Source: Acorus gramineus (taxonomy: Eukaryota > Streptophyta > Magnoliopsida > Acorales > Acoraceae). From it: a stretch of 64,000 nt of DNA. A program made the translations under genes and the position numbers. The notes beneath the pieces are model-generated. The model was not told where the DNA came from. It worked only from the letters and a program-made list of their open reading frames with translations, and searched no databases. Shown here piece after piece: positions 1-64,000 of this stretch (position 1 is the stretch's first letter; each line of letters opens with the position of its first letter). The stretch spans positions 20,383,868-20,447,867 of the forward strand of contig CM060852.1 of the NCBI GenBank assembly GCA_030737835.1, given 5' to 3'.

Positions 1-1010
1 CAGATTTGGCTTTTATGATATAAAATGCAAACAGGTAACAACATGAATTGTTGTTTTAACCTAGGCTACTTAAATACGGCGAAGTCATATTCATCATGTT
101 AGTTTTATTTATATCTTGCTAATGGTAGAAGTAGAATAGAAAGCTATACCCAAACATCCAATTATGGTTGGTAAGTGTACAAGAGATGCTGATTGATACT
201 AGGAGGTGAAAGTCAAGACTCCATATGAGATTTTAGAATTTTTTTCCCCCATGTTATGAAGGTGTCATCATTGGTTGAAATTATGTATGTAATGCTTTTT
301 TGTCAAGGAGTTCACATTTCTTTTTAAAGTCGTAGGACCATGATACAAACTGCTGTTTGTAATTTTAAATTGTAATTTTTAGATGCCAAATCAGTCAAAC
401 TATTCTGTAAACCTGTTTGCAAGTGGAAATAATATGGTCCACAGAATGACAGATCAAACATCAGATTCTTCCATATAAAAATGATTCGAAACTTTACAAT
501 GTACATGTTTTCCATGATATCTATCACCAATCTTCTGATATATGTCTCAACACGTTGAACCATGATGCGGATGATGCGAACACAGCCTTCAATTTCCAGC
601 AGGGAAATATGCTTCACTGATTTGATAATGCAAACCCATGGATGTTGATTATGTGATTTGATCATAATTTTGTTGGAAACAGCATGCTTTGGACTACAGC
701 ATAATTTGTCTGTGTTTATAACCATATTGTCCGAATCATTTAAAAAATGAATGCCCTCAGTTCCTCTCCTCCTAAAATCATTCCGTTCATATGTTTTCTT
801 TTGGAGAATGTAGACTGAATATTCAATTTGTGCAAAAAAATTCCAGTCCTTTTGATAAATAAAATTTCTTTTTTTTTTAATGTATTATTAATCTTGTTCC
901 GTGGGAGAACATTTTGATTTCTATTTTGATTTTAAATGTTATTTTTATATCTAGGCTTTGTCTATTCATTAGATTGGTGATCATATAAATTTTGTTACTT
1001 TTGTTGGCAG
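1..1010 (+). other. Intron of the SPA-type gene (5' part of gene outside window)
   Basis: AT-rich sequence without a supported exon. It ends in a T-rich tract and the acceptor TTGGCAG directly before the first recognisable SPA codons at 1011. The preceding exon, which should encode the kinase-like domain, must lie upstream of base 1. Reading frames here look like chance. Confidence 0.6.
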
Positions 1011-3672
1011 GGAAATCCTAAAATGTGACCTACTATGTGAATCTTGGGACTTCCCTTCCGTGGATCGTTCATCAGAATTCTTTGATGAAGAAGATGCTGA
1101 AGCAGATCTTTTGTTGCATTTTCTCTTGACCCTGAAGGAAGAAAAGGGGAAAAAAGCGTCGAAATTAGTTGACGACATTGGGTGCTTAAAAGCAGACATC
1201 GAGGAGGTCGAGAAAAGACACTTGTTGAGATCCAAATTTCTTTCAAATGAAAAAGATGCATCGAGTGACTTAAATGAAGTATCTGACAAGTTCAATGTGA
1301 AGCTGTCCACACCAATTTTGAATGAGGAGAGGTGGATGAGAAATACCAAAATTGAAAATGCATATTTTTCTATGAGATCTAAGGTTGCTCTTTCCGAGTC
1401 TCGACCTGCAACACGATCAGACATAGATGTCATTAAGGGCCGAGATGGACGGGCCTCGGCCTCAAATGATGTTGAAGAGTGGTGTTCAGAGGAGACCAAT
1501 GATCGCCTTGGAGACTTCTTTGATGGTCTATGTAAATATGCTCGTTACAGTAAGTTTGAAGTACGTGGTGTGCTAAGAAATGGGGATATTCTGAACTCTG
1601 CAAATGTTATATGCTCTTTAAGCTTTGATCGGGACGAGGATTACTTCGCAACAGCTGGGGTATCAAAGAAAATCAAGATTTTTGAGTTTGACGCTCTCTT
1701 AAAGGACACCATGGATATCCATTACCCTGTGATTGAGATGTCAAGCAAATCTAGGCTCAGTTGTATTTGTTGGAATAATTACATAAAGAATTATTTAGCT
1801 TCAACAGATTATGATGGTATTGTTCAGGTTAGTTTTCCTTGTTCATTCTATTTGAGCATTATCAATTGCTAGCTCTGTCCCCACTTAATTAAGCTGTTAC
1901 AGGAGTTATTCGTTGAAAGCACTGCAGTGTCATATTTATGTCCACAGGCATTCATTACACTTTGTTGCCAACAATTCTTTCAATTCCTTGAAAGATAAAT
2001 TTATCTATTAATACTGCCAAATAAGTATATACCACAAACTGCACTGCTTGATGTTGCTAGTAATTTCAACTCTCTAGTTTGTAGAAATCTCTGAAATGTA
2101 TCTGTCATTTGATCATCTTTAAACTATATGTTTAGAAAAAACTATCATTTGATCATCTTTAAACTGTATGTTTAGAAAAAACTAAGTAATAAAATGGAAG
2201 CTTGAATATCCTGAGCAGAGATGAAAGTTTGACATTTAGAAATGCTGTATATTTGGAAGATGTCTAAATGCAGCATAAATGTTATATTAAAACTTTTTTT
2301 TTTTGAATCTCATAACTGATCCTATGATTGTACAATCACAAAGAAGACATGAAAATTCACTTCATTTACTTTTGATCTGTTAGCGCTGGGTTCTTTTTTC
2401 CTTCAATTTTTAGATTTTGCATTGTCCATTTTAATTAACATGCAGTTATGGGATGCAAGCACTGGACAAGGGTTTACTCAATATACTGAGCATCAAAGAA
2501 GAGCGTGGTCTGTTGATTTTTCTAAAGTGGATCCAACAAGGTTGGCCAGTGGAAGTGATGATTGCTCTGTGAAACTCTGGAGTATTAATGAGGTACCCTT
2601 TTTGGTTGTGGCACTGTCAACCAGTAAAAAACCTTGACTTCTCAAAAAAGTTTGCATTGATTCTGTCAACTTGTTTATCTTGAAAAGCTAAAAAAGGGTT
2701 GTCTTTAAATTTTTGGAAAGGAAATCATATAATCAAAAAGCTTACACAGAGGACAAGAAATTAATCTAATGCAAAGAAAACATTAGAAACCCAAAATTGG
2801 CCACCCACAGTCATAGTTTTCCTGCACATGTACCTTTCTTTAAAGTTGTCGTTTTTCATGTATAACTAATATATTTTTTAAACTTTGGCAGCAAAAATGC
2901 ACAGATACGATCAGGAATGCTGCTAATGTCTGCTGTGTTCAGTTTTCATCTCATTCCACCCATCTCTTGGCCTTTGGGTCAGCCAATTACAAGATCCATT
3001 GTTATGATCTACGATATACAAGGATCCCTTGGTGCAGCTTAGTGGGTCATGGAAAGGCTGTAAGCTTTGTGAAATTCGTCGACTCCCAAACACTCGTATC
3101 CGCATCCACTGACGGCACACTTAAGCTTTGGGATCTCAACAGAACCAGTTCAAGTGGGTTGTCTACTGATGCTTGCAGCTTAACTTTCACTGGTCATACA
3201 AATGAGAAGGTTAGCAATATCAAAATGTTATCCTATATAATATATGCTCCAGCTTCAATGTATTAATCATCTTCCATCTGCCCTTCAGAATTTTGTAGGT
3301 TTAACCACATACGATGGTTACATAGCATGTGGTTCAGAGACAAATGAGGTGCGATCCAATTTCAACTTTGGCAACCTATTCATTACTTTACACCTATATT
3401 TTGAGCAACATCTCCTTTCCTCTTTTGGTGAATCCTGGTTAATGCTATAGGTCTGAAATGCTTTCTGATCCTTTTCTCAGGTCTATGCTTACTATAGATC
3501 TCTCCCCATGCCCATCACATCTCACAAGTTTGGCTGCATTGATTCTATTTCTGGTCAAGAGACCAGTGATGATAATGGGCAGTTTGTTTCCAGTGTTTGT
3601 TGGAGGGGGAAGTCGAATATGGTTGTTGCTGCTAATTCAACTGGGACTATTAAGTTGTTGGAGATGGTGTGA
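1011..3672 (+). CDS. SPA1: SPA1/SPA2-type WD40 protein, partial (C-terminal about 510 residues)
   Basis: Five exons on the + strand: 1011-1827, 2446-2592, 2892-3209, 3289-3348 and 3481-3672 (TGA). All junctions are GT/AG and the frame stays open. The first exon opens just after the kinase-like domain of SPA proteins (reads [11 protein letters not shown]). It then carries an acidic, Lys/Glu-rich coiled coil ([20 protein letters not shown]) and the start of the WD40 propeller. Later exons carry WD repeats, including [22 protein letters not shown] and the conserved [12 protein letters not shown], and end in IKLLEMV. The wording fits the SPA1/SPA2 branch better than SPA3/SPA4. In this family SPA proteins bind COP1 through the coiled coil and form the nuclear CUL4-DDB1 E3 ligase that degrades light-signalling transcription factors in darkness. 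The N-terminus and kinase-like domain are outside the window. The gene is convergent with the MLKL gene. Confidence 0.93.
2104..2184 (+). repeat. Two-copy tandem repeat, about 39-bp unit, in SPA intron
   Basis: Two adjacent near-identical copies built around CATTTGATCATCTTTAAACT followed by an AGAAAAAACT stretch. They lie in the intron between the first two visible SPA exons. This is a local slippage duplication without visible function. Confidence 0.7.
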
Positions 3673-4540
3673 TGGAAGGCAACTCATTGACTACTGAGAA
3701 AGGAACTGCAAAAGAAAAAGTTAAACCAAACACTGTGGAAACCAAACACTGTGTCATGGGAATACAAGTGTTGCAGATATACCCACAGCAACTGCTGAGC
3801 TTCTTGCTTTCGTCGACATATAGTCAATCACAGTGGGATGCGCATGTCTAGAAGGCGGGGAATACATGCTTAAGAAAAGAAAAGAACAATGTTATCAGAG
3901 GTTCAGATGTGACAATCATACCTGATGGTGTTATATAAATAAGAGAACAAAAAAGGTATGCTGAAGAACGTGGAGCTGGAAGAAATGAAGCTTTTAAACT
4001 TGAAAATTTGATTGGAAGAGGAACTACGATGGGTAGTTGTATAAATAGAAATTGTAGCATTGTTAGTTGCGGCTGATATGTATGTTGATGAGCAGTGCAT
4101 TCCTTCGCCTTTTTTAACCGAAGGAGATGCGTTTGATGAGTGATTGAACCTTTTTACCTTTTGTTTTTTTGCTAAAGCCTGATGTATTCAAATAGTAGCT
4201 CTTTCAGTAAAGGAATTATCTCATCTCATCTTTTCCGAGTTCAGCTGATGCAACAAGTTTGTGTTTCTTTCAAAGATAAACAGCTTTATATCATGGACAT
4301 TGTTATACTTAAGCAGGCACCGCATGGTTTGGATTTTTTCTGAAGTATGTACTTGTCTAATGTTAGGCTGTAACAACACCCTTGTATCATTGAATCTTGA
4401 CTTGGTTTTCACTCTTGATAAAAGAGGGGGTATCAAACAGAGATGAAATCTTTTTCGTGTTATAAGCTACATTGCTTTTGAAATTCTTTACTACAAAGAT
4501 TGAACATCACAACAAGAACATCTGGTGATAGTGTAAACAA
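3673..4540. other. Convergent 3' ends of SPA and MLKL genes
   Basis: The 868 bp between the SPA stop codon and the MLKL stop codon should hold both 3' untranslated regions. It is AT-rich, with no coding stretch I can support. No exact poly(A) site can be fixed by eye. Confidence 0.6.
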
Positions 4541-7249
4541 CTATGCTAACTCTGAATCTGATGCATGCCCAGATGTCCTCCGCCTTCCCGGGCTCGCAAC
4601 CGGTTGAAGCTGGCTCTCAGAGTTCATTCTCAGACTGCGTCCGCACGGAACCAGCTGCGGTGGCCTCACTGATTTCCCTTTCTGTTGCTGCCCTCCTATA
4701 TGATCAGAGAAACATTGTGTCATAACTGAAAGTACTATGTTTCAGTTATTATAAAAATCTATGGAACATTAGGCCAAGTGAAGACCAAAATACACCGACA
4801 TTCAACAAAGAAAACAACACTAACATTACATAATCAGTTTTCAGATAATCAGTTCCAAATGGATTTTTTTGAAAACTACTAGTTCTAATTAATAGAGTTC
4901 TATGAAAAAACTGATAAAGAGTAAGTAGGCTAAGTACTCTGTTTCAGTTACTATAAAATTTGGGGAACATAAAGGCCAAGTGAAGGCAAAGCTCACCTAG
5001 TTTACATTCAGGGAAACAACACTATCACATACTTGCAGATTAGAAAAGACACCGCATATACCATAAAAATTTGGAATCCAATTGTTATGATTCTGCTTCT
5101 GCAAAATCAGAAAAGCCTTTTGATTTCTGATTTTGCAGAAAGTCACCAAAACCAATGAAAATGCAGATTTAGAGTATCTCTTAAGAAAAAGCTGATTCAA
5201 AGCAATTTTTATAAAGAAACTGTTTTTGAAAATTGTTTTCAGATAGAGCTTTGTGATCAAACCTGAATGCCTGTTGGCCTTCCCATTAGCAGAAGCCCTC
5301 TTCGAAGGCGCCTTCTTGTGATTCTCTGAAGGCGACTTTGAAAGTGGTACCACAGCATTCGACAATGCCTCCTCTGCCACCCCGACATTCTCATCCACCG
5401 ACGTGCTCTCGCTCCCCGACTCTGAACTCTTCTCCTTCAAATTCGCATTAGTCCTCTCCCTCTCCATAACTCTATATGCGAACATCTGGAACGGTATCTC
5501 CGCCACCGAAGACGCCTCCACTGGACTACTCCACGCCCCGAACCTCCTCGCAAGGCTCGCATCGACTTCACAGTAGTCAACCGGAGGCAGAGGCGGGTCG
5601 GGCTGGCTGTGACCAATGTTCAAGGCCAGGAAGCGCTTGACATACCGCAAGACGCGACAAATGGAGGCGAAGCTTGGACGCTGAGCGGGCTCGGAGTGCC
5701 AGCACTTCTTGGTGAGGTTCGTCAAGTACTTCGGCGACGGGAACGGAAACAGAGGCCGCTCACCCATCCGAATGTTGCGGCCCGTCTTGTCGCCTTGCAA
5801 GTGACCGTCTTCGAAGGGGACCTTCCCTGTCAGAAGCTCGAAGCATATCATCGAAAAGCTATAGACATCAGCCTTCTCTGTGTACTTTGATTCATGATTC
5901 AGGTCCCCTGACTGTTCTTGCTCTTCTAGTACTTCCGGCGCGTACCATATGCACGCATTCGATGCGTTTGAGCTCGCATTGTTGTTTCTTCGATTCTTCG
6001 CCATTGAAGGACTAAGACCCATGATTTTTACATGTAGATATCCATCTGGGTTGGAAGTTTTCGCCTTGACTAGGATGTTTGAGGGGTCTAAATTGCCATG
6101 GAAGAGCTTCTTTGAGTGCAAGTACTCCATGCCTCTTGCAATTTGGAGCATCGTATCGACTGCGACGGGGAGGGAGAATGGGATCCTCCTTCGCGGACCG
6201 CAGTTTTCTTTGATGTGGGTGGCCAAGTCTTTGCTCATCAGCTCCATCAATAGAAAGCATTCCTTCTTTTCGTCATCGGAGAAGGCGCAGAGGACTTGCA
6301 TTACGTTCGGGTGGGCGAGCGACGATAAGACTGAGATTTCGGGTATTAAAGGCTCGATTTCGCCAAAGAAATGCTTCACTGCGAAGCTCTCCCCCATCCA
6401 TTGCACCTCCTTGTAGTGGCTCCCGTTGCCGAGCCTCCGCCTCACTTGGTAGTCCTTCGAGCCGACCAAAATCGATGTCGGGAAGAGCTTCCCTTCGTTG
6501 TTCATGAGGAGGAGCTCGGTGAGGCGGAGATCTTGTTTGGTCAAGCATCCCGAGCTCTTCTTCTTCCCGATCATCTCCGACAAGATCCATCGATCTTCTT
6601 TCACCACGGATTCCAATCTGTTCCACACATCGAACATTTGGGTCAGTTTGATAATCCTGGTTCAAAAGGAGAATTCATCGTTTCTCTTACCGAATGTTCC
6701 AACGGAAGGAGAATGTGCGTACCTGCTACGCAAATCGTTCGAAATCAAGAATTGCTTCCCGAATCGGCGGCGGAAGAGCTCGGGGTCCATCCAGTCCTTC
6801 TCGTACTTCTTGGACAACATGACCCTCTTCTTCGCGAACTCGTCGTGATCGCACCCAGAGATCTCCGAAGCGGCCTCGATCGCCTCGACCACGACGGGCA
6901 CGCACCAGAGGAGGCTGTGGAGGTGGGACTCGACGCAGTCGGGGCTCCGGCTGAGGGAGATGGCCTTGACCCACCAGTCCTTGGCGTCCAAGCACGCGCG
7001 CACGTACTGCTCGCCATCTTTGAAGACCCTCTGAAGCTCCCTCAGCGGCTGTTCGAGGGCCTTCCACTTTGTCGACCGCTCGTCGAAGCGGAGGTTGTCT
7101 TTGATTTCCGCGGCGACCGTATCGAATGCGAGACCGAACGCGTCGACGAGGAGGCGACACTGCCTCGCGTTGATCCGGATGTCGTCTTCGAACACCATGA
7201 GAGCTTTCAGGCTCCCGAGGACCTCTCCAACCTGTCTGAATTGCTCCAT
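4541..7249 (-). CDS. MLKL: Plant MLKL (mixed lineage kinase domain-like) pseudokinase
   Basis: Three exons on the minus strand: 7249-6723, 6656-5263 and 4695-4541, giving 691 residues. The start is MEQFRQVGEVL; an in-frame ATG 21 bases upstream does not fit the family. Residues 1 to about 170 match the helical N-terminal (DUF1221, HeLo-like) domain. A protein-kinase fold follows from about 245, with FAVK lysine at 270. The catalytic loop reads HGNLDPSN (362-369) instead of HRDLKPxN, and the DFG site reads MGL (388-390), so it should be catalytically dead. APE-like WYAPE is present at 413-417. The last 50 residues (RSLRMNSESQL, GHASDSELA) sit on a separate small exon as in the family. Plant MLKLs are reported to form resting tetramers and to act in TNL-receptor immunity at membranes. 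The first intron is only 66 bp, with donor CAG/GTACGC. A TATA-like TTATAAAG lies near 7459-7468 on the minus strand. Confidence 0.92.
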
Positions 7250-7720
7250 TTTTTGATCTGATTTGTTCAATCGAATGACTGGGTGTTAAAAAGACTCGAT
7301 TTTTATATGAATTGTGAATCGATTGAACGAAAAAAAATCAGATTCTGAGAAGAATTGGATCAAGGAATGATGGGTCACAGCGTTTGAAAGGTGGGTGTTG
7401 CGGTTGAGAGAGGGGGGGGGGGGGGGTTGGTGGTTTCCGTTTTTTGAGGTGGGGACGTTCTTTATAAGCTTTTTTGAGGGATGGAGGACTTGTTTTGGGA
7501 ATTTAGATTCTTTGGGGGGCTTATGTGAAAAACAAAGAGAAGAAAGTTCTCCAGAACGGATAACTGCCGATTCAAACTCAAAGACGTGTCCGCTGACCGA
7601 AGCACCCAAATCCGCGTTCGCGCGAATTTTATTTTATTTTATTTTATTCAAACTCAGTGTTTTCTAAATTGGGTTTGGTCTTTGGTCTGATTTTTTTTTT
7701 TTTGCTAGATCAGATGAAAT
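7250..7720 (-). promoter_or_regulatory. 5' flank of MLKL with a 15-base homopolymer
   Basis: This is the likely leader and core promoter of the MLKL gene. Seen: a run of 15 G on the + strand at 7412-7426 (C in the gene sense), about 165 bases upstream of the ATG, and a TATA-like motif further up. The transcription start is not determined. Confidence 0.4.
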
Positions 7721-7721
7721 G

Positions 7722-7724
<3 letters not shown>

Positions 7725-7757
<33 letters not shown>
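7725..7757 (+). repeat. (TA)n microsatellite
   Basis: About 16 uninterrupted TA dinucleotides in AT-rich spacer upstream of the MLKL gene. Confidence 0.9.
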
Positions 7758-7761
<4 letters not shown>

Positions 7762-9598
7762 TAAGTAAACCAGTTCAAGCTTTGCGTGGTCCGTGGGTTT
7801 TTTTTTTTATTTATAAAATCTACACAATTTTGTGTTTGGAATGATATAGTATGACTGACTCATTCTTTAAATTTTATTTGAAAGTGATGGGAAGGTATGT
7901 TCTTTTTTTTTTTTTTTGTTGGTTGAAAATGTATTTATATTAAAAATTGATCAAATTTTGAATCAATGGATTAAAACATACTACTTTAGTGTTAGGGAGG
8001 GATTGTGTGTTAGCTAATAAGGTATTGCCACATAGAGGGCACAGTGAACCGCAAAGTGGGCATGCATTGACATTTTTTAAATAACTGTAAAAGTGAAGGC
8101 ATTTTCTTGAAATAGATTTTTTGTTACCTATGTGGCATCTTGCTATTGATCACACTAGGGTCATCTATGTTTGTCATAAAAGGAATTAAGACTCTATAAT
8201 TTATATATTTTAAAAGGATAGTACATACGATTTTTATATAGTCTCACATGCAGTTCCAAATCTCTAAAAATGTATGTGTTTTGTTAGTTGAAACATATAA
8301 TTTTTTTTGTAAATGGATCCATAAGATTCATTAGAGTATGTACACTTAAAAAAAAGAACACATGTAGGAATGAACAAATGACCATGAGACTTTACTCGTA
8401 ATTATCCCTAACATTATCCTCTTAAACACCAAGATATAACAGTATATCTGTTATTATGAAAAACACGTGCATTTAATTCATAAAGTGTGTTTCTGTTTTT
8501 ACTTTTGTAAAAGAAAACACTTTATTAATCATGTACAAACTTCAGAAAAATCAATTTTTGTATGGATAACAAATGAGATCGTATAAAATACGTAATGTGT
8601 GTAACATTATCCTTCACTTACAAATTAATGTTCATACAGTGGACCCTTAACCCATGCCACTCAACATAAAATAATGATATCTTGGGATTAATTAAGAATT
8701 ATACCATGTCACATTCTTTTTTTGGTTCATATGTCAATGTTAAATTTGATTGATTTCCATGAAAGAGGCCGTCCAACAAATATTGGTAGAGCATGTATTC
8801 CAAATATCACAGATGGGACTATTTTAGGGGTTTAGGGGAATTTAATAAGTCTACATCATCCTCAGCTTGACCTTAATTCGGATTGTGATGGTTTTGCTGT
8901 TACTATTAAATTTTGGTCTTCCTAGTCCACATCACGTTATAATATGCTTCTCCATGTCGTGCACCCCACATTTCAGTACTGTTGTCTGTAATTCCCTTTT
9001 TACCCACAACATATCTCACAAATGGCATCGACCGGTGATTTCAGTCAATACCTCTTGAGGGGTACAACTGTAAAATCACAGGTAGAGCCGCTATGCTTTT
9101 TGAAAATGGCAGGTTAGTCGTTGGAGCGTACGAGATGGACGAATGAGAGTTTGACACGTGGAATTTGTGATCGCTCCTCGATTGGATCGACGATTCAACT
9201 AATAATTATTTATGTAGCTTTTTAAGCTAAGCTTTTGACATAATAATGAAAGATCAATAGAGTTAGATGGAGGTCGATTACTATTTATTGTTATAATATA
9301 TTCTCCATTTTGTAATCTTGTTTGATCATGATCACGTGCATACTATTATATAAAGTAATAAAATTTACATCGAGATACACTCGTATATTTTTTTTAAAAA
9401 AAATATATATTTTTTTAAATTTTCATACAGAAAGATAGTGTGCGACAAGTTAAGAAATAATGTTTGAATTGTACGTGACTGCAAAATGGACTGAATGTAT
9501 CAATGCTTTTCTCCTTATACAAGATGCCTCCTCTTTCTAGGATGTTGGTCATGAGTTTAAAATTGAATGAGCCTTTTGTCATAAAAAATTCACACCAT
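7758..9598. other. AT-rich intergenic spacer
   Basis: Spacer between the divergent MLKL and transporter genes. It has T-rich runs and only short open frames with no recognisable domain. I see no further gene here. Confidence 0.5.
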
Positions 9599-10042
9599 GC
9601 CCCCGTTTGGAACGGGAATATGACTTATTTTTTTATATACATTTATTCATGCATAAGTGATGATAAAGTGATTTTTGTGTTTAGTTGTGTTTTGAATTAT
9701 TCCCGTTGGTAAACGTAAGAATAAATGTTTTGTTGTTTGAGTAAAATGTGAATAAAATATGGATAAAGATTTATAAAAGGTGAAAAAATAATGATAGTTG
9801 ATTTGACATGTGATTAATAAGAGGTGATGACAGTTGATTTGACAGTGGACCCATATATTCTTTGGGTGGAATAACCTATGATAACTTTAATTCCAGGGGT
9901 TGATTAGAATCCATATACCATTTTATACCAGTTTATTCTGGCATACTTTATCCTTAGTTGTTAGACGTTTCCAAACACCCTTTATCTTTTATTCCTCTTT
10001 ATCCGAGGTTATCCGGAGACTTATTCCCGTTCCAAACGGGCC
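9599..10042. mobile_element. MITE with CCCCGTTTGGAACGGGAATA terminal inverted repeats
   Basis: About 444 bp. The left end CCCCGTTTGGAACGGGAATA is matched in inverse at the right end (TATTCCCGTTCCAAACGGG). The interior is AT-rich and non-coding, with the signature words GTTGATTTGACA and AAGAGGTGATGACAG. The same interior recurs at 26160-26430, 39462-39745, 44339-44806 and 51385-51690, so this is one family. No clear target duplication was found, so the superfamily is left open. Confidence 0.8.
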
Positions 10043-10678
10043 TATGTGTATTGATACCCTTAATCTGTTTTTCTGTCGGTGTGCAGTCTTGAAATAGTCC
10101 TGTATTTTATATTGCACTATTACAAATGTATAAAAATTAAAAAAAAATTTTTCAAAGAAAATTATACTAGTGTATCTTACTACATATTTTATTTTTATAA
10201 CAATATACATTTCAATGTAGGCAGTGCATGTATTTAAAAAAAAATGAAAACCATCATAGACTGTGAATAGCCAAAAGCCCAAAAGGGGGCTGCATACAGA
10301 GCTGGACTGGACATATCATTCATACGTGTGGTTCACTCTCCTACCAAAGCCCAGCCCAACCCAACTAAATCTTGGGCTGGATCTCACCACCATCGCTATA
10401 TTGTTAACCCGGCCCAGTCCAAGGGCTCTTTCGGAATTTAAAGTGTTCTTTTGGTCTTTCACTGCAGACCTTTTTCAATGAATAGAATACCTGTGAAACC
10501 ACTCAAAAAAAAAAAAAAAAAAACCCTGAAACACCCTCTCCAAACAGTCCGATCTCCCCCGCTCCGTCTCCCCCTCCGACCAGATCTCCTCAGCCGACGA
10601 CTTCGGCTTCTCGTCACCGCCGAGTCCGGACGCCTCTTCGGCTTCGTCACCAGACCTCCTCCGCCGGCCAAGGATCTG

Positions 10679-10753
10679 ATGAGGCCATCCCCGCCGTCCG
10701 TCGCGGCGAGCTGCGACTTCGAGCGGACCTCGGAGTTTCTGCGGGCTTGCTGA
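10679..10753 (+). promoter_or_regulatory. Candidate upstream ORF 1 (24 codons)
   Basis: ATG at 10679 opens a 24-residue frame beginning MRPSPPSVAAS that stops at TGA 10751-10753. This is 53 bases before the transporter ATG. If the leader starts upstream of it, the uORF could dampen translation of the main frame. Conservation of the peptide is unknown. Confidence 0.45.
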
Positions 10754-10767
10754 TGCTGGGTGTGTAA
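10753..10767 (+). promoter_or_regulatory. Candidate upstream ORF 2 (MLGV), overlapping uORF 1 stop
   Basis: The sequence TGATG joins the uORF 1 stop (TGA 10751-10753) to an ATG at 10753-10755. That ATG encodes only MLGV before TAA. The last base of the stop is the first base of the next start, an arrangement that can favour re-initiation. Confidence 0.4.
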
Positions 10768-10806
10768 AGAACCTTGTTAGATCTCTCTCTGACTCGGCGA
10801 GAGACG

Positions 10807-13800
10807 ATGAAGTGGTACTTGGTCGCTGGTCTGCTCACCCTCCTCACAAGCTCTCAGGTTCCAAAACCCTAACAAATCACTCGTTTTTGCTTCCATTGTT
10901 TCTCTTGCCGTTATCTGGATCATCACTTCCGCTGTTCAATTTCAAGCGGAACACTTTTTTTCTCCATTTTTGGATCGGTATTTCTTTCTCTTCTTGAAAT
11001 TCTAGGGTTACTGTTAGGTTTAATCTGTGCTGTTTATGTTGGGTTTAGGAGAAAGGAAGGCATCTGGAGATTCTATGTCTACAGATTTTTGAGTTGATCT
11101 ATAGTCGTTGAGAATTGGTTTCGCATGATTTTGATGTTCGTGTGTGATGATGCTATGTGAGCTGGTCAGTGTTTCTTGAATATGTGATCGGTGATTTATG
11201 TGTACTAGTGTGTGATTTCTTCGCATTTATGTGCTTGTGCTTCTTGATCGGTTAACATTGTCTGTGTTGACCAGATCCCGAGGTCTTTGTGTTTATCTTT
11301 GCTTTACTTTTCTTTTGCTTATATACTTTCATTTTGGGCTTTTGCCTTTTATTAATACAAATGTGATCGCCTACTGTTCCAATAAAAAAAAAAGGAAGAA
11401 AACATTGTCTGTGTTGAATATGCTTCTTCTGTTGGATGTATATGACCATCATTACTTTATAGTGCTTTTGTGTCAAAATCACTTCCATTGGAATGGGTTA
11501 CGTTGAATGCAAGGATTAGTTTTTGGTAGGTAAGTATTTTGTTTTATTTTCTGGTAAGATCTTATCCTATTCACAAGAGTGAGACTCAAACAAGAACCCC
11601 TCAGTGAAAGTGGGAGGAATTTTGACTTTCTTCACACGGAAGATTTGCATTTGATTGTTTCCTTATTGAGTTCATGGAAACCACGGATACCTCGTTGGTT
11701 GAATTCATCATCTTCTCTTTTTCACCTAATATGTGGTCATTCTTGTTGACATGACAGGGGATCTTGACAACACTTTCCCAAACTAATGGTGGATATAGAT
11801 ATGACTATGCAACCATTCCATTTCTTGCTGAGGTTTTTAAGGTGTTTTCCCCCTCTCTGTCCATGCCACTATATTACATGCCACTTCCTTTTGCTTATTC
11901 TTGTAACCAAATGGAATTTGATTTGGCATGTACTATTAAAAGTAGAAGTCTGTTTTGTTAAGAAAGAAATTTACTGAAGCTTTATGTTACATTGTTTCTT
12001 GATTTTAGCTTCTCGTATCCAGTTTCCTTCTCTGGAGAGAATGTCGGGGGTCATCTCCTCCAAGGATGACCACAGAGTGGAAGAGCGTGCGGTTATACCC
12101 TATTCCTTCCATCATTTACCTAATCCACAACAACGTTCAGTTTGCCACCCTGACTTATGTGGATACATCAACGTATCAGATAATGGGCAATTTGAAAATT
12201 GTCACAACTGCCATACTATTCAGGTGCTGCTGCTATGAAATTATATACTTGTGCTTTTACTTGAAGCGTGTTTTTGGTATCTCTGATTCATTTCTTATTA
12301 TATAATTACTGAACAGTGGAGTTATTGTTTGATGATTTGTAACTATTCTTGTTGTGGTTGAGAAGATTTTGGTTGATGCTTTAGGCTGTTCTTGAGGAGG
12401 AAGTTATCAAATCTGCAGTGGATGGCAATTTTCCTGTTATCTGTTGGAACAACCACAAGCCAGGTTGTTGTCGAAGCCTTCTTTCACCTTCTTTTGCTTG
12501 TGATCAGTTATATACTGTTAAATTTCAGTGTTTTCATACTTTTTTGGATACTAGTTAGTCCTGAGTCACCAGCTTATTTTATCCAAGGCCTGCTATCATT
12601 GTAATTTTTTTTGGCTAAAAATCCTTGTCTCCTTTCTTTCGGGGGTTTCTATTAATAAGATACTCCTATCCTTTTCTCAATTTTTTTTTTGTTAAATCAT
12701 TTCATGATGGTTGCTTGCTTGACATTTTTTTTGTGGAAGGGAAAAGAAACCAAATTGGAAAAGAAAAAATCGAGATAATTACTTGGAGCCACAACAGAAG
12801 TAATTTCTTATTTCATCACGTGAATTTAGAGACTATGAGACTTTCAATCTTTAGTACATTTTTGCATATCGAATTTCAATGGCAAGGCCTATCATGAAAA
12901 CTCATCCCTCAAAGCGCATTTGTGGTTTGCTGAAATGTTTTTCAAGGTATCAGGTAACTGTTGTTGTACTATTCTTTTTTAGTAACAAATTTTTATACAG
13001 AAATGATTGTTAACAAAGTTTATTTATTAATGTTTACTGAAATGATTGTTGTTACGATTCTTTTGTAGTAATGAAAAGTATTTTTTTTTTTGGGTGGGTA
13101 AATACTGGGACTTGAACTCATGACCTCTTAGTTGCAAATTTTCTTGTCAACCACTAAGCTATGGTTCCAAGGGTACTTATAACGTGGTTATTATTTTTAT
13201 GTTTTGCCTCAGTGGTTATTATTTTTATGTTTTGCCTCAGTGACCTCAATACATGTCCACCCTTTTCTTGAATGTAGGTTAAAGGCTGTGGAGAAGCTTC
13301 ATGTGATTCTCACTTCTCATCACCGATACAGGGTTACTTGCTAGGTATACTGTCTGCCTGCCTTTCAGCCTTAGCTGGTGTATATACAGAATTTTTGATG
13401 AAAAGGAACAACGACAGTCTCTACTGGCAGAACATACAATTATATACGTATGTACCTTTATCTTTCTTCTCCAGCTTCCACCATATTTTCAGTTATACTT
13501 CCATTCTATTGCAAACGTGGTTTTGAAGCACTGATACCTTTGAGGTAATTGCACAATGCCACTTCAGAAGCATCGTCCTCTCAAATTTTCACATTCAGTT
13601 GACTGAGAAACATGCTTCTTCGTCTCATATGAAATACTGATTTCAGGTTTGGTGCCATTTTCAACATGGGTCGGCTTCTTTTGGATGACTTTAGAGTTGG
13701 ATTTGAGAGGGGTCCATGGTGGCAACGCCTTTTCGATGGATACTCTTTCACAACCTGGATGGTTGTGCTAAACTTAGGATCCACAGGGCTGCTGGTGTCA

Positions 13801-16332
13801 TGGTTGATGAAGTACGCAGACAATATCGTGAAGGTGATCTTTGCTTCTCTTCTATCTGTCATTTCTATTTAAAAAAAGAGAATAAATGATCATGAAGATG
13901 ATCTTCAACTATCCTTTATGATTTGTGTCACTTTATGTGACATTGTATAATATAATAACCCATGCTGTCCTGTGATGCATATACATTATTACACCATTTT
14001 ACTAAGAAGTATGATGAAAAATCTCAATAGCAGTATAAGATTGTTGTTTAATATATATATGGTGAAGCACCAAATTCATCGGAATGGCATGCTTGAGAGA
14101 ATTGGAAGCTTCTGAGGTCCTGGTTGGGAATAAGACCTACTGAATTTGATCATTTAAACTGATTCTGGAATGATAGTAACCTGAGTGCATGACTAACTCT
14201 CCAGAAGTGTGTACTTATCCACTCTATGGTGTTGTTAGTGAATATAGAAGACAAAAACATTTATTGGAAGAGCATGCACATGAGTACTGGAAGCTTTTGA
14301 GGTTCTGAATGGGTAATGATTTCCTGAATAAATTGTAAAACTGATTCTTAGGTGGAAATTTAATATCCTGTGAAAGACTAATTCTTCAGAGGCATCTACT
14401 CTTCCACACTGTCATGTTATTTCTTTAAGGCATTATGAATTAGAGGTCAATCCCTTTTCATGAAAACCAAGGTAAATTTCATACAGCAGCAATGAACAAA
14501 ATGAGAATGCAACACAATTATGTTTGACTGCTGCATTTTTGTGCCTGGGAACAGTGGCTAGAAACAGAACAATGGAGGAATCAAATAGTTCTATGTAGAT
14601 TGGTGATATATCATAACAGTATTTGCGACATGTATTTTCAATAATGCTGACTTTCTTGGATGCCAGTGGGAGGGGAGGGAAAGGGCTTATAATGAAATCT
14701 ATGGTTGAGACCACTGTTCAGGAAAGCGGTCGAGGCAGCCGCATAGGCGACCGCCTGGGCGGTTCGGCCAGCCCACCGAAGCGCTTCCCCTCCAAATGCG
14801 GGATATGCGGGAACCGACCGCATAAGCGCCCGAGTCCCGAGTATTCGCCCGCTTAAACGGGCGCTCAGGTTTAGTAAAAAAATAACGAAAACAAAATCAA
14901 ATCTTTCATTCAGAATCTTTTTTGCTTTTTCTTCTTTCATCAATGGCTTCTTCTTTCTTCCCTAGATCTTCTTTCTCAGTTGTCAACAACAGATTCTTGT
15001 TTAGCTTCATCGAGTGAAGGGATGGACAACAACAAAGAATTAGTTTTTATATTTGTTTTATGTTCTAGGGTTTTTGTCGAGAGGTTGAAGATGAGGGCAT
15101 ATTTGGTAATAAAATGTGTTTAATGAGTTCCTGGATTGGGCCATCTCTATTTTAAATGGGTTTGTTTGTGTAACCGGATATCACAACTTAAGGTCCATTT
15201 TCCTTCCATATTATAAGGGCTGATTCATAATAAGCTAGGGACCTGGATGAAACTCTTCAGGGACCTATATGAAATCTGTTTAGGGATTTATTTGAACAAG
15301 TTTTATCATATTATACAATAATTTTGTTTTTTCAAAAATCTATTTGAATGCTTAAATAGATTTTGATGATCATGTTATTTCATGAATTTATTATGTTTGA
15401 ATATATGAAATCATAGTTTTGTATTTATATGCTTTTTACATGTATATCTATATGTAATTGAAAGTATTATATAACTCATGTCTTGTATTGATTGGACTTA
15501 TAGTTGGCTAATATATATGATGATGAACATGAAAATTCATGTTTACATTGTTTATAGATTGTTTGTCTTTTGAATATTTATGGTTAAATAAATTTATATA
15601 TCTAATTTATTAATAAAAATAATAGAACCGCATATACTCCCGCATACCGCATATACTATGTGCGATACTTTAGCCGCATGTAAACCGCATCCTGCTTTCG
15701 TGAACACTGGTTGGGACCACTTGTGGGCTGGGAAGCTTTTATTGGATAATCTTCATTGAAATTGTAGTAGTTCAAGGTTAGGTGATTGTGGCTGGGTCAT
15801 AATCATCCACTAAAACCCCCATGAACTTGTCTGGTTTTCGTGAGGTATGTTGAAGTCTATCAAACTAAACTTGAGAAGTTATGACCCTGAGTTAATAGGC
15901 ATTTGTGAGCTATTTTTGCATCTGCTCTACATCTTCTTTTTCCTTGTATGTGCTGTAATTACGTGTCATTTCATTTTGCTACAATTCACTCGATAAATTC
16001 CATCATTTCTCCAGGTGTACTCAACATCAATGGCAATGTTGCTTACAATGGTTTTATCTGTATACCTGTTCAACTTCAAGCCCACAGTACAGGTAATCTT
16101 GCTTGCTTCAATTTAATGAATGTTATGTTTTTGTTAATCATCAAAAACAAATTGTTTACTTTGTTTTCCCCCCGTTTCATTGCAGCTTTTCTTGGGTATC
16201 ATCATATGCATGATGTCGCTGCAAATGTACTTCGCACCTGCTCACATGCTTGTGGATTTGCCAGTAACATCAAATGCAGCAGCACCTCAGACTCTCAGTG
16301 AAGTTGCAGTTCAGCGGTCGCCCAAATCATGA
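10807..16332 (+). CDS. CMP-sialic acid transporter-like nucleotide sugar transporter
   Basis: Eight exons: 10807-10857, 11758-11841, 12009-12223, 12385-12463, 13278-13447, 13647-13833, 16015-16092 and 16186-16332. Together they give 336 residues with every junction GT/AG and in phase. The product starts MKWYLVAGLLTLLTSSQ and runs GILTTLSQTNGGYRYDYATI, IHNNVQFATLTYVDTSTYQI, KGCGEASCDS, LSALAGVYTEFLMKRN and LGSTGLLVSWLMKYADNIVK. This is the wording I recall for the Arabidopsis CSTLP group (At5g41760), Golgi multi-pass antiporters of the drug/metabolite superfamily that exchange nucleotide sugars for the nucleoside monophosphate. Plants have little or no sialic acid, so the true substrate may be another nucleotide sugar. 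Length is normal for the family. Intron 6 (13834-16014) is enlarged by a hAT insertion, and introns 1 and 4 each hold a SINE-like remnant. Two uORFs precede the ATG. Confidence 0.95.
11526..11617 (-). mobile_element. tRNA-derived SINE remnant in transporter intron 1
   Basis: Read on the minus strand it shows a CACTGAGGGG stretch, a B-box-like TTGTTTGAGTCTC, then GGATAAGATCTTACCAG and an A-rich tail. It is the same layout as the SINEs at 20283-20385 and 31273-31382. The copy is diverged and its ends are approximate. Confidence 0.55.
13081..13172 (-). mobile_element. tRNA-derived SINE head with A-tail in transporter intron 4
   Basis: On the minus strand: A-box-like TAGCTTAGTGGTT, then B-box-like GAGTTCAAGTCCC, then CCCACCC and a run of 12 A. 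That is the RNA polymerase III promoter layout of a short SINE. No clear target duplication was seen. A 28-bp tandem duplication follows at 13184-13239. Confidence 0.65.
14712..15709. mobile_element. Non-autonomous hAT transposon (998 bp) in transporter intron 6
   Basis: The ends CACTGTTCAGGAAAGC and, inverted, CAGTGTTCACGAAAGC are flanked by GTTGAGAC (14704-14711) and GTTGGGAC (15710-15717), an 8-bp target duplication with one mismatch. Both termini carry GC-rich repeats of CCGCAT/GCGG words, while the middle is AT-rich without a transposase frame. The 8-bp duplication and TIR type indicate the hAT superfamily. It sits well away from both splice sites. Confidence 0.88.
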
Positions 16333-18237
16333 TGCCACCAATTTTTTTCTTGTCGCTTACAAAAATATGTCCAATTCTTTGAAGACCACTCAAATGAAGC
16401 TGCTAATAATCACAACATCTGGTGGATCTTCCAACATCAGCCCATCCTTAGTCGACACTGTCGCGTTTTCTGGTACATTAGCTTGAAATGAAGGATAAGT
16501 GTTTTTTTTGGTATGCATTGAAAATATATATGGGGTGCCTCCATGGCTATGCCTACAAAGCTACAAGAGAAGATACATGCTTGAACCGGGGGGGGGGGTT
16601 GTCGTTTCTTGATGATGATATGAAGGCGTTGATGTAACAATCAGACTGTAATTTTTTGATTTCATTTCATTTGGATTCATCTTCTGAGATTTATGGATTT
16701 GATGATGATAATACCTGTCTAGAACAATGAAATATATAGCGTTCAGTCATCCTTGTGATGAAGCAGGGTGCAAAAATGTTTTCAGTCATCCTTGTGATGA
16801 GATATATAGCATTTGGAACCACTTGTTGACCTGATTCTACCATGCAAAATCAATTTTTCAGACAATTGATTTCTAACAGGTTTTCTAAAATTTGGCTTTT
16901 GGTTTTTATGTTCTTGAAAATTGATTCTAAACAGAGCCTAGAGAGGAGGAATTAATTTTAACCATGGTTAGATCTAATCATGGTTTTTAGAAGGAAAAAG
17001 AGTTTAAAAGATATTTCAAAAAGTTAATAGAGGATTAGATCGAATAAAAAAAAAACTTCACGCATTTCATTGTCACACAATCTTGAATCTTCTATAAAAC
17101 TCTATGATAACTGTTCCCAAATATCAGATTAATGAATTCACTGTCAATAATCTGGACTTTGTTGGCCTTGGTGACTCCTCTTAATTAGAATAGCCATTGC
17201 AATACAACCATGCATCAAATGTGGGCTCCACTTCCAGCACATCTGGTGAAGAAACATAGTGAAATGAGGTCATTTTAAATGTGATTCATTGTCATCTTAC
17301 TATTATCTTTAATGTACTTGTTGTCACCAGAATGAAACAATTGGGAAATTACACCCTGTCTCCTGAACATGTTGATCTCACCACTAGGTCTATGTTATTT
17401 TACCTAGCAGTCACAAAATCTTTTGCACGTGCATTCTTTAATTCAATTGCAAGGGTTTTCAACATCAATAAAAACAAATTTTATTTTATTTTTTGAAAAT
17501 TGGTGTTCCTTAAGATTTGATACCCTTAACGGAGAGGGGAGGTGTTAGCCAATTAATCGATAGAGTTTATCAAAACTTATTCGAATAAAAGTTTTTGAAC
17601 ACTGGTTAATTCTTATACCCCTGGCTGACTTTTATTCATCAAACCATGTGTTTGTGTATGCATGAGATCAAACTATGTTCAGTTCTAATGATTTACTATA
17701 TGTTTCCTAAGTAAAAAAAGAAGCAAATCTTATTTGTCGTCGTAGCATCTCGCATGTAAAGAAATCATAATTCATGTAGAGAATGATTATTTATGTAAAT
17801 TTTTTTATATCTATTATTCATTAACGTGAACTTATATTATTGAGCAAAACATTTTACAAATGGAAAAATAATCTACAATATTAGGAATAACATAAAAATA
17901 AATTGCATTATATTTATTCGATTATGTATTTAATTTTTTTTTTGAAAGTATCTAAATTGTTATATATAAGAATTTTTAAGATGTTAGTCCACTTTTGATC
18001 TTGTTGTTATCCCTTGCTTTAGTGTGAAAATTACAATTTGGTCCCTAAAAAAATGATACATGCCTGCAGGCCCATGTGTGAATGGTATATTTGTTAAGTC
18101 CAACATGGAATCTGCGACAGCTTGGACGGCCAAGAGAACGCCACGTCATATCCGCATGCGCGTGGAATCCACCACCAGTTGTCAAATCAGAAACGGATGC
18201 ACAAACAACGTGGAGCGATATCCACTATTTAAAAAAG
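16333..18237. other. Transporter 3' region and AT-rich spacer
   Basis: The first few hundred bases should be the transporter 3' untranslated region; a short direct repeat (TTCAGTCATCCTTGTGATGA) occurs at about 16744 and 16780. The rest is AT-rich spacer with no supported gene. A less AT-rich patch near 18060-18230 shows no coding homology I recognise. Confidence 0.5.
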
Positions 18238-19035
18238 GATAAAACATGCATATAGCCCCCTGACAATTTGCTAATATCCATATCCCTCCTTTTGTTTCTT
18301 GAAAATTCATATAACCCCCTAAAAATTTCACTGATTAAGTAAAAAAATCCTTAAGTTAAATTGTTGCCGATTTAGGAAGAATATTATTGAAATATTCTAT
18401 TACTTTTCAAAATATATATTCATATAATTTTCTGAAAGATTGTGAATATACATATCAATCCTTTATTTTTCTTAATATCCATATAATCTTTTGAAATTAC
18501 GCAGTTAAAATTTGTGTGTAATTAACTTAACAATATATAATAATTAATCAACACATTGAAAAAGAAGCATGGTAGTTTTTTTATGAAGAGTATTTTGATC
18601 ATTTAGAGGGATCATATTGAATTTTTTTATACGTTTCATGAGGTTTTTTTAAATAAATACATTTGCAGAATCTTTATATGGATAAAATATGCTCAGAATA
18701 TTCTTTAAAATTTAACAGAATAACTAACTCAGGGCCTAAATATTTATTCATGAGAAAATATAGAAGGTTATATAGATATTCAAAAAAATGAGGGGTCATT
18801 ATGGATATTCGTAAACTTTAAGGGGTTATATGCGTTTTTTTATTGGAAAATGACGTGGGTAAAAAGGTAATTTAATCATGTGTGGTTAAATTAATTACAC
18901 CCCAGTTTGAAGGTGTTAACAGTAAGGGGGTATATCAATATAACTCAAACAATCAAGAGGTTATATGGATTTTTGAAAAAATGAGAGGGGTCGATATGAA
19001 TATAAGCAAACGTTCAGGGGGTTATATGCATTTAG
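18238..19035. mobile_element. Foldback (long inverted repeat) element upstream of CIP1-like gene
   Basis: The left arm from 18238 (CATGCATATAGCCCCCTGA) is matched in inverse at the right end (GGGGGTTATATGCATTTAGC). Both arms continue into ATCC-ATAT / ATAT-GGAT words, and short polypurine blocks recur through them. A second right-type terminus ends near 18845, so the right arm is doubled. There is no coding capacity. The architecture resembles plant Mutator-like foldback elements, but no 9-bp duplication was confirmed. Confidence 0.7.
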
Positions 19036-21067
19036 CCATAAAAACTCACAAAAAAACTTGGTCCACCAATCAGACGGTGATGATGAAGGCACGAATCGAA
19101 GCCAAAAAAAAAAAAACCAACGGACAAAACTGCCGTCTCCCGACAAAGAATCCGCCACGTTTCGGAGAGTGGTTAGAATCGTAAATAAAGACAAAATTCG
19201 GTGGCAAACGCGTCATGTAAATCTCCAAAGATTCCGTATTTTATTTTTATTTTTTTTCTTCAACAACCAAAAGACAGACCATCTCCACTTATAAATTTTT
19301 TTTAAATTTTTTTTATATGTTTTTTTGGGTAAGTGTTAACGCGAGGAGGTCTCAAGTTAGTCTCCCTCTTCATTATTGATTACAGATGTGTTTGTTGTTG
19401 TTGTATTTCAGATTCAATTCAGATCTTGGGTTTCAGGAGATTTAGCAGGAAAACTATCAAAGGTGAGTACCCAATGAATCTTTTGTTTGGATTTTTTATG
19501 TTTTTTTTTTTTTTTTTTACTTGTAAGGATTATTGGGTTCTTTTGAACTCCATATCAACAGTATCAGATGGGGAAGTTGGGGGGAGGGAGAGAAAAGAAA
19601 GCGGGGGTTTGTTTGATGTTTTGAAATCCGACATGGGTCTTTGATTTTTGGATCTTTTTTTGAGATTCTTCATCTGGGTTTTGTTTGTGTATGGTTTTTT
19701 TCGAAGTGGGTCTTGTGCCTTTATGTGGGTTGATTTGTGTTTTGTGGTTATGTGAGTTCGGAGAAGTGGAAATTTGGGTTCTTTTTGGAGTTTTTATCTT
19801 GATTGATTTTTGGGGTGATTGGGACTTGGGACTTGGGACTTAGTTAGGATCTGTGTGTCTGCTTCATCTGTTTAGAATTTTTTTTAAAGTTTAAAATTTC
19901 TTCTAAGTAGTTGAAGTTTGAATTTGGCCATAATTCAATCCGGAAATAAGGGGGTTATATTTTTTCAAATTAGTTTTCTTTCATATTAGTGAAATAGAGT
20001 TGGTTGATGGAATTTGTACAAGCGTGATAACTTATGAGTGCCTCCTTCGGGGTACTTCTTTTGGTTGGTAATGATGTCATTTGTGCTTTCAATGTTTTTT
20101 AATATAAAGTGTTTATATTTTTTTTCTAGTTTTCTTTTCATTCTTTAAATTCTTTGTAATTGATATGATTCTGTTGAGGAAAAGACAAAAGGCAGGAGAG
20201 GGGACAAAAAAGTGTCTTGTAGGTTCCGTGTTCTTTACCCCCTATTTTAACGTCTTAATACTTGATGAATTCACTCACGAAACCCTCTCTTGACAGGCAG
20301 AGGTATCCCCTCTTCATTGAGAGGAATTGGGTTTGTGTCTTACTTCTGTTGATAGGATAAGATTTGACTAGAAAAAAAAAAAACCAAAACCAAAAACTTA
20401 CCTACCAAGAAAAACACTCTTTCCAGCGTATTGGAGGTTCCTTTATTTTGAAAATTTAGGGTGGTTATGGTTATGGATACCATCCGGAATCCATTTATAT
20501 TTCATGAGTTTTAATCTTAAGTTAATCATTTACCAAGTTTGACACTGAATTGGATTAGCCTCACATGCTTTTTGCACTTTCTTTACCTTTATCAAGAGTC
20601 AGTTTGGGATGGATCATATATATATGTGTGTGTGTCAATATTTACAGAGCCATTCACTGTTCTCAGTAAATTTAAAATTTCCCCATTTGTGTGTTTTTGT
20701 GAAGGTTGATTACCAGTGAGTGTAAATATTGCAAATCATTATGTGGATCTGATAGAGGAAAATAACCATCCTTAGATGCCTTGTGTATGTTGAGAATGAT
20801 ATCATTGAAATTTCAAACTTTTGTCATCATCCGCCAGATGATAATTCTTACTATCATTATGGTTTGCTTTGTTTCTCTATCATTTGTAATTTTGTTGAAA
20901 TGCAGATCATCTTATAAATTCAGCAAGTGATGCAATATCTCTTTAGAAGTCAATATAAAGCTCCTTTTTGTTCAAAAAACATTGTACTTGCCACTTGTGA
21001 ATTAAGATCCATTTACTTGTTATTCACAGAGATAGCCTCATTTTAAACGTGAACTGAAATTCCTTGA
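19036..21067 (+). promoter_or_regulatory. Promoter, leader and probable leader intron of CIP1-like gene
   Basis: A probable non-coding first exon ends at 19462 (ATCAAAG/GTGAGT) and a probable acceptor lies at 21029 (TTATTCACAG), 38 bases before the ATG. That makes a leader intron of about 1.57 kb, T-rich in the style of plant introns. A SINE lies inside it. The splice calls rest on sequence only. Confidence 0.55.
20283..20385 (+). mobile_element. tRNA-derived SINE in CIP1-like leader intron
   Basis: Reads GGCAGAGGTATCCCCTC, B-box-like GGGTTTGTGTCTT, then GGATAAGATTTGACTAG and a run of 12 A. It is closely similar in order to the SINE at 31273-31382. Boundaries are approximate because no target duplication is obvious. 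Confidence 0.65.
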
Positions 21068-24000
21068 ATGAAGGAGATGAAGAAGAAACATGGAGTGCGG
21101 AAGTTTCTTTCATCCCTTGGTAGTCATATCGGTAGTGAGCAGTCTGAAAGGTTGCAAAAGGATAAGCAAGGTAAATTACTCATCTTTGGACAAATCAGAT
21201 CAACTGTTTCATTCATTAGTCATGCTATGAAATTAGAAAACCTTTCTTTTTATTTTATATCTTCTATTGCTTGTGAGATGGCAATGAGAAAAAGTAGATG
21301 TTTAGAAACTGTAAAGAATGTCGGTCTTATTAAGTCTCCATGTTATTCACATGCAGAATTCATTTACTCCAGCAAATCTGAGTAGGAATGGTGGTGTAAA
21401 ATTGCGTGTGCATGTGTGCTGAAGATATTTATATGTGTTTTCCATTATAGAAAATAAGTTTTTTGTTTTAGAATAAACAAGATAATCTCCGTGATGATAG
21501 ACGTTATTATGTATTGACTAAAGAGGTTGATAGACACTCATATTGCTTTACATTAAATGTAAATTGTCTGTGCTGTTGTTTGTCTATGACTTGCCAAATT
21601 ACATGGTATAAACTCAGCTAGTTCTCTAATTGCAGATATTGAGGACAATATAAAGAAAATTCTAAAGTTGATCCATGAAGAAGAGAAGGATGAGGCTTTG
21701 CTAAGGAATGGAAATCATAAATCAGAACTGAGTTCTATTATCTCAGATTTTCAGGATCGCTACCAAGCCCTCTATGAACACTATCACAGTCTGACAGGAG
21801 AACTGAATAAAAAGGTCCATAAAAAGACAAAATCCGATGGAAGCTCATCATCCGATTCCAGCTCGGATTCTGAGTCGGAACATCTTTCAAAGCTCAAGAA
21901 GGTATCCAGTAAAAACGGGGAAGATGAGGCCGCTGTTGCAGACCATCAAGTGCTTCAAGAGCCGATAGAGAATCTCAGAAGAAAAAACGATGAGCTTGAA
22001 AGAGAAGTTGCATCGACTCATTTGAAGCTTAAGGCGAGTGAAAATTTAGCATCTGAGCTAAAAGAAAAGGAGGGATCATTATATGCTTTGCAAGCTGAGA
22101 ACATGGGCTTGAAGCACGAATTGGAAACTGCGAAGAGGAAGGAAATGGACATGAATCAGAAATTAATGCATTTGCTTGAAGAAAATGAAGGTCTGATGAG
22201 CAGGATAAGCGATATGGAAAAAATGATTGAAGATGGGAAACTTGAATCCCAAAAACTGAAAGATGAATTATCAATGCTACAAGATGAGAACGTTAAATTG
22301 AATCGAGAAATGGAGGCTTCACTCCAGCAGATAGCTGACCGTGACATGCAACTTTCTGCTGCAAGTGAAGAAAAGGATGCTTTAAAAGTCAAAAATTTGA
22401 AGCTTTTGAGCAATTTAGAGCAGGCGGAGAAATCCATGAAAGACCTTAAGAGTGAAAATTTACTATTAAATGATCAGAACTCAGAGTTGAAGTCGACAAA
22501 TGAAAGCTTTTCTGTTAAACTGGAAGATGCCGGCCAGCAGGTAGCGAGTCTCAACCAAACAATGGTGAGCGTTGAAGAAGAGAGAGCCTTATTGAGCTTG
22601 GAAATTTCAGAAGTAAGAGCTGAATCCAAGTTATTGAAAGAAGAGTTAGCAGGGATGCAGTCCAAGAAAGTGAGTCTGGAAAAAGAAATGGAAGTCGCAT
22701 ACCAGAAAGCGCAGCAGACGCAAGAAGTGCTTGAAAAGAGTGGGACTGAAATAGAAATGTTGAAGGGCAAGAACTCGCAATTGCAGGTTATGTATGATGG
22801 TTTGAAGGAAGAACTGGCATCTGCACTGGACGAAAAAGAATCCTTGGCTTCTGAAAAAATGATGGTTATGGACCAGATACGACAAGCGGAGAAAATTCAG
22901 GAAAAGTTCAGAATCCAAACTGAACTACTGGAAGATGAGAAGATCAAATTTCAAGCTACAATTGAGAGTCTGACTCTAGAACTTGCAGCTGAAAATACGC
23001 GAGAGGTTGATCTGAAGCAGACTCTGAGAGCCACTGAAGATTCCAAAGAGGCTCTGACCATGGAAATATCTGTTCTTGTGAATAAATTACAGGACACAGA
23101 AAACCATGTCAGGGAACTTGAAGAAAAGGTCTCTCTAATGGAAAGAGAATCTGAACGTAAAGGAATCGAAATTGCGACCCTTGAAAAGAAACTTCAAGAA
23201 ACCCGTCAAGATCTTGATTCTTTACAAATCCAAAAAATCGAACTGGAAGATGAGAAGATCAAATTTCAAGCTACAATGGAGTCTCAGACTATAGAACTTG
23301 CATCTGCAAATACGCGAGAGGTCGATCTGAAGCAGACTCTGAGATCCACTGAAGATGCCAAGGAGGCTTTGACCATGGAAATATCTGTTCTTGTGAATAA
23401 ATTACAGGACACAGAAAACCATGTCAGGGACCTTGAAGAAAATGTCTCTATATTGGATAGAGAATCTGAAGGTAAAGGAATTGAAATTGCGACCCTTGAA
23501 AAGAAACTTCAAGACACCCATCAAGATCTTGATTCTTTACAAATCCGAAAAACTGAACTGGAAGATGAGAAGATCAAATTTCAAGCTACAATGGAGTCTC
23601 GGACTATAGAACTTGCAGCTGCAAATACGCGAGAGGTCGATCTGAAGCAGACTCTGAGAGCCACTGAAGATGCCAAGGACGCTCTGTCCATGGAAATATC
23701 TGTTCTTGTGAATAAATTACAGGACACAGAAAACTATGTCAGGGAACTTGAAAAAAAGGTCTCTCTAATGGATAGAGAATCTGAAGGTAAAGCAATCGAA
23801 ATTGCAACCCTTGAAAAGAAACTTCAAGACACCTGTCAAGATCTTGATTCTTTACAAATAAAAAAAACTGAACTGGAAGATGAGAAGATCAAATTTCAAG
23901 CTACAATTGAGAGTCTGACTATAGAAATTGCAGCTGCAAATACGCGAGAGGTTGATCTGAAGCAGACTCTGAGAGCCACTGAAGATGCCAAGGAGGCTCT

Positions 24001-25765
24001 GGCCATGGAAGTATCTGTTCTTGTGAATAAATTACAGGACACAGCAAACCATGTCAAGGAACTTGAAGAAAAGGTCTCTCTGATGGATAGAGAATCTGAC
24101 GGTAAAGGAATTGAAATTGCGACCCTTGAAAAGAAACTTCAGGACACCCATCAAGATCTTGATTCTTTACAAATACAAAAAACTGAACTGGAAGATGAGA
24201 AGATCAAATTTCAAGCTACAATCGAGAGTCTGACTATAGAAATTGCAGCTTCAAATACACGAGAGGTTGATCTGAAGCAGACTCTGAGAGCCACTGAAGA
24301 TGCTAAGGAGGCTCTGGCCATGGAAGTATCTGTTCTTGTGAATAAATTACAGGACACAGAAAACCATGTCAGAGAACTTGAAGAAAAGTTCTCTCTAATG
24401 GATAGGGAATCCGAAGGTAAAGGAATCGAAATTGCAGCCCTTGAAAAGAAACTTGAAGGCACCCATCAAGATCTTGATTCATTACAAATCCAGAAAACCG
24501 AACTGCAAAATTTGTTGAAAGAGAGGGAGGATGCGCTAAATGAAGTCAATGCAACTTATGAGGAGTTGGATGATCAGTTCCAGGATACATGCAAGAAGCT
24601 CGAGAAAGCCGAGGCAAAGATTGAAGAAATATCAGAAGAGAATAGGGTAACTATTGAGCATAAAGAAGAGATCATTCGTTCGGGTGAAGAGCAGAAAAAA
24701 GAAGTTGATGCTTTGAGAAGCCAGATCAGTGAACTGAATGATCAGTTTCAGGATACATGCAAGAAGTTCGAGATAGCCAAGGCAAAGATTGAAGAGATGG
24801 AAGAAGAGAATAAGGTAACCATTGAGAATAAAGTGGAGACCGTTCGGTCATTGGAATCGGTGGCCAAAGAGCTGAAGAAAGAAGTTGATGCTTTACAAAG
24901 CCGGATCAGTGAATTAGAGGGAGGTCAGAAACTAACACTGGAAAGACTTCAAGCATCCGAAGCAGAAAAGAAGGATATGAACAGGGAGAAGATGCACCTT
25001 CTGCGACAGAAGGATATCGAGATCCGGATGATGACAGAGGAGTTTGCGAAGCTGCATGGGGACATTGAAGTTCAGCTTCGGCTATCGATGCAGAGGCTTC
25101 GAGTTACCGAAGACATATTGAAGGACAAAGAGGTGAAGTATCAGAAACTCGAGGAGAGGGTACTGGAAGAAAACAAGCAGCTCCAAGAAGAGGTTCTGCA
25201 GCTCACCGAAAAGGTTGGCTTGCTTAGAAAAGACCTTGCTCGAGTCAAACAATCAGCAGAGGTTACGATGAGGACTCTGAAAGATGGGCTCAGCGTGTTG
25301 GAGTTATCATTTGAGGAGAATTTTGGGCACTTCATGACCAGATTGCTTGAATGCTCACAAGAGGTAAACCACGCCAAAGACGCGTTCACAGAAGTTGTTG
25401 ACGAGCGGAATGAACTGAAGAATAAGAAGTCCAGTCTCTCAGTAAGACTGGAAGAGAAAGAAAGAATAGTTTTTGAGCTGACCGATGCGGTCCAGAATTT
25501 GAAAGCGAAGGTGGCAGAGAAGGAAGGGCAGGAGGAGAGGCTGAACGGGAGGCTGTGCGAGTACGAGAATAGAGTGGTGGAGCTGCGGAGGGCAGTGGAC
25601 GAGAAGGAAGAGGAGGTGCTGGGAAGGAACGAGGAGAAGAGGGAGGCAATACGGCAGTTGTGCCAGCTGGTGGAGTACCACCGGGAGAATTGCGACCGCC
25701 TCCGTCAGTCGCTCTCGGGGGTGGTCAGAAGGGGCCAGCATTCGACGACGCTGAGCGTCTCTTAG
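21068..25765 (+). CDS. CIP1: COP1-interactive protein 1 (CIP1)-like long coiled-coil protein
   Basis: Two coding exons, 21068-21170 and 21636-25765, give 1410 residues. The N-terminus (MKEMKKKHGVRKFLSS) and the next block (FQDRYQALYEHYHSLTGEL) match CIP1 and resemble the C-terminal part of the NAB/KIP1 actin-binding region. A Ser/Asp/Glu-rich segment (SDGSSSSDSSSDSESE) follows. Almost all the rest is heptad-patterned coiled coil, including five 105-residue repeats at about 465-989. The C-terminus (NEEKREAIRQLCQLVEYHRE) is the conserved CIP1 end. Arabidopsis CIP1 (At5g41790) was found as a COP1-binding, cytoskeleton-associated protein and later linked to abscisic acid responses. The first ATG was taken; a second in-frame ATG lies 9 bases downstream. 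No membrane segment is seen. The gene lies about 4.7 kb downstream of the transporter, on the same strand. Confidence 0.9.
22925..24499 (+). repeat. Five in-frame 315-bp tandem repeats in CIP1-like exon 2
   Basis: The landmark GAAGATGAGAAGATCAAATT starts at 22931, 23246, 23561, 23876 and 24191, exactly 315 bases apart each time. Each unit encodes 105 residues, that is 15 heptads, beginning ELEDEKIKFQAT and containing VDLKQTLRATEDAKEAL and MEISVLVNKLQDTENHV. Copies differ by scattered substitutions only and no unit breaks the frame. The exact period keeps the coiled-coil register. Confidence 0.97.
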
Positions 25766-26897
25766 GGTCAGTGTGGTGACCATTATCATTTTATTATATG
25801 AGTACCCAGGATGGCATTTGAAATTCTTAATTCCTATGACCATTCCTGGTCATTCCAGGTAAAATTTCCTTGATTTCTCGTTCCCATATATTTTTTTCTC
25901 ATTTTGGACCAGAATTATTAAACCGGTCCTTAGTCTTTTTGTTGTATTCTAGATTGTGGGTTTGTTCTTGTTTTTCAAGTCAATCTATTATTCTTGGTTG
26001 TCATGTAATTTTGTATTTCAGATTCTTGTTGTAGCAGACTGTAAATGCGGAAGAGGAACAAGAATTCTCTAGTGCTTTTTTGATCATGATGTAAATAAGG
26101 GTATTCTTGTTTATGCTTATTCAAGTGTAGATGTGTTAAATAATACAGATTTTCATTTCAAACTGCTTTGAAAATAGTATGAATAGAGATTTAACTATTA
26201 TAAGATTTGTGACTATTCTAGAAATATATAACTATATCAGTGAAATAAACAATTTTATGTTTAGATGTGTTTTTAATTATTCGCGTTAAAAAATGTAATG
26301 ATGAAAGTTTTTTTTATTATTTGATTGATCATTGATAAATTAAGAATAAATTGTGAATAAGGTGTAGATAATTCTAAAAGGAATGTAAAATGGCTATACC
26401 ACCCAATCCCATAATCCAAACAGGATTATGAGAACAAAAAAATTGGGGAGACAAAATTGAGACAGTTCACACATTTCGGGAGGGTAGATGAATTTCACTT
26501 GCGAATTTCAACAAAACACCAACACTATCCCTCAATTTCATTGTGTCCCATTCCAGAATAAAAGGCTACAATTCACACTGAAATTATTATTACAATAAAA
26601 AAAGCATGCACATAAATATAAGGATTTCAAGAAAAACATCTCTGTTTTTTCTTATCTTAACAAAGGGATCCTGCATCAAAAAAGAAAAAAAGGGATCATT
26701 ATTTATTGGTGCCATGTAGGACTGAAGAGAAAATGAGGGGGATGGATTTCTTTAGGTCATGCATGGAAAGCCAAAAACTGCGTATCCATTAATAGGACCT
26801 GGAGGGGTTGAACTGCTTGTTTTCTTCAGTACACTCAAATCTCTTTTCACCTACAAAAAATAGATGAGAGTTTGCATTGCCACATCTCTCCGGTGTT
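25766..26897. other. CIP1-like 3' region and intergenic spacer
   Basis: The first about 350 bases probably hold the CIP1-like 3' untranslated region. The rest is AT-rich spacer plus a MITE remnant at 26160-26430 and the 3' untranslated region of the ADNT1 gene on the other strand. Confidence 0.5.
26160..26430. mobile_element. Decayed copy of the 9599-10042 MITE family
   Basis: Shares the interior order of the 9599-10042 element: GTGTTTTTAATTATTCGCGTT, then TGAATAAGGTGTAGATAAT. The termini are degraded, so the ends given are approximate. Confidence 0.55.
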
Positions 26898-29800
26898 TCA
26901 ATCTGATATCCTCATTTCTACTCCAAGAACGTCCTTCACGACTTCGTATGTCACAAATGCTATGGCTATGGATGGAACCACCTGTTAAAAAAACGATGAA
27001 TAATTTGATACTGTAACAAATTACCTTTTGAACTTCAAAGAGAATAAGTACTACATTTGCAATAGTTTCAGAGAGAGAACTATTAAACTTTAAAACAAGA
27101 GAGGCATTTGAAACCGGTATTGAACATATAGCATTGGACCTATGCAATTTAACAATGTTATGGTAGAGAAGATTGTTACTGCTAACCATTTGAGAAGGGA
27201 AAGAAGTCAAGAACAGATGTGACACAACATGGGACATTAATACTAATTGCATACTTTGGTAACATTTAAGAATCATTGTGTTTTGGAATTTTTCTTGATA
27301 GTAGATCGGGGAACTTAAATCAAAACATAGAAAACTTAAATCAATCAAATGCTTCAGTAATTTGCATATTCAACCGTTGATCCTTCTCATAAATTAAATT
27401 ATAAATAAAAGAAAATTCAGCAAACTAATTGAAAGTGTCCAGAAACATGAAAGATAAAAACAACTGTGCAGGATTGAAGGCTTGTGCCCACCAAGTGAAG
27501 GCTTTTTGTACACTCACCTTAACGGAATTGGGGACCAGACCCTTGTAAAGAGCTCCAAAGCCTTCATGTCGAACCGTTTTTCTAAAAGCATCAATCATGC
27601 CAGAATATTCAAGTGGTGTTTTTGCCCTTCCATCGCCTCTCACGATAGAAGCAGCATCCTTCCACCCAACCATCTGCATTCTCCGACGAATGACATCAAG
27701 TGGGTAAGCAACAGTCTGGCCAACTGTTCCAGCAGCAGCTCCACATGCAAGACGAGTTGTCACACCCAACTCCCCATCTTCAACCAATCCAAACGATTTG
27801 GTTTGCACTAACCACTCTTTTAAAGATTCATACACGGCAAAGTTGAGACCTACATAGGGAATCTGCAAACACCAAAAATCTTGTTAAGATAACGCAAGAA
27901 GAAAACCACAAGGCCACAATAAAAAACAAAATCTTATTCTTAAAGGTTTTAAGACGCAGCAAATCAAGGTTTAAAAACCCATTAAAAGGGATGTGATCGT
28001 GATTCAAAGACAGAATGAAGCACGGAGTGGAGGCTATCTTTTCTCGCAGCAAAAGCAAAGCTCCCAAAGTTAAGGAAGGTCAAATTAATTGCAACACCAC
28101 TGGAGCAGGGAAAATAATGAAACATGGGTTGTGAAGTGGAAGAAGGGGGGGGAGGGGGGGGGGGGGGGGGAGAGGGGAATTCCAGCATAAATCCCTCTAA
28201 CAATGCTACATGACTCATTTTTTTATATCATTGTTTTCTGTGGTTAGGTTTATCCTTGCGATTATTCCTAGTGGGTAAGAGCATACTTACACAATATAGT
28301 AGTAGCATAAAGGCCATCACCCAAAGCAATCCAACGTATAGCAGGGTGCTAGGAGGGAAGAGAATGGATATGATCCTAATCTTTAGCTTTTTTTGCACAT
28401 AGAAGTCGCTCTCGAGGCTTGAACCCAAGATGTTGTCCTATAAGCCCGAGCATTTTACCATTGCTTCAAGCAATGGCCCCTACACAATATAGTAGCATAT
28501 TCAACTTAATAATGGAATCCTTTTCTTTAAATTGAAATCCCTTTTTTTTTCGTTTACTAAGAAGGGGAAGTTACCCAAATTTCTTAAACTTGAATATAAG
28601 TTTTCTGCCTGTACTTATCCAAATTTTAAAGAAGAAGAAGAAGCTTGTTTTCCCATTTTGCAACAGAAAGTGCATCTCTTATAGCTATGCACATCAAAGA
28701 ATACTCCATGGTATTATATTCATTTTCGTGCTATGCCTCAAAGATGTTCATAGATTACTTGTTTAGAATGTAAAAACCAATTACTTTAGGCTGTATCAGG
28801 ATGATTGATAGCAATAGAGGAATAAAAACAGAGATTAATCAACAACATACACAAAAATTCCACATATCAACAACTTCTGATAGTTACCATAACCAGGGAA
28901 ATGAAAACAAATAGAAGAATATTGCACAATAATCTGTAGATGAAACTTATGCAGTACTCACAACAAAAAGGAAAAAAATGAACCAAGTGGATAATCTGAC
29001 AATTGCACAATTGATGATTATTTAAACAGGGAGGAATTATTAAGCTTACTACTCCAATGACTGATGGAAGCCATCCTTTATACAGAGCCCGAAAACCTTC
29101 TTCCACATAGACGGTTCTTAACGCATGCAACATTCCTCTATACTGGTAAGGGGACTTTTCTGTCTGAAAAAAGAGAAATAAACAATTAAAACTAAAGTGA
29201 AAAAAAAATAAGAATTTTGACTCCATTATCTTAGGCCATTTGCAATAGCAATTCAGAAATAAGAAAGGTTTATGATAAAATAGTTTTACCTGGACGGTGA
29301 TCCTGCCTCGTACCATGTCCATAGGATAGGTTGCTGACATAGCAATTATTCCAGCGCACGCACCAGCTCCTAGGCGCAGGAGAGGAGAAAGTTGAGCATC
29401 TTCTGCAAAAATTCAACAACAAACCGAGTTACGTTAGAATCATAAACCACAATAGCTCATTCTGGAATCCACAACATGAAACATAAATGAACTTCATAGC
29501 CAGGTTCCAATGTATCATAACAAAATAACTGACATTTGTAACAGCACAAAGGTGTGATAGAGCGTCTAACAGTTGAAGATTGACACTTGGATGAATTTTT
29601 GCAAACTAAAACCACTGAATCAATTCTATTTATAGGGGTTTCTACCACTCGAAGGTATCCAAACAGCATCAGATCATCATCCCAATAACTCAAGAAGCTC
29701 ATCACTTCTCCTAAATCTGTTGGATGCTTGAGTGTGCCAGACCTGAGCAGCTGAGACTCGTGAATATGACTCTTTTGCGGTAATGGTTGTTGAGATTATT

Positions 29801-32800
29801 GCAGGAGCTAAAAATAGTTTGATGTGGGGTGAGGAGGGCCAAATACCCAGAAATTGCAGCAACTTAAAGCTGATACCTCCAGGTTCCTTAATCTGTCAAC
29901 GGAAAAAGGGGCTCCTCAGATCTATGAACAGCTGATCTTTATACAGGGAAATGACACGCAAATCTACTTCGGGAAGAGCAATTTGTTGCAAGGCCAAAGC
30001 CTTGCCCAGATGTTCTATTGTTCCCCAATCTGTTTAGTACTGCAGTTAACAGGGAAGACAGCCTATCAAACTCTAACCCAATTTACTCTTTAGTAAATAA
30101 ATTCTGGTAGGAGGATTCCTACAATCATCAAAATAAATAAGTAAATAACAGTAAAGACAAGGTATCAAATGCCATGCAGACAGCTGAAGGTGGAACAAAA
30201 TGATGTCCAAGGCTCAGGAAGAAACTAAATCAGATGGGAAAGTAGGCGGCACAAAGACTATTGGAAATTTTACAGAGTTTAACCAATTCTCATGGCTGAA
30301 AATGTATTGGATGGAAGACTATAATAAACTGGGATTTTCACTAAAACCTCCATTCATAATATTCTTTCCAATGCACAGAGATGGAATGGGCTGGCTGGGG
30401 TACCCTTTGAGAAGGCGCTGGAACGAATTTGGAAAATCAAATTGCCATTAGAGATGCAATGCTTCATGTGGATGCTTTGCAAAATAAGCATACAAAACAG
30501 GGCTACCTGGGCTCAAGGCAGTACTGTAATTTTGCGAATCATGTCAGTCATAGGAGGAAGATGCTGATAATCTAGCCAGTTCAGCTAGAAAGATTAGGAA
30601 AAAATGAGACTGGACTTGAGAGAAAATATTTTCCATCCTCTATTGTTGTACAAATGATCAAATGGTTCACAAACTCAAAAAGAAGAGATGACAACACAAT
30701 CAAGATTTTCCTTGATGAATCCTATGGCTGCTTGCTGGGCATACAAGAAACAACAGAGTTTTCAGACAGAGAAAATATCATATCGAGAACACATGGTCCC
30801 TTGTTGTGACCTTTCTTAAATTTGGTGCAAGCATATATGGAAGGCACTTACATGCTCTATTAATGGGGAAAGAAATTTCTGGGTACAATGAGGTGTGATA
30901 AATCCTGTATTTTCTGGATTCGGTATATTTCTCAAATCCTCAATCTCCTCTACTGTATCTTCTCTTTTATGCAATATACCTATGTGGTTTATCCACATTA
31001 CTATAATTCTGGTGGAATCCACGTTTTCAATAGAAATGAGGTACTTATGTGGTTTATCGGCATTAATATAATTCTGGTAAAATCCACGTTCTCAATATAA
31101 AAGAGGTAGACACTAAACATATATATTTCTAGTCTGATCACACTTTTCACAACTTTGTACACATCCAATTCCAGTACCAATAGAAGAAGCAACACAATCA
31201 TTACACAGCAGTGGCGGATAATGAAGCGGGAAGACAATATAATTGTTTGAATCCGAAACATAATCCAATTCCTCTTCTTGGTAGGATAGGAGAGGTACCC
31301 CCTCTTTAGTGAGGGGATTTGGGTTCGAGTCTTGCTGCTTGCTGATAGGGGAAGATTTGACCAAGAAAAAAAAAAAAAAAAAACATAATCCAATTCCAGT
31401 ACTCAAATGGCAGCTCTCTGTACAGGTGCTGTCCTAAATTCACCGGTCAGATTAAGGGCGCACACATACATATACATGAAGTCTGCATGATAAAATGTTT
31501 ATCTTTGAATTGCAGTTATTTTGGAGGAAAATGCATTAAATCAGAATATGAAACAGGTATATTGCAAAGAAAAAACATTAAATCAAATGATATAATAGTA
31601 AGAGTGAGGAGACTCGTACCATTTCCAGTCTGTTGTCGGTAAAACCATAATATCCCACTGTTACAGATTTACAAGATTAGTAAACAAAAGTACGAAATCA
31701 ACTACATAAATAATTATATTTGTAATTCTTACTTCACAAAAAGATGAAACATTAGAAAGTCACTCTTAAAAATTGGATAGTTGATATGAAAAATGAAGTG
31801 CAGGAACCAATTTCAATAGGAAAGTACAAAAACAAACAAATAAATAAATAAATAAATAAAAATTGAACCTTAATTATTTTCAGTAGCATATTTATTTGAA
31901 TGGCAGGAGGAACATAAAACGTAAATTAGAATGAAACACTGGATGGCACATCAACACTTATCTAAGGTGCATAACAACTGCACCTGTTACATATGGTGGA
32001 AATGCACTACTGATGCAAGCATTGAATGCACAACTAGATAGCATAGGACTAAAAAATTGTGACTTATGAGTTGTGCATTAATAGTGTTGTTATAATTACA
32101 TGAAAGTGTATATGTGATTTCCGTTTATCTTATTGCAGGATTAAGGTTTCACAAAAAGTGTCCCACACCTTGCTGCTTGTTCATAGCTAAAGAACTTGAC
32201 AGCTGAGTTTGGGACGATACGTGCACAATTGGTGCCATTGCCTTTAAATAGTCCTCGAAAGCCCTCAGTTCGCCATATATACTTCAATCCTTGAATAGTT
32301 CCATTATACTTAATATTGTGAGGATTCTGGACCTGTGTTTTACAGTACAGCCAAGCACAATTTAGAAAACCCTTAAAAAAACAGAAAAAATAATAAAGTG
32401 AATAAACAGAAAAACATGGGCCCAAAACATTAAAGGCATACTCCTAAACCACAGACTGAACTGCAACAACAAAACTGAATTGCAGGAGATTCATTGAGTT
32501 CACAAAACAAGCAATTGAGGATGAAAGATAGTATTCTTGAGGGGTAGAAAGACAAATAACACAGGCTCATATAATTAACATAGGCTGGAGGATAAAGAAA
32601 ACGATGAGAACCACAAACTACCTGGAGTAAGATTTTTAGGCGCTCTAGTGGAGCAACAGCAGTGCGTGACCTACAAGAGAAATCCATAAAATTAATTCAA
32701 ATCATGATCTGGCTTGAAAAAAATAGCAAAAACTGCCTCCACAACCCAAATCACGATAGAAAATCAGTTCCTTCAGTATTTGCAAGCAACTCAAACAGAC

Positions 32801-33700
32801 AAATAAAGAAGTGATATTCGTAGATGAAAAAAATTAATAATCGTGAACATTTAATAAATAAAAAAGCATCTCCTTTTTCATTCTTAACCACCACCAACAC
32901 CCCCCCTCCCCGGGACAAAATCCCCATCAGCCATAGAACCAACTCTCCCACAAACTTTTTTTTTTATTCCCCCTATTTATATATAAGCTCATAATATTCT
33001 TCAATTCACATCATCTCATTTTTCACAGAGTTCATGTTGTGGAGACGATACCAACCACTAAATATGCCCAAAAAAATCAATAGTATTGATATATTAAAGG
33101 AAACCATTCGAGATTTGCCATTTTGCTCATAGATATGTCAGCATCCGTAAGACTTACCATTCAAATCCAATGGAAGTAGCAGCCCAAAAAATCCAATACA
33201 CACACAGAAAAAAATAGAACTTTCACACAAGACCTTTCTGCCATGGATTACCCAACATATAATTTTTTTTTAGTCAATCAGTTCTCATTAATATAAAATT
33301 TCATGATGAAATAAGGCTATGTATCAACCAAAATAACAAATCACATAAAAAAATTTCTCCAAACATTACTCTACTGAAACCTCTAAAACCCTAAATAGGA
33401 TTTGTCAGCAGAAACCATAATCTTCAATACCAGATCAAGCCTAAATTAAACCAAAAGCACGAAAAACCGAACAAAAACAACCACAACATCAGAAACAACA
33501 GCAGAGAAAGATCCGAGAACTGAAAGTGCGACTCACACTCCACCGGCGACTCCACCGGCGACGAGAGACTTGCACACGCTGAGAATCGCGTGTCCGGGCG
33601 CCTTCACCCCCTCCCTCGCGAGCTTCGCCTCCTCCGCCGCCAGGTTCACGAACGTCGTCACCGCCGATTCTCCCGTGCTCTTCACATCCTCCGACGCCAT
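26898..33700 (-). CDS. ADNT1: ADNT1-type mitochondrial adenine nucleotide carrier
   Basis: Eight minus-strand exons: 33700-33537, 32670-32622, 32332-32169, 31657-31620, 29402-29290, 29163-29050, 27862-27518 and 26981-26898. They give 356 residues with all GT/AG junctions in phase. It has the three mitochondrial-carrier repeats, each with the PX[DE]XX[KR] signature: PLERLK (62-67), PMDMVR (165-170) and PLDVIR (268-273). Family wording such as GTNCARIVPNSAVKFFSYEQ, GWLPSVIGV and the end VEMRISD matches Arabidopsis ADNT1 (At4g01100, 352 residues as I recall). ADNT1 exchanges AMP for ATP or ADP across the inner mitochondrial membrane. The 38-base exon 4 is very short but supported by frame and homology. 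Intron 4 (29403-31619) contains an antisense LINE fragment and a SINE; intron 6 (27863-29049) contains a SINE and a long G-run. A (CT)n tract lies in the upstream flank. Confidence 0.96.
28145..28170. repeat. Poly-G tract (8 G, one A, 17 G) in ADNT1 intron 6
   Basis: Two G-runs separated by one A on the + strand, hence poly-C in the ADNT1 pre-mRNA. A duplex of this kind can fold into a G-quadruplex on the template strand. The exact length is uncertain because homopolymers are error-prone in sequencing. Confidence 0.85.
28303..28480 (-). mobile_element. tRNA-derived SINE with 15-bp target duplication in ADNT1 intron 6
   Basis: Perfect direct repeats TACACAATATAGTAG lie at 28288-28302 and 28481-28495. 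Between them, on the minus strand, is a tRNA-like head (GGGGCCATTGCTTGAAGCAA) and a B-box-like GGGTTCAAGCC, ending near GGTGATGGCCTTT. The total is 178 bp. It has no long A-tail, unlike the other SINE copies here, so it is probably a second family. It is in the same orientation as the host gene. Confidence 0.85.
29850..30570 (+). mobile_element. LINE ORF2 C-terminal fragment, antisense in ADNT1 intron 4
   Basis: Translations on the + strand give pieces typical of the 3' end of plant LINE ORF2. One is IYFGKSNLLQGQSLAQMF (about 29940-30020), resembling the GNG..IxFWxDxW block. The other is LERIWKIKLPLEMQCFMWML (30418-30477), the start of the reverse-transcriptase zinc-binding domain. Frames are interrupted and no reverse transcriptase core is visible, so this is a truncated, decayed copy. 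Confidence 0.55.
31273..31382 (+). mobile_element. tRNA-derived SINE with 15-bp target duplication in ADNT1 intron 4
   Basis: Direct repeats ACATAATCCAATTCC lie at 31258-31272 and 31383-31397. The 110-bp element reads GGAGAGGTACCCCCTC, B-box-like GGGTTCGAGTCTT, GGGGAAGATTTGACCAAG and a long A-tail. The intact duplication and clean tail make it the youngest-looking member of its family in the window. It is antisense to ADNT1. Confidence 0.9.
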
Positions 33701-35207
33701 AAAACAAAAAAAAAACCCTAACCACGGATCGACGGTGACAGAGAGAAGCCAAGATCACGATCTCCGTCAAAGATCGACCGGATTCCGGCTATCAACGGCG
33801 CTTCCTCCAATCGAAGCCTGCGACGGCGGCGGCGTAGATTCGTTGTGATTGATTTGGCTCTCTCTCTCTCTCTCTCTCTAAAAACTCACTCACTGAAATG
33901 GAAGACGATGGCCGGCTTATTGTAATTACGTAAATACCCTCAATCTTTAACAGAACGAACTAACTTTTATAAAATCTAAACCGTTGAATGGGTATGTTTT
34001 TAGAGATTAACGGTTAAGATTCAGTGAGAGTGTTTTGGTATTGATTCGAGGAAACGGGGATATTTAAGTAAATTAAGAAGTCGAAGGTTTGTGGTTGTTA
34101 GGGTTGTCTCCAAAACATTTACATAGTGAGATAAGTATATCCGATAAAAAAGATATTTCAATCAGACTCATTTCATAAAATTATATATTTTTATATTATA
34201 TATTGTTTATATTTTATTATTTTAAAATCTAAATAATTAATCACAATAATAATACTTTACTTTTTTTTTTATGTGTGATATTTAAAAAAAAAGAAAGGTT
34301 TTAAATCTCAATCTAATTCTTAACTCTTTAGTATATTATTTATCAATGAAAAAATTATGTTAAAATAAAAAATGGAAATTGAAGTATATGATTCATTGGC
34401 AAACTTATTGTATACTGATGAGGAGAATAACGCGGGAATTGATAAGGGGGGAAGAATTTATTCTTTGCTTGCTTTTTGAGGAAAAGCTGAATAAGGGAAG
34501 AATATGTTTATTTGTTTATTTATTTATGTTTTTAGATTGAATGGCTGATGTATAACCAAAGTCTGAAATGTCACTTTGACGTGTTAGTGGAGGCACCAGC
34601 CAACATAAAATGGGACGGGATGTCAATGTCATCAATGTATGTTTCATGATTTTATGTAATTTACAAGTCAAAAAATTTTCAACAACAAAAAACAAAATTA
34701 TCTCAATCTTATCAGTTGTGGGATTAGGCCATATAATTGGAATCAATTGTTGAACAGATTTTACAGTTAATTTACAAACAATTTTTAGATAATTGATTAA
34801 TCTAACCTAATATTTTTCAAACAATTTCAATATCTGATTTTAAATTTTGATTTTTGTGTTTTAAAAATCAGTAAAAACGACTTTTATATGGTTTAGAGTA
34901 TCTTTTTTCTATAATTAATTATTTTAGTCAGTTTAGAACATAAGCTATTTTTACAAATTGATTTCAAATAGAACATTAATTAGCTTTATTCTACGTCCGA
35001 TGTGAGTAAAAATAAAAAAAAATCTACCAACAATATAATAAAATAAGATAATTTGATGAACAAATCTCTTTAATCCTAATGAATTTTTATAATAAAATAA
35101 TATAAAATAGAATAAATTAAATGGATCCATTCATATTCGTATAACCCACTAAATAATATGATAATTTAATAAATCTCAAAGAACAACCCACCAACAAATA
35201 AAAAAAT
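33701..35207. other. ADNT1 upstream region and AT-rich spacer
   Basis: The first about 200 bases, moderately GC-rich, are the likely ADNT1 leader and core promoter. They include the (CT)11 tract at 33858-33879, common in plant leaders. Beyond 33900 the spacer is AT-rich with no gene I can support. Confidence 0.5.
33858..33879 (+). repeat. (CT)11 microsatellite upstream of ADNT1
   Basis: Eleven CT dinucleotides about 160 bases upstream of the ADNT1 ATG (GA repeats in the gene sense). Confidence 0.9.
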
Positions 35208-35659
35208 GGATTTTTATTTTTAAGTCACTGTAAACATACTTATTTAGGGATCAATCCCTCAATTCTTCATATTTCTTTTCAAGTCCCTATATTTAACCGC
35301 CTTTTTTGTTTTTAGTTCCTCCGTCAAACGTTCGTCCATATACCGTTAATTTATGAAATGTGATTTATTTTTAAGTCCCTATAAACTATATTATTTAGTG
35401 ATTAGTCCCTCCTTCATATTTTACAGGGAGCGATCACTTAATAGTATAGTTTACAGAAACTTAGCACTAAATAACATAGTTTACATGGACTTAAAAATAA
35501 AATCACATTTCACAAATTAACGGTGTATGGACAGACGTTTGATGGAGGGACTAAAAACCAAATAGGCGGTTGAATATGGGGACTTAAAAAGAAATATGAA
35601 GAAGTGAGGGACCGATCCCTAAATAGGCATGTTTACAAGGATTTAAAACTAAAAATCCC
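35208..35659. mobile_element. Foldback element with arms of about 200 bp
   Basis: The left arm (CTTATTTAGGGATCAATCCC, AACCGCC, CCGTTAATTTATGAAATGTG) is matched in inverse by the right arm (CACATTTCACAAATTAACGG, GGCGGTTGAATATGGGGAC, GGACCGATCCCTAAATAGGC). Nearly the whole element is one imperfect palindrome without coding capacity. The flanks are low-complexity A-rich, so the target duplication is not resolved. Confidence 0.75.
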
Positions 35660-35672
35660 ATTAAAAAATAAA

Positions 35673-36825
35673 GGGTTTAAGACATGTAAGTCCCTACAAA
35701 TATGGAAAAACTCATATAAGTCCCTAAGCGTACGAGTCATTGAAAACTCATAAAAACCTAATTATCATCAATGAGTTAAATTTACATCCAAACTTAACGG
35801 AATATTCCTAGAATATTTCATCACATATAATTATGTAGACATTGAAGTCCTTATAAACAGTCATACAGACAAATTAGTCCCTGCAAAAGATAAAATTGCC
35901 CCTAAAAGACTTTTACATTAAATTGTATATACATTGCAGTCCCTATAAATAATCATAAAGCCAAATTAGTCCATGCAAAAGATAAAATTTCCCCTGAAAG
36001 ATTTTTACATTTAGTTGGATAAACATTACAGTCCTTATAAACAATCGTAAAGACAAATTGGTCCCTGCAAAAGACAGAAATGCCCGTGAAGGATTATTAC
36101 ATTTAATTGTGTGGACATTACAGTCCGTTTAAACAATCATAATGATAAATAATATAATTTTTTTTTATTTATTTTTCATCTTCTATCCTATCACTCACAC
36201 TCCACTTGAACAAGTAATGAGTAATGCTCTTTTCTTTAAGGTGTTTGCTTGTTTTGAAATACCTTCAAATTGGGATCTTCAGGTGGAGTGTGAACGATAG
36301 GATAGAAGATGGAAAAAAAAAATTATATTATTTGTCTTTATGATTATTTATAAGGAATGTAATGTCTACACAATTAAATGCAAAAATTCTTCAAGGGGTG
36401 TTTTTGTCTTTTATAGGGGTCAATTTGTCTTTACGATTGTTTATAAGGACTGTAATGTCCATCCAATTAAATATAAAAGTATTTCAGGTGCAATTTTATC
36501 TTTTGCGAGGACTAATTTGTCTTTATGATTGTTTATAGGGACTGCAATGTGTACACAATTTAATGTAAAAGTTTTTCATGGGTAATTTTATCTTTTGTAG
36601 GGACTAATTTGTCTTTATGACTGTTTATAAGGACTTCAATGTCTACACAGTTACATGTAATAGAATATTCTGGGAATATTCCGTTAAGTTTGAATGAAAA
36701 TTTAATTCAAGGATGATATTTGAGTTTTAATTCTGAATTTTTAGGGACTCGTATGTCTGTCACAATTTTAGCAGGGACTTATATAGGTTTTTCCATGTTT
36801 GTAGGGATTTAAATGTCTTTAACCC
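35673..36825. mobile_element. Mutator-like foldback element, 1153 bp, 9-bp target duplication
   Basis: The ends GGGTTTAAGACATGTAAGTC and, inverted, GGGTTAAAGACATTTAAATC are flanked by the perfect 9-bp repeat AAAAATAAA at 35664-35672 and 36826-36834. Each arm, roughly 500 bp, contains several degenerate units of about 93 bp carrying CAGTCCCTATAAACAATCAT and GCAAAAGATAAAATTGCCCC type words. The arms meet at about 36165-36310. No transposase is encoded. Confidence 0.87.
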
Positions 36826-36834
36826 AAAAATAAA

Positions 36835-38439
36835 ATTCAAATGACATATACCCATAAATTATTTAATTTTATTTGAAAATTCCATATTTTTAATTAATTA
36901 TTAGAGAATTTTTTTTGTTTAAAATTAAAAAAATGTAATTATCTATTTAAAATCTAAAGATAAGATTAAAAGAAGAAATACTGATTTTGGATAATATTGG
37001 ATTTTAATAAATTTGTTAAAGGGTAAAGACGTAAAATTCTGTTACATACATTGAAAACCCTTTGTAATATATAGATTTATGAAATCTAATTATTTATCTA
37101 AATCTTAAGATAAAATTAAAAGAATAAATATGAGTTTTGGATAATATTAGACTTTAATAAAAATATTAGGGCTAAGGATGTACTATTGTGTTACATATAA
37201 TTAAAAACACTTTTAGTTAGTATAATAGATAGATAGATTGTGAACATAAGTAAGATACGACTAGATTTATGACTGACAAGTGATTAGTCTTCTGATTTTG
37301 GAATAATGAGATGATTTGTTTCAACCCAACCTTTGAAATTATTTTACAATGGCACACGCTTTCATTTTTTCAGGACATCATGTTTTTTAATACTTAGGTA
37401 GATATTTGCTACTCGATTTTATTTCTAAATAATCGAATTACAAATTTTAAAATGAGGGAGAGTAGACAAAATAAATTAAAAAGACAAATAAAGTGAATTT
37501 GCACTAATCGTCTCCCGGGTACGTAAAAGAAACATCTAACCTAAAGGAGACCGAAACACCAAGTACGTTTACCCCACGATGCAAAGACGCCCATTTTGGA
37601 AGTAGATATCACGTGCCGATGCAATATCTTTCCCCCAATCTCACAAGTTTGAACAGAATATTTTCCACATGTTTTCTTGATATGGATGCACTTTGTTATC
37701 AAGACAGTATTTGAACGAAATAGAGGTGTACTGATTTGGCGAGTTTGTTCTATTCTGGAACAATGAAGACCAATACTAGAGTTGGACTCTATATTCTTAA
37801 GACGTTATTCGCCCCACACTGGTGCTCACGGATAGTGGCGAAGGTCTCCCAGGATACAACAGTCGACTCTCCACAGTAGTAACACTTCAAACCGAGGGGA
37901 CAGTGAACTGACTGTATTTTCTCCAACTCTTTTTGACTGGAATGGCTATGAAACTCAAACGCAAACTCCAAGGGACTGAATGCATGCAGAGACTGGGTGG
38001 GATTTATAGGGTAGAAAATCGATTGAAAAGGCTCTTGGAGGAGTCCATTCCTCTGTTTCAGTTTTCACTGAAATAGAGTCTGAGGAACCTCTCCATTCAA
38101 ACATGAAGTGCCAAGTGCACCTCTAAAATGCGCGCGCGACGCGTGCCATAAAAGCAATTCACTACAATACAAAGAACCTATCTTATAAATCCTCAATGTT
38201 TTTTTCAAACAACCGATATGGGACTATAGCTTTTCCTTCTTCCCCAATCACCAATCACTTTCATCATGTTATTAGGAGAACTTTGGATCCAATTTTCTCA
38301 TTCACCAAAAATTGGTTTTGAGAATGTAAATATATTACGAACACAATCCAATGGGTTTCCACTAAAAATAATTAGTAGAACTCAAACTCATTTTTAATCA
38401 AAACATGGTCCAAACCCAAGTTTTTCCAACACACTCCTC
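36835..38439. other. Unclassified repeat-like spacer
   Basis: AT-rich to 37500. The stretch 37500-38430 is less AT-rich and includes a short minus-strand frame (37971-37789) with a CYYCGES motif. It has no recognisable domain and no visible neighbouring exon. It may be transposon-derived but I could not place its ends. Confidence 0.35.
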
Positions 38440-38770
38440 TAAAAATCACTTTGTTGCTCCTTGCGTGTGCTCGATATCGTCCATGCCCCTGTCGGGACAA
38501 TGGATTGTGAGACCAATGCCGCTACTAAGTTGTCCTTCGTTCGTTTTAAGGCCTTGCCTGCTGCCCCACATCCATTTGATGGATTGAAAGGACGTCTCCT
38601 TGCCTGTGTGTGTAATCCGGTGGTAGTCCAGAAATGTTTCGCTACCTCGCATTCACAAAACAAGTGCTGAACAATTTCCGATGCTGCCGCGCATAACGCG
38701 CACGCCATTGGCTGGTTGGGCGCCCATTTAGCCCTATATATACACCTTGGTGAGGAGACGTTCCTTGACA
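38440..38770 (-). mobile_element. LINE ORF2 C-terminal fragment (reverse-transcriptase zinc-binding region)
   Basis: The minus-strand translation gives CALCAAASEIVQHLFCECEV and AKHFW, matching the CxxC...ExxxHLFxxCxxxxxxW pattern at the 3' end of plant LINE ORF2. The homology continues in a second frame (GSRQGLKTNEGQLSSGIGL), so at least one frameshift is present. No reverse transcriptase core lies upstream. It is a truncated dead copy. Confidence 0.7.
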
Positions 38771-40949
38771 ATTGACAACATTTGAATTGTATTCAATTTT
38801 CTCTCTATTCAAGTGCTTTTAGATGCAACTGAATATAGTCTCTGTACACTTTGTTTATATGTAGATACATTAAATTTTTTTGATATACCTATCAAGTTGT
38901 TAGAGGTTGTTTGTGTTTAAAGATCTCCCACTTCATCTATTATAAAACCTCGTATGCCACAAGTTGTTTTTATATATGACTTCATTACTCTAACACCAAC
39001 CAAATATAGTAATCTGTACCCATCCTTATTTAAAAGCATAGGTTTGTTGATATGTGATGAGACTTTGTTGTAGTACATGTAGAAGTCACATTAGTCTGTC
39101 ACTCTAGATATAAAATGAGACTTTTGAGAAACAAAATAAGAAGAAAACAGAGCGAAATATAGCCCATGGAAGAACTAAACCTCAAACATTCATAATTTTT
39201 TATTCATGCATCAAAATGACTTCTATTATATATCAAATTCGAGTACCTGAATAAGTCTCTCACAATGGAGAAAGGGCTGAAGGCACACCGGGGATTACTA
39301 GATTTTCAAAAATTCTTTCAATTTGATACTCAAAAGTCAGTTTTTTTGAAAAATGGATCACTCATAATAATTTATTATATTAAAAGAGTTGATTGGTAGG
39401 TGAATTCAGCTATTAAAGGATCTTGTTAAAATAATAAAAAACTATAATTCTATCATTAAGATGCTGTTTGGACAGAGACAAACTATTATGAGGTTTATGA
39501 CTATTCGAGGAATATATAAAAATACCAGTGAGATAAGTAATTTTCTTTTTTATTGTGTTTTTAATTATTCTCGTTAGGAAACATAATAATGAAATTTTTA
39601 TTGTTTGGTTGATCATGGATAAGTTGTGGATGAAATGTAAATAAGATGTAGATAATGATCTATAAAATGTGAAAAAATGATTTGATATATGGACCCTCTT
39701 TATGCTAGTGAAAGGAATAACACAATTATAGGGGGGGCCCAAAATATAAATATCAGCTTATTAACTACCTATTGTGACATAACTATACCCATCTATGCTT
39801 TCCACCAACTTTTTTGGCTTATTCTCCTCCTAAATATTCTTATTCTATCTCTATTCCACTACCCAAACTTCACCTAAAAGTATGTTTTTATTATACTATT
39901 GTATGATAAAAAAAAAAACAAAAACAAAGGGTTTCTGGCTTTAAATTCTTTTTGGTGGATTCAACATTTCACTTTAAAATTAAATCTTTTCATCTCTTTA
40001 GCTACCACTATGTCACCATGATAGAGAACTCTGGTTATGTAAACAATTCAGTGACATCCAAGTGGGATAAGGTGTTCATATTTTAATGTTGGCAAGATCT
40101 ATGCCATTTTTAGGGTTTGATTCCCAGATAATGAAAGCTGACCATTAATAACCATGCCAAAATGAACCCGTAACAGTGACATGGAATCTTAGCAAAATTT
40201 TTTATTTGACTTGTAGGAAGGCCAAAGTTGATATACTGATTACAACTTGCATCAGAAATAATGCAATATTTCAGAATAAGACAGGCCGATTCGGATTCTG
40301 GAATAATATGTATCCACCAATTCTTGCTTTCTATGCTGTCAGCCTCATGGTGTATGTTAGTTTGATATATGAAATGAGATTTGCTACACCCAATCTTAAA
40401 AATCGCTCTAAAATCACCTCCAAGTCATATACACTTATTTAGAGGTTATATGCATTATTTATACATTACATAAAAAAAATCTCACATGCATATGACTTTA
40501 AACAAAAGTTATATGGTAGTTTTAAGGGTTAAGTGTATCATTTTTCATATAAAATGTATGAAACAGCAATTACGGTTTATCTTTTATGTCTTTATTCTTG
40601 ATTTTAATTCCGATGTGTCTATCATCATTTAAATTTAATTTGAGATGGAAGAGTGGGAGAGACCAAGTTTAGGCTACAGAGTTTGGCAGTCCATTTGGCC
40701 TGACTCACACAATTAATTAATCATCTAAGTCATTTTAATCTCTCTTAATTTATAAATGCAAAAAAAAAAAAAAAAAAAGTTACCATAGTTAAAAAAAAAA
40801 GAAGAAGAAACTATTGAGCTAAAAAACAGGGTCAAAAATAAAACTTGTTAGCTTCTTTTATCCTCAGGAGACTAGTGTAACTCATGCATTAAGGAATGTG
40901 ATACAATGGCATAATGGCTTGCGGAAAGAAAAGAACTCCCCATGTTCAC
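38771..40949. other. AT-rich spacer with a MITE remnant
   Basis: No gene found. A degraded member of the 9599-10042 MITE family occupies about 39462-39745. The remainder is AT-rich, with A-runs near 39908 and 40760. Confidence 0.45.
39462..39745. mobile_element. Degraded MITE of the 9599-10042 family
   Basis: Interior words TTTTTAATTATTCTCGTTAG, TTGTTTGGTTGATCATGGAT and AATAAGATGTAGATAATG follow the same order as in the other copies. The left end begins near CTGTTTGGACAGAGAC. Ends are approximate. Confidence 0.6.
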
Positions 40950-40952
40950 TAA

Positions 40953-41163
40953 GGGTCCGTTTGGCAAAAGCCTCGGGGACACTACGTCCATTGAACGCGA
41001 GAAGCAGGTTTTTTGTGTGTCGGTGACGCGAGGAAAAAACACACAAAATGTCGGGGGAAGAAACCAAATGCAGAAATGAAAAAACCTGTGTGGCTCATTG
41101 ACTGCGTCGGCCGGTGTTGCTGCCGTCAATGTGGGTGGGAGGTCCTTGCCAAATGGACACAGA
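40953..41163. mobile_element. Tourist-like MITE (candidate), TAA duplication
   Basis: The left end GGGTCCGTTTGGCAA is matched in inverse by TTGCCAAATGGACAC near the right end. TAA flanks the element at 40950-40952 and 41164-41166. The size (211 bp), 3-bp TAA duplication and GGGxCxGTTTGG termini suggest PIF/Harbinger, but the TIR is short and imperfect. Confidence 0.6.
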
Positions 41164-41166
41164 TAA

Positions 41167-42493
41167 GGATGAACACAAAATTAATTATGTACAAACTTGA
41201 TTTATTTTACTTTCTTATTTCCCTTTATTTCAATTGAATAGGAACATTTCATTCAAAATTGGTAGTGTTAATGCAATTTATCAATTGAATGTGGGCGTCC
41301 ACTAAAAAAGAGAGTCATTGTTACATACAGTTCTTTTTGCAGTTTCAAATACAGTCTTATATACTTCGTTGATCCCTTTCACTCGTTGTTACTTAATTAA
41401 ATTTTTTTCATATTTTCTATAAATGATACTATTCAATATTTCACTTTTTATAAAAGTATACACCCATTGAGTGAGTTATATGATTTAAAAAAAAATATAA
41501 ATATAAATAGACTGGTATCTTGGATTGTATAACATTTTCCACTAATTCCCCACATGAAATATTGAGGGCTAAAAGTTTGTTGGGCCTTCTGTTATTGATG
41601 ATCTATCAGCCCATATATTAAGTGACAGAGATCATTTATTGAGGGAAAACGTTATTTTAAGCCATAATTGTAGCTCTTTATGTTTTTATTTTTAGGTATA
41701 TATTTAGTTAATGGAATATATTATTTTATAAAAATACATACTCGTATGAATATAATATATATATTTTAAGTTTTTCATAATAGAATATATAATGATATAG
41801 TGCAATATAAATATACTACCAGGTGTTTTCATATATTGTATCAGTGATTTGGCGATTGCAAATAGGATTATAAAACGGATCGAGTGTATGATGTATAGTG
41901 TCATTTATTAAGTTTGTGCTGGTTGACAAGAGTTAATCAACAAAAATGAATTAATATATAAATTTCTATGAAAAGCTCTCCCACCAAGTTCTTAAGCAAA
42001 ATTTAATTGATGATAAAAAATTTGACATTTGATTACTCAGACAAATTGTAAGCCAACGTGTCATCCTACCAAAATCAGTTTTTGGTACGAATGTTATGAC
42101 TTTTGTAATTGATCCGCATGTCCAATTTGACATCTTCTTACAAGTAAAATTTAAAATCTAAAACTATAAACCAATTTTTTGTTTCATTATTTCAACTGAT
42201 CCTCTGAAGAACCAAATTTTCCAAACAAAGAAAAAGTGATTGCAAACCAAGTGTTGGTGAATCCATTTTTCCATGGCATTATTTTTCTGATGTGGAAATG
42301 GATTCCAAGCTAAAACTGCTAGCTAAAAATATTTTTTCTATAACAAAAAATACAGTTTTTTTTTAATCTTGAATTAAATACACACACACATGTATCAATG
42401 TATGTATGTATGTACACACTCTATATGTTCTTGTTTTCATAAATTAAAGCCATCCTTGCATTTGTCATGCACAATTGACAACTTTCTCATTAT
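41167..42493. other. AT-rich spacer
   Basis: AT-rich sequence with no gene, RNA or bounded repeat I can support. Confidence 0.45.
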
Positions 42494-42498
42494 ATAAC

Positions 42499-42874
42499 TG
42501 ATGCAGCACGATCATGGACTGTTCGATTGGCATTGAGGACCATCAAATGGACGATTATAGATGATTTACAATTTTTACTATTTTTGATAGTTTTAGAGTT
42601 TGTTAGGATTTATTTTATTTGTTTTAGTTACTATATTTAGATTTGAATTTCAAATAATTATTTGAATTTGAATTTGAATATTACTTAGAAATTGATTATT
42701 AAAGTTTGTTTATTTTCTCTATTGTATTTTGTTATCCTAAGAGGATCAACAACTACATAGAATTCTATCGTTTTTGGTATTCTTAGGAATCAACAACGTC
42801 GTAAGAGCCTGCAAACCTCTCATCCCTGAAGGTTGATCGGGTCAGTAGAAAAGTGTGATCCTCACGCTACATCA
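42499..42874. mobile_element. Small solo LTR (376 bp)
   Basis: It begins TGATGCAGCACG and ends CGCTACATCA, so the termini are TG...CA and imperfectly inverted. It is flanked by the perfect 5-bp direct repeat ATAAC at 42494-42498 and 42875-42879. No second LTR or internal region adjoins it. It is a fossil left by LTR recombination, or part of a very short TRIM-type element. The family was not assigned. The intact duplication suggests moderate age. Confidence 0.75.
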
Positions 42875-42940
42875 ATAACTCGTGTTGGCGTGGAGCACCA
42901 CATAAAATTTTTATTAATACAATAGCAATTCAACCAAGTC

Positions 42941-43485
42941 TAGAGGTGCAACTTGGGCGGGTTGAACCTGACCCAACCCGGTTCATGGGCAGATTTGGGT
43001 TGAGGTTTTTCTCTGCCGGGTTCAACCCGACCCGAATCCGAACTAACCTGAACCCAATTCAGATTAGGTTCGGGTTGGGGGGTCGGGTTATGCGGGCTCA
43101 ACCCGAACCCGAATTGGTGAAAGTTTTTTTTATATTTTTGTTGAAAAGCGATAAAGTTATGTTTAACTTAATTAAAATTTAGAATATGTATTCATAAACT
43201 ATTTAGATTTTGTAAGTTTTTTTTTACGGTGAATATACATTTAATTAATTAGAGTTTATTGTGTTGTTTATTAAATAATTTTTATGATCTTTTAAGTATT
43301 AAATCCGAGCCTGACCCGAGCCTGATCCGAACCCGAACCCGACCCGAACCCGCTGGTTGAGGTCGGGTTCGGGTTCGGGTTGAACCTTTCGGGTTGAGGT
43401 CGGGTTCGGGCTCAGGTTCGGGTTGGGCTCTATGCAATGTGGGTTAAAACCGAACCAGACCCAACCCGTCCAAGTTGCACCCCTA
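42941..43485. mobile_element. Non-autonomous hAT element with GGGTTCGGGTT arrays
   Basis: The ends TAGAGGTGCAACTTGG and, inverted, TAGGGGTGCAACTTGG are flanked by the perfect 8-bp repeat ACCAAGTC (42933-42940, 43486-43493). Both subterminal regions, and only those, are packed with short GGGTCGGGTT / AACCCGAACCC words in alternating orientation; the middle is AT-rich. It has no coding capacity. The length is 545 bp. Confidence 0.93.
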
Positions 43486-43969
43486 ACCAAGTCATCTCTT
43501 GACATGTTGGTAAAAGGGTGCGCGTCCTCCCTTATCAAAAAATTATAAAATAAAATATAAAGTGCCCTTCACAATCAAAATTAACATGCAAAAATAATAT
43601 ACATTAATTTCTACTAGATTCAATGGCTGATCGCATCAGGTCTTAATCTTAGATAAAAAGATGCCTTACGAGATCGAGATGCTCCTGGGACCTTAAGAAG
43701 GTCATCTTTCAATCTTGACATCCTCTTTTGAGTAAATTTTTGCATGCTGTTGTTGTTGAATCATGATATTATGGTATCATTCGCCGCCTCAAATGATCTT
43801 GATAACTAAAAGAAGCATTTTAATCATATGCCAAATGATCCGTTGATGGGTGAAATGGTTGAATTTTTCAGCCTGATTCCATACGTTCCTTCAAAATATT
43901 TCTTTGGACTCAACCACATCATAGTTATCTCAAATGATTCCTCTCATAATATCAACAAACACATCAATT

Positions 43970-44067
43970 GTGGCATACCCTCTTAGCGGGGTGGTTGAAA
44001 CCCACCCTCTCCCAAAGAGAGGTCGGGGGTTTGATTCTTACCAAGCAAAAAAAAAAGAAAAAAGAAA
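43970..44067 (+). mobile_element. tRNA-derived SINE with 16-bp target duplication
   Basis: Direct repeats AACAAACACATCAATT lie at 43954-43969 and 44068-44083. The element shows an A-box-like TTAGCGGGGTGGTT, B-box-like GGGGGTTTGATTCTT and an A-rich tail. It is 98 bp and in the + orientation. Confidence 0.9.
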
Positions 44068-44338
44068 AACAAACACATCAATTCTCATCTTAGTAGACTA
44101 CAAATATATCAATATAATCCTCATCTTGCATTAGTATGGTCTCATTGATAAGGGACCCCTTCTCTTGATATGGTTTTCAAGGAAGAAAAAGAAGAAGAGG
44201 AAAACCTCACAAATAGCCTCAAGCATAATAAGAGTGTATGGTGAGCTTATAATGGGGGGAGAAAAAGGAGAAAAATTAAACTTTCTCAACAATCATCAAA
44301 GTTACCTTGATAAAAATAAAAACCAATCTTTAACCCCG

Positions 44339-44806
44339 GCCCCGTTTAGATCACGGGTTAAGGAAGTATAAGGGGGTATAAGGGTATTATAAGAATGGAT
44401 AGGAAAAATGATTCTTTGTTTGCATAGTATAACTTGGTATTACTATACCAATATAAATGAGTATAACAATTCTAATTAACCCCTAAGATAAATTATACTC
44501 AGTTTATCTATTCCCATTGATAAGTGAGGCCCACCATCACATTAAAAAAAATCATATCTCATCACATCAAATCACCTATCAACACCTCTTATACATTAAT
44601 AGGGTCCACGTGTCAAATCAACTTTTTACACCTTATTTATATTTTATTTTTCATCAACCAAACAAATCAATATTTATTCTTACATTTTTTAATGAGAATA
44701 AAAAAAAACACGACCAAACAGAAAATCTCTTATTCATGTAGAATTGTTATCTATATTGATATAGTTAACTATCCAGAATAATTCATTTTCTCAATCTAAA
44801 CGGGGC
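44339..44806. mobile_element. MITE with GCCCCGTTTAGAT terminal inverted repeats
   Basis: The left end GCCCCGTTTAGATCACGG is matched by ATCTAAACGGGGC at the right end. The interior (CAAATCAACTTTTTACACC, TTTATATTTTATTTTTCATC) is the reverse orientation of the 9599-10042 family. It is 468 bp, without a clear target duplication. Confidence 0.75.
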
Positions 44807-46524
44807 GAACCTTCTAACATCTTTGAATGGTCGAAAAGAGTCTCTCACTCCAACTATTAAATAGATCCATCAAAGTCGGGTAACATTACATGTGGAACCT
44901 ACAAGTGGAGCCCGCACTTGTAAAATTTATTCCTTTTAGTGTTATGTCAAAGATATATTGCTGGGGCACTTATTATGGCCAGGAAGATGGGAGGAAAAGA
45001 TCAAAAGCATATCCCTCACTCTCTATAAGAGAAACCATTTTATTATTACACCCTATTTAAGAGAAAGAAAACTTTGCTGTTGCATATTGTTGTGTTGTGA
45101 TAATGCAATGGGTGCAGCAGTCTTTGATGTTGGTGTTGTGTTATGCAGGTTTGGTCCACAATGATTCCTTTTGTCAAAGACAAAATGAATTTGGTGTTAA
45201 AGTATTGTTTGAAGACAAAATGCAGATCGAGTCTTCGGTGTTTGGATTCCTTATTCTATTTAATTAAAATTTTGCTGATTTATTATAACCATAACTTTTA
45301 TCTATACATTAAATAACTGAAAAGATTTGTTTGGATTAAATTATGAATAATTAGGATGCTAAGATTGTATTGGATTGTTGAGTGTGGTTTCTTATATGTT
45401 ATACAACATGTCAACATGCTCAAGACTCAGGAGGCCCATAAATTAATTACTCCTTTGTTAAAGATCAGAGTGAGTATGTTATAATAGTGTATATTTTATT
45501 AGGTATTTTGAAATAGACAAATCAAACTCTATACCAAAATAACCATGTCTGCAGATTCACTTTTCCTCAAGCAGTGATGAACAGATGCATATATAGCTTT
45601 TTGTTTCCTACTGTTTTGCATGTTCATCCTTTAGAACCCGTTTTCAAATGACTGTTAACATTTATGCTCTTTTTAGTACTTTTGATTCCTTTTGTTATAA
45701 GACAATGATTTGATTTTTTATCGACGTGATTAAGTCATACATAACTATTTAGTCCATGTGTTTAGATGCTATTTCTCACGTTATTGAAACCCATGGATAG
45801 CTTTGATGACTATTGTTTTCCATGATCCATCTCCTAGGACTAGTTTTAAAATGACTTACATACATTGTCTTCATATAATATAATTCAAATATAAGCAAAA
45901 TATAAAATGATTTATAGCTTCGTCTGTAGTCGAGAGGCGATCTCCAGCCTCCTATAGCCTCTATTAGTGAAATGTATATTGTCTTAGTATAATATATACT
46001 TCATTAGTGTTGTATATAAAGATTAAAATTTTTCATTTTTTAAAATATAAAATTATATATTGGTTTATCTAGATATATACATCATCATTTATAATAATAT
46101 ATACTTTATTAGATGATTACATATTTTAACAAAAAATCAAAATAATTGAGGATTGAAAATAAGACCGAGGCACACGAGGCTATATATTTTATAATGGTTT
46201 TCTTTTTACACGTGGAGCAACTCAAGTTGTAATTTTTTAAGATATTTTTTTTTTATACAAAATGAAAATGATGGATCAACTCATACCTCACATTATGCCT
46301 CACCTACCCAGTTTGACTATGTCATAATTAAAATGCTTTTGATGCTCAGTGTGACAAAAACATGCACAACAATAATAGCTTTGTCGAACTATAGTTTTGT
46401 TCGATTGTTACACTTTGAACGGTCATCAGGTGGATTAGTCGATATAATGCTCAATCCAAGCTCAATCTAAGTGCTACTTAACACAATATATATTACAGCC
46501 CCATTTGCAGTGTTATATATCCAA
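44807..46524. other. AT-rich spacer
   Basis: No gene, RNA or bounded repeat I can support. Short open frames only. Confidence 0.45.
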
Positions 46525-46532
46525 CTCATTGG

Positions 46533-46961
46533 TTGGGGTGGTAAACGAATCGGGCGCTCGGGCTCGACTCGGTTGAAACTCATTAGTTTGAATAATTTTT
46601 AAAACTCGGTTATAAATGACCAGATCCTGAGCCGAGCCGGAGCTCATACGAGCTTGTTTCGAATATGATTGTTTAATGATGATTTTCTAACATGATTGTC
46701 TATTTTTAATATGTTATCTGTTTTTTGCATGTTTTAATTATTAAATGAGCTTTTTTAAAAAACTAAACGAGCTTTTTTTTAATTAAACGAGCCTGAGCTC
46801 AAGCTTTGGTTCGAGCTTGCACTCAAGCTCGTTTTACAAACGAGCTGAACCAAGCTTTAACTGGTTTTTCACGAGCTCAATGAGCCGAGTGTGGACACAA
46901 ATTTAAACTAGAAGTTTGAATATATCAAAACTCGATTCACTTGGCTCGTTTTCCACCCTTA
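46533..46961. mobile_element. Non-autonomous hAT element with CGAGC/GCTCG arrays
   Basis: The ends TTGGGGTGGTAAACGA and, inverted, TAAGGGTGGAAAACGA are flanked by CTCATTGG (46525-46532) and CTCATTGA (46962-46969), an 8-bp duplication with one mismatch. The subterminal regions are rich in GAGCTCG, CGAGCTT and AAACGAGC words. Non-coding, 429 bp. Confidence 0.88.
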
Positions 46962-47402
46962 CTCATTGATCACCTCCACTCACTACACAATAATCCTCGT
47001 TAAAATGTTTTTATATTTTTTTATAAATGAATTCATACCGTTTATTAAAATATATATTGATTTTTTATAAAAGTATATATCATTTTTGTTATTTGGGCTA
47101 TGGATTGAGTAATGTAAAACATAAAGAGGTGTCTCTATCTTCTTTTGCAACATGTAGGTTCGGTGAAAGATGGCATGTTGTGAGCCTCCAAAAAAAAGGA
47201 AAAAAAAAAAAAGGAATAAATTGCTGTTCTAATAATTAAAACAACCAGGATTCTGGTTGTAGCATCAGTGTTGTACTAAATATCCATCCAGATAGATTTT
47301 GTGTCGTTGGAGCAGTTACATTTGTCTGCGAATGGCAAGAAATCTCTGCAATTATGAACAGAGTTACCATACATATTTTATGTGGTTATATGTTAGTCGC
47401 TT

Positions 47403-47506
47403 GAGATTTGGGCGATCGGATGATTCATACGTGCTGTTGCATGGTGCTCTGTTTGAGATTTGCACGATCGGATGGTCCATACGTGATGTTGCATGGTGTT
47501 CTTCTG
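47403..47506 (+). repeat. Two-copy 52-bp tandem repeat
   Basis: GAGATTTG.GCGATCGGATG followed by CATACGTG and TTGCATGGTG occurs twice, 52 bases apart, with a few substitutions. It lies in spacer between the hAT at 46533 and the SINE at 47585. No gene is recognised around it. Confidence 0.75.
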
Positions 47507-47584
47507 TCCGCACAATATACCGCAATCCACACATAATCACTTCTCTCTCTCTATGTATATATAAGCCCCTATTTGAACCATATA

Positions 47585-47763
47585 TGTTTTTTTTTTTTTA
47601 TATTCGGAGGGACTCCCCATGGTTGACCTTAAGGTCGAGTTGGGAAGGTTACCTCCGCCTGTTTGTCTCGGTCCCACAAAAAATTCTTTCGAATAATTAC
47701 CAACAAATAAGTGAGTAAGTCAGCGGTTAAACCCTGAACTGTTGTACTAAGACCACTGGAGAC
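47585..47763 (-). mobile_element. SINE with 16-bp target duplication
   Basis: Direct repeats TTGAACCATATATGTT lie at 47573-47588 and 47764-47779; their tails overlap the poly-T (poly-A on the minus strand), so the left end is ambiguous by a few bases. The minus strand reads CAGTGGTCTTAGTACAAC, TTCAGGGTTTAACCGC (A/B-box-like), a TGGGACCGAGACAAAC block, and an A-tail. It is distinct in sequence from the other SINE copies here. Confidence 0.85.
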
Positions 47764-47779
47764 TTGAACCATATATGTT

Positions 47780-49874
47780 GATATCAATGTAAATAATTAG
47801 ATACTAAATTACAATGGGAAACTTCTCCATCCACTTAAGTGACTTGTTCAATTTCATTTGCGTTTGATCATAAAATAAATATCTAAGTGATTCTATAAAA
47901 TTTGTGACCATATATAATATACCAGTATCATCTGCTTTTATATATATGGAGCCATGGCCCTCGAAAATTCCTCACCACCTATGCTTCTCATTTTTAAGGA
48001 CTATATGTAATATAATAGGATAAAACTATGCTGATGTTCATTCATCCTGGAATTTCTCACCTCATAATTTGTTTGGTTCACAATTTTATTCAAATTTTGA
48101 TATATAATCACCCAGTCCAAGAGAGGTTGCAATTTGAACCATTATAAATCCAATCAGGGGGCCCTAGGCAATTGGTGCCATGGGCGGGACCCAAGAAAGA
48201 GCAAGTGGGGCGGTGGTCTCCACAGGATTTATATAAAAAAAATACAATGACAATGCAATTAGCCAATAAATAACTTTGATAGCGAAATAAAATTATAGAG
48301 AACAGATACAATTATGTAACTAATAAATGGTCAAAGGGTTTTAATACTTTACATAGATATGAAAAATAAAATGATAAATATGACGTCAAATATCTTTATT
48401 GTGTTGAATAATGTTACATACAGCTTATTATTTTTCAGCTCTAATTCTAAATTACATATGTTTTGAATCTTTTAAAAATAGTATACATAGATACATACTT
48501 TTATGAAAAATGAAGCATATGTTCCAATAAATTACATTGATACATTTATAGAAAATATAAATTTTTTTTATGAATGCGTGTACCTTGTTAATGTGAGTAT
48601 ATGCTTCGATGATTTTCTATCAACACATATAGGGCTAGATTACGGCTAAAAAAAATGTGTATAATGTATTGTGTTATTAAAATTTTAGAATTCTTGTACG
48701 TATTATTTTTTTTAGCCTCTAATTTTAGTCACATATATTTTGTTAGCGTCATATGCTAACATTTTTTTTATTGAAAAATTATATGCTAATGCTAACATTT
48801 TTTTTTTATTGAAAAATCATATGCTAATGCTAACATTTTTCATTATTGAAGATCGTAATACGCTAATGAGGTATATGTCTCTTTAAAAATATTCATATTC
48901 TTTTAAAAGCATATACCTCAATACATGGAGTATAATATTTTTAAAAATTTAAAACACATGTAGACTTTAACTGGGATTGGAAAGAGTGTTGGAATTTGAC
49001 ACCAAAAATACATGAGTGGTGTAACCGCGTCATTTAACTGAGAACGTTTTGGAGGTTCATTCACAAAATATGATGTTATAAGTGCATGCTTCAATGGAAA
49101 TCAATTGCATGTTTTTTTGTAACGTTTAAGCATGGATTTAGACCACACGGTTTGATATTTAATTTAATGCATGCGTTTAGGTTTAATTATCTCCTATATA
49201 AACTATATGGTTCTCAATCTTCTCAAGATCAATCCCCATCTTATGAAATTGGAAAAGGCTGAGAATTTATTTTCCTATCTATCAATTGGAGCACCCATTT
49301 CATATGCTCTAAAATACTTCTTATCTATTGATTTTGATCAAACCTTATCTATTCCATTTCGGACATCGACAATACAAGGATTCGATTCGAGGACTCCACT
49401 TGATCGTACCACGGGGAGTCGGTGGAATCTCACAGGTCGAGCTGTATCTCGGGACGAACGAATGTGTCAATGAAACTCCGTGCGTATGGAGGACATATTC
49501 GTTTCAAGGATAGCATCTCCTATGTGTCTTTCGACCAGGCAATTCTAATCATTTCTCTCTTAATTCTATTATTTTTATATTATTGATATTTTAAAATATT
49601 GATTTCTCAAAATTATGATTCGTTGAGATACAACATTTTTCATGATTTCTGATATTAGTTCTAACAAAGATATCACACATAATATTATTCTTTATGCTAA
49701 TTTATATATTAGTGATGCCCTACTAGAAAAAAATCATGAAGCGGTGGAGCCCCACCTAGGGAGGACATATAAATGTTTTTTTAGGCCGACCGAGAGTTCA
49801 ATATGGAAGTGAAAAAGAAATAAAGCCAAGTTAGATGCACAGCAAAATTGTAGTAGCTCAAGATTTCAAGAGTT
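47780..49874. other. AT-rich spacer with a short tandem repeat
   Basis: No gene supported. At 48750-48850 three copies of a 31-37-bp unit (ATATGCTAATGCTAACATTT then TTATTGAAAAAT) lie in tandem. A less AT-rich patch at 49360-49510 has open frames but no recognised domain. Confidence 0.45.
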
Positions 49875-49882
49875 CACACAAT

Positions 49883-50666
49883 TAGGCCGGTCAAAGGGTG
49901 GGTCCGGGTCAGGTCAGGGTGGACTCGGACCCGACCTGTGATAGGACCCGGCGGGTTCGGGACCCGTTGGACCCGGGTCGGGTCCGGGTCCGACCCGACC
50001 CGGATGGTTGGGTAAAAAAAAAAAGAAAGAGAGAAGAGCTCATGTATTTGTTTGCCTTATCATTCTATTTGAAATTTTTTGTAATAAAACATTATTGTTA
50101 ATGAGACTATGTTTGAATATAATTTTATACAATTCAAAAGAAGTAAATGAATTATTAAACAACATCCAAAACAATAATCACTAACATAAAAAACATATTA
50201 ACCTAAATAATAAACATAACTAACCTAAACAACATTCAAAATATATTAACGTAAACAACATTTAAAACAATAAACACTAACATATTAACCTAAATAATAA
50301 ACATAAATCATGCAACAAACTAATTAATCATACAAATTCAAAAGCTAATAAGTTAATTGTCCAAAATAAATCGATTTATAGGCTTGTTATGATTATGATT
50401 TATGAACTTGTAGATACAAAAATAAGTTAAGTAAGAAATAAAATTATGTATCAACTAATACTAATGGTCTTATAATATATGAGCATATTTTAATAAAATA
50501 ATTGGGTCTCGGGTCCAACGGGTCGGGGCGGGGTGGACCCGGACCCGACCCGTTTGTTTGTTCAGGTTCACCGGGTCAGATCCAAATCGAATCGGGTATA
50601 TTACACGTATAATCGGGTCCAAGTTGGGTCAGATCTGGGTCTGAACCTGATCCGTTGACAGGCCTA
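49883..50666. mobile_element. Non-autonomous hAT element with GGGTCCGGGTC arrays
   Basis: The ends TAGGCCGGTCAAAGG and, inverted, TAGGCCTGTCAACGG are flanked by the perfect 8-bp repeat CACACAAT (49875-49882, 50667-50674). Subterminal blocks of about 120-150 bp at each side are packed with GGGTCCGGGTC / GACCCGACCC words around an AT-rich centre. No transposase. 784 bp. Confidence 0.92.
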
Positions 50667-50758
50667 CACACAATGAACACAGTGCAGGGGGTAGGTGTTT
50701 GAGGTGGATGGGTGAGGGTTCCTGTCACACCCAATTGCAATTAGTCACCAGACATTTA

Positions 50759-50984
50759 AGGGTGCATTTGGTTCCGCAATTACGTTGTGATTGTGATTAC
50801 AGGAAGCTGCGTTTACAATCGTACAACTAAACAGTTTTCCTATAGCAGCTTCCTGCACACAGATTTTAGGTAAATAGTACCCACGATTTTAAAAAGATGA
50901 AAAAGTGAGCTTTTTGTAGAATTAGTTTTACAATCGCAGATTCCTGCAAAATCAGTTTTACAATCACGCAATCAAACACACCGT
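50759..50984. mobile_element. Tourist-like MITE (candidate)
   Basis: The left end GGGTGCATTTGGTT is matched in inverse by AATCAAACACACCG. TTA/TAA lies at both borders (50756-50759, 50984-50987). Inside, ACAATCG / GTTTTACAATC words are arranged in inverse. About 226 bp. Confidence 0.6.
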
Positions 50985-51384
50985 TAACAAAAAAAAAAAA
51001 ATAATAATATGTACTTTTGATGCTAGTACTGTAGTTGAATGATATAATCATCTTTTTGTGGTCTGAGGAGTGACTGCATTTCAAGATTTAATTAGTGGAT
51101 CACTGCATCCATGCAAAATCTGTCAAGATCTTCTCCTATGAAAAAAATGAAAAGACTTATCATCATGAATCACGGGTCTTTGTTTATTTGGAACAAACAA
51201 ATGTATAGTACGTACTTGCCACTTGGACGGTTGAACTAAATAAACACCAAACACCCAGAGAATAAGTCTGATATAAATTGAAATTAATTAAAATAACTTC
51301 ATTATGATTATTTGAATAACTAAAATAAATGACAATTTGTATGTCAGAATTAATTAGTATAAAGTGGTATATGGATTTCATCCA

Positions 51385-51690
51385 CCCATTAGAATTAAGT
51401 TATTTCAGGTTATTCAAACTAAAAAAATATGTGGACTCACTATCAAATCAACTGTCATCACCTCTTAGAAATCAACCGTCATCTTTTTTTTATCTTTTAT
51501 AAATTTTTATCCACACTTTATTCATATTTTATCCAAACAACAAAAACTTTATTATTACGTTTCTAATAGGAATAATTCAAAACACAGCCAAACACAAAAT
51601 CATATTATCCTTATTTATACTAGAATAGTTATAAATCTCAAAATAATTATATTCTTGAACCAAACATGAGCCAAGAGTTTCACTACTCAA
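51385..51690. mobile_element. MITE of the 9599-10042 family, reverse orientation
   Basis: The reverse complement shows TTGTGTTTGGCTGTGTTTTG, AAAGTGTGGATAAAAATT, AAGAGGTGATGACAG and GTTGATTTGATAGTG, the same order as at 9599-10042. The outer ends are degraded. Confidence 0.65.
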
Positions 51691-52046
51691 TGTGGAAGGG
51701 GAACATGCACACACACATTTTCTTTTTCACCTTTTTTATGACAAACATCATATTCCAAAATTCCATTAAAAGAACAGGTTCATGCTGACTTGACAAAAAA
51801 AAATTTATGTCTCTCTTTTCCTTTTTTTGGTTGGAGATGCTTTTTCAAACTTTGTTTCCAAACACACCTTAGTATTGGTATGAATCAAAATTCACCAATT
51901 TGGTGACATTCTAATAATCCTCATGGATTTCAGTTTTAATAACTATTATGTCTCTCAATTAATAACATAATCATTTAGGGTGATTATTCTCTTTTTACGT
52001 ACTAATTACATGCATTATTGTTATTAGGGAAAATATTAAAAAAAAT

Positions 52047-55000
52047 GGGAAAATTAATTAGGGGTCCCTGACCCTATCTCCATGATAACAATAAGTCCCT
52101 GCAACATTTGACCCTAACAATAAGTCCCTAACTAACAAAACCTATTATCTTTGGGTCCCTGTGAGTAACGGACACCCAAACGGATGTTACCTATTCCTAT
52201 TATACCCTTTCATTTAAAGCCCATTTTCACTACCCTCTCTCTCCCAGAGAAAAACCCTCATCGAAGATAAACCCCTCATCAAAGACGAACACCTATTTCT
52301 GGCAGACTAGCTCTCCCCTCCGAAGATGAATGCCCTCCCCCTTCATTGGCCAAGCTCCCTCTGTCGAAGCCCTTCCTTTCCCAACCTATTCTTGGCAGAT
52401 TCGACGACCAAGGTCCCTTCGTTGACGCCGACTATCTCCCTCCCAAATCTCACCTCATTCTCCGGCAAAACCCACTTCGTCAAAGCCCTTCCTCGCCGAC
52501 TTCAAGAGCCTCTCCTCTTTCATTTCTACAAACCCCTCTTTCACTTTTGATACATGAGATTTGTTTAGAAAAACCTCTTGATAACTTCAATTTAATCATG
52601 GATGACATTTTGGGAATATCTGATAATCCTTTGTGCCTCCTCTTGAGGGGGACATAAAAAAATATTAAAAATTGCATCTCTGTATCAAAATCATAGTTTT
52701 TGTATCTCGTTTTGGTTTGGTTATCTGTTGTTGTTGTTGTTGTTGTTGAGAAAGGGTTTGGCTATGGTGATGGATGTTTTTTTTCATTGTGGATGTTCTG
52801 CTTGTAATGTAAATTGTTGTTGTTATCTGTTGTTGTTGTGGATGTTCTAATTTCTAATGTAAATCCATCACTTGGGTGTGTTTGCTTGCGAGATTTATGT
52901 TTTGTGTACGTTGATATTCTTGATATGTACACCCTTAAATCTTTTTATTTGTGATTCTAGATAGATCTCTCTTCCATAGTCATTTAGTCATTTTTTTAGG
53001 TTATCTGTGATTCCAAAGGTATTAAGTCATTTAGTCATCTCTGGATTAACATAGTAAGAGTTGAAAACATAGCAAGAGATTAACATGTCTCGGGAGGGAG
53101 TTTGGGTTCTCTCAAACCAAGGTCCTCTCTTAAAATGAAAATAGGTCTTCTTTCTTTGGGAATTGTCAATATAGAGAGAACTATATAAGATGAAATCCCG
53201 AGCATATAAAGGCATCTAATTTTATGTACCCGTCTGAAATGTTTTTGGAGGGTGGGAGGGTGAGGGAGACGATTGTGAAGAGGTGACATTTTTTCTCCAT
53301 CTTATCTTAGAGATGCATGATTATCAATTTATCATGTGACCTGTGGAATGTTTTTTTTATAGATCATGAAGAATTAACCATGCAGCTCCTTACTTTGCCT
53401 TTCCTCTTAGTTCTCATTATCCTTTTTTTTTAAATCTACTCCATATGATTGATTGTATTTTGAAAGAATTGGAAACCCACCCATGTTGTTGATGGATGAT
53501 AACAGGGCTGTGTTTCTTGAGAAATTTCACTCTAATTGCATGTGGTTGTACTTGAATAAATTGGAAGACCACATTGATGGTGGATGTTGGAATGTCATAT
53601 CTAAGTTGTTTTTGCTACTTATATGTTGCCTGGAATTTGCTTAATTCTTTTTGGCATCATCTTAATTCACATCATTCATGCTGTGAACTATTTGCATATC
53701 ATTAGGCCTCACCAGGTCATATTTTTCAAAATTAGGATATTCAACTGCTTTAAATAAATTTGATTGGATTAAAATGGGCATGATGGATATAATACTGTGA
53801 GTCTGGTGTTATATTATATAAAAACCATACTTATTAGTTATATTATATAATAGGATTGGTTCATGTACTATCAGAAATATTAACATGCTGGTGTTACTGT
53901 TGATAAATGTCTTTCTTATCATCCTTGAGAAATCTTTGGAACTATGTTAGCCTCCATAAGGATACTTGAGAAGATATTTTGTTTGACTTATTTGAGATCA
54001 AGATTGCTAGTTTTTTTTTTAATTTTCTTGCTTAATTTCAGTATTTAATTAATTTCCGAGATTAGTGGCTGAGCTTTTTGAAAGCTGGTTGCTCTAAAAC
54101 ATCACTGTTGAAGGATATTCTTGTGCATCAATCTTAAGTTGGTAGTTGTCAGCAAGAGAGCAATACTCATGGACTTATAGCTTTACAGTTAATAATAACT
54201 TGGTTATTGTTTTTATCAGTTTGTATTCCAGAGTTGAACACTTGTGCTCATTTGTGTATGTTTTTCCCATGTGCTTAGTATTTCTAGCCAAGAATAAATC
54301 ATACGAGGAAAGTGAAGTTTAAATTGTGGGAGTTGATTCAAACCTGCTGGTTTTATATGGTTATGTTTTGCTCCAGGGTATCTGTGTATCTTTGCCAATA
54401 CATTCTATTTGTCAATAATTGGATTAGTGTTTCTAGTATTGTCTAAGTTCATGTCATCTTCTCATTTTTCTAATTATGTAGTATGAGGGATTGTCCACCA
54501 CTGTTTCTAACATTTTTTTTTCACGTTGTCAGGTTGGAAAAGAATGGCTCGTCCACAGAAAATCACACCATAACGAAGTCCTCAAAACCAAAAAGTAGTA
54601 ATTTCTGATGAGGATGATCCTTTTACCTCCACCAGGAAGACTAGGGCATCATCATCTAGAGATGGAGGAAGAAATCCCACGAACACGGAGACTCATATAA
54701 ATGTTATAAATGTATCTGTTACACTGTGTACACTGTTATGCATTATATGTACACTGTTATAGATATTACAGGTTTTGCAGTATGGTATGTTATATAGTAT
54801 GTGTAAACTGATAATGCGCTACAAGCATACGTATAGATTCAAACATGCATGAATATGTTATTAATGTAATACATCAAGATCCACGGTCAAGATCAAAGGT
54901 CGGGGGAGGTCGGGGTCACGGGAGGGGGTGGGGGTCGCGGATGGTCGCAGGAGGGGGTGGGAGGCGTGGATGGGATCGCGGGAGGGGGTGGGGGCGGTTG

Positions 55001-58000
55001 GGGAGGTCGGGGGATGCAATGGGGTGCGGGAGGCACAGTGGAGGGGCTGGTGGAGGTGTTCTCACATTCAAACCTTATGTTGAGTTTTGGAAGAGAAAGA
55101 GAGATGTTGGGGAAGAAGGAGAAAACAAACTCATGTTAGGTTTAGTTGAGGGTAAAAGAGGAATAAAAACAATAGATTGGATGGAAAAAATATGGAAAAA
55201 CCTAAACAAAATACCACCACTAACTGAGGGACCTAAAAAAAACTTAAAACAGTCCAGGGACTTATTGTTATTATAGAGATAGGGTCAGGGTGTCATGCCC
55301 CAGGGCGGCCAACCCAGGGACGCGGCAAGTGTATATATATCAAATCAGAAGCCTACACAAGAGGTCAATAATATATATCATACACAGACAACTAGAATGA
55401 CACACATGCAACAAAAGGGACTGACATGATATATACACCAAATGCGGAAGCAAAAGACTGAATCTGTGAATAAACATTCTACAGACTCGATACACAATCA
55501 TACGTCCTGTGAGAGCCAATATACACAATATACAACTGAACATATACCAACACGTGCCAAGCACGGAAATACAATACATACAACTGAGATAAGGGATGCT
55601 GATAGCCTCTGGTACTCGCGGACGTAGCGCTGCTCCGCTACTGAAGAAATCCCTCGGAAAGCTCCAACTGCTGCTCCGGCTCCAGCTTAGGGTCAGTGGC
55701 AACTGGGGAAAAACATATGCGAGGGGTGAGCCGCACGCTCAGTGAACAGCACAACCCACGCAACACAGACAATATTTACCAATATTCCATTATTTTATCC
55801 AGCCATCAATACATAACAACATAAACCAGTGGTTCGTACTTCGCCGAACCACCACACCCTCACCCTCACCCATCCATGGGTGACATAGGATTTTGGGACT
55901 GATAATCATCTATTCACAAATCCAGTAGGTCGCTCATCGCCAACCCACTACACCCTCACCCTCACCCATCCATGGGTGACATAGGATTTTGGGACTGACT
56001 AGGCTGTTGGTCACCCTTGGTCCACCGATAGTCTCTCCCTCCACTCCGTAGGCCGCCTGGTCTACTCCCACATTCAGCACAGTCCGAAACCAAATCAGGA
56101 GGTGCCTACTAATGGGAGCCCTCTGTCAGGAAGGCCCTGTCTAACGCTGGGGTAGTCTCTACCGGATCCAACGAAGGGAACAGAACAGCCTATCCATACG
56201 CATATGATCCACTCGGATCCGCCAACTACATATCATCACAACTCAAATGTCATGAATTCCTCTGAATTCAACCAGGTGCATCATCAAGATGCGGGAACAT
56301 GTACAAAAATCAGTAAGGCTGGAATATCATTGGGGGAAAGAAACTCGGAAGGGCGGCGTGAGTTCCCGTTACAGGATACCCCGACAACCAAACAAGGAAC
56401 ACGGAGTACCCTAACCCGGGTCTCACCGCTGTCCTTGCAAGGCCCCTCCCCTATAATATCTACCAACTATACTAATAATTATACCAATCATACAATCATT
56501 ACATATAATATTATTGGGACTAGAACCTTGGGAGGGCAGCCCGAGGTCCCGATACAGGACATCCCGACAACCAAACAAGGAACACGGAGTACCCTAACAC
56601 GGGTCTCAGCGTTGACCTCGCAAGGCTCCTCCCTATAATATTATCCTAAGGCATGCGATCTAACAGATACCAGCATTTAATTTAATAATTAAACTAGTAG
56701 GACGCATGCATAGGCCGGGGTTTCCTAGCATGAAAACCAGGGGACATGCTGCATGGCTCATACGCATATCCTATGGGTGCAAGTCCCTAACATAAAAGCC
56801 TAGGGTAGCATGCATTCTACATTTTCATCACACAAGCATGGATTACATATTATTTGCAGGTAATATTTATCCATGTCGCCCCAGGAGAGGTCGGTATACG
56901 CCCAAGGGCGTATAACACCTCTCTACTGGGTTGGATTGTCCCACTCACCAGTATCTGGGTCGTCGCACGACCGCCCGTCGAGATCTGCAAGACAGGGTAT
57001 TATTTGGTAAGTATAAATCCACAAATATTATTAAATACATAAACCCACAATTAAACTCCCAACACTCGGGCAAACGTGCATACGACCCGCACGCACGCTA
57101 GCCCGAGCACTCCGACAACCCCCCGCACGGCCGGCCACCACCCGCACGGCCACCCGACCGTCCGGACGCGCCGCCGCGACTCAGCCCGCGCACTCCGCGC
57201 ACCGCCCGGGGCCCCGCGCGTCCACCGAGCCCAGCCGCGGCAGCCCGCACGCGCCCCGCACGCCGTGTGCACGCTCCACGCCCCGCGCGCGCCCGCGCGC
57301 ACCCCCCCAGCCTGCCGAGCGCCTCCAACCACCTCTCCCACTGCCCCGACCACCTCCAGCCACCTCCGACCACCCTCCGACGACCCCCACCGCCACCAAC
57401 CACCTCCCAAGCACAAAACCCTCCCCTAGCTACCATTTAGACAAGAAATGAGAGGGAAAAGAGCCTTACCGAGGGGAGGAGGAGGTGTCCGGTGGATCTC
57501 CACGCGCCGAAACCCTTCCCACAAGCCTTCTCACGCCCCGATCTATCACGGCCCTCGATTTGGCTCGAAACAGAGGAGAGAGAGGGGAGGTCGGGGAGGC
57601 TAGGATCGTCGGAATTCGGATTTGAAGACACCGGAGCGTAGATCGGGACCCGATCTACACTTCCCGTGCTTTGGGTTTTTGATTTTGAGGGGTGTAGGGG
57701 GCTCGAACGGAAGAAAATCGGAGGAGAGGAGAGAGAGAGAGCTAGTCGGGAAGATGATGAATAGTAAAAAAGATATTTTTGATTCCTTTTAAGTAGAGCG
57801 CGACTTAAAAACCCGGATACGCCCCGGAACTGTGAAATTTTTGCAAACGATGCCAGAATTCGATGAAATTTTCATGAGAGGTCTAAAATGGCACCAGGAC
57901 ACCAAATATGCAGTTAGATTTCCAATCGGAGTCCTCTAGCTCAGGACGATAGCTAACAGTCCAAAAATTAGCGGTTCCGACCAAAAACCCTAAAATTTTT

Positions 58001-58082
58001 TAAAACCGCCAGGACGCTCTAACGGTTACCAGCAGGCTAAAAGTGACACAAATATAACACAGGGACCCCTAATTAATTTCCC
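52047..58082. mobile_element. Mutator-like element (about 3.26 kb net), split by a solo LTR
   Basis: The left terminus GGGAAAATTAATTAGGGGTC and following words (CCCTGACCCTATCTC, ATAACAATAAGTCCCTG) reappear in inverse at the right, with the outermost part (ACCCCTAATTAATTTCCC) displaced to 58065-58082 by the LTR at 55291-58059. Inside are a CT-rich, gene-like patch at 52200-52560 and a terminal-exon-like stretch at 54540-55100. The latter encodes PQNQKVVISDEDDPF and a Gly/Arg-rich tail (RGHGRGWGSR), of the kind seen at the end of MuDR-type transposases or captured genes. No intact transposase is seen. A (GTT)n tract lies near 52725. Confidence 0.65.
55291..58059. mobile_element. Very long solo LTR (2769 bp)
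   Basis: It starts TGTCATGCCCC, ends AATATAACA, and is flanked by the perfect 5-bp repeat CAGGG at 55286-55290 and 58060-58064. No gag or pol sequence is visible in it and no second LTR is present, so it reads as a solo LTR of a large plant LTR retrotransposon (family unassigned, Gypsy-like by size only). Inside, two pairs of internal direct repeats occur (about 55850/55945 and 56365/56550), and a strongly GC-rich block lies at 57060-57430. It is younger than the Mutator-like element it splits. Confidence 0.75.
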
Positions 58083-59739
58083 AAAAATTTTTTTTCTAAG
58101 TATTAGAAAAATCCAAATCAGTCATTTTAAAAATGAAAAAAATGCAAATAACCCCTTACAGTCTGAAATCTATATAACCCCCTAAAAACATATATATAAA
58201 TCCAAATAATCCAATGAGTTAAATTGTGCCAGAGGAACATAAAACTAATTTTTCAGTATTATAACGACAAAAAAAGATTTAAAACATTTCAGGGATCTAA
58301 AAGTAATAAATAAGTGACTACAAGTACTCTAATTAATTTTTCTTTTATTGTTTATATATATTTTTAAAAAAGTACCATTGTTAGTTGCCAAGTAGGAGCC
58401 GCGCATTTCACGAGCGTGATTGGCCGTCACAAATAGAGACATAAAAAAGGGGGCGGTTATACCCATACCTTCAATTGAGTACCCCACACTGTAAAAAATT
58501 ACAAAAAAAATCAATTACTTTGATATTTTAAAAGCTGAAAGCCACCCTGTGCTATAAAAAAAAAACCGATCCAAAATCCATTTCACGCCTAGCTCTCACG
58601 TGACGGCTCTCCTTGTCACCCGATCGGCCGGCCACTTCTCCGACAACTACTTTCATCGTCCCTTCCATCCACCTTCACCGGTGATCTCTCCGACGGCCAG
58701 TGAGTTGTTTGCACTTGAAGAATGAAACCCTAAATGGGACATAATTTGTATAGATGGTTCAAATGTAATATTTTGTAGATGTGGTGTGTTGTGTAGATCT
58801 TGATAATGCAAGATATATTTTGTAAAGGTGGTTTAGTTAAATCTTACAAGTCTTAAAGAACGTTTAGCAAGTTCTGCATTTGGTTTGACTTACATTAGTC
58901 GTTCCAGATGGACCAGGGCGACCAATGACAGTCGTCCATAATGATGGTGATCGACGGTATTTGGTCGAAGTGTTCCAGCACCTTTGGTAAGTTTTGGATC
59001 TGGTTCGACTACATTTAGTCGTTTGCAATGTCCCATCTCTAACTCCTATCGTACCTCATATATGATGATTGAATTTAACCCGTAGAATCAGTTCCAGACT
59101 GTTCTAGGCCTGGTTTGCTGACTTCAACCCGTCAAATCAGTTCTGGAGAAGCTTTGCTAAGTTCTGAATCTAGTTCGACTGTCTACAGTTGTCTAAAACT
59201 TACATGTTTGACCAGAGTTTGTCGTACTTATAAGGTTATGGTCGACTGAAATCGGTCGAATGGGTTCCAGAACCGTTCCGATCCATTTGGAACCTGGTTC
59301 GACTAACTTCAGTCTTCCTAAATGGCCCAAGGCGACCTCATACCGTCGTCCATAAAATGTCAGGATCGACTGTGATTTGTCGAATGAGTTCTAGAAGCTT
59401 CACTCCTTGCTGACCGTTGTTAGACTATCTTTAGTTGTTTTCAACATCCCAATTCGACCAACGTCAGTCGTCCGGTTAGAGTGAAGATTAACTGACTTGG
59501 GTCAAATGACATCAAATCATAAACATACGTGGGAACAATCAAGATTATCAATCCAAACTAAACAAGCAAAAGAATTAGGGCTTAAGGATTACTCAGCAAG
59601 AACCCATACAAGATAACATATTTCCACTTCTCAATTCGCATATAACACTCAGAAAACTGAGAATTCATTTCATAAATAAAAAACCCACAATCCAATATGG
59701 AAAACAGAACCAACAAAAACAAAAAAAGAAAAAGAATCC
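58083..59739. other. Repeat-like spacer
   Basis: 58085-58330 resembles one arm of the 18238 foldback type (ATAACCCCCTAAAAA, ATCCAATGAGTTAAATTG) without a partner. 58560-58720 is CpG-rich and leader-like, but no reading frame follows. A degenerate repeat array follows at 58880-59480. Confidence 0.4.
58880..59480. repeat. Degenerate repeat array rich in GTCGA/TCGAC words
   Basis: The phrase set CAGTCGTCCATAA, GATCGAC.GT.ATTTGGTCGAA, GGTTCCAGAA and TGGTTCGACTA recurs several times in the same order at irregular spacing of roughly 100-200 bases. Copies are strongly diverged. No coding frame is maintained. Confidence 0.6.
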
Positions 59740-60080
59740 TTGCAACCTTTTATTTTCGGGGGTAAGGTTGCCGTCCAATTCCTTCATCGTGGCGCAGGTG
59801 TATTCCTCGCTCTCAAACTGCACAAACCCAAAGCCTTTGCTGCGCTCATCATCCTCCGTCGCAACCTTGCAGGAGACGATCATCCTGAACCTCCCGAACA
59901 TCTCCTCGAGATTCGCGCTCTCCATCGACGCAAATGGAGGCGGTCCTTGCAGACGTGGATGGAGGCGATGTCTCTAAAGGGGGGGAAGGCGGAGGCGAGG
60001 TCTGACTCTGCCACGGAGTGTAGGTCCTCCACGTAGAGGATTGGCGATCGAACATGAGCGGTCTCCGTCGTATTCGCCAT
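59740..60080 (-). pseudogene. Truncated poly(A)-binding protein (PABP) pseudogene
   Basis: From ATG 60080 the minus strand encodes MANTTETAHVRSPILYVEDL and then FRDIASIHVCKD, the start of PABP RRM1 with its RNP2 motif LYVEDL. After a frame change it continues MESANLEEMFGRF, IVSCKVATEDDERSKGFGFV and then QFESEE, the second half of a PABP RRM2 with a canonical RNP1 (KGFGFVQF). The C-terminal half of RRM1, the linker and the start of RRM2 are missing (about 80 residues by family comparison). RRM3, RRM4 and the MLLE domain are absent. The homology stops near 59742 in TPENKRLQ. Functional PABPs bind mRNA poly(A) tails. This copy cannot make one. A (CT)n tract precedes the ATG as in many plant leaders. 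Confidence 0.85.
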
Positions 60081-60092
60081 GGATTCACCACA

Positions 60093-60094
<2 letters not shown>

Positions 60095-60134
<40 letters not shown>
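60095..60134 (+). repeat. (GA)20 microsatellite
   Basis: Twenty GA dinucleotides just upstream of the PABP pseudogene start, followed by a short GT run. Confidence 0.92.
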
Positions 60135-60136
<2 letters not shown>

Positions 60137-60381
60137 GTGTGTGTTTTATAAAATGGTTGGGGGTGGGTTTCCACTGTGAGGTTTCACATATATATTGGGG
60201 TGGCTTTCTTGATTTACAAAAAAACTTGGGGTGGGTCGAATAATGGTGTGGGTTTCTTGATATGCGGTGTGGGTGTAACTGCCCCCCACAAAAAATCTAT
60301 CATAAATTGCGAGTATAGTTTTTGACAGTCGGACAACCAATCATTATGTCACGGGCGCATCCACAAAGGGTTCGATAGTTG

Positions 60382-61804
60382 GGTTTTTTTTTTCAAACTA
60401 ATCACCATTAACTGCTTAATTACCAAAATAATCACGGGTTTTAAAAATTTACCAAACTAGTCACATGACTTGGTCAAACTAGCCACGTCAGTATTTTTAA
60501 TGTTTTTTTGAATCTTCTCGCTAAAACGCCAACAAAGGTGGCGTTTTATGTATAAACAAATATAAAACGTGACTTTCACTGACTTTTTTTTGAACAAAAT
60601 TTCATATTCTCTTGATACGCTAGTGCTACTTGCGTTTTCATGAAAAACGTCACTGAGAGTGGCGTTTTGACACTTTGAAATTTTTTTGAAAACACAATAC
60701 ACGACTGCCGTTAGCGTTTAGTATTCACGTGAATTTATCCTTTACAGCCACAAACAAGACTTTTGGTGATATGTTGGCCTCCCTAACCATCAATTCATGT
60801 GACCTGCGATAGCCAAACTGCATGGACGAAAGGGCATTTTTGTCAAAAGTTTCATATATGGGGAAAGACTAAACAATGAAACAGTGTGACTTATGAGTCT
60901 TTAGTTAGAGGTCCTTCAACTTTATTTATTTATTTCTAAGCCACTACAAACTTCAATACCAGATATATTCACAAAAAAGGCATCCACGAACCTTAATTTA
61001 TATTTTGAAAAACATTTCAATATTTCCGTTCATATTGTAAATTTGTAATATAAAAATTCATCTTTTAGTAGTTATACCATTTTTTATCATATGTGTTTTT
61101 AAAATAATCAAATTTAAAGATATTATAAAACATAATTATAATTATAATAAACCTTCGTGGATCACGAACCCTTGTGAATCACAAGCAGAAAGAAAAAACA
61201 ATCATCTTTCCACAAACAAAACTTGTATTATATTAAATCAAATGAAAATAACTAATATGTACAATAAATTAACTATTGGTAAAGCAAATATAATTGAGAA
61301 AAAAGTATAAGAACCTGTTTCTTAAAAATATATAACATGAGGGACCTTAAACTAATAACCCCCGTTCTTTATGGTTTCCTTGGAAACCACCCATCACATG
61401 AAAGCAATATGTGTTTGTGTAATATATCTTATGATTACGTGAAGTGAAATTGTTTTCATAAAGTCACGTACAAAACGCTAACGCCAATGGCCTACTGTGT
61501 TTTTTTTTAAAAATTCATTAAGTGTCAAAACACTACTCTCAGTAACGTTTTATATGAAAATATCAGTAACTCAGGGAATATGAAATTTTGTTTAAGAAAA
61601 CATCAGTAAAAGTGACGTTTTATATTTATTTGTATATAAAACATCACTTTCGATTGGTGTTTTAAGCAAGAAAATTTAAAAATCATTAAAAATATTGATG
61701 AGACTGGTTTGATCGAGTCATGTGACTAGTTTAGTAAATTTTTATAATCTATTATTATTTTGGTAATTAAGCGGTTTATGGTGATTAGTTTGAAAAAAAA
61801 CCCG
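60382..61804. mobile_element. Mutator-like long-TIR element, 1423 bp, 9-bp target duplication
   Basis: The flanks CGATAGTTG (60373-60381) and CGACAGTTG (61805-61813) form a 9-bp duplication with one mismatch. Arms of about 350-400 bp match in inverse. The left arm reads TCAAACTAATCACCATTAAC, CACATGACTTGGTCAAAC and GGCGTTTTATGTATAAAC; the right arm carries their complements. The central about 650 bp is AT-rich and non-coding. Confidence 0.9.
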
Positions 61805-61880
61805 ACAGTTGTTATGTTCCCACAAGTGGGGGCCAATCATTACTGATGATTGGAGGCTGAAAACTATATAAAAAAATAAA

Positions 61881-62612
61881 GGTTTTTTTTGTATGTATAC
61901 TATAAAAAATATGGTATTTATTTTTATACTACTACAAATAACATATTTATTTTTATACCATTAAAAAATTTCTTAATGTAAAAACATGCCCCTCTTTTAT
62001 TTTTTTTAATCAAAATGAACCTTAATTATAGTTTGTTTTTTAACCAAAAAAGTAAAAATGATAAAAATAACATTAACATATAATATGTTATAGTATAAAT
62101 AATTAAATATAATAACTTAATTAATCTCTTGTTCCTTCCAAATCAATCGTGAGCCATTCAACCTTACCATTTCTTTTCATTTTTACCAATCAATATCTAG
62201 ATTTTAAAAAAAATTTGTCATTTTGTAATATATATGATTATCAAAAATATTTTTATTTCATATGTATTAATGTAAGTATTAATAATTATTATGTTTTTGT
62301 TAATAAATAGTTTGTTTGTTTAATTTTTATGTTTTTGGATTTTAGATGAAATATATCATTTTTATGTTAAAATTAATATTTTTATTTTTATAAATATTTT
62401 ATTTTGGTATGGTAAAATATGCAAAATAAAAAAATAAGGGTAATTTTGTCATTTCTCCAAGACTTTAATGGTTTTAATAGAAATTTGGATGGAAGTTACT
62501 TAGGATGGTAAATATGCATAAGTTTCATATATTCCAATGGTATAAAAATAAATAGGCTACTTAGAATGGTATAAAAATAAATAGTATGTTTTTGGATGGT
62601 ATGCATGCAAAA
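61881..62612. repeat. AT-rich inverted-repeat element, copy A
   Basis: The ends carry matched inverted words: TGTATGTATACTATAAAAAA at left and, in inverse, TGCATGCATACCATCCAAAA at right, both followed by TATTTATTTTTATAC. A second copy lies at 63233-63925 in direct orientation. Probably a non-autonomous DNA transposon, superfamily unknown. Confidence 0.65.
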
Positions 62613-62639
62613 TTATTGGAGTTATTTTTTAAAATTTTT

Positions 62640-63232
62640 AAAGTATATTTGTTTTGTTATATATTTAAGTTTTATAAAAAATTTATTATTGGAAATGTAT
62701 TTTGAGATATTTAAAATGCAATCAATATTATACATACTTAGCATATAATAAAATTATAATTTTAAGATATGTTAATTAACAACTAATATTGACTTGATGT
62801 AAAAAATATTTGATTACATTAATGATAATTATTTTGATAGGATAATAAAAATTATCCTTTAAATATGTATTGTTTAAATTTGATTGGAGGTCGAGAAAAT
62901 ATGCAGAAAAAAAATCAATTATAGAAGTGATTTTTTTTTAAATATCTTGTAATATATATTTAATTTTTATATAATTAATAATTTTAGAAATATATTGTCA
63001 AGATTTTTAAAATGCAATCAATATTGAACATATTTAGTATATGATTAAATTATAATTTTAAGAAAAAAATTAATATTGATTTCATTTAATTAATAGTCAA
63101 TTACATTAATTGTCATTATTTTGATAGGATATTTAATTACATTAATTATCATTATTGTCCTGAAATTTAAAATGCAATCAATATTTAACATATTTAGTAT
63201 ATATTAAAATTACAATTTTAAGAAATTTTAAT
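62640..63232. repeat. AT-rich tandem-like repeat units between the two element copies
   Basis: The phrase AAAATGCAATCAATATT followed by ACATA-TTAG-ATAT and AATTTTAAGA occurs at about 62713, 63009 and 63169, and again in part near 63940. TACATTAAT and TTTTGATAGGAT words recur between them. Copies are diverged and spacing is uneven. Confidence 0.6.
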
Positions 63233-63925
63233 GGGTTTTTTGCATGTAATCTTAAAAGATATTGTATTTATTTTTACGCCATTACAATATTTCTTAATGT
63301 AAAAATATGTCCCCCTTTTAATATTTTTAACTAAAATGAACCTTAATTATATTTAGTTTCTTAACTATGAAGTAAAAATGACAAAAATAATATTAATATA
63401 TAATATTTTTCATAATATAAATAATTAAATATAATAAGCTAATTAATTGTATGTTCTTTTCAAATCAATCATGTGTCATTCAACCTTACCCGTTCTTTCC
63501 TTTTCTTTTAATCAAGATCTAATTTTTTTAAAATTTGTCATTTCGTAATATATATGATTAATTATTCTCAAAATAATTTTATTTTATTTTACTAATGTAA
63601 GTATTAATAAGTATTATGTCTTTGCTAATAAATAGTTTATATGATTAATTTTCATGTTTTTGGATTTTAGATGAAATTTATAATTTTTATGTTGAAATTA
63701 AATTTTTTATTTTTATAAATATTGTATTTTTTAAGGTTAAATATGCAAAAAGAAGGGTAATTTGCTCATTTTTCTACGATTTTAGTGGTTTTAATAGAGA
63801 TTTGGATGAAAGTTAACTAAGATGCTAATTATGCATAAATTCTTTATATTTCAATGATATAAAAATAAATATGTTATTTGGAGGGATATAAAATTAAATA
63901 GCATGTTTTTGGATAGTATACATTA
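63233..63925. repeat. AT-rich inverted-repeat element, copy B
   Basis: It follows copy A from start to end (ATTTCTTAATGTAAAAA, AAATGAACCTTAATTATA, ATTTGGATGAAAGTTA, AGCATGTTTTTGGATAGTAT) with many substitutions. The last bases of the window (CATAGCATGTTTTTCGATGG) look like the end of a further copy. Confidence 0.65.
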
Positions 63926-64000
63926 AAAAAACTCTTTTTAAATTAACAATTAATATTGATTTGATTAATATTTATTTACATAGCATGTTTTTCGATGGTA

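Follow-up and report, generated by a model that had tools for sequence, protein, structure and literature searches.

The window analysed here, a stretch of 64,000 nucleotides of Acorus gramineus DNA, contains a gene that we take, from its architecture, to be CIP1-like, and the rod protein that it encodes carries one segment five times over, raising the question of how this array arose and what it contributes to the protein. The coding part of the first coding exon (21068..21170, forward strand; MKEMKKKHG...DKQ) specifies residues 1-34 plus one base and ends at a GT donor at 21171, and the second coding exon (21636..25765, forward strand; 4130 bp), preceded by an AG acceptor at 21634-21635, is an open frame that ends in TAG and contains the entire rod. 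Joining the two exons across the intron (21171-21635) yields a CDS of 1410 aa with a single, terminal stop, the start codon and splice junction being predicted from the sequence letters alone. The protein has a computed mass of 162.1 kDa and a pI of 4.9; tryptophan is absent throughout, and the only proline in the 1410 residues lies at residue 144, N-terminal to the rod.

The array occupies 22925-24499 and consists of five head-to-tail 315-bp units encoding 5 x 105 residues of coiled-coil protein. Tandem Repeats Finder, a second repeat finder and unit comparison place unit 1 at 22925..23239 (aa 465-569), unit 2 at 23240..23554, unit 3 at 23555..23869, unit 4 at 23870..24184 and unit 5, whose silent sites are the most diverged, at 24185..24499 (up to aa 989), all on the forward strand. 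Tandem Repeats Finder reported 22927-24505 with a period of 315, 5.0 copies, 93% matches, 0% indels and a score of 2689, and the repeat finder gave unit spacings of 315, 315, 315 and 315, in agreement with the initial annotation, which had read 315 bp in all four intervals. This exactness requires no special force, as it is expected from duplication without later indels. All five units share one frame of the open exon, with unit 1 codon-aligned at 22925, and none of them contains a stop, a frameshift or a length change. The flanking 315-bp blocks on both sides are unrelated to the units (32-35% identity), and unit 1, used as a query against the host genome (398.6 Mb), gave five matches among the best candidates scored, every one of them in the array. 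The array is far beyond chance. Outside the array, the unit profile matched the rod best at aa 312-362, but its 6.5 bits there are too near the best of 50 shuffles (5.8 bits) for us to retain this stretch as a diverged sixth unit. Around the nine other NAB places in the genome, three of which are copies of one gene, stretches of 7-9.5 kb, which may miss parts of some genes, contained no tandem array of period longer than 29 bp.

The initial annotation had suggested recent duplication or ongoing gene conversion, neither of which is borne out by comparison of the five units. Pairwise identities range from 90.2 to 93.7% in DNA and from 82.9 to 92.4% in protein, and every pair differs at 17-28 of 298 sites, so that even the closest pair shows 17 differences and there are no near-identical neighbours. 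The unit tree is star-like, with pendant branches of 6.3-12.7 changes exceeding the two internal branches of 2.5 and 3.0. No conversion tract was detected among the 54 variable sites, the longest shared run covering six of them (global p 0.999), and a PHI-like test was borderline at best over four window sizes (p 0.14, 0.14, 0.07 and 0.04); we consequently rejected ongoing gene conversion as a main claim. The expansion looks old and not still under way, the units having since diverged independently, and the lack of a near-identical pair makes copy-number variation between individuals less likely.

The claim that 105 residues make 15 x 7, with the register kept, also held. Hydrophobic periodicity in the array, scanned between 2.5 and 12 residues, is strongest at 3.50, and in one fixed register hydrophobic residues occupy 62% of a/d positions before the array (aa 300-464), 65% within it and 64% after it (aa 990-1066). 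Farther along, the repeat finder located a second tandem repeat on the forward strand, with a first copy of 56 aa, or 8 heptads (24563..24730; aa 1011-1066), and a second of 60 aa, or 8 heptads plus four residues (24731..24910; aa 1067-1126), in which the array register is less clear (53% hydrophobic at a/d). In a parallel stagger, charges repel at offsets of 105, 210 and 315 residues (z -6.0, -4.9 and -3.7), as they necessarily must for near-identical copies, and the charge scan places offsets a few residues off these (about 100-102, 111-112 and 204-206) with its best; filament assembly through a 105-residue stagger is claimed neither way. The protein passed the cut-off for Pfam TRAF_BTBD17 (44.4 bits; cut-off 27), which we nevertheless take as a coiled-coil cross-hit, as we do Rod_CreS (67.7 bits; cut-off 100); five other Pfam matches were weak and below cut-off. 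A PDB search returned nothing at E 0.001, and scans of viral contigs and prokaryote contigs found no relatives there.

The rod is preceded by a KIP1/NAB-like domain (aa 18-84; 21119..21784, forward strand) split by the intron. The joined N-terminus scores 49.1 bits with Pfam KIP1 (PF07765), above the cut-off of 33.9, compared to 32.2 bits, below it, for exon 2 alone. For comparison we used two genes of the same genome to which we assigned the labels NET4-like and NET3-like from their architecture, in place of any database name. The head was aligned with the NET4-like row, along which the numbering of the published NAB invariants (PMC4046492) was transferred by eye. H20, S25 and L32 had no assignable position, and of the 10 placeable invariants the head is missing 8: W15-17 and W27 are absent, and A57, P65, R79 and A82 are replaced, with D51 and L81 kept. 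F-actin binding by this head is therefore doubtful, and we did not file the protein in the NET superfamily even though it passes PF07765. A Ser/Asp-rich linker (aa 101-116; 21833..21880, forward strand) lies C-terminal to the NAB-like domain; the NET4-like and NET3-like genes likewise have a Ser-rich stretch after NAB.

At the other end, the protein carries an IRQ-like domain (aa 1350-1396; 25580..25720, forward strand), with the IRQ triplet at 25649-25657 (aa 1373-1375), which resembles the Rab7 (RABG3)-binding IRQ domain of NET4. The motif K-R-E-x-I-R-Q-L is common to the window gene and the NET4-like and NET3-like genes, and within the genome the window gene and the NET4-like gene are reciprocal best non-self matches (49% over 43 aa, with E 0.002 in both directions). 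A profile built from the NET4-like and NET3-like segments only scores 26.9 bits on the window protein (aa 1353-1387), compared to 14.2 for the best heptad-preserving shuffle (967 scored of 1000 made). Against this, a search of the host genome with the NET3-like IRQ segment missed the window gene, and the window-gene and NET4-like queries did not find the NET3-like gene. NET4A/B and NET3A/C are described as IRQ-domain proteins, with the domain at the C-terminus and the IRQ triplet invariable (PMC10511709).

AlphaFold2 single-chain models of the array alone (mean pLDDT 77.0) and of units 2-3 (mean pLDDT 91.8; pTM 0.61) are helical and suggest a possible joint within the unit. In the units 2-3 model the helix breaks at 72-78 and 177-181, that is, in both units, and in the array model it breaks at 75-79, 176-204 and 391-394, in units 1, 2 and 4, with units 3 and 5 unbroken. 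The candidate hinge of unit 1 (unit positions 72-78) maps to 23138..23158 on the forward strand and recurs every 315 bp; all five units have S at an a position (76) and K at a d position (79). Helix propensity is lowest at unit positions 95 and 60, with 77-79 merely next. Since units 3 and 5 run unbroken, the propensity minima lie elsewhere and the models are of single chains, the hinges may be fold-back artefacts, and a flexible joint near positions 72-79 is put forward as possible.

We favour, with confidence somewhat above even, an old in-register lengthening of the spacer in a CIP1-like, NET4-like tether. One 15-heptad coiled-coil segment would have been multiplied in register to five copies long ago, in a rod protein whose two ends are a NAB-like head and an IRQ-like segment akin to those that bind RABG3/Rab7, and the copies would then have diverged independently of each other. 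In a parallel dimer of extended shape, each unit would lengthen the rod by about 15.6 nm and might supply a flexible joint near 72-79, and the array as a whole, some 78 nm long, would act as a segmented spacer keeping the two ends apart.

The evolution of the units could also be read as neutral, unequal exchange in self-similar heptad-coding DNA having produced in-register copies that are just tolerated in a functionless array, and we regard this as unlikely, though as the most serious competitor. Among units 1-4, dN/dS is 0.74-1.19 (NG86), private changes in units 1-3 comprise 22 replacement and 2 silent, and of the 31 of 105 residues that vary between units, 7 fall among the 30 a/d core positions and 24 among the other 75 (p 0.48), so that conservation at a/d does not significantly exceed that elsewhere in the unit, and selection between copies on the coil is not demonstrated. 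The array edges, alignable over 15 columns with a single mismatch and one 3-base gap, are no more similar than random 40-mers of the exon (p 0.155), as this explanation would allow; on the same grounds we rejected a microhomology-driven origin. Against it stand the register, preserved to the residue, the freedom of all five units from disabling or length changes, and the constraint on unit 5, whose private changes (5 replacement, 7 silent) fall below neutral expectation (p 0.008-0.034) and differ from those of units 1-3 (p 0.0025) and units 1-4 (p 0.0066) in Fisher contrasts made post hoc. That the copy number is an assembly error is very improbable: tandem repeats are prone to collapse or expansion in assemblies, but these units differ from one another at 17-28 of 298 sites, and the window has no N and lies between 20.38 and 20.45 Mb on a contig of 25.1 Mb, in whose interior ordinary long reads would span an array of just 1.6 kb.

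Two further explanations concern function and shape. If each 105-residue unit had a COP1-binding face, five copies would recruit more COP1 per rod, and the array (aa 465-989) does overlap the COP1-binding coiled coil mapped in apple CIP1 to aa 251-684 (PMC7789773); this overlap is, however, one of position, between proteins of a family in which apple and Arabidopsis CIP1 are about 30% similar, and the variability of nearly a third of the unit's residues also argues against a multivalent platform, which we consider improbable. Slightly less probable again is a folded concertina, in which the chain would turn back at each joint, stacking helices of about 98 residues antiparallel, with no extended rod. 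The helix break recurs at a matching position in both units of the smaller model and in three units of the larger, which, together with the pTM of the former, is consistent with such folding. Nevertheless, the same heptad register continues on either side of the joint, which a turn would not require, two units of the array model are unbroken, and single-chain prediction is biased to fold-back.

Extending the spacer reading, we tentatively suggest, as a conjecture well short of even confidence, that CIP1-like proteins are giant relatives, not counted until now, of the NET4/NET3 tethers that link actin to the tonoplast, with a diverged NAB-like head, a working RABG3-binding IRQ end and COP1 held along the rod, and that here the tether gained a new reach when a jointed segment of 15.6 nm was multiplied in register. 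Were this true, light and ABA signalling would be coupled to the surface of the vacuole or endosome. RABG3 binding by the IRQ-like end would be a cheap, concrete test of the location of CIP1, and the five equal in-register modules, removable singly in a model plant, would offer a natural series on the importance of rod length. In a soybean membrane proteome, CIP1 homologues and RABG3a are reported among the salt-raised membrane proteins (PMC9655375), which is compatible with the IRQ reading without demonstrating it.

A 1995 report described CIP1 as a partner of COP1 associated with the cytoskeleton (Matsui 1995, via PMC7789773), and the function of CIP1 is still termed not fully understood in that later account. 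It is described as a long protein with more than 80% coiled coil (PMC1322226). The window protein is, like CIP1 (At5g41790, MdCIP1), very long and, as judged by heptad periodicity along the rod and the lack of proline after residue 144, apparently mostly coiled coil; its acidic pI and its mass are within the range reported for three soybean CIP1 homologues (139.4, 153.2 and 162.5 kDa; PMC9655375). It differs in its five-fold 105-residue array, and its 1410 aa fall short of the 1586 and 1640 residues of the Arabidopsis and apple proteins (PMC7789773), so the array need not take the rod beyond the family norm; that unit copies set rod length is plausible. With NET4/NET3 it shares, in the same order, a NAB-like head, a Ser-rich linker, a coiled coil and an IRQ near the C-terminus, but its head lacks tryptophan and most placeable NAB invariants, and the NET4-like gene, with an open frame of 529 aa, has a far shorter rod. 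In chicken BG genes, heptad repeats are encoded in 21-nt exons of variable number (PMC5938342), so that, as in the window, coiled-coil length is altered in whole heptads; there, one-heptad exons vary between genes and haplotypes, whereas here a 15-heptad unit is repeated within a single exon. More generally, coiled coils can act as spacers of conserved length and divergent sequence (PMC5082667). For several of giantin, Spc110, ROCK2 and WbdD an effect of length is reported from truncation, whereas we infer the spacer role of the window protein, which would resemble all four in having a long rod thought to keep its ends apart (PMC5082667).

The second coding exon (21636-25765) of the CIP1-like gene contains at window positions 22925-24499 a head-to-tail series of five units, each exactly 315 bp long, which bears out the array of exact period described in the initial annotation: all five units lie in a single exon, with between-unit identities of 90.2-93.7% in DNA and 82.9-92.4% in protein. 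The blocks flanking the array are unrelated to the units (32-35% DNA identity on both sides). With the start codon predicted at 21068 and the exon junction placed from splice-site letters alone, the joined frame encodes 1410 residues (162.1 kDa, pI 4.9); tryptophan is absent from the protein, and its only proline is residue 144. Searches of the host genome (398.6 Mb in 137 contigs; the window is C6:20383868-20447867) with unit 1 gave five matches among the best candidates scored, all within the array, and the 1365-residue exon-2 protein matched only its own gene at E 0.001, among the best 34 of 197 candidates. The Pfam model TRAF_BTBD17 also exceeds its curated cut-off on this protein (44.4 vs 27 bits) over five stretches, the best being exon-2 residues 641-747, apparently as a coiled-coil cross-hit of that model.

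Elsewhere in the window, positions 35673-36825 hold two 349-nt arms, 86% complementary, that look like a non-coding fold-back or a transposon-like element; each arm overlaps a 92-bp tandem array, and more inverted repeats lie outside and nested within the structure. The segment 62000-64000 is very A+T-rich (15-20% GC in 400-bp steps), with a lower GC content than all other 2-kb steps.

The proposal that the added copies leave the heptad register unchanged is upheld. The strongest hydrophobic period of the array in a Fourier scan of 2.5-12 residues is 3.50, with a phase close to that of the flanking rod from about residue 300 to 1090, although some windows are noisier. In the discrete transform the 2.33 (7/3) line exceeds the 3.5 line, both being signatures of the heptad. 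Using one fixed register, a and d positions are hydrophobic in 62% of cases at residues 300-464, 65% in the array and 64% at residues 990-1066, compared to 7-17% at the remaining positions; further along the rod the best register shifts from piece to piece. Directly after the array lies a second, more diverged tandem repeat (window 24563-24910), composed of a copy of 56 residues (8 heptads; residues 1011-1066) and one of 60 residues (8 heptads plus 4; residues 1067-1126), the latter keeping the array register less clearly (53% hydrophobic at a and d). The presence of both repeats in one rod indicates that it was enlarged by tandem duplication at least twice.

The suggestion that the copies reflect recent duplication or ongoing gene conversion, on the other hand, is not supported. 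Each of the ten unit pairs shows 17 to 28 differences over 298 sites (unit positions 3-300). The minimum-evolution tree groups units 2-3 and 4-5 (852 and 855 of 1000 bootstraps, respectively), with pendant branches (6.3-12.7 changes) exceeding the internal ones (2.5 and 3.0), a pattern that we interpret as an initial burst, after which the units diverged independently, rather than as continuing turnover. No conversion tract was detectable among the five units, and a PHI-like test was borderline (p 0.04-0.14).

Pairwise dN/dS (NG86) ranges from 0.74 to 1.19 among units 1-4 and is 0.14 between units 5 and 4, unit 5 also presenting the highest silent divergence (dS 0.16-0.24). At two-allele sites, private changes comprise 22 replacement and 2 silent in units 1-3, 3 and 2 in unit 4, and 5 and 7 in unit 5. 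The replacement share is only marginally above neutral in units 1-3 (p 0.014-0.064, depending on transition bias) and below neutral in unit 5 (p 0.008-0.034); the contrast between them (Fisher p 0.0025) was picked post hoc. Units 1-3 look relaxed or diversifying and unit 5 constrained. Core positions showed no significant protection between units (7/30 variable, vs 24/75 elsewhere), and together these results weaken any claim that selection preserves each copy.

AlphaFold2 predicts the array alone, without an alignment, as helical (mean pLDDT 77.0), with breaks at 75-79, 176-204 and 391-394 in units 1, 2 and 4, units 3 and 5 being unbroken. When the three remaining overlapping pairs of neighbours are supplied as an alignment, units 2-3 (mean pLDDT 91.8) break at 72-78 and 177-181, the equivalent place in each unit. 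At that place one heptad has polar residues in both of its core layers, S76 at a and K79 at d, in 5/5 units, and glycine occupies positions 78 and 80 in 4/5 units each; another adjacent polar-layer pair, T37 and K41, shows no helix break, and helix propensity reaches its minimum at positions 95 and 60, followed by 77-79. A joint may therefore recur every 105 residues, or 15.6 nm at a rise of 0.1485 nm per residue, single-chain models not distinguishing a joint in an extended dimer from a fold-back. A weaker joint would not alter the odds of our main reading, an old in-register lengthening of the spacer in a CIP1-like, NET4-like tether, because that reading is independent of the joint.

Outside the array, the NAB-like and IRQ-like termini offer the most useful lead. 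With Pfam KIP1, residues 1-131 reach 49.1 bits (cut-off 33.9). Of the 13 NAB invariants given in PMC4046492, 10 could be placed and 8 of these are missing, so that by the definition given there this is no NET protein. Against 581 ORFs from nine other NAB loci of the host genome, the N-terminus matches the NET4-like protein and a longer C7 NAB protein about equally (E 1e-4 each), and a Ser-rich stretch after the head is common to the CIP1-like, NET4-like and NET3-like proteins. In the same set, the best BLAST match of the C-terminus, which includes KREAIRQLC, is the NET4-like protein (48% over 44 residues, E 3e-5). Judged from sequence, an IRQ-like domain at window 25580-25720 resembles the RABG3-binding domain of NET4; PMC10511709 describes the NET4 domain as binding GTP-loaded RABG3 and, among NET members, as restricted to NET4A, NET4B, NET3A and NET3C. 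Genome-wide, the CIP1-like and NET4-like IRQ pieces match reciprocally (E 0.002 in both directions), with no further matches reported up to E 10; since both queries miss the NET3-like gene, this absence means little. The NET3-like query likewise did not find the CIP1-like gene genome-wide. A profile derived solely from the NET4-like and NET3-like proteins gives 26.9 bits for the CIP1-like protein, compared to a maximum of 14.2 bits among 1000 heptad-preserving shuffles, 967 of which scored at all. The NET3-like gene itself occurs at three places in genome G000 with equal KIP1 scores and identical 47-residue IRQ pieces, two on contig 2 in opposite orientation (C2:646922-647086, L008; C2:1431783-1431947, L009) and one on a small contig (C97:95170-95334, L010), reflecting either recent or assembly duplication.

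The gene is a putative CIP1, judged by its size and architecture. No paper among those listed from the mainly open-access literature connects CIP1 with the IRQ domain, judged at record level. CIP1 has more than 80% coiled-coil content (PMC1322226), is said to give a fibrillar cytoplasmic pattern, and binds COP1 through coiled coils in apple and Arabidopsis (1640 and 1586 residues, ~30% similarity; PMC7789773); according to one report it also promotes ABA signalling, the details of which are not known (PMC8024647), and soybean homologues of 139-163 kDa, as well as a RABG3a, appear among salt-raised membrane proteins (PMC9655375). Compared to these relatives, the protein falls inside or below their size range despite the array, and would have 990 residues minus the four extra copies. 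Coiled-coil spacers are described in PMC5082667 as keeping their length while their sequence turns over, and by analogy the size of the CIP1-like protein would be compatible with such conservation of length.
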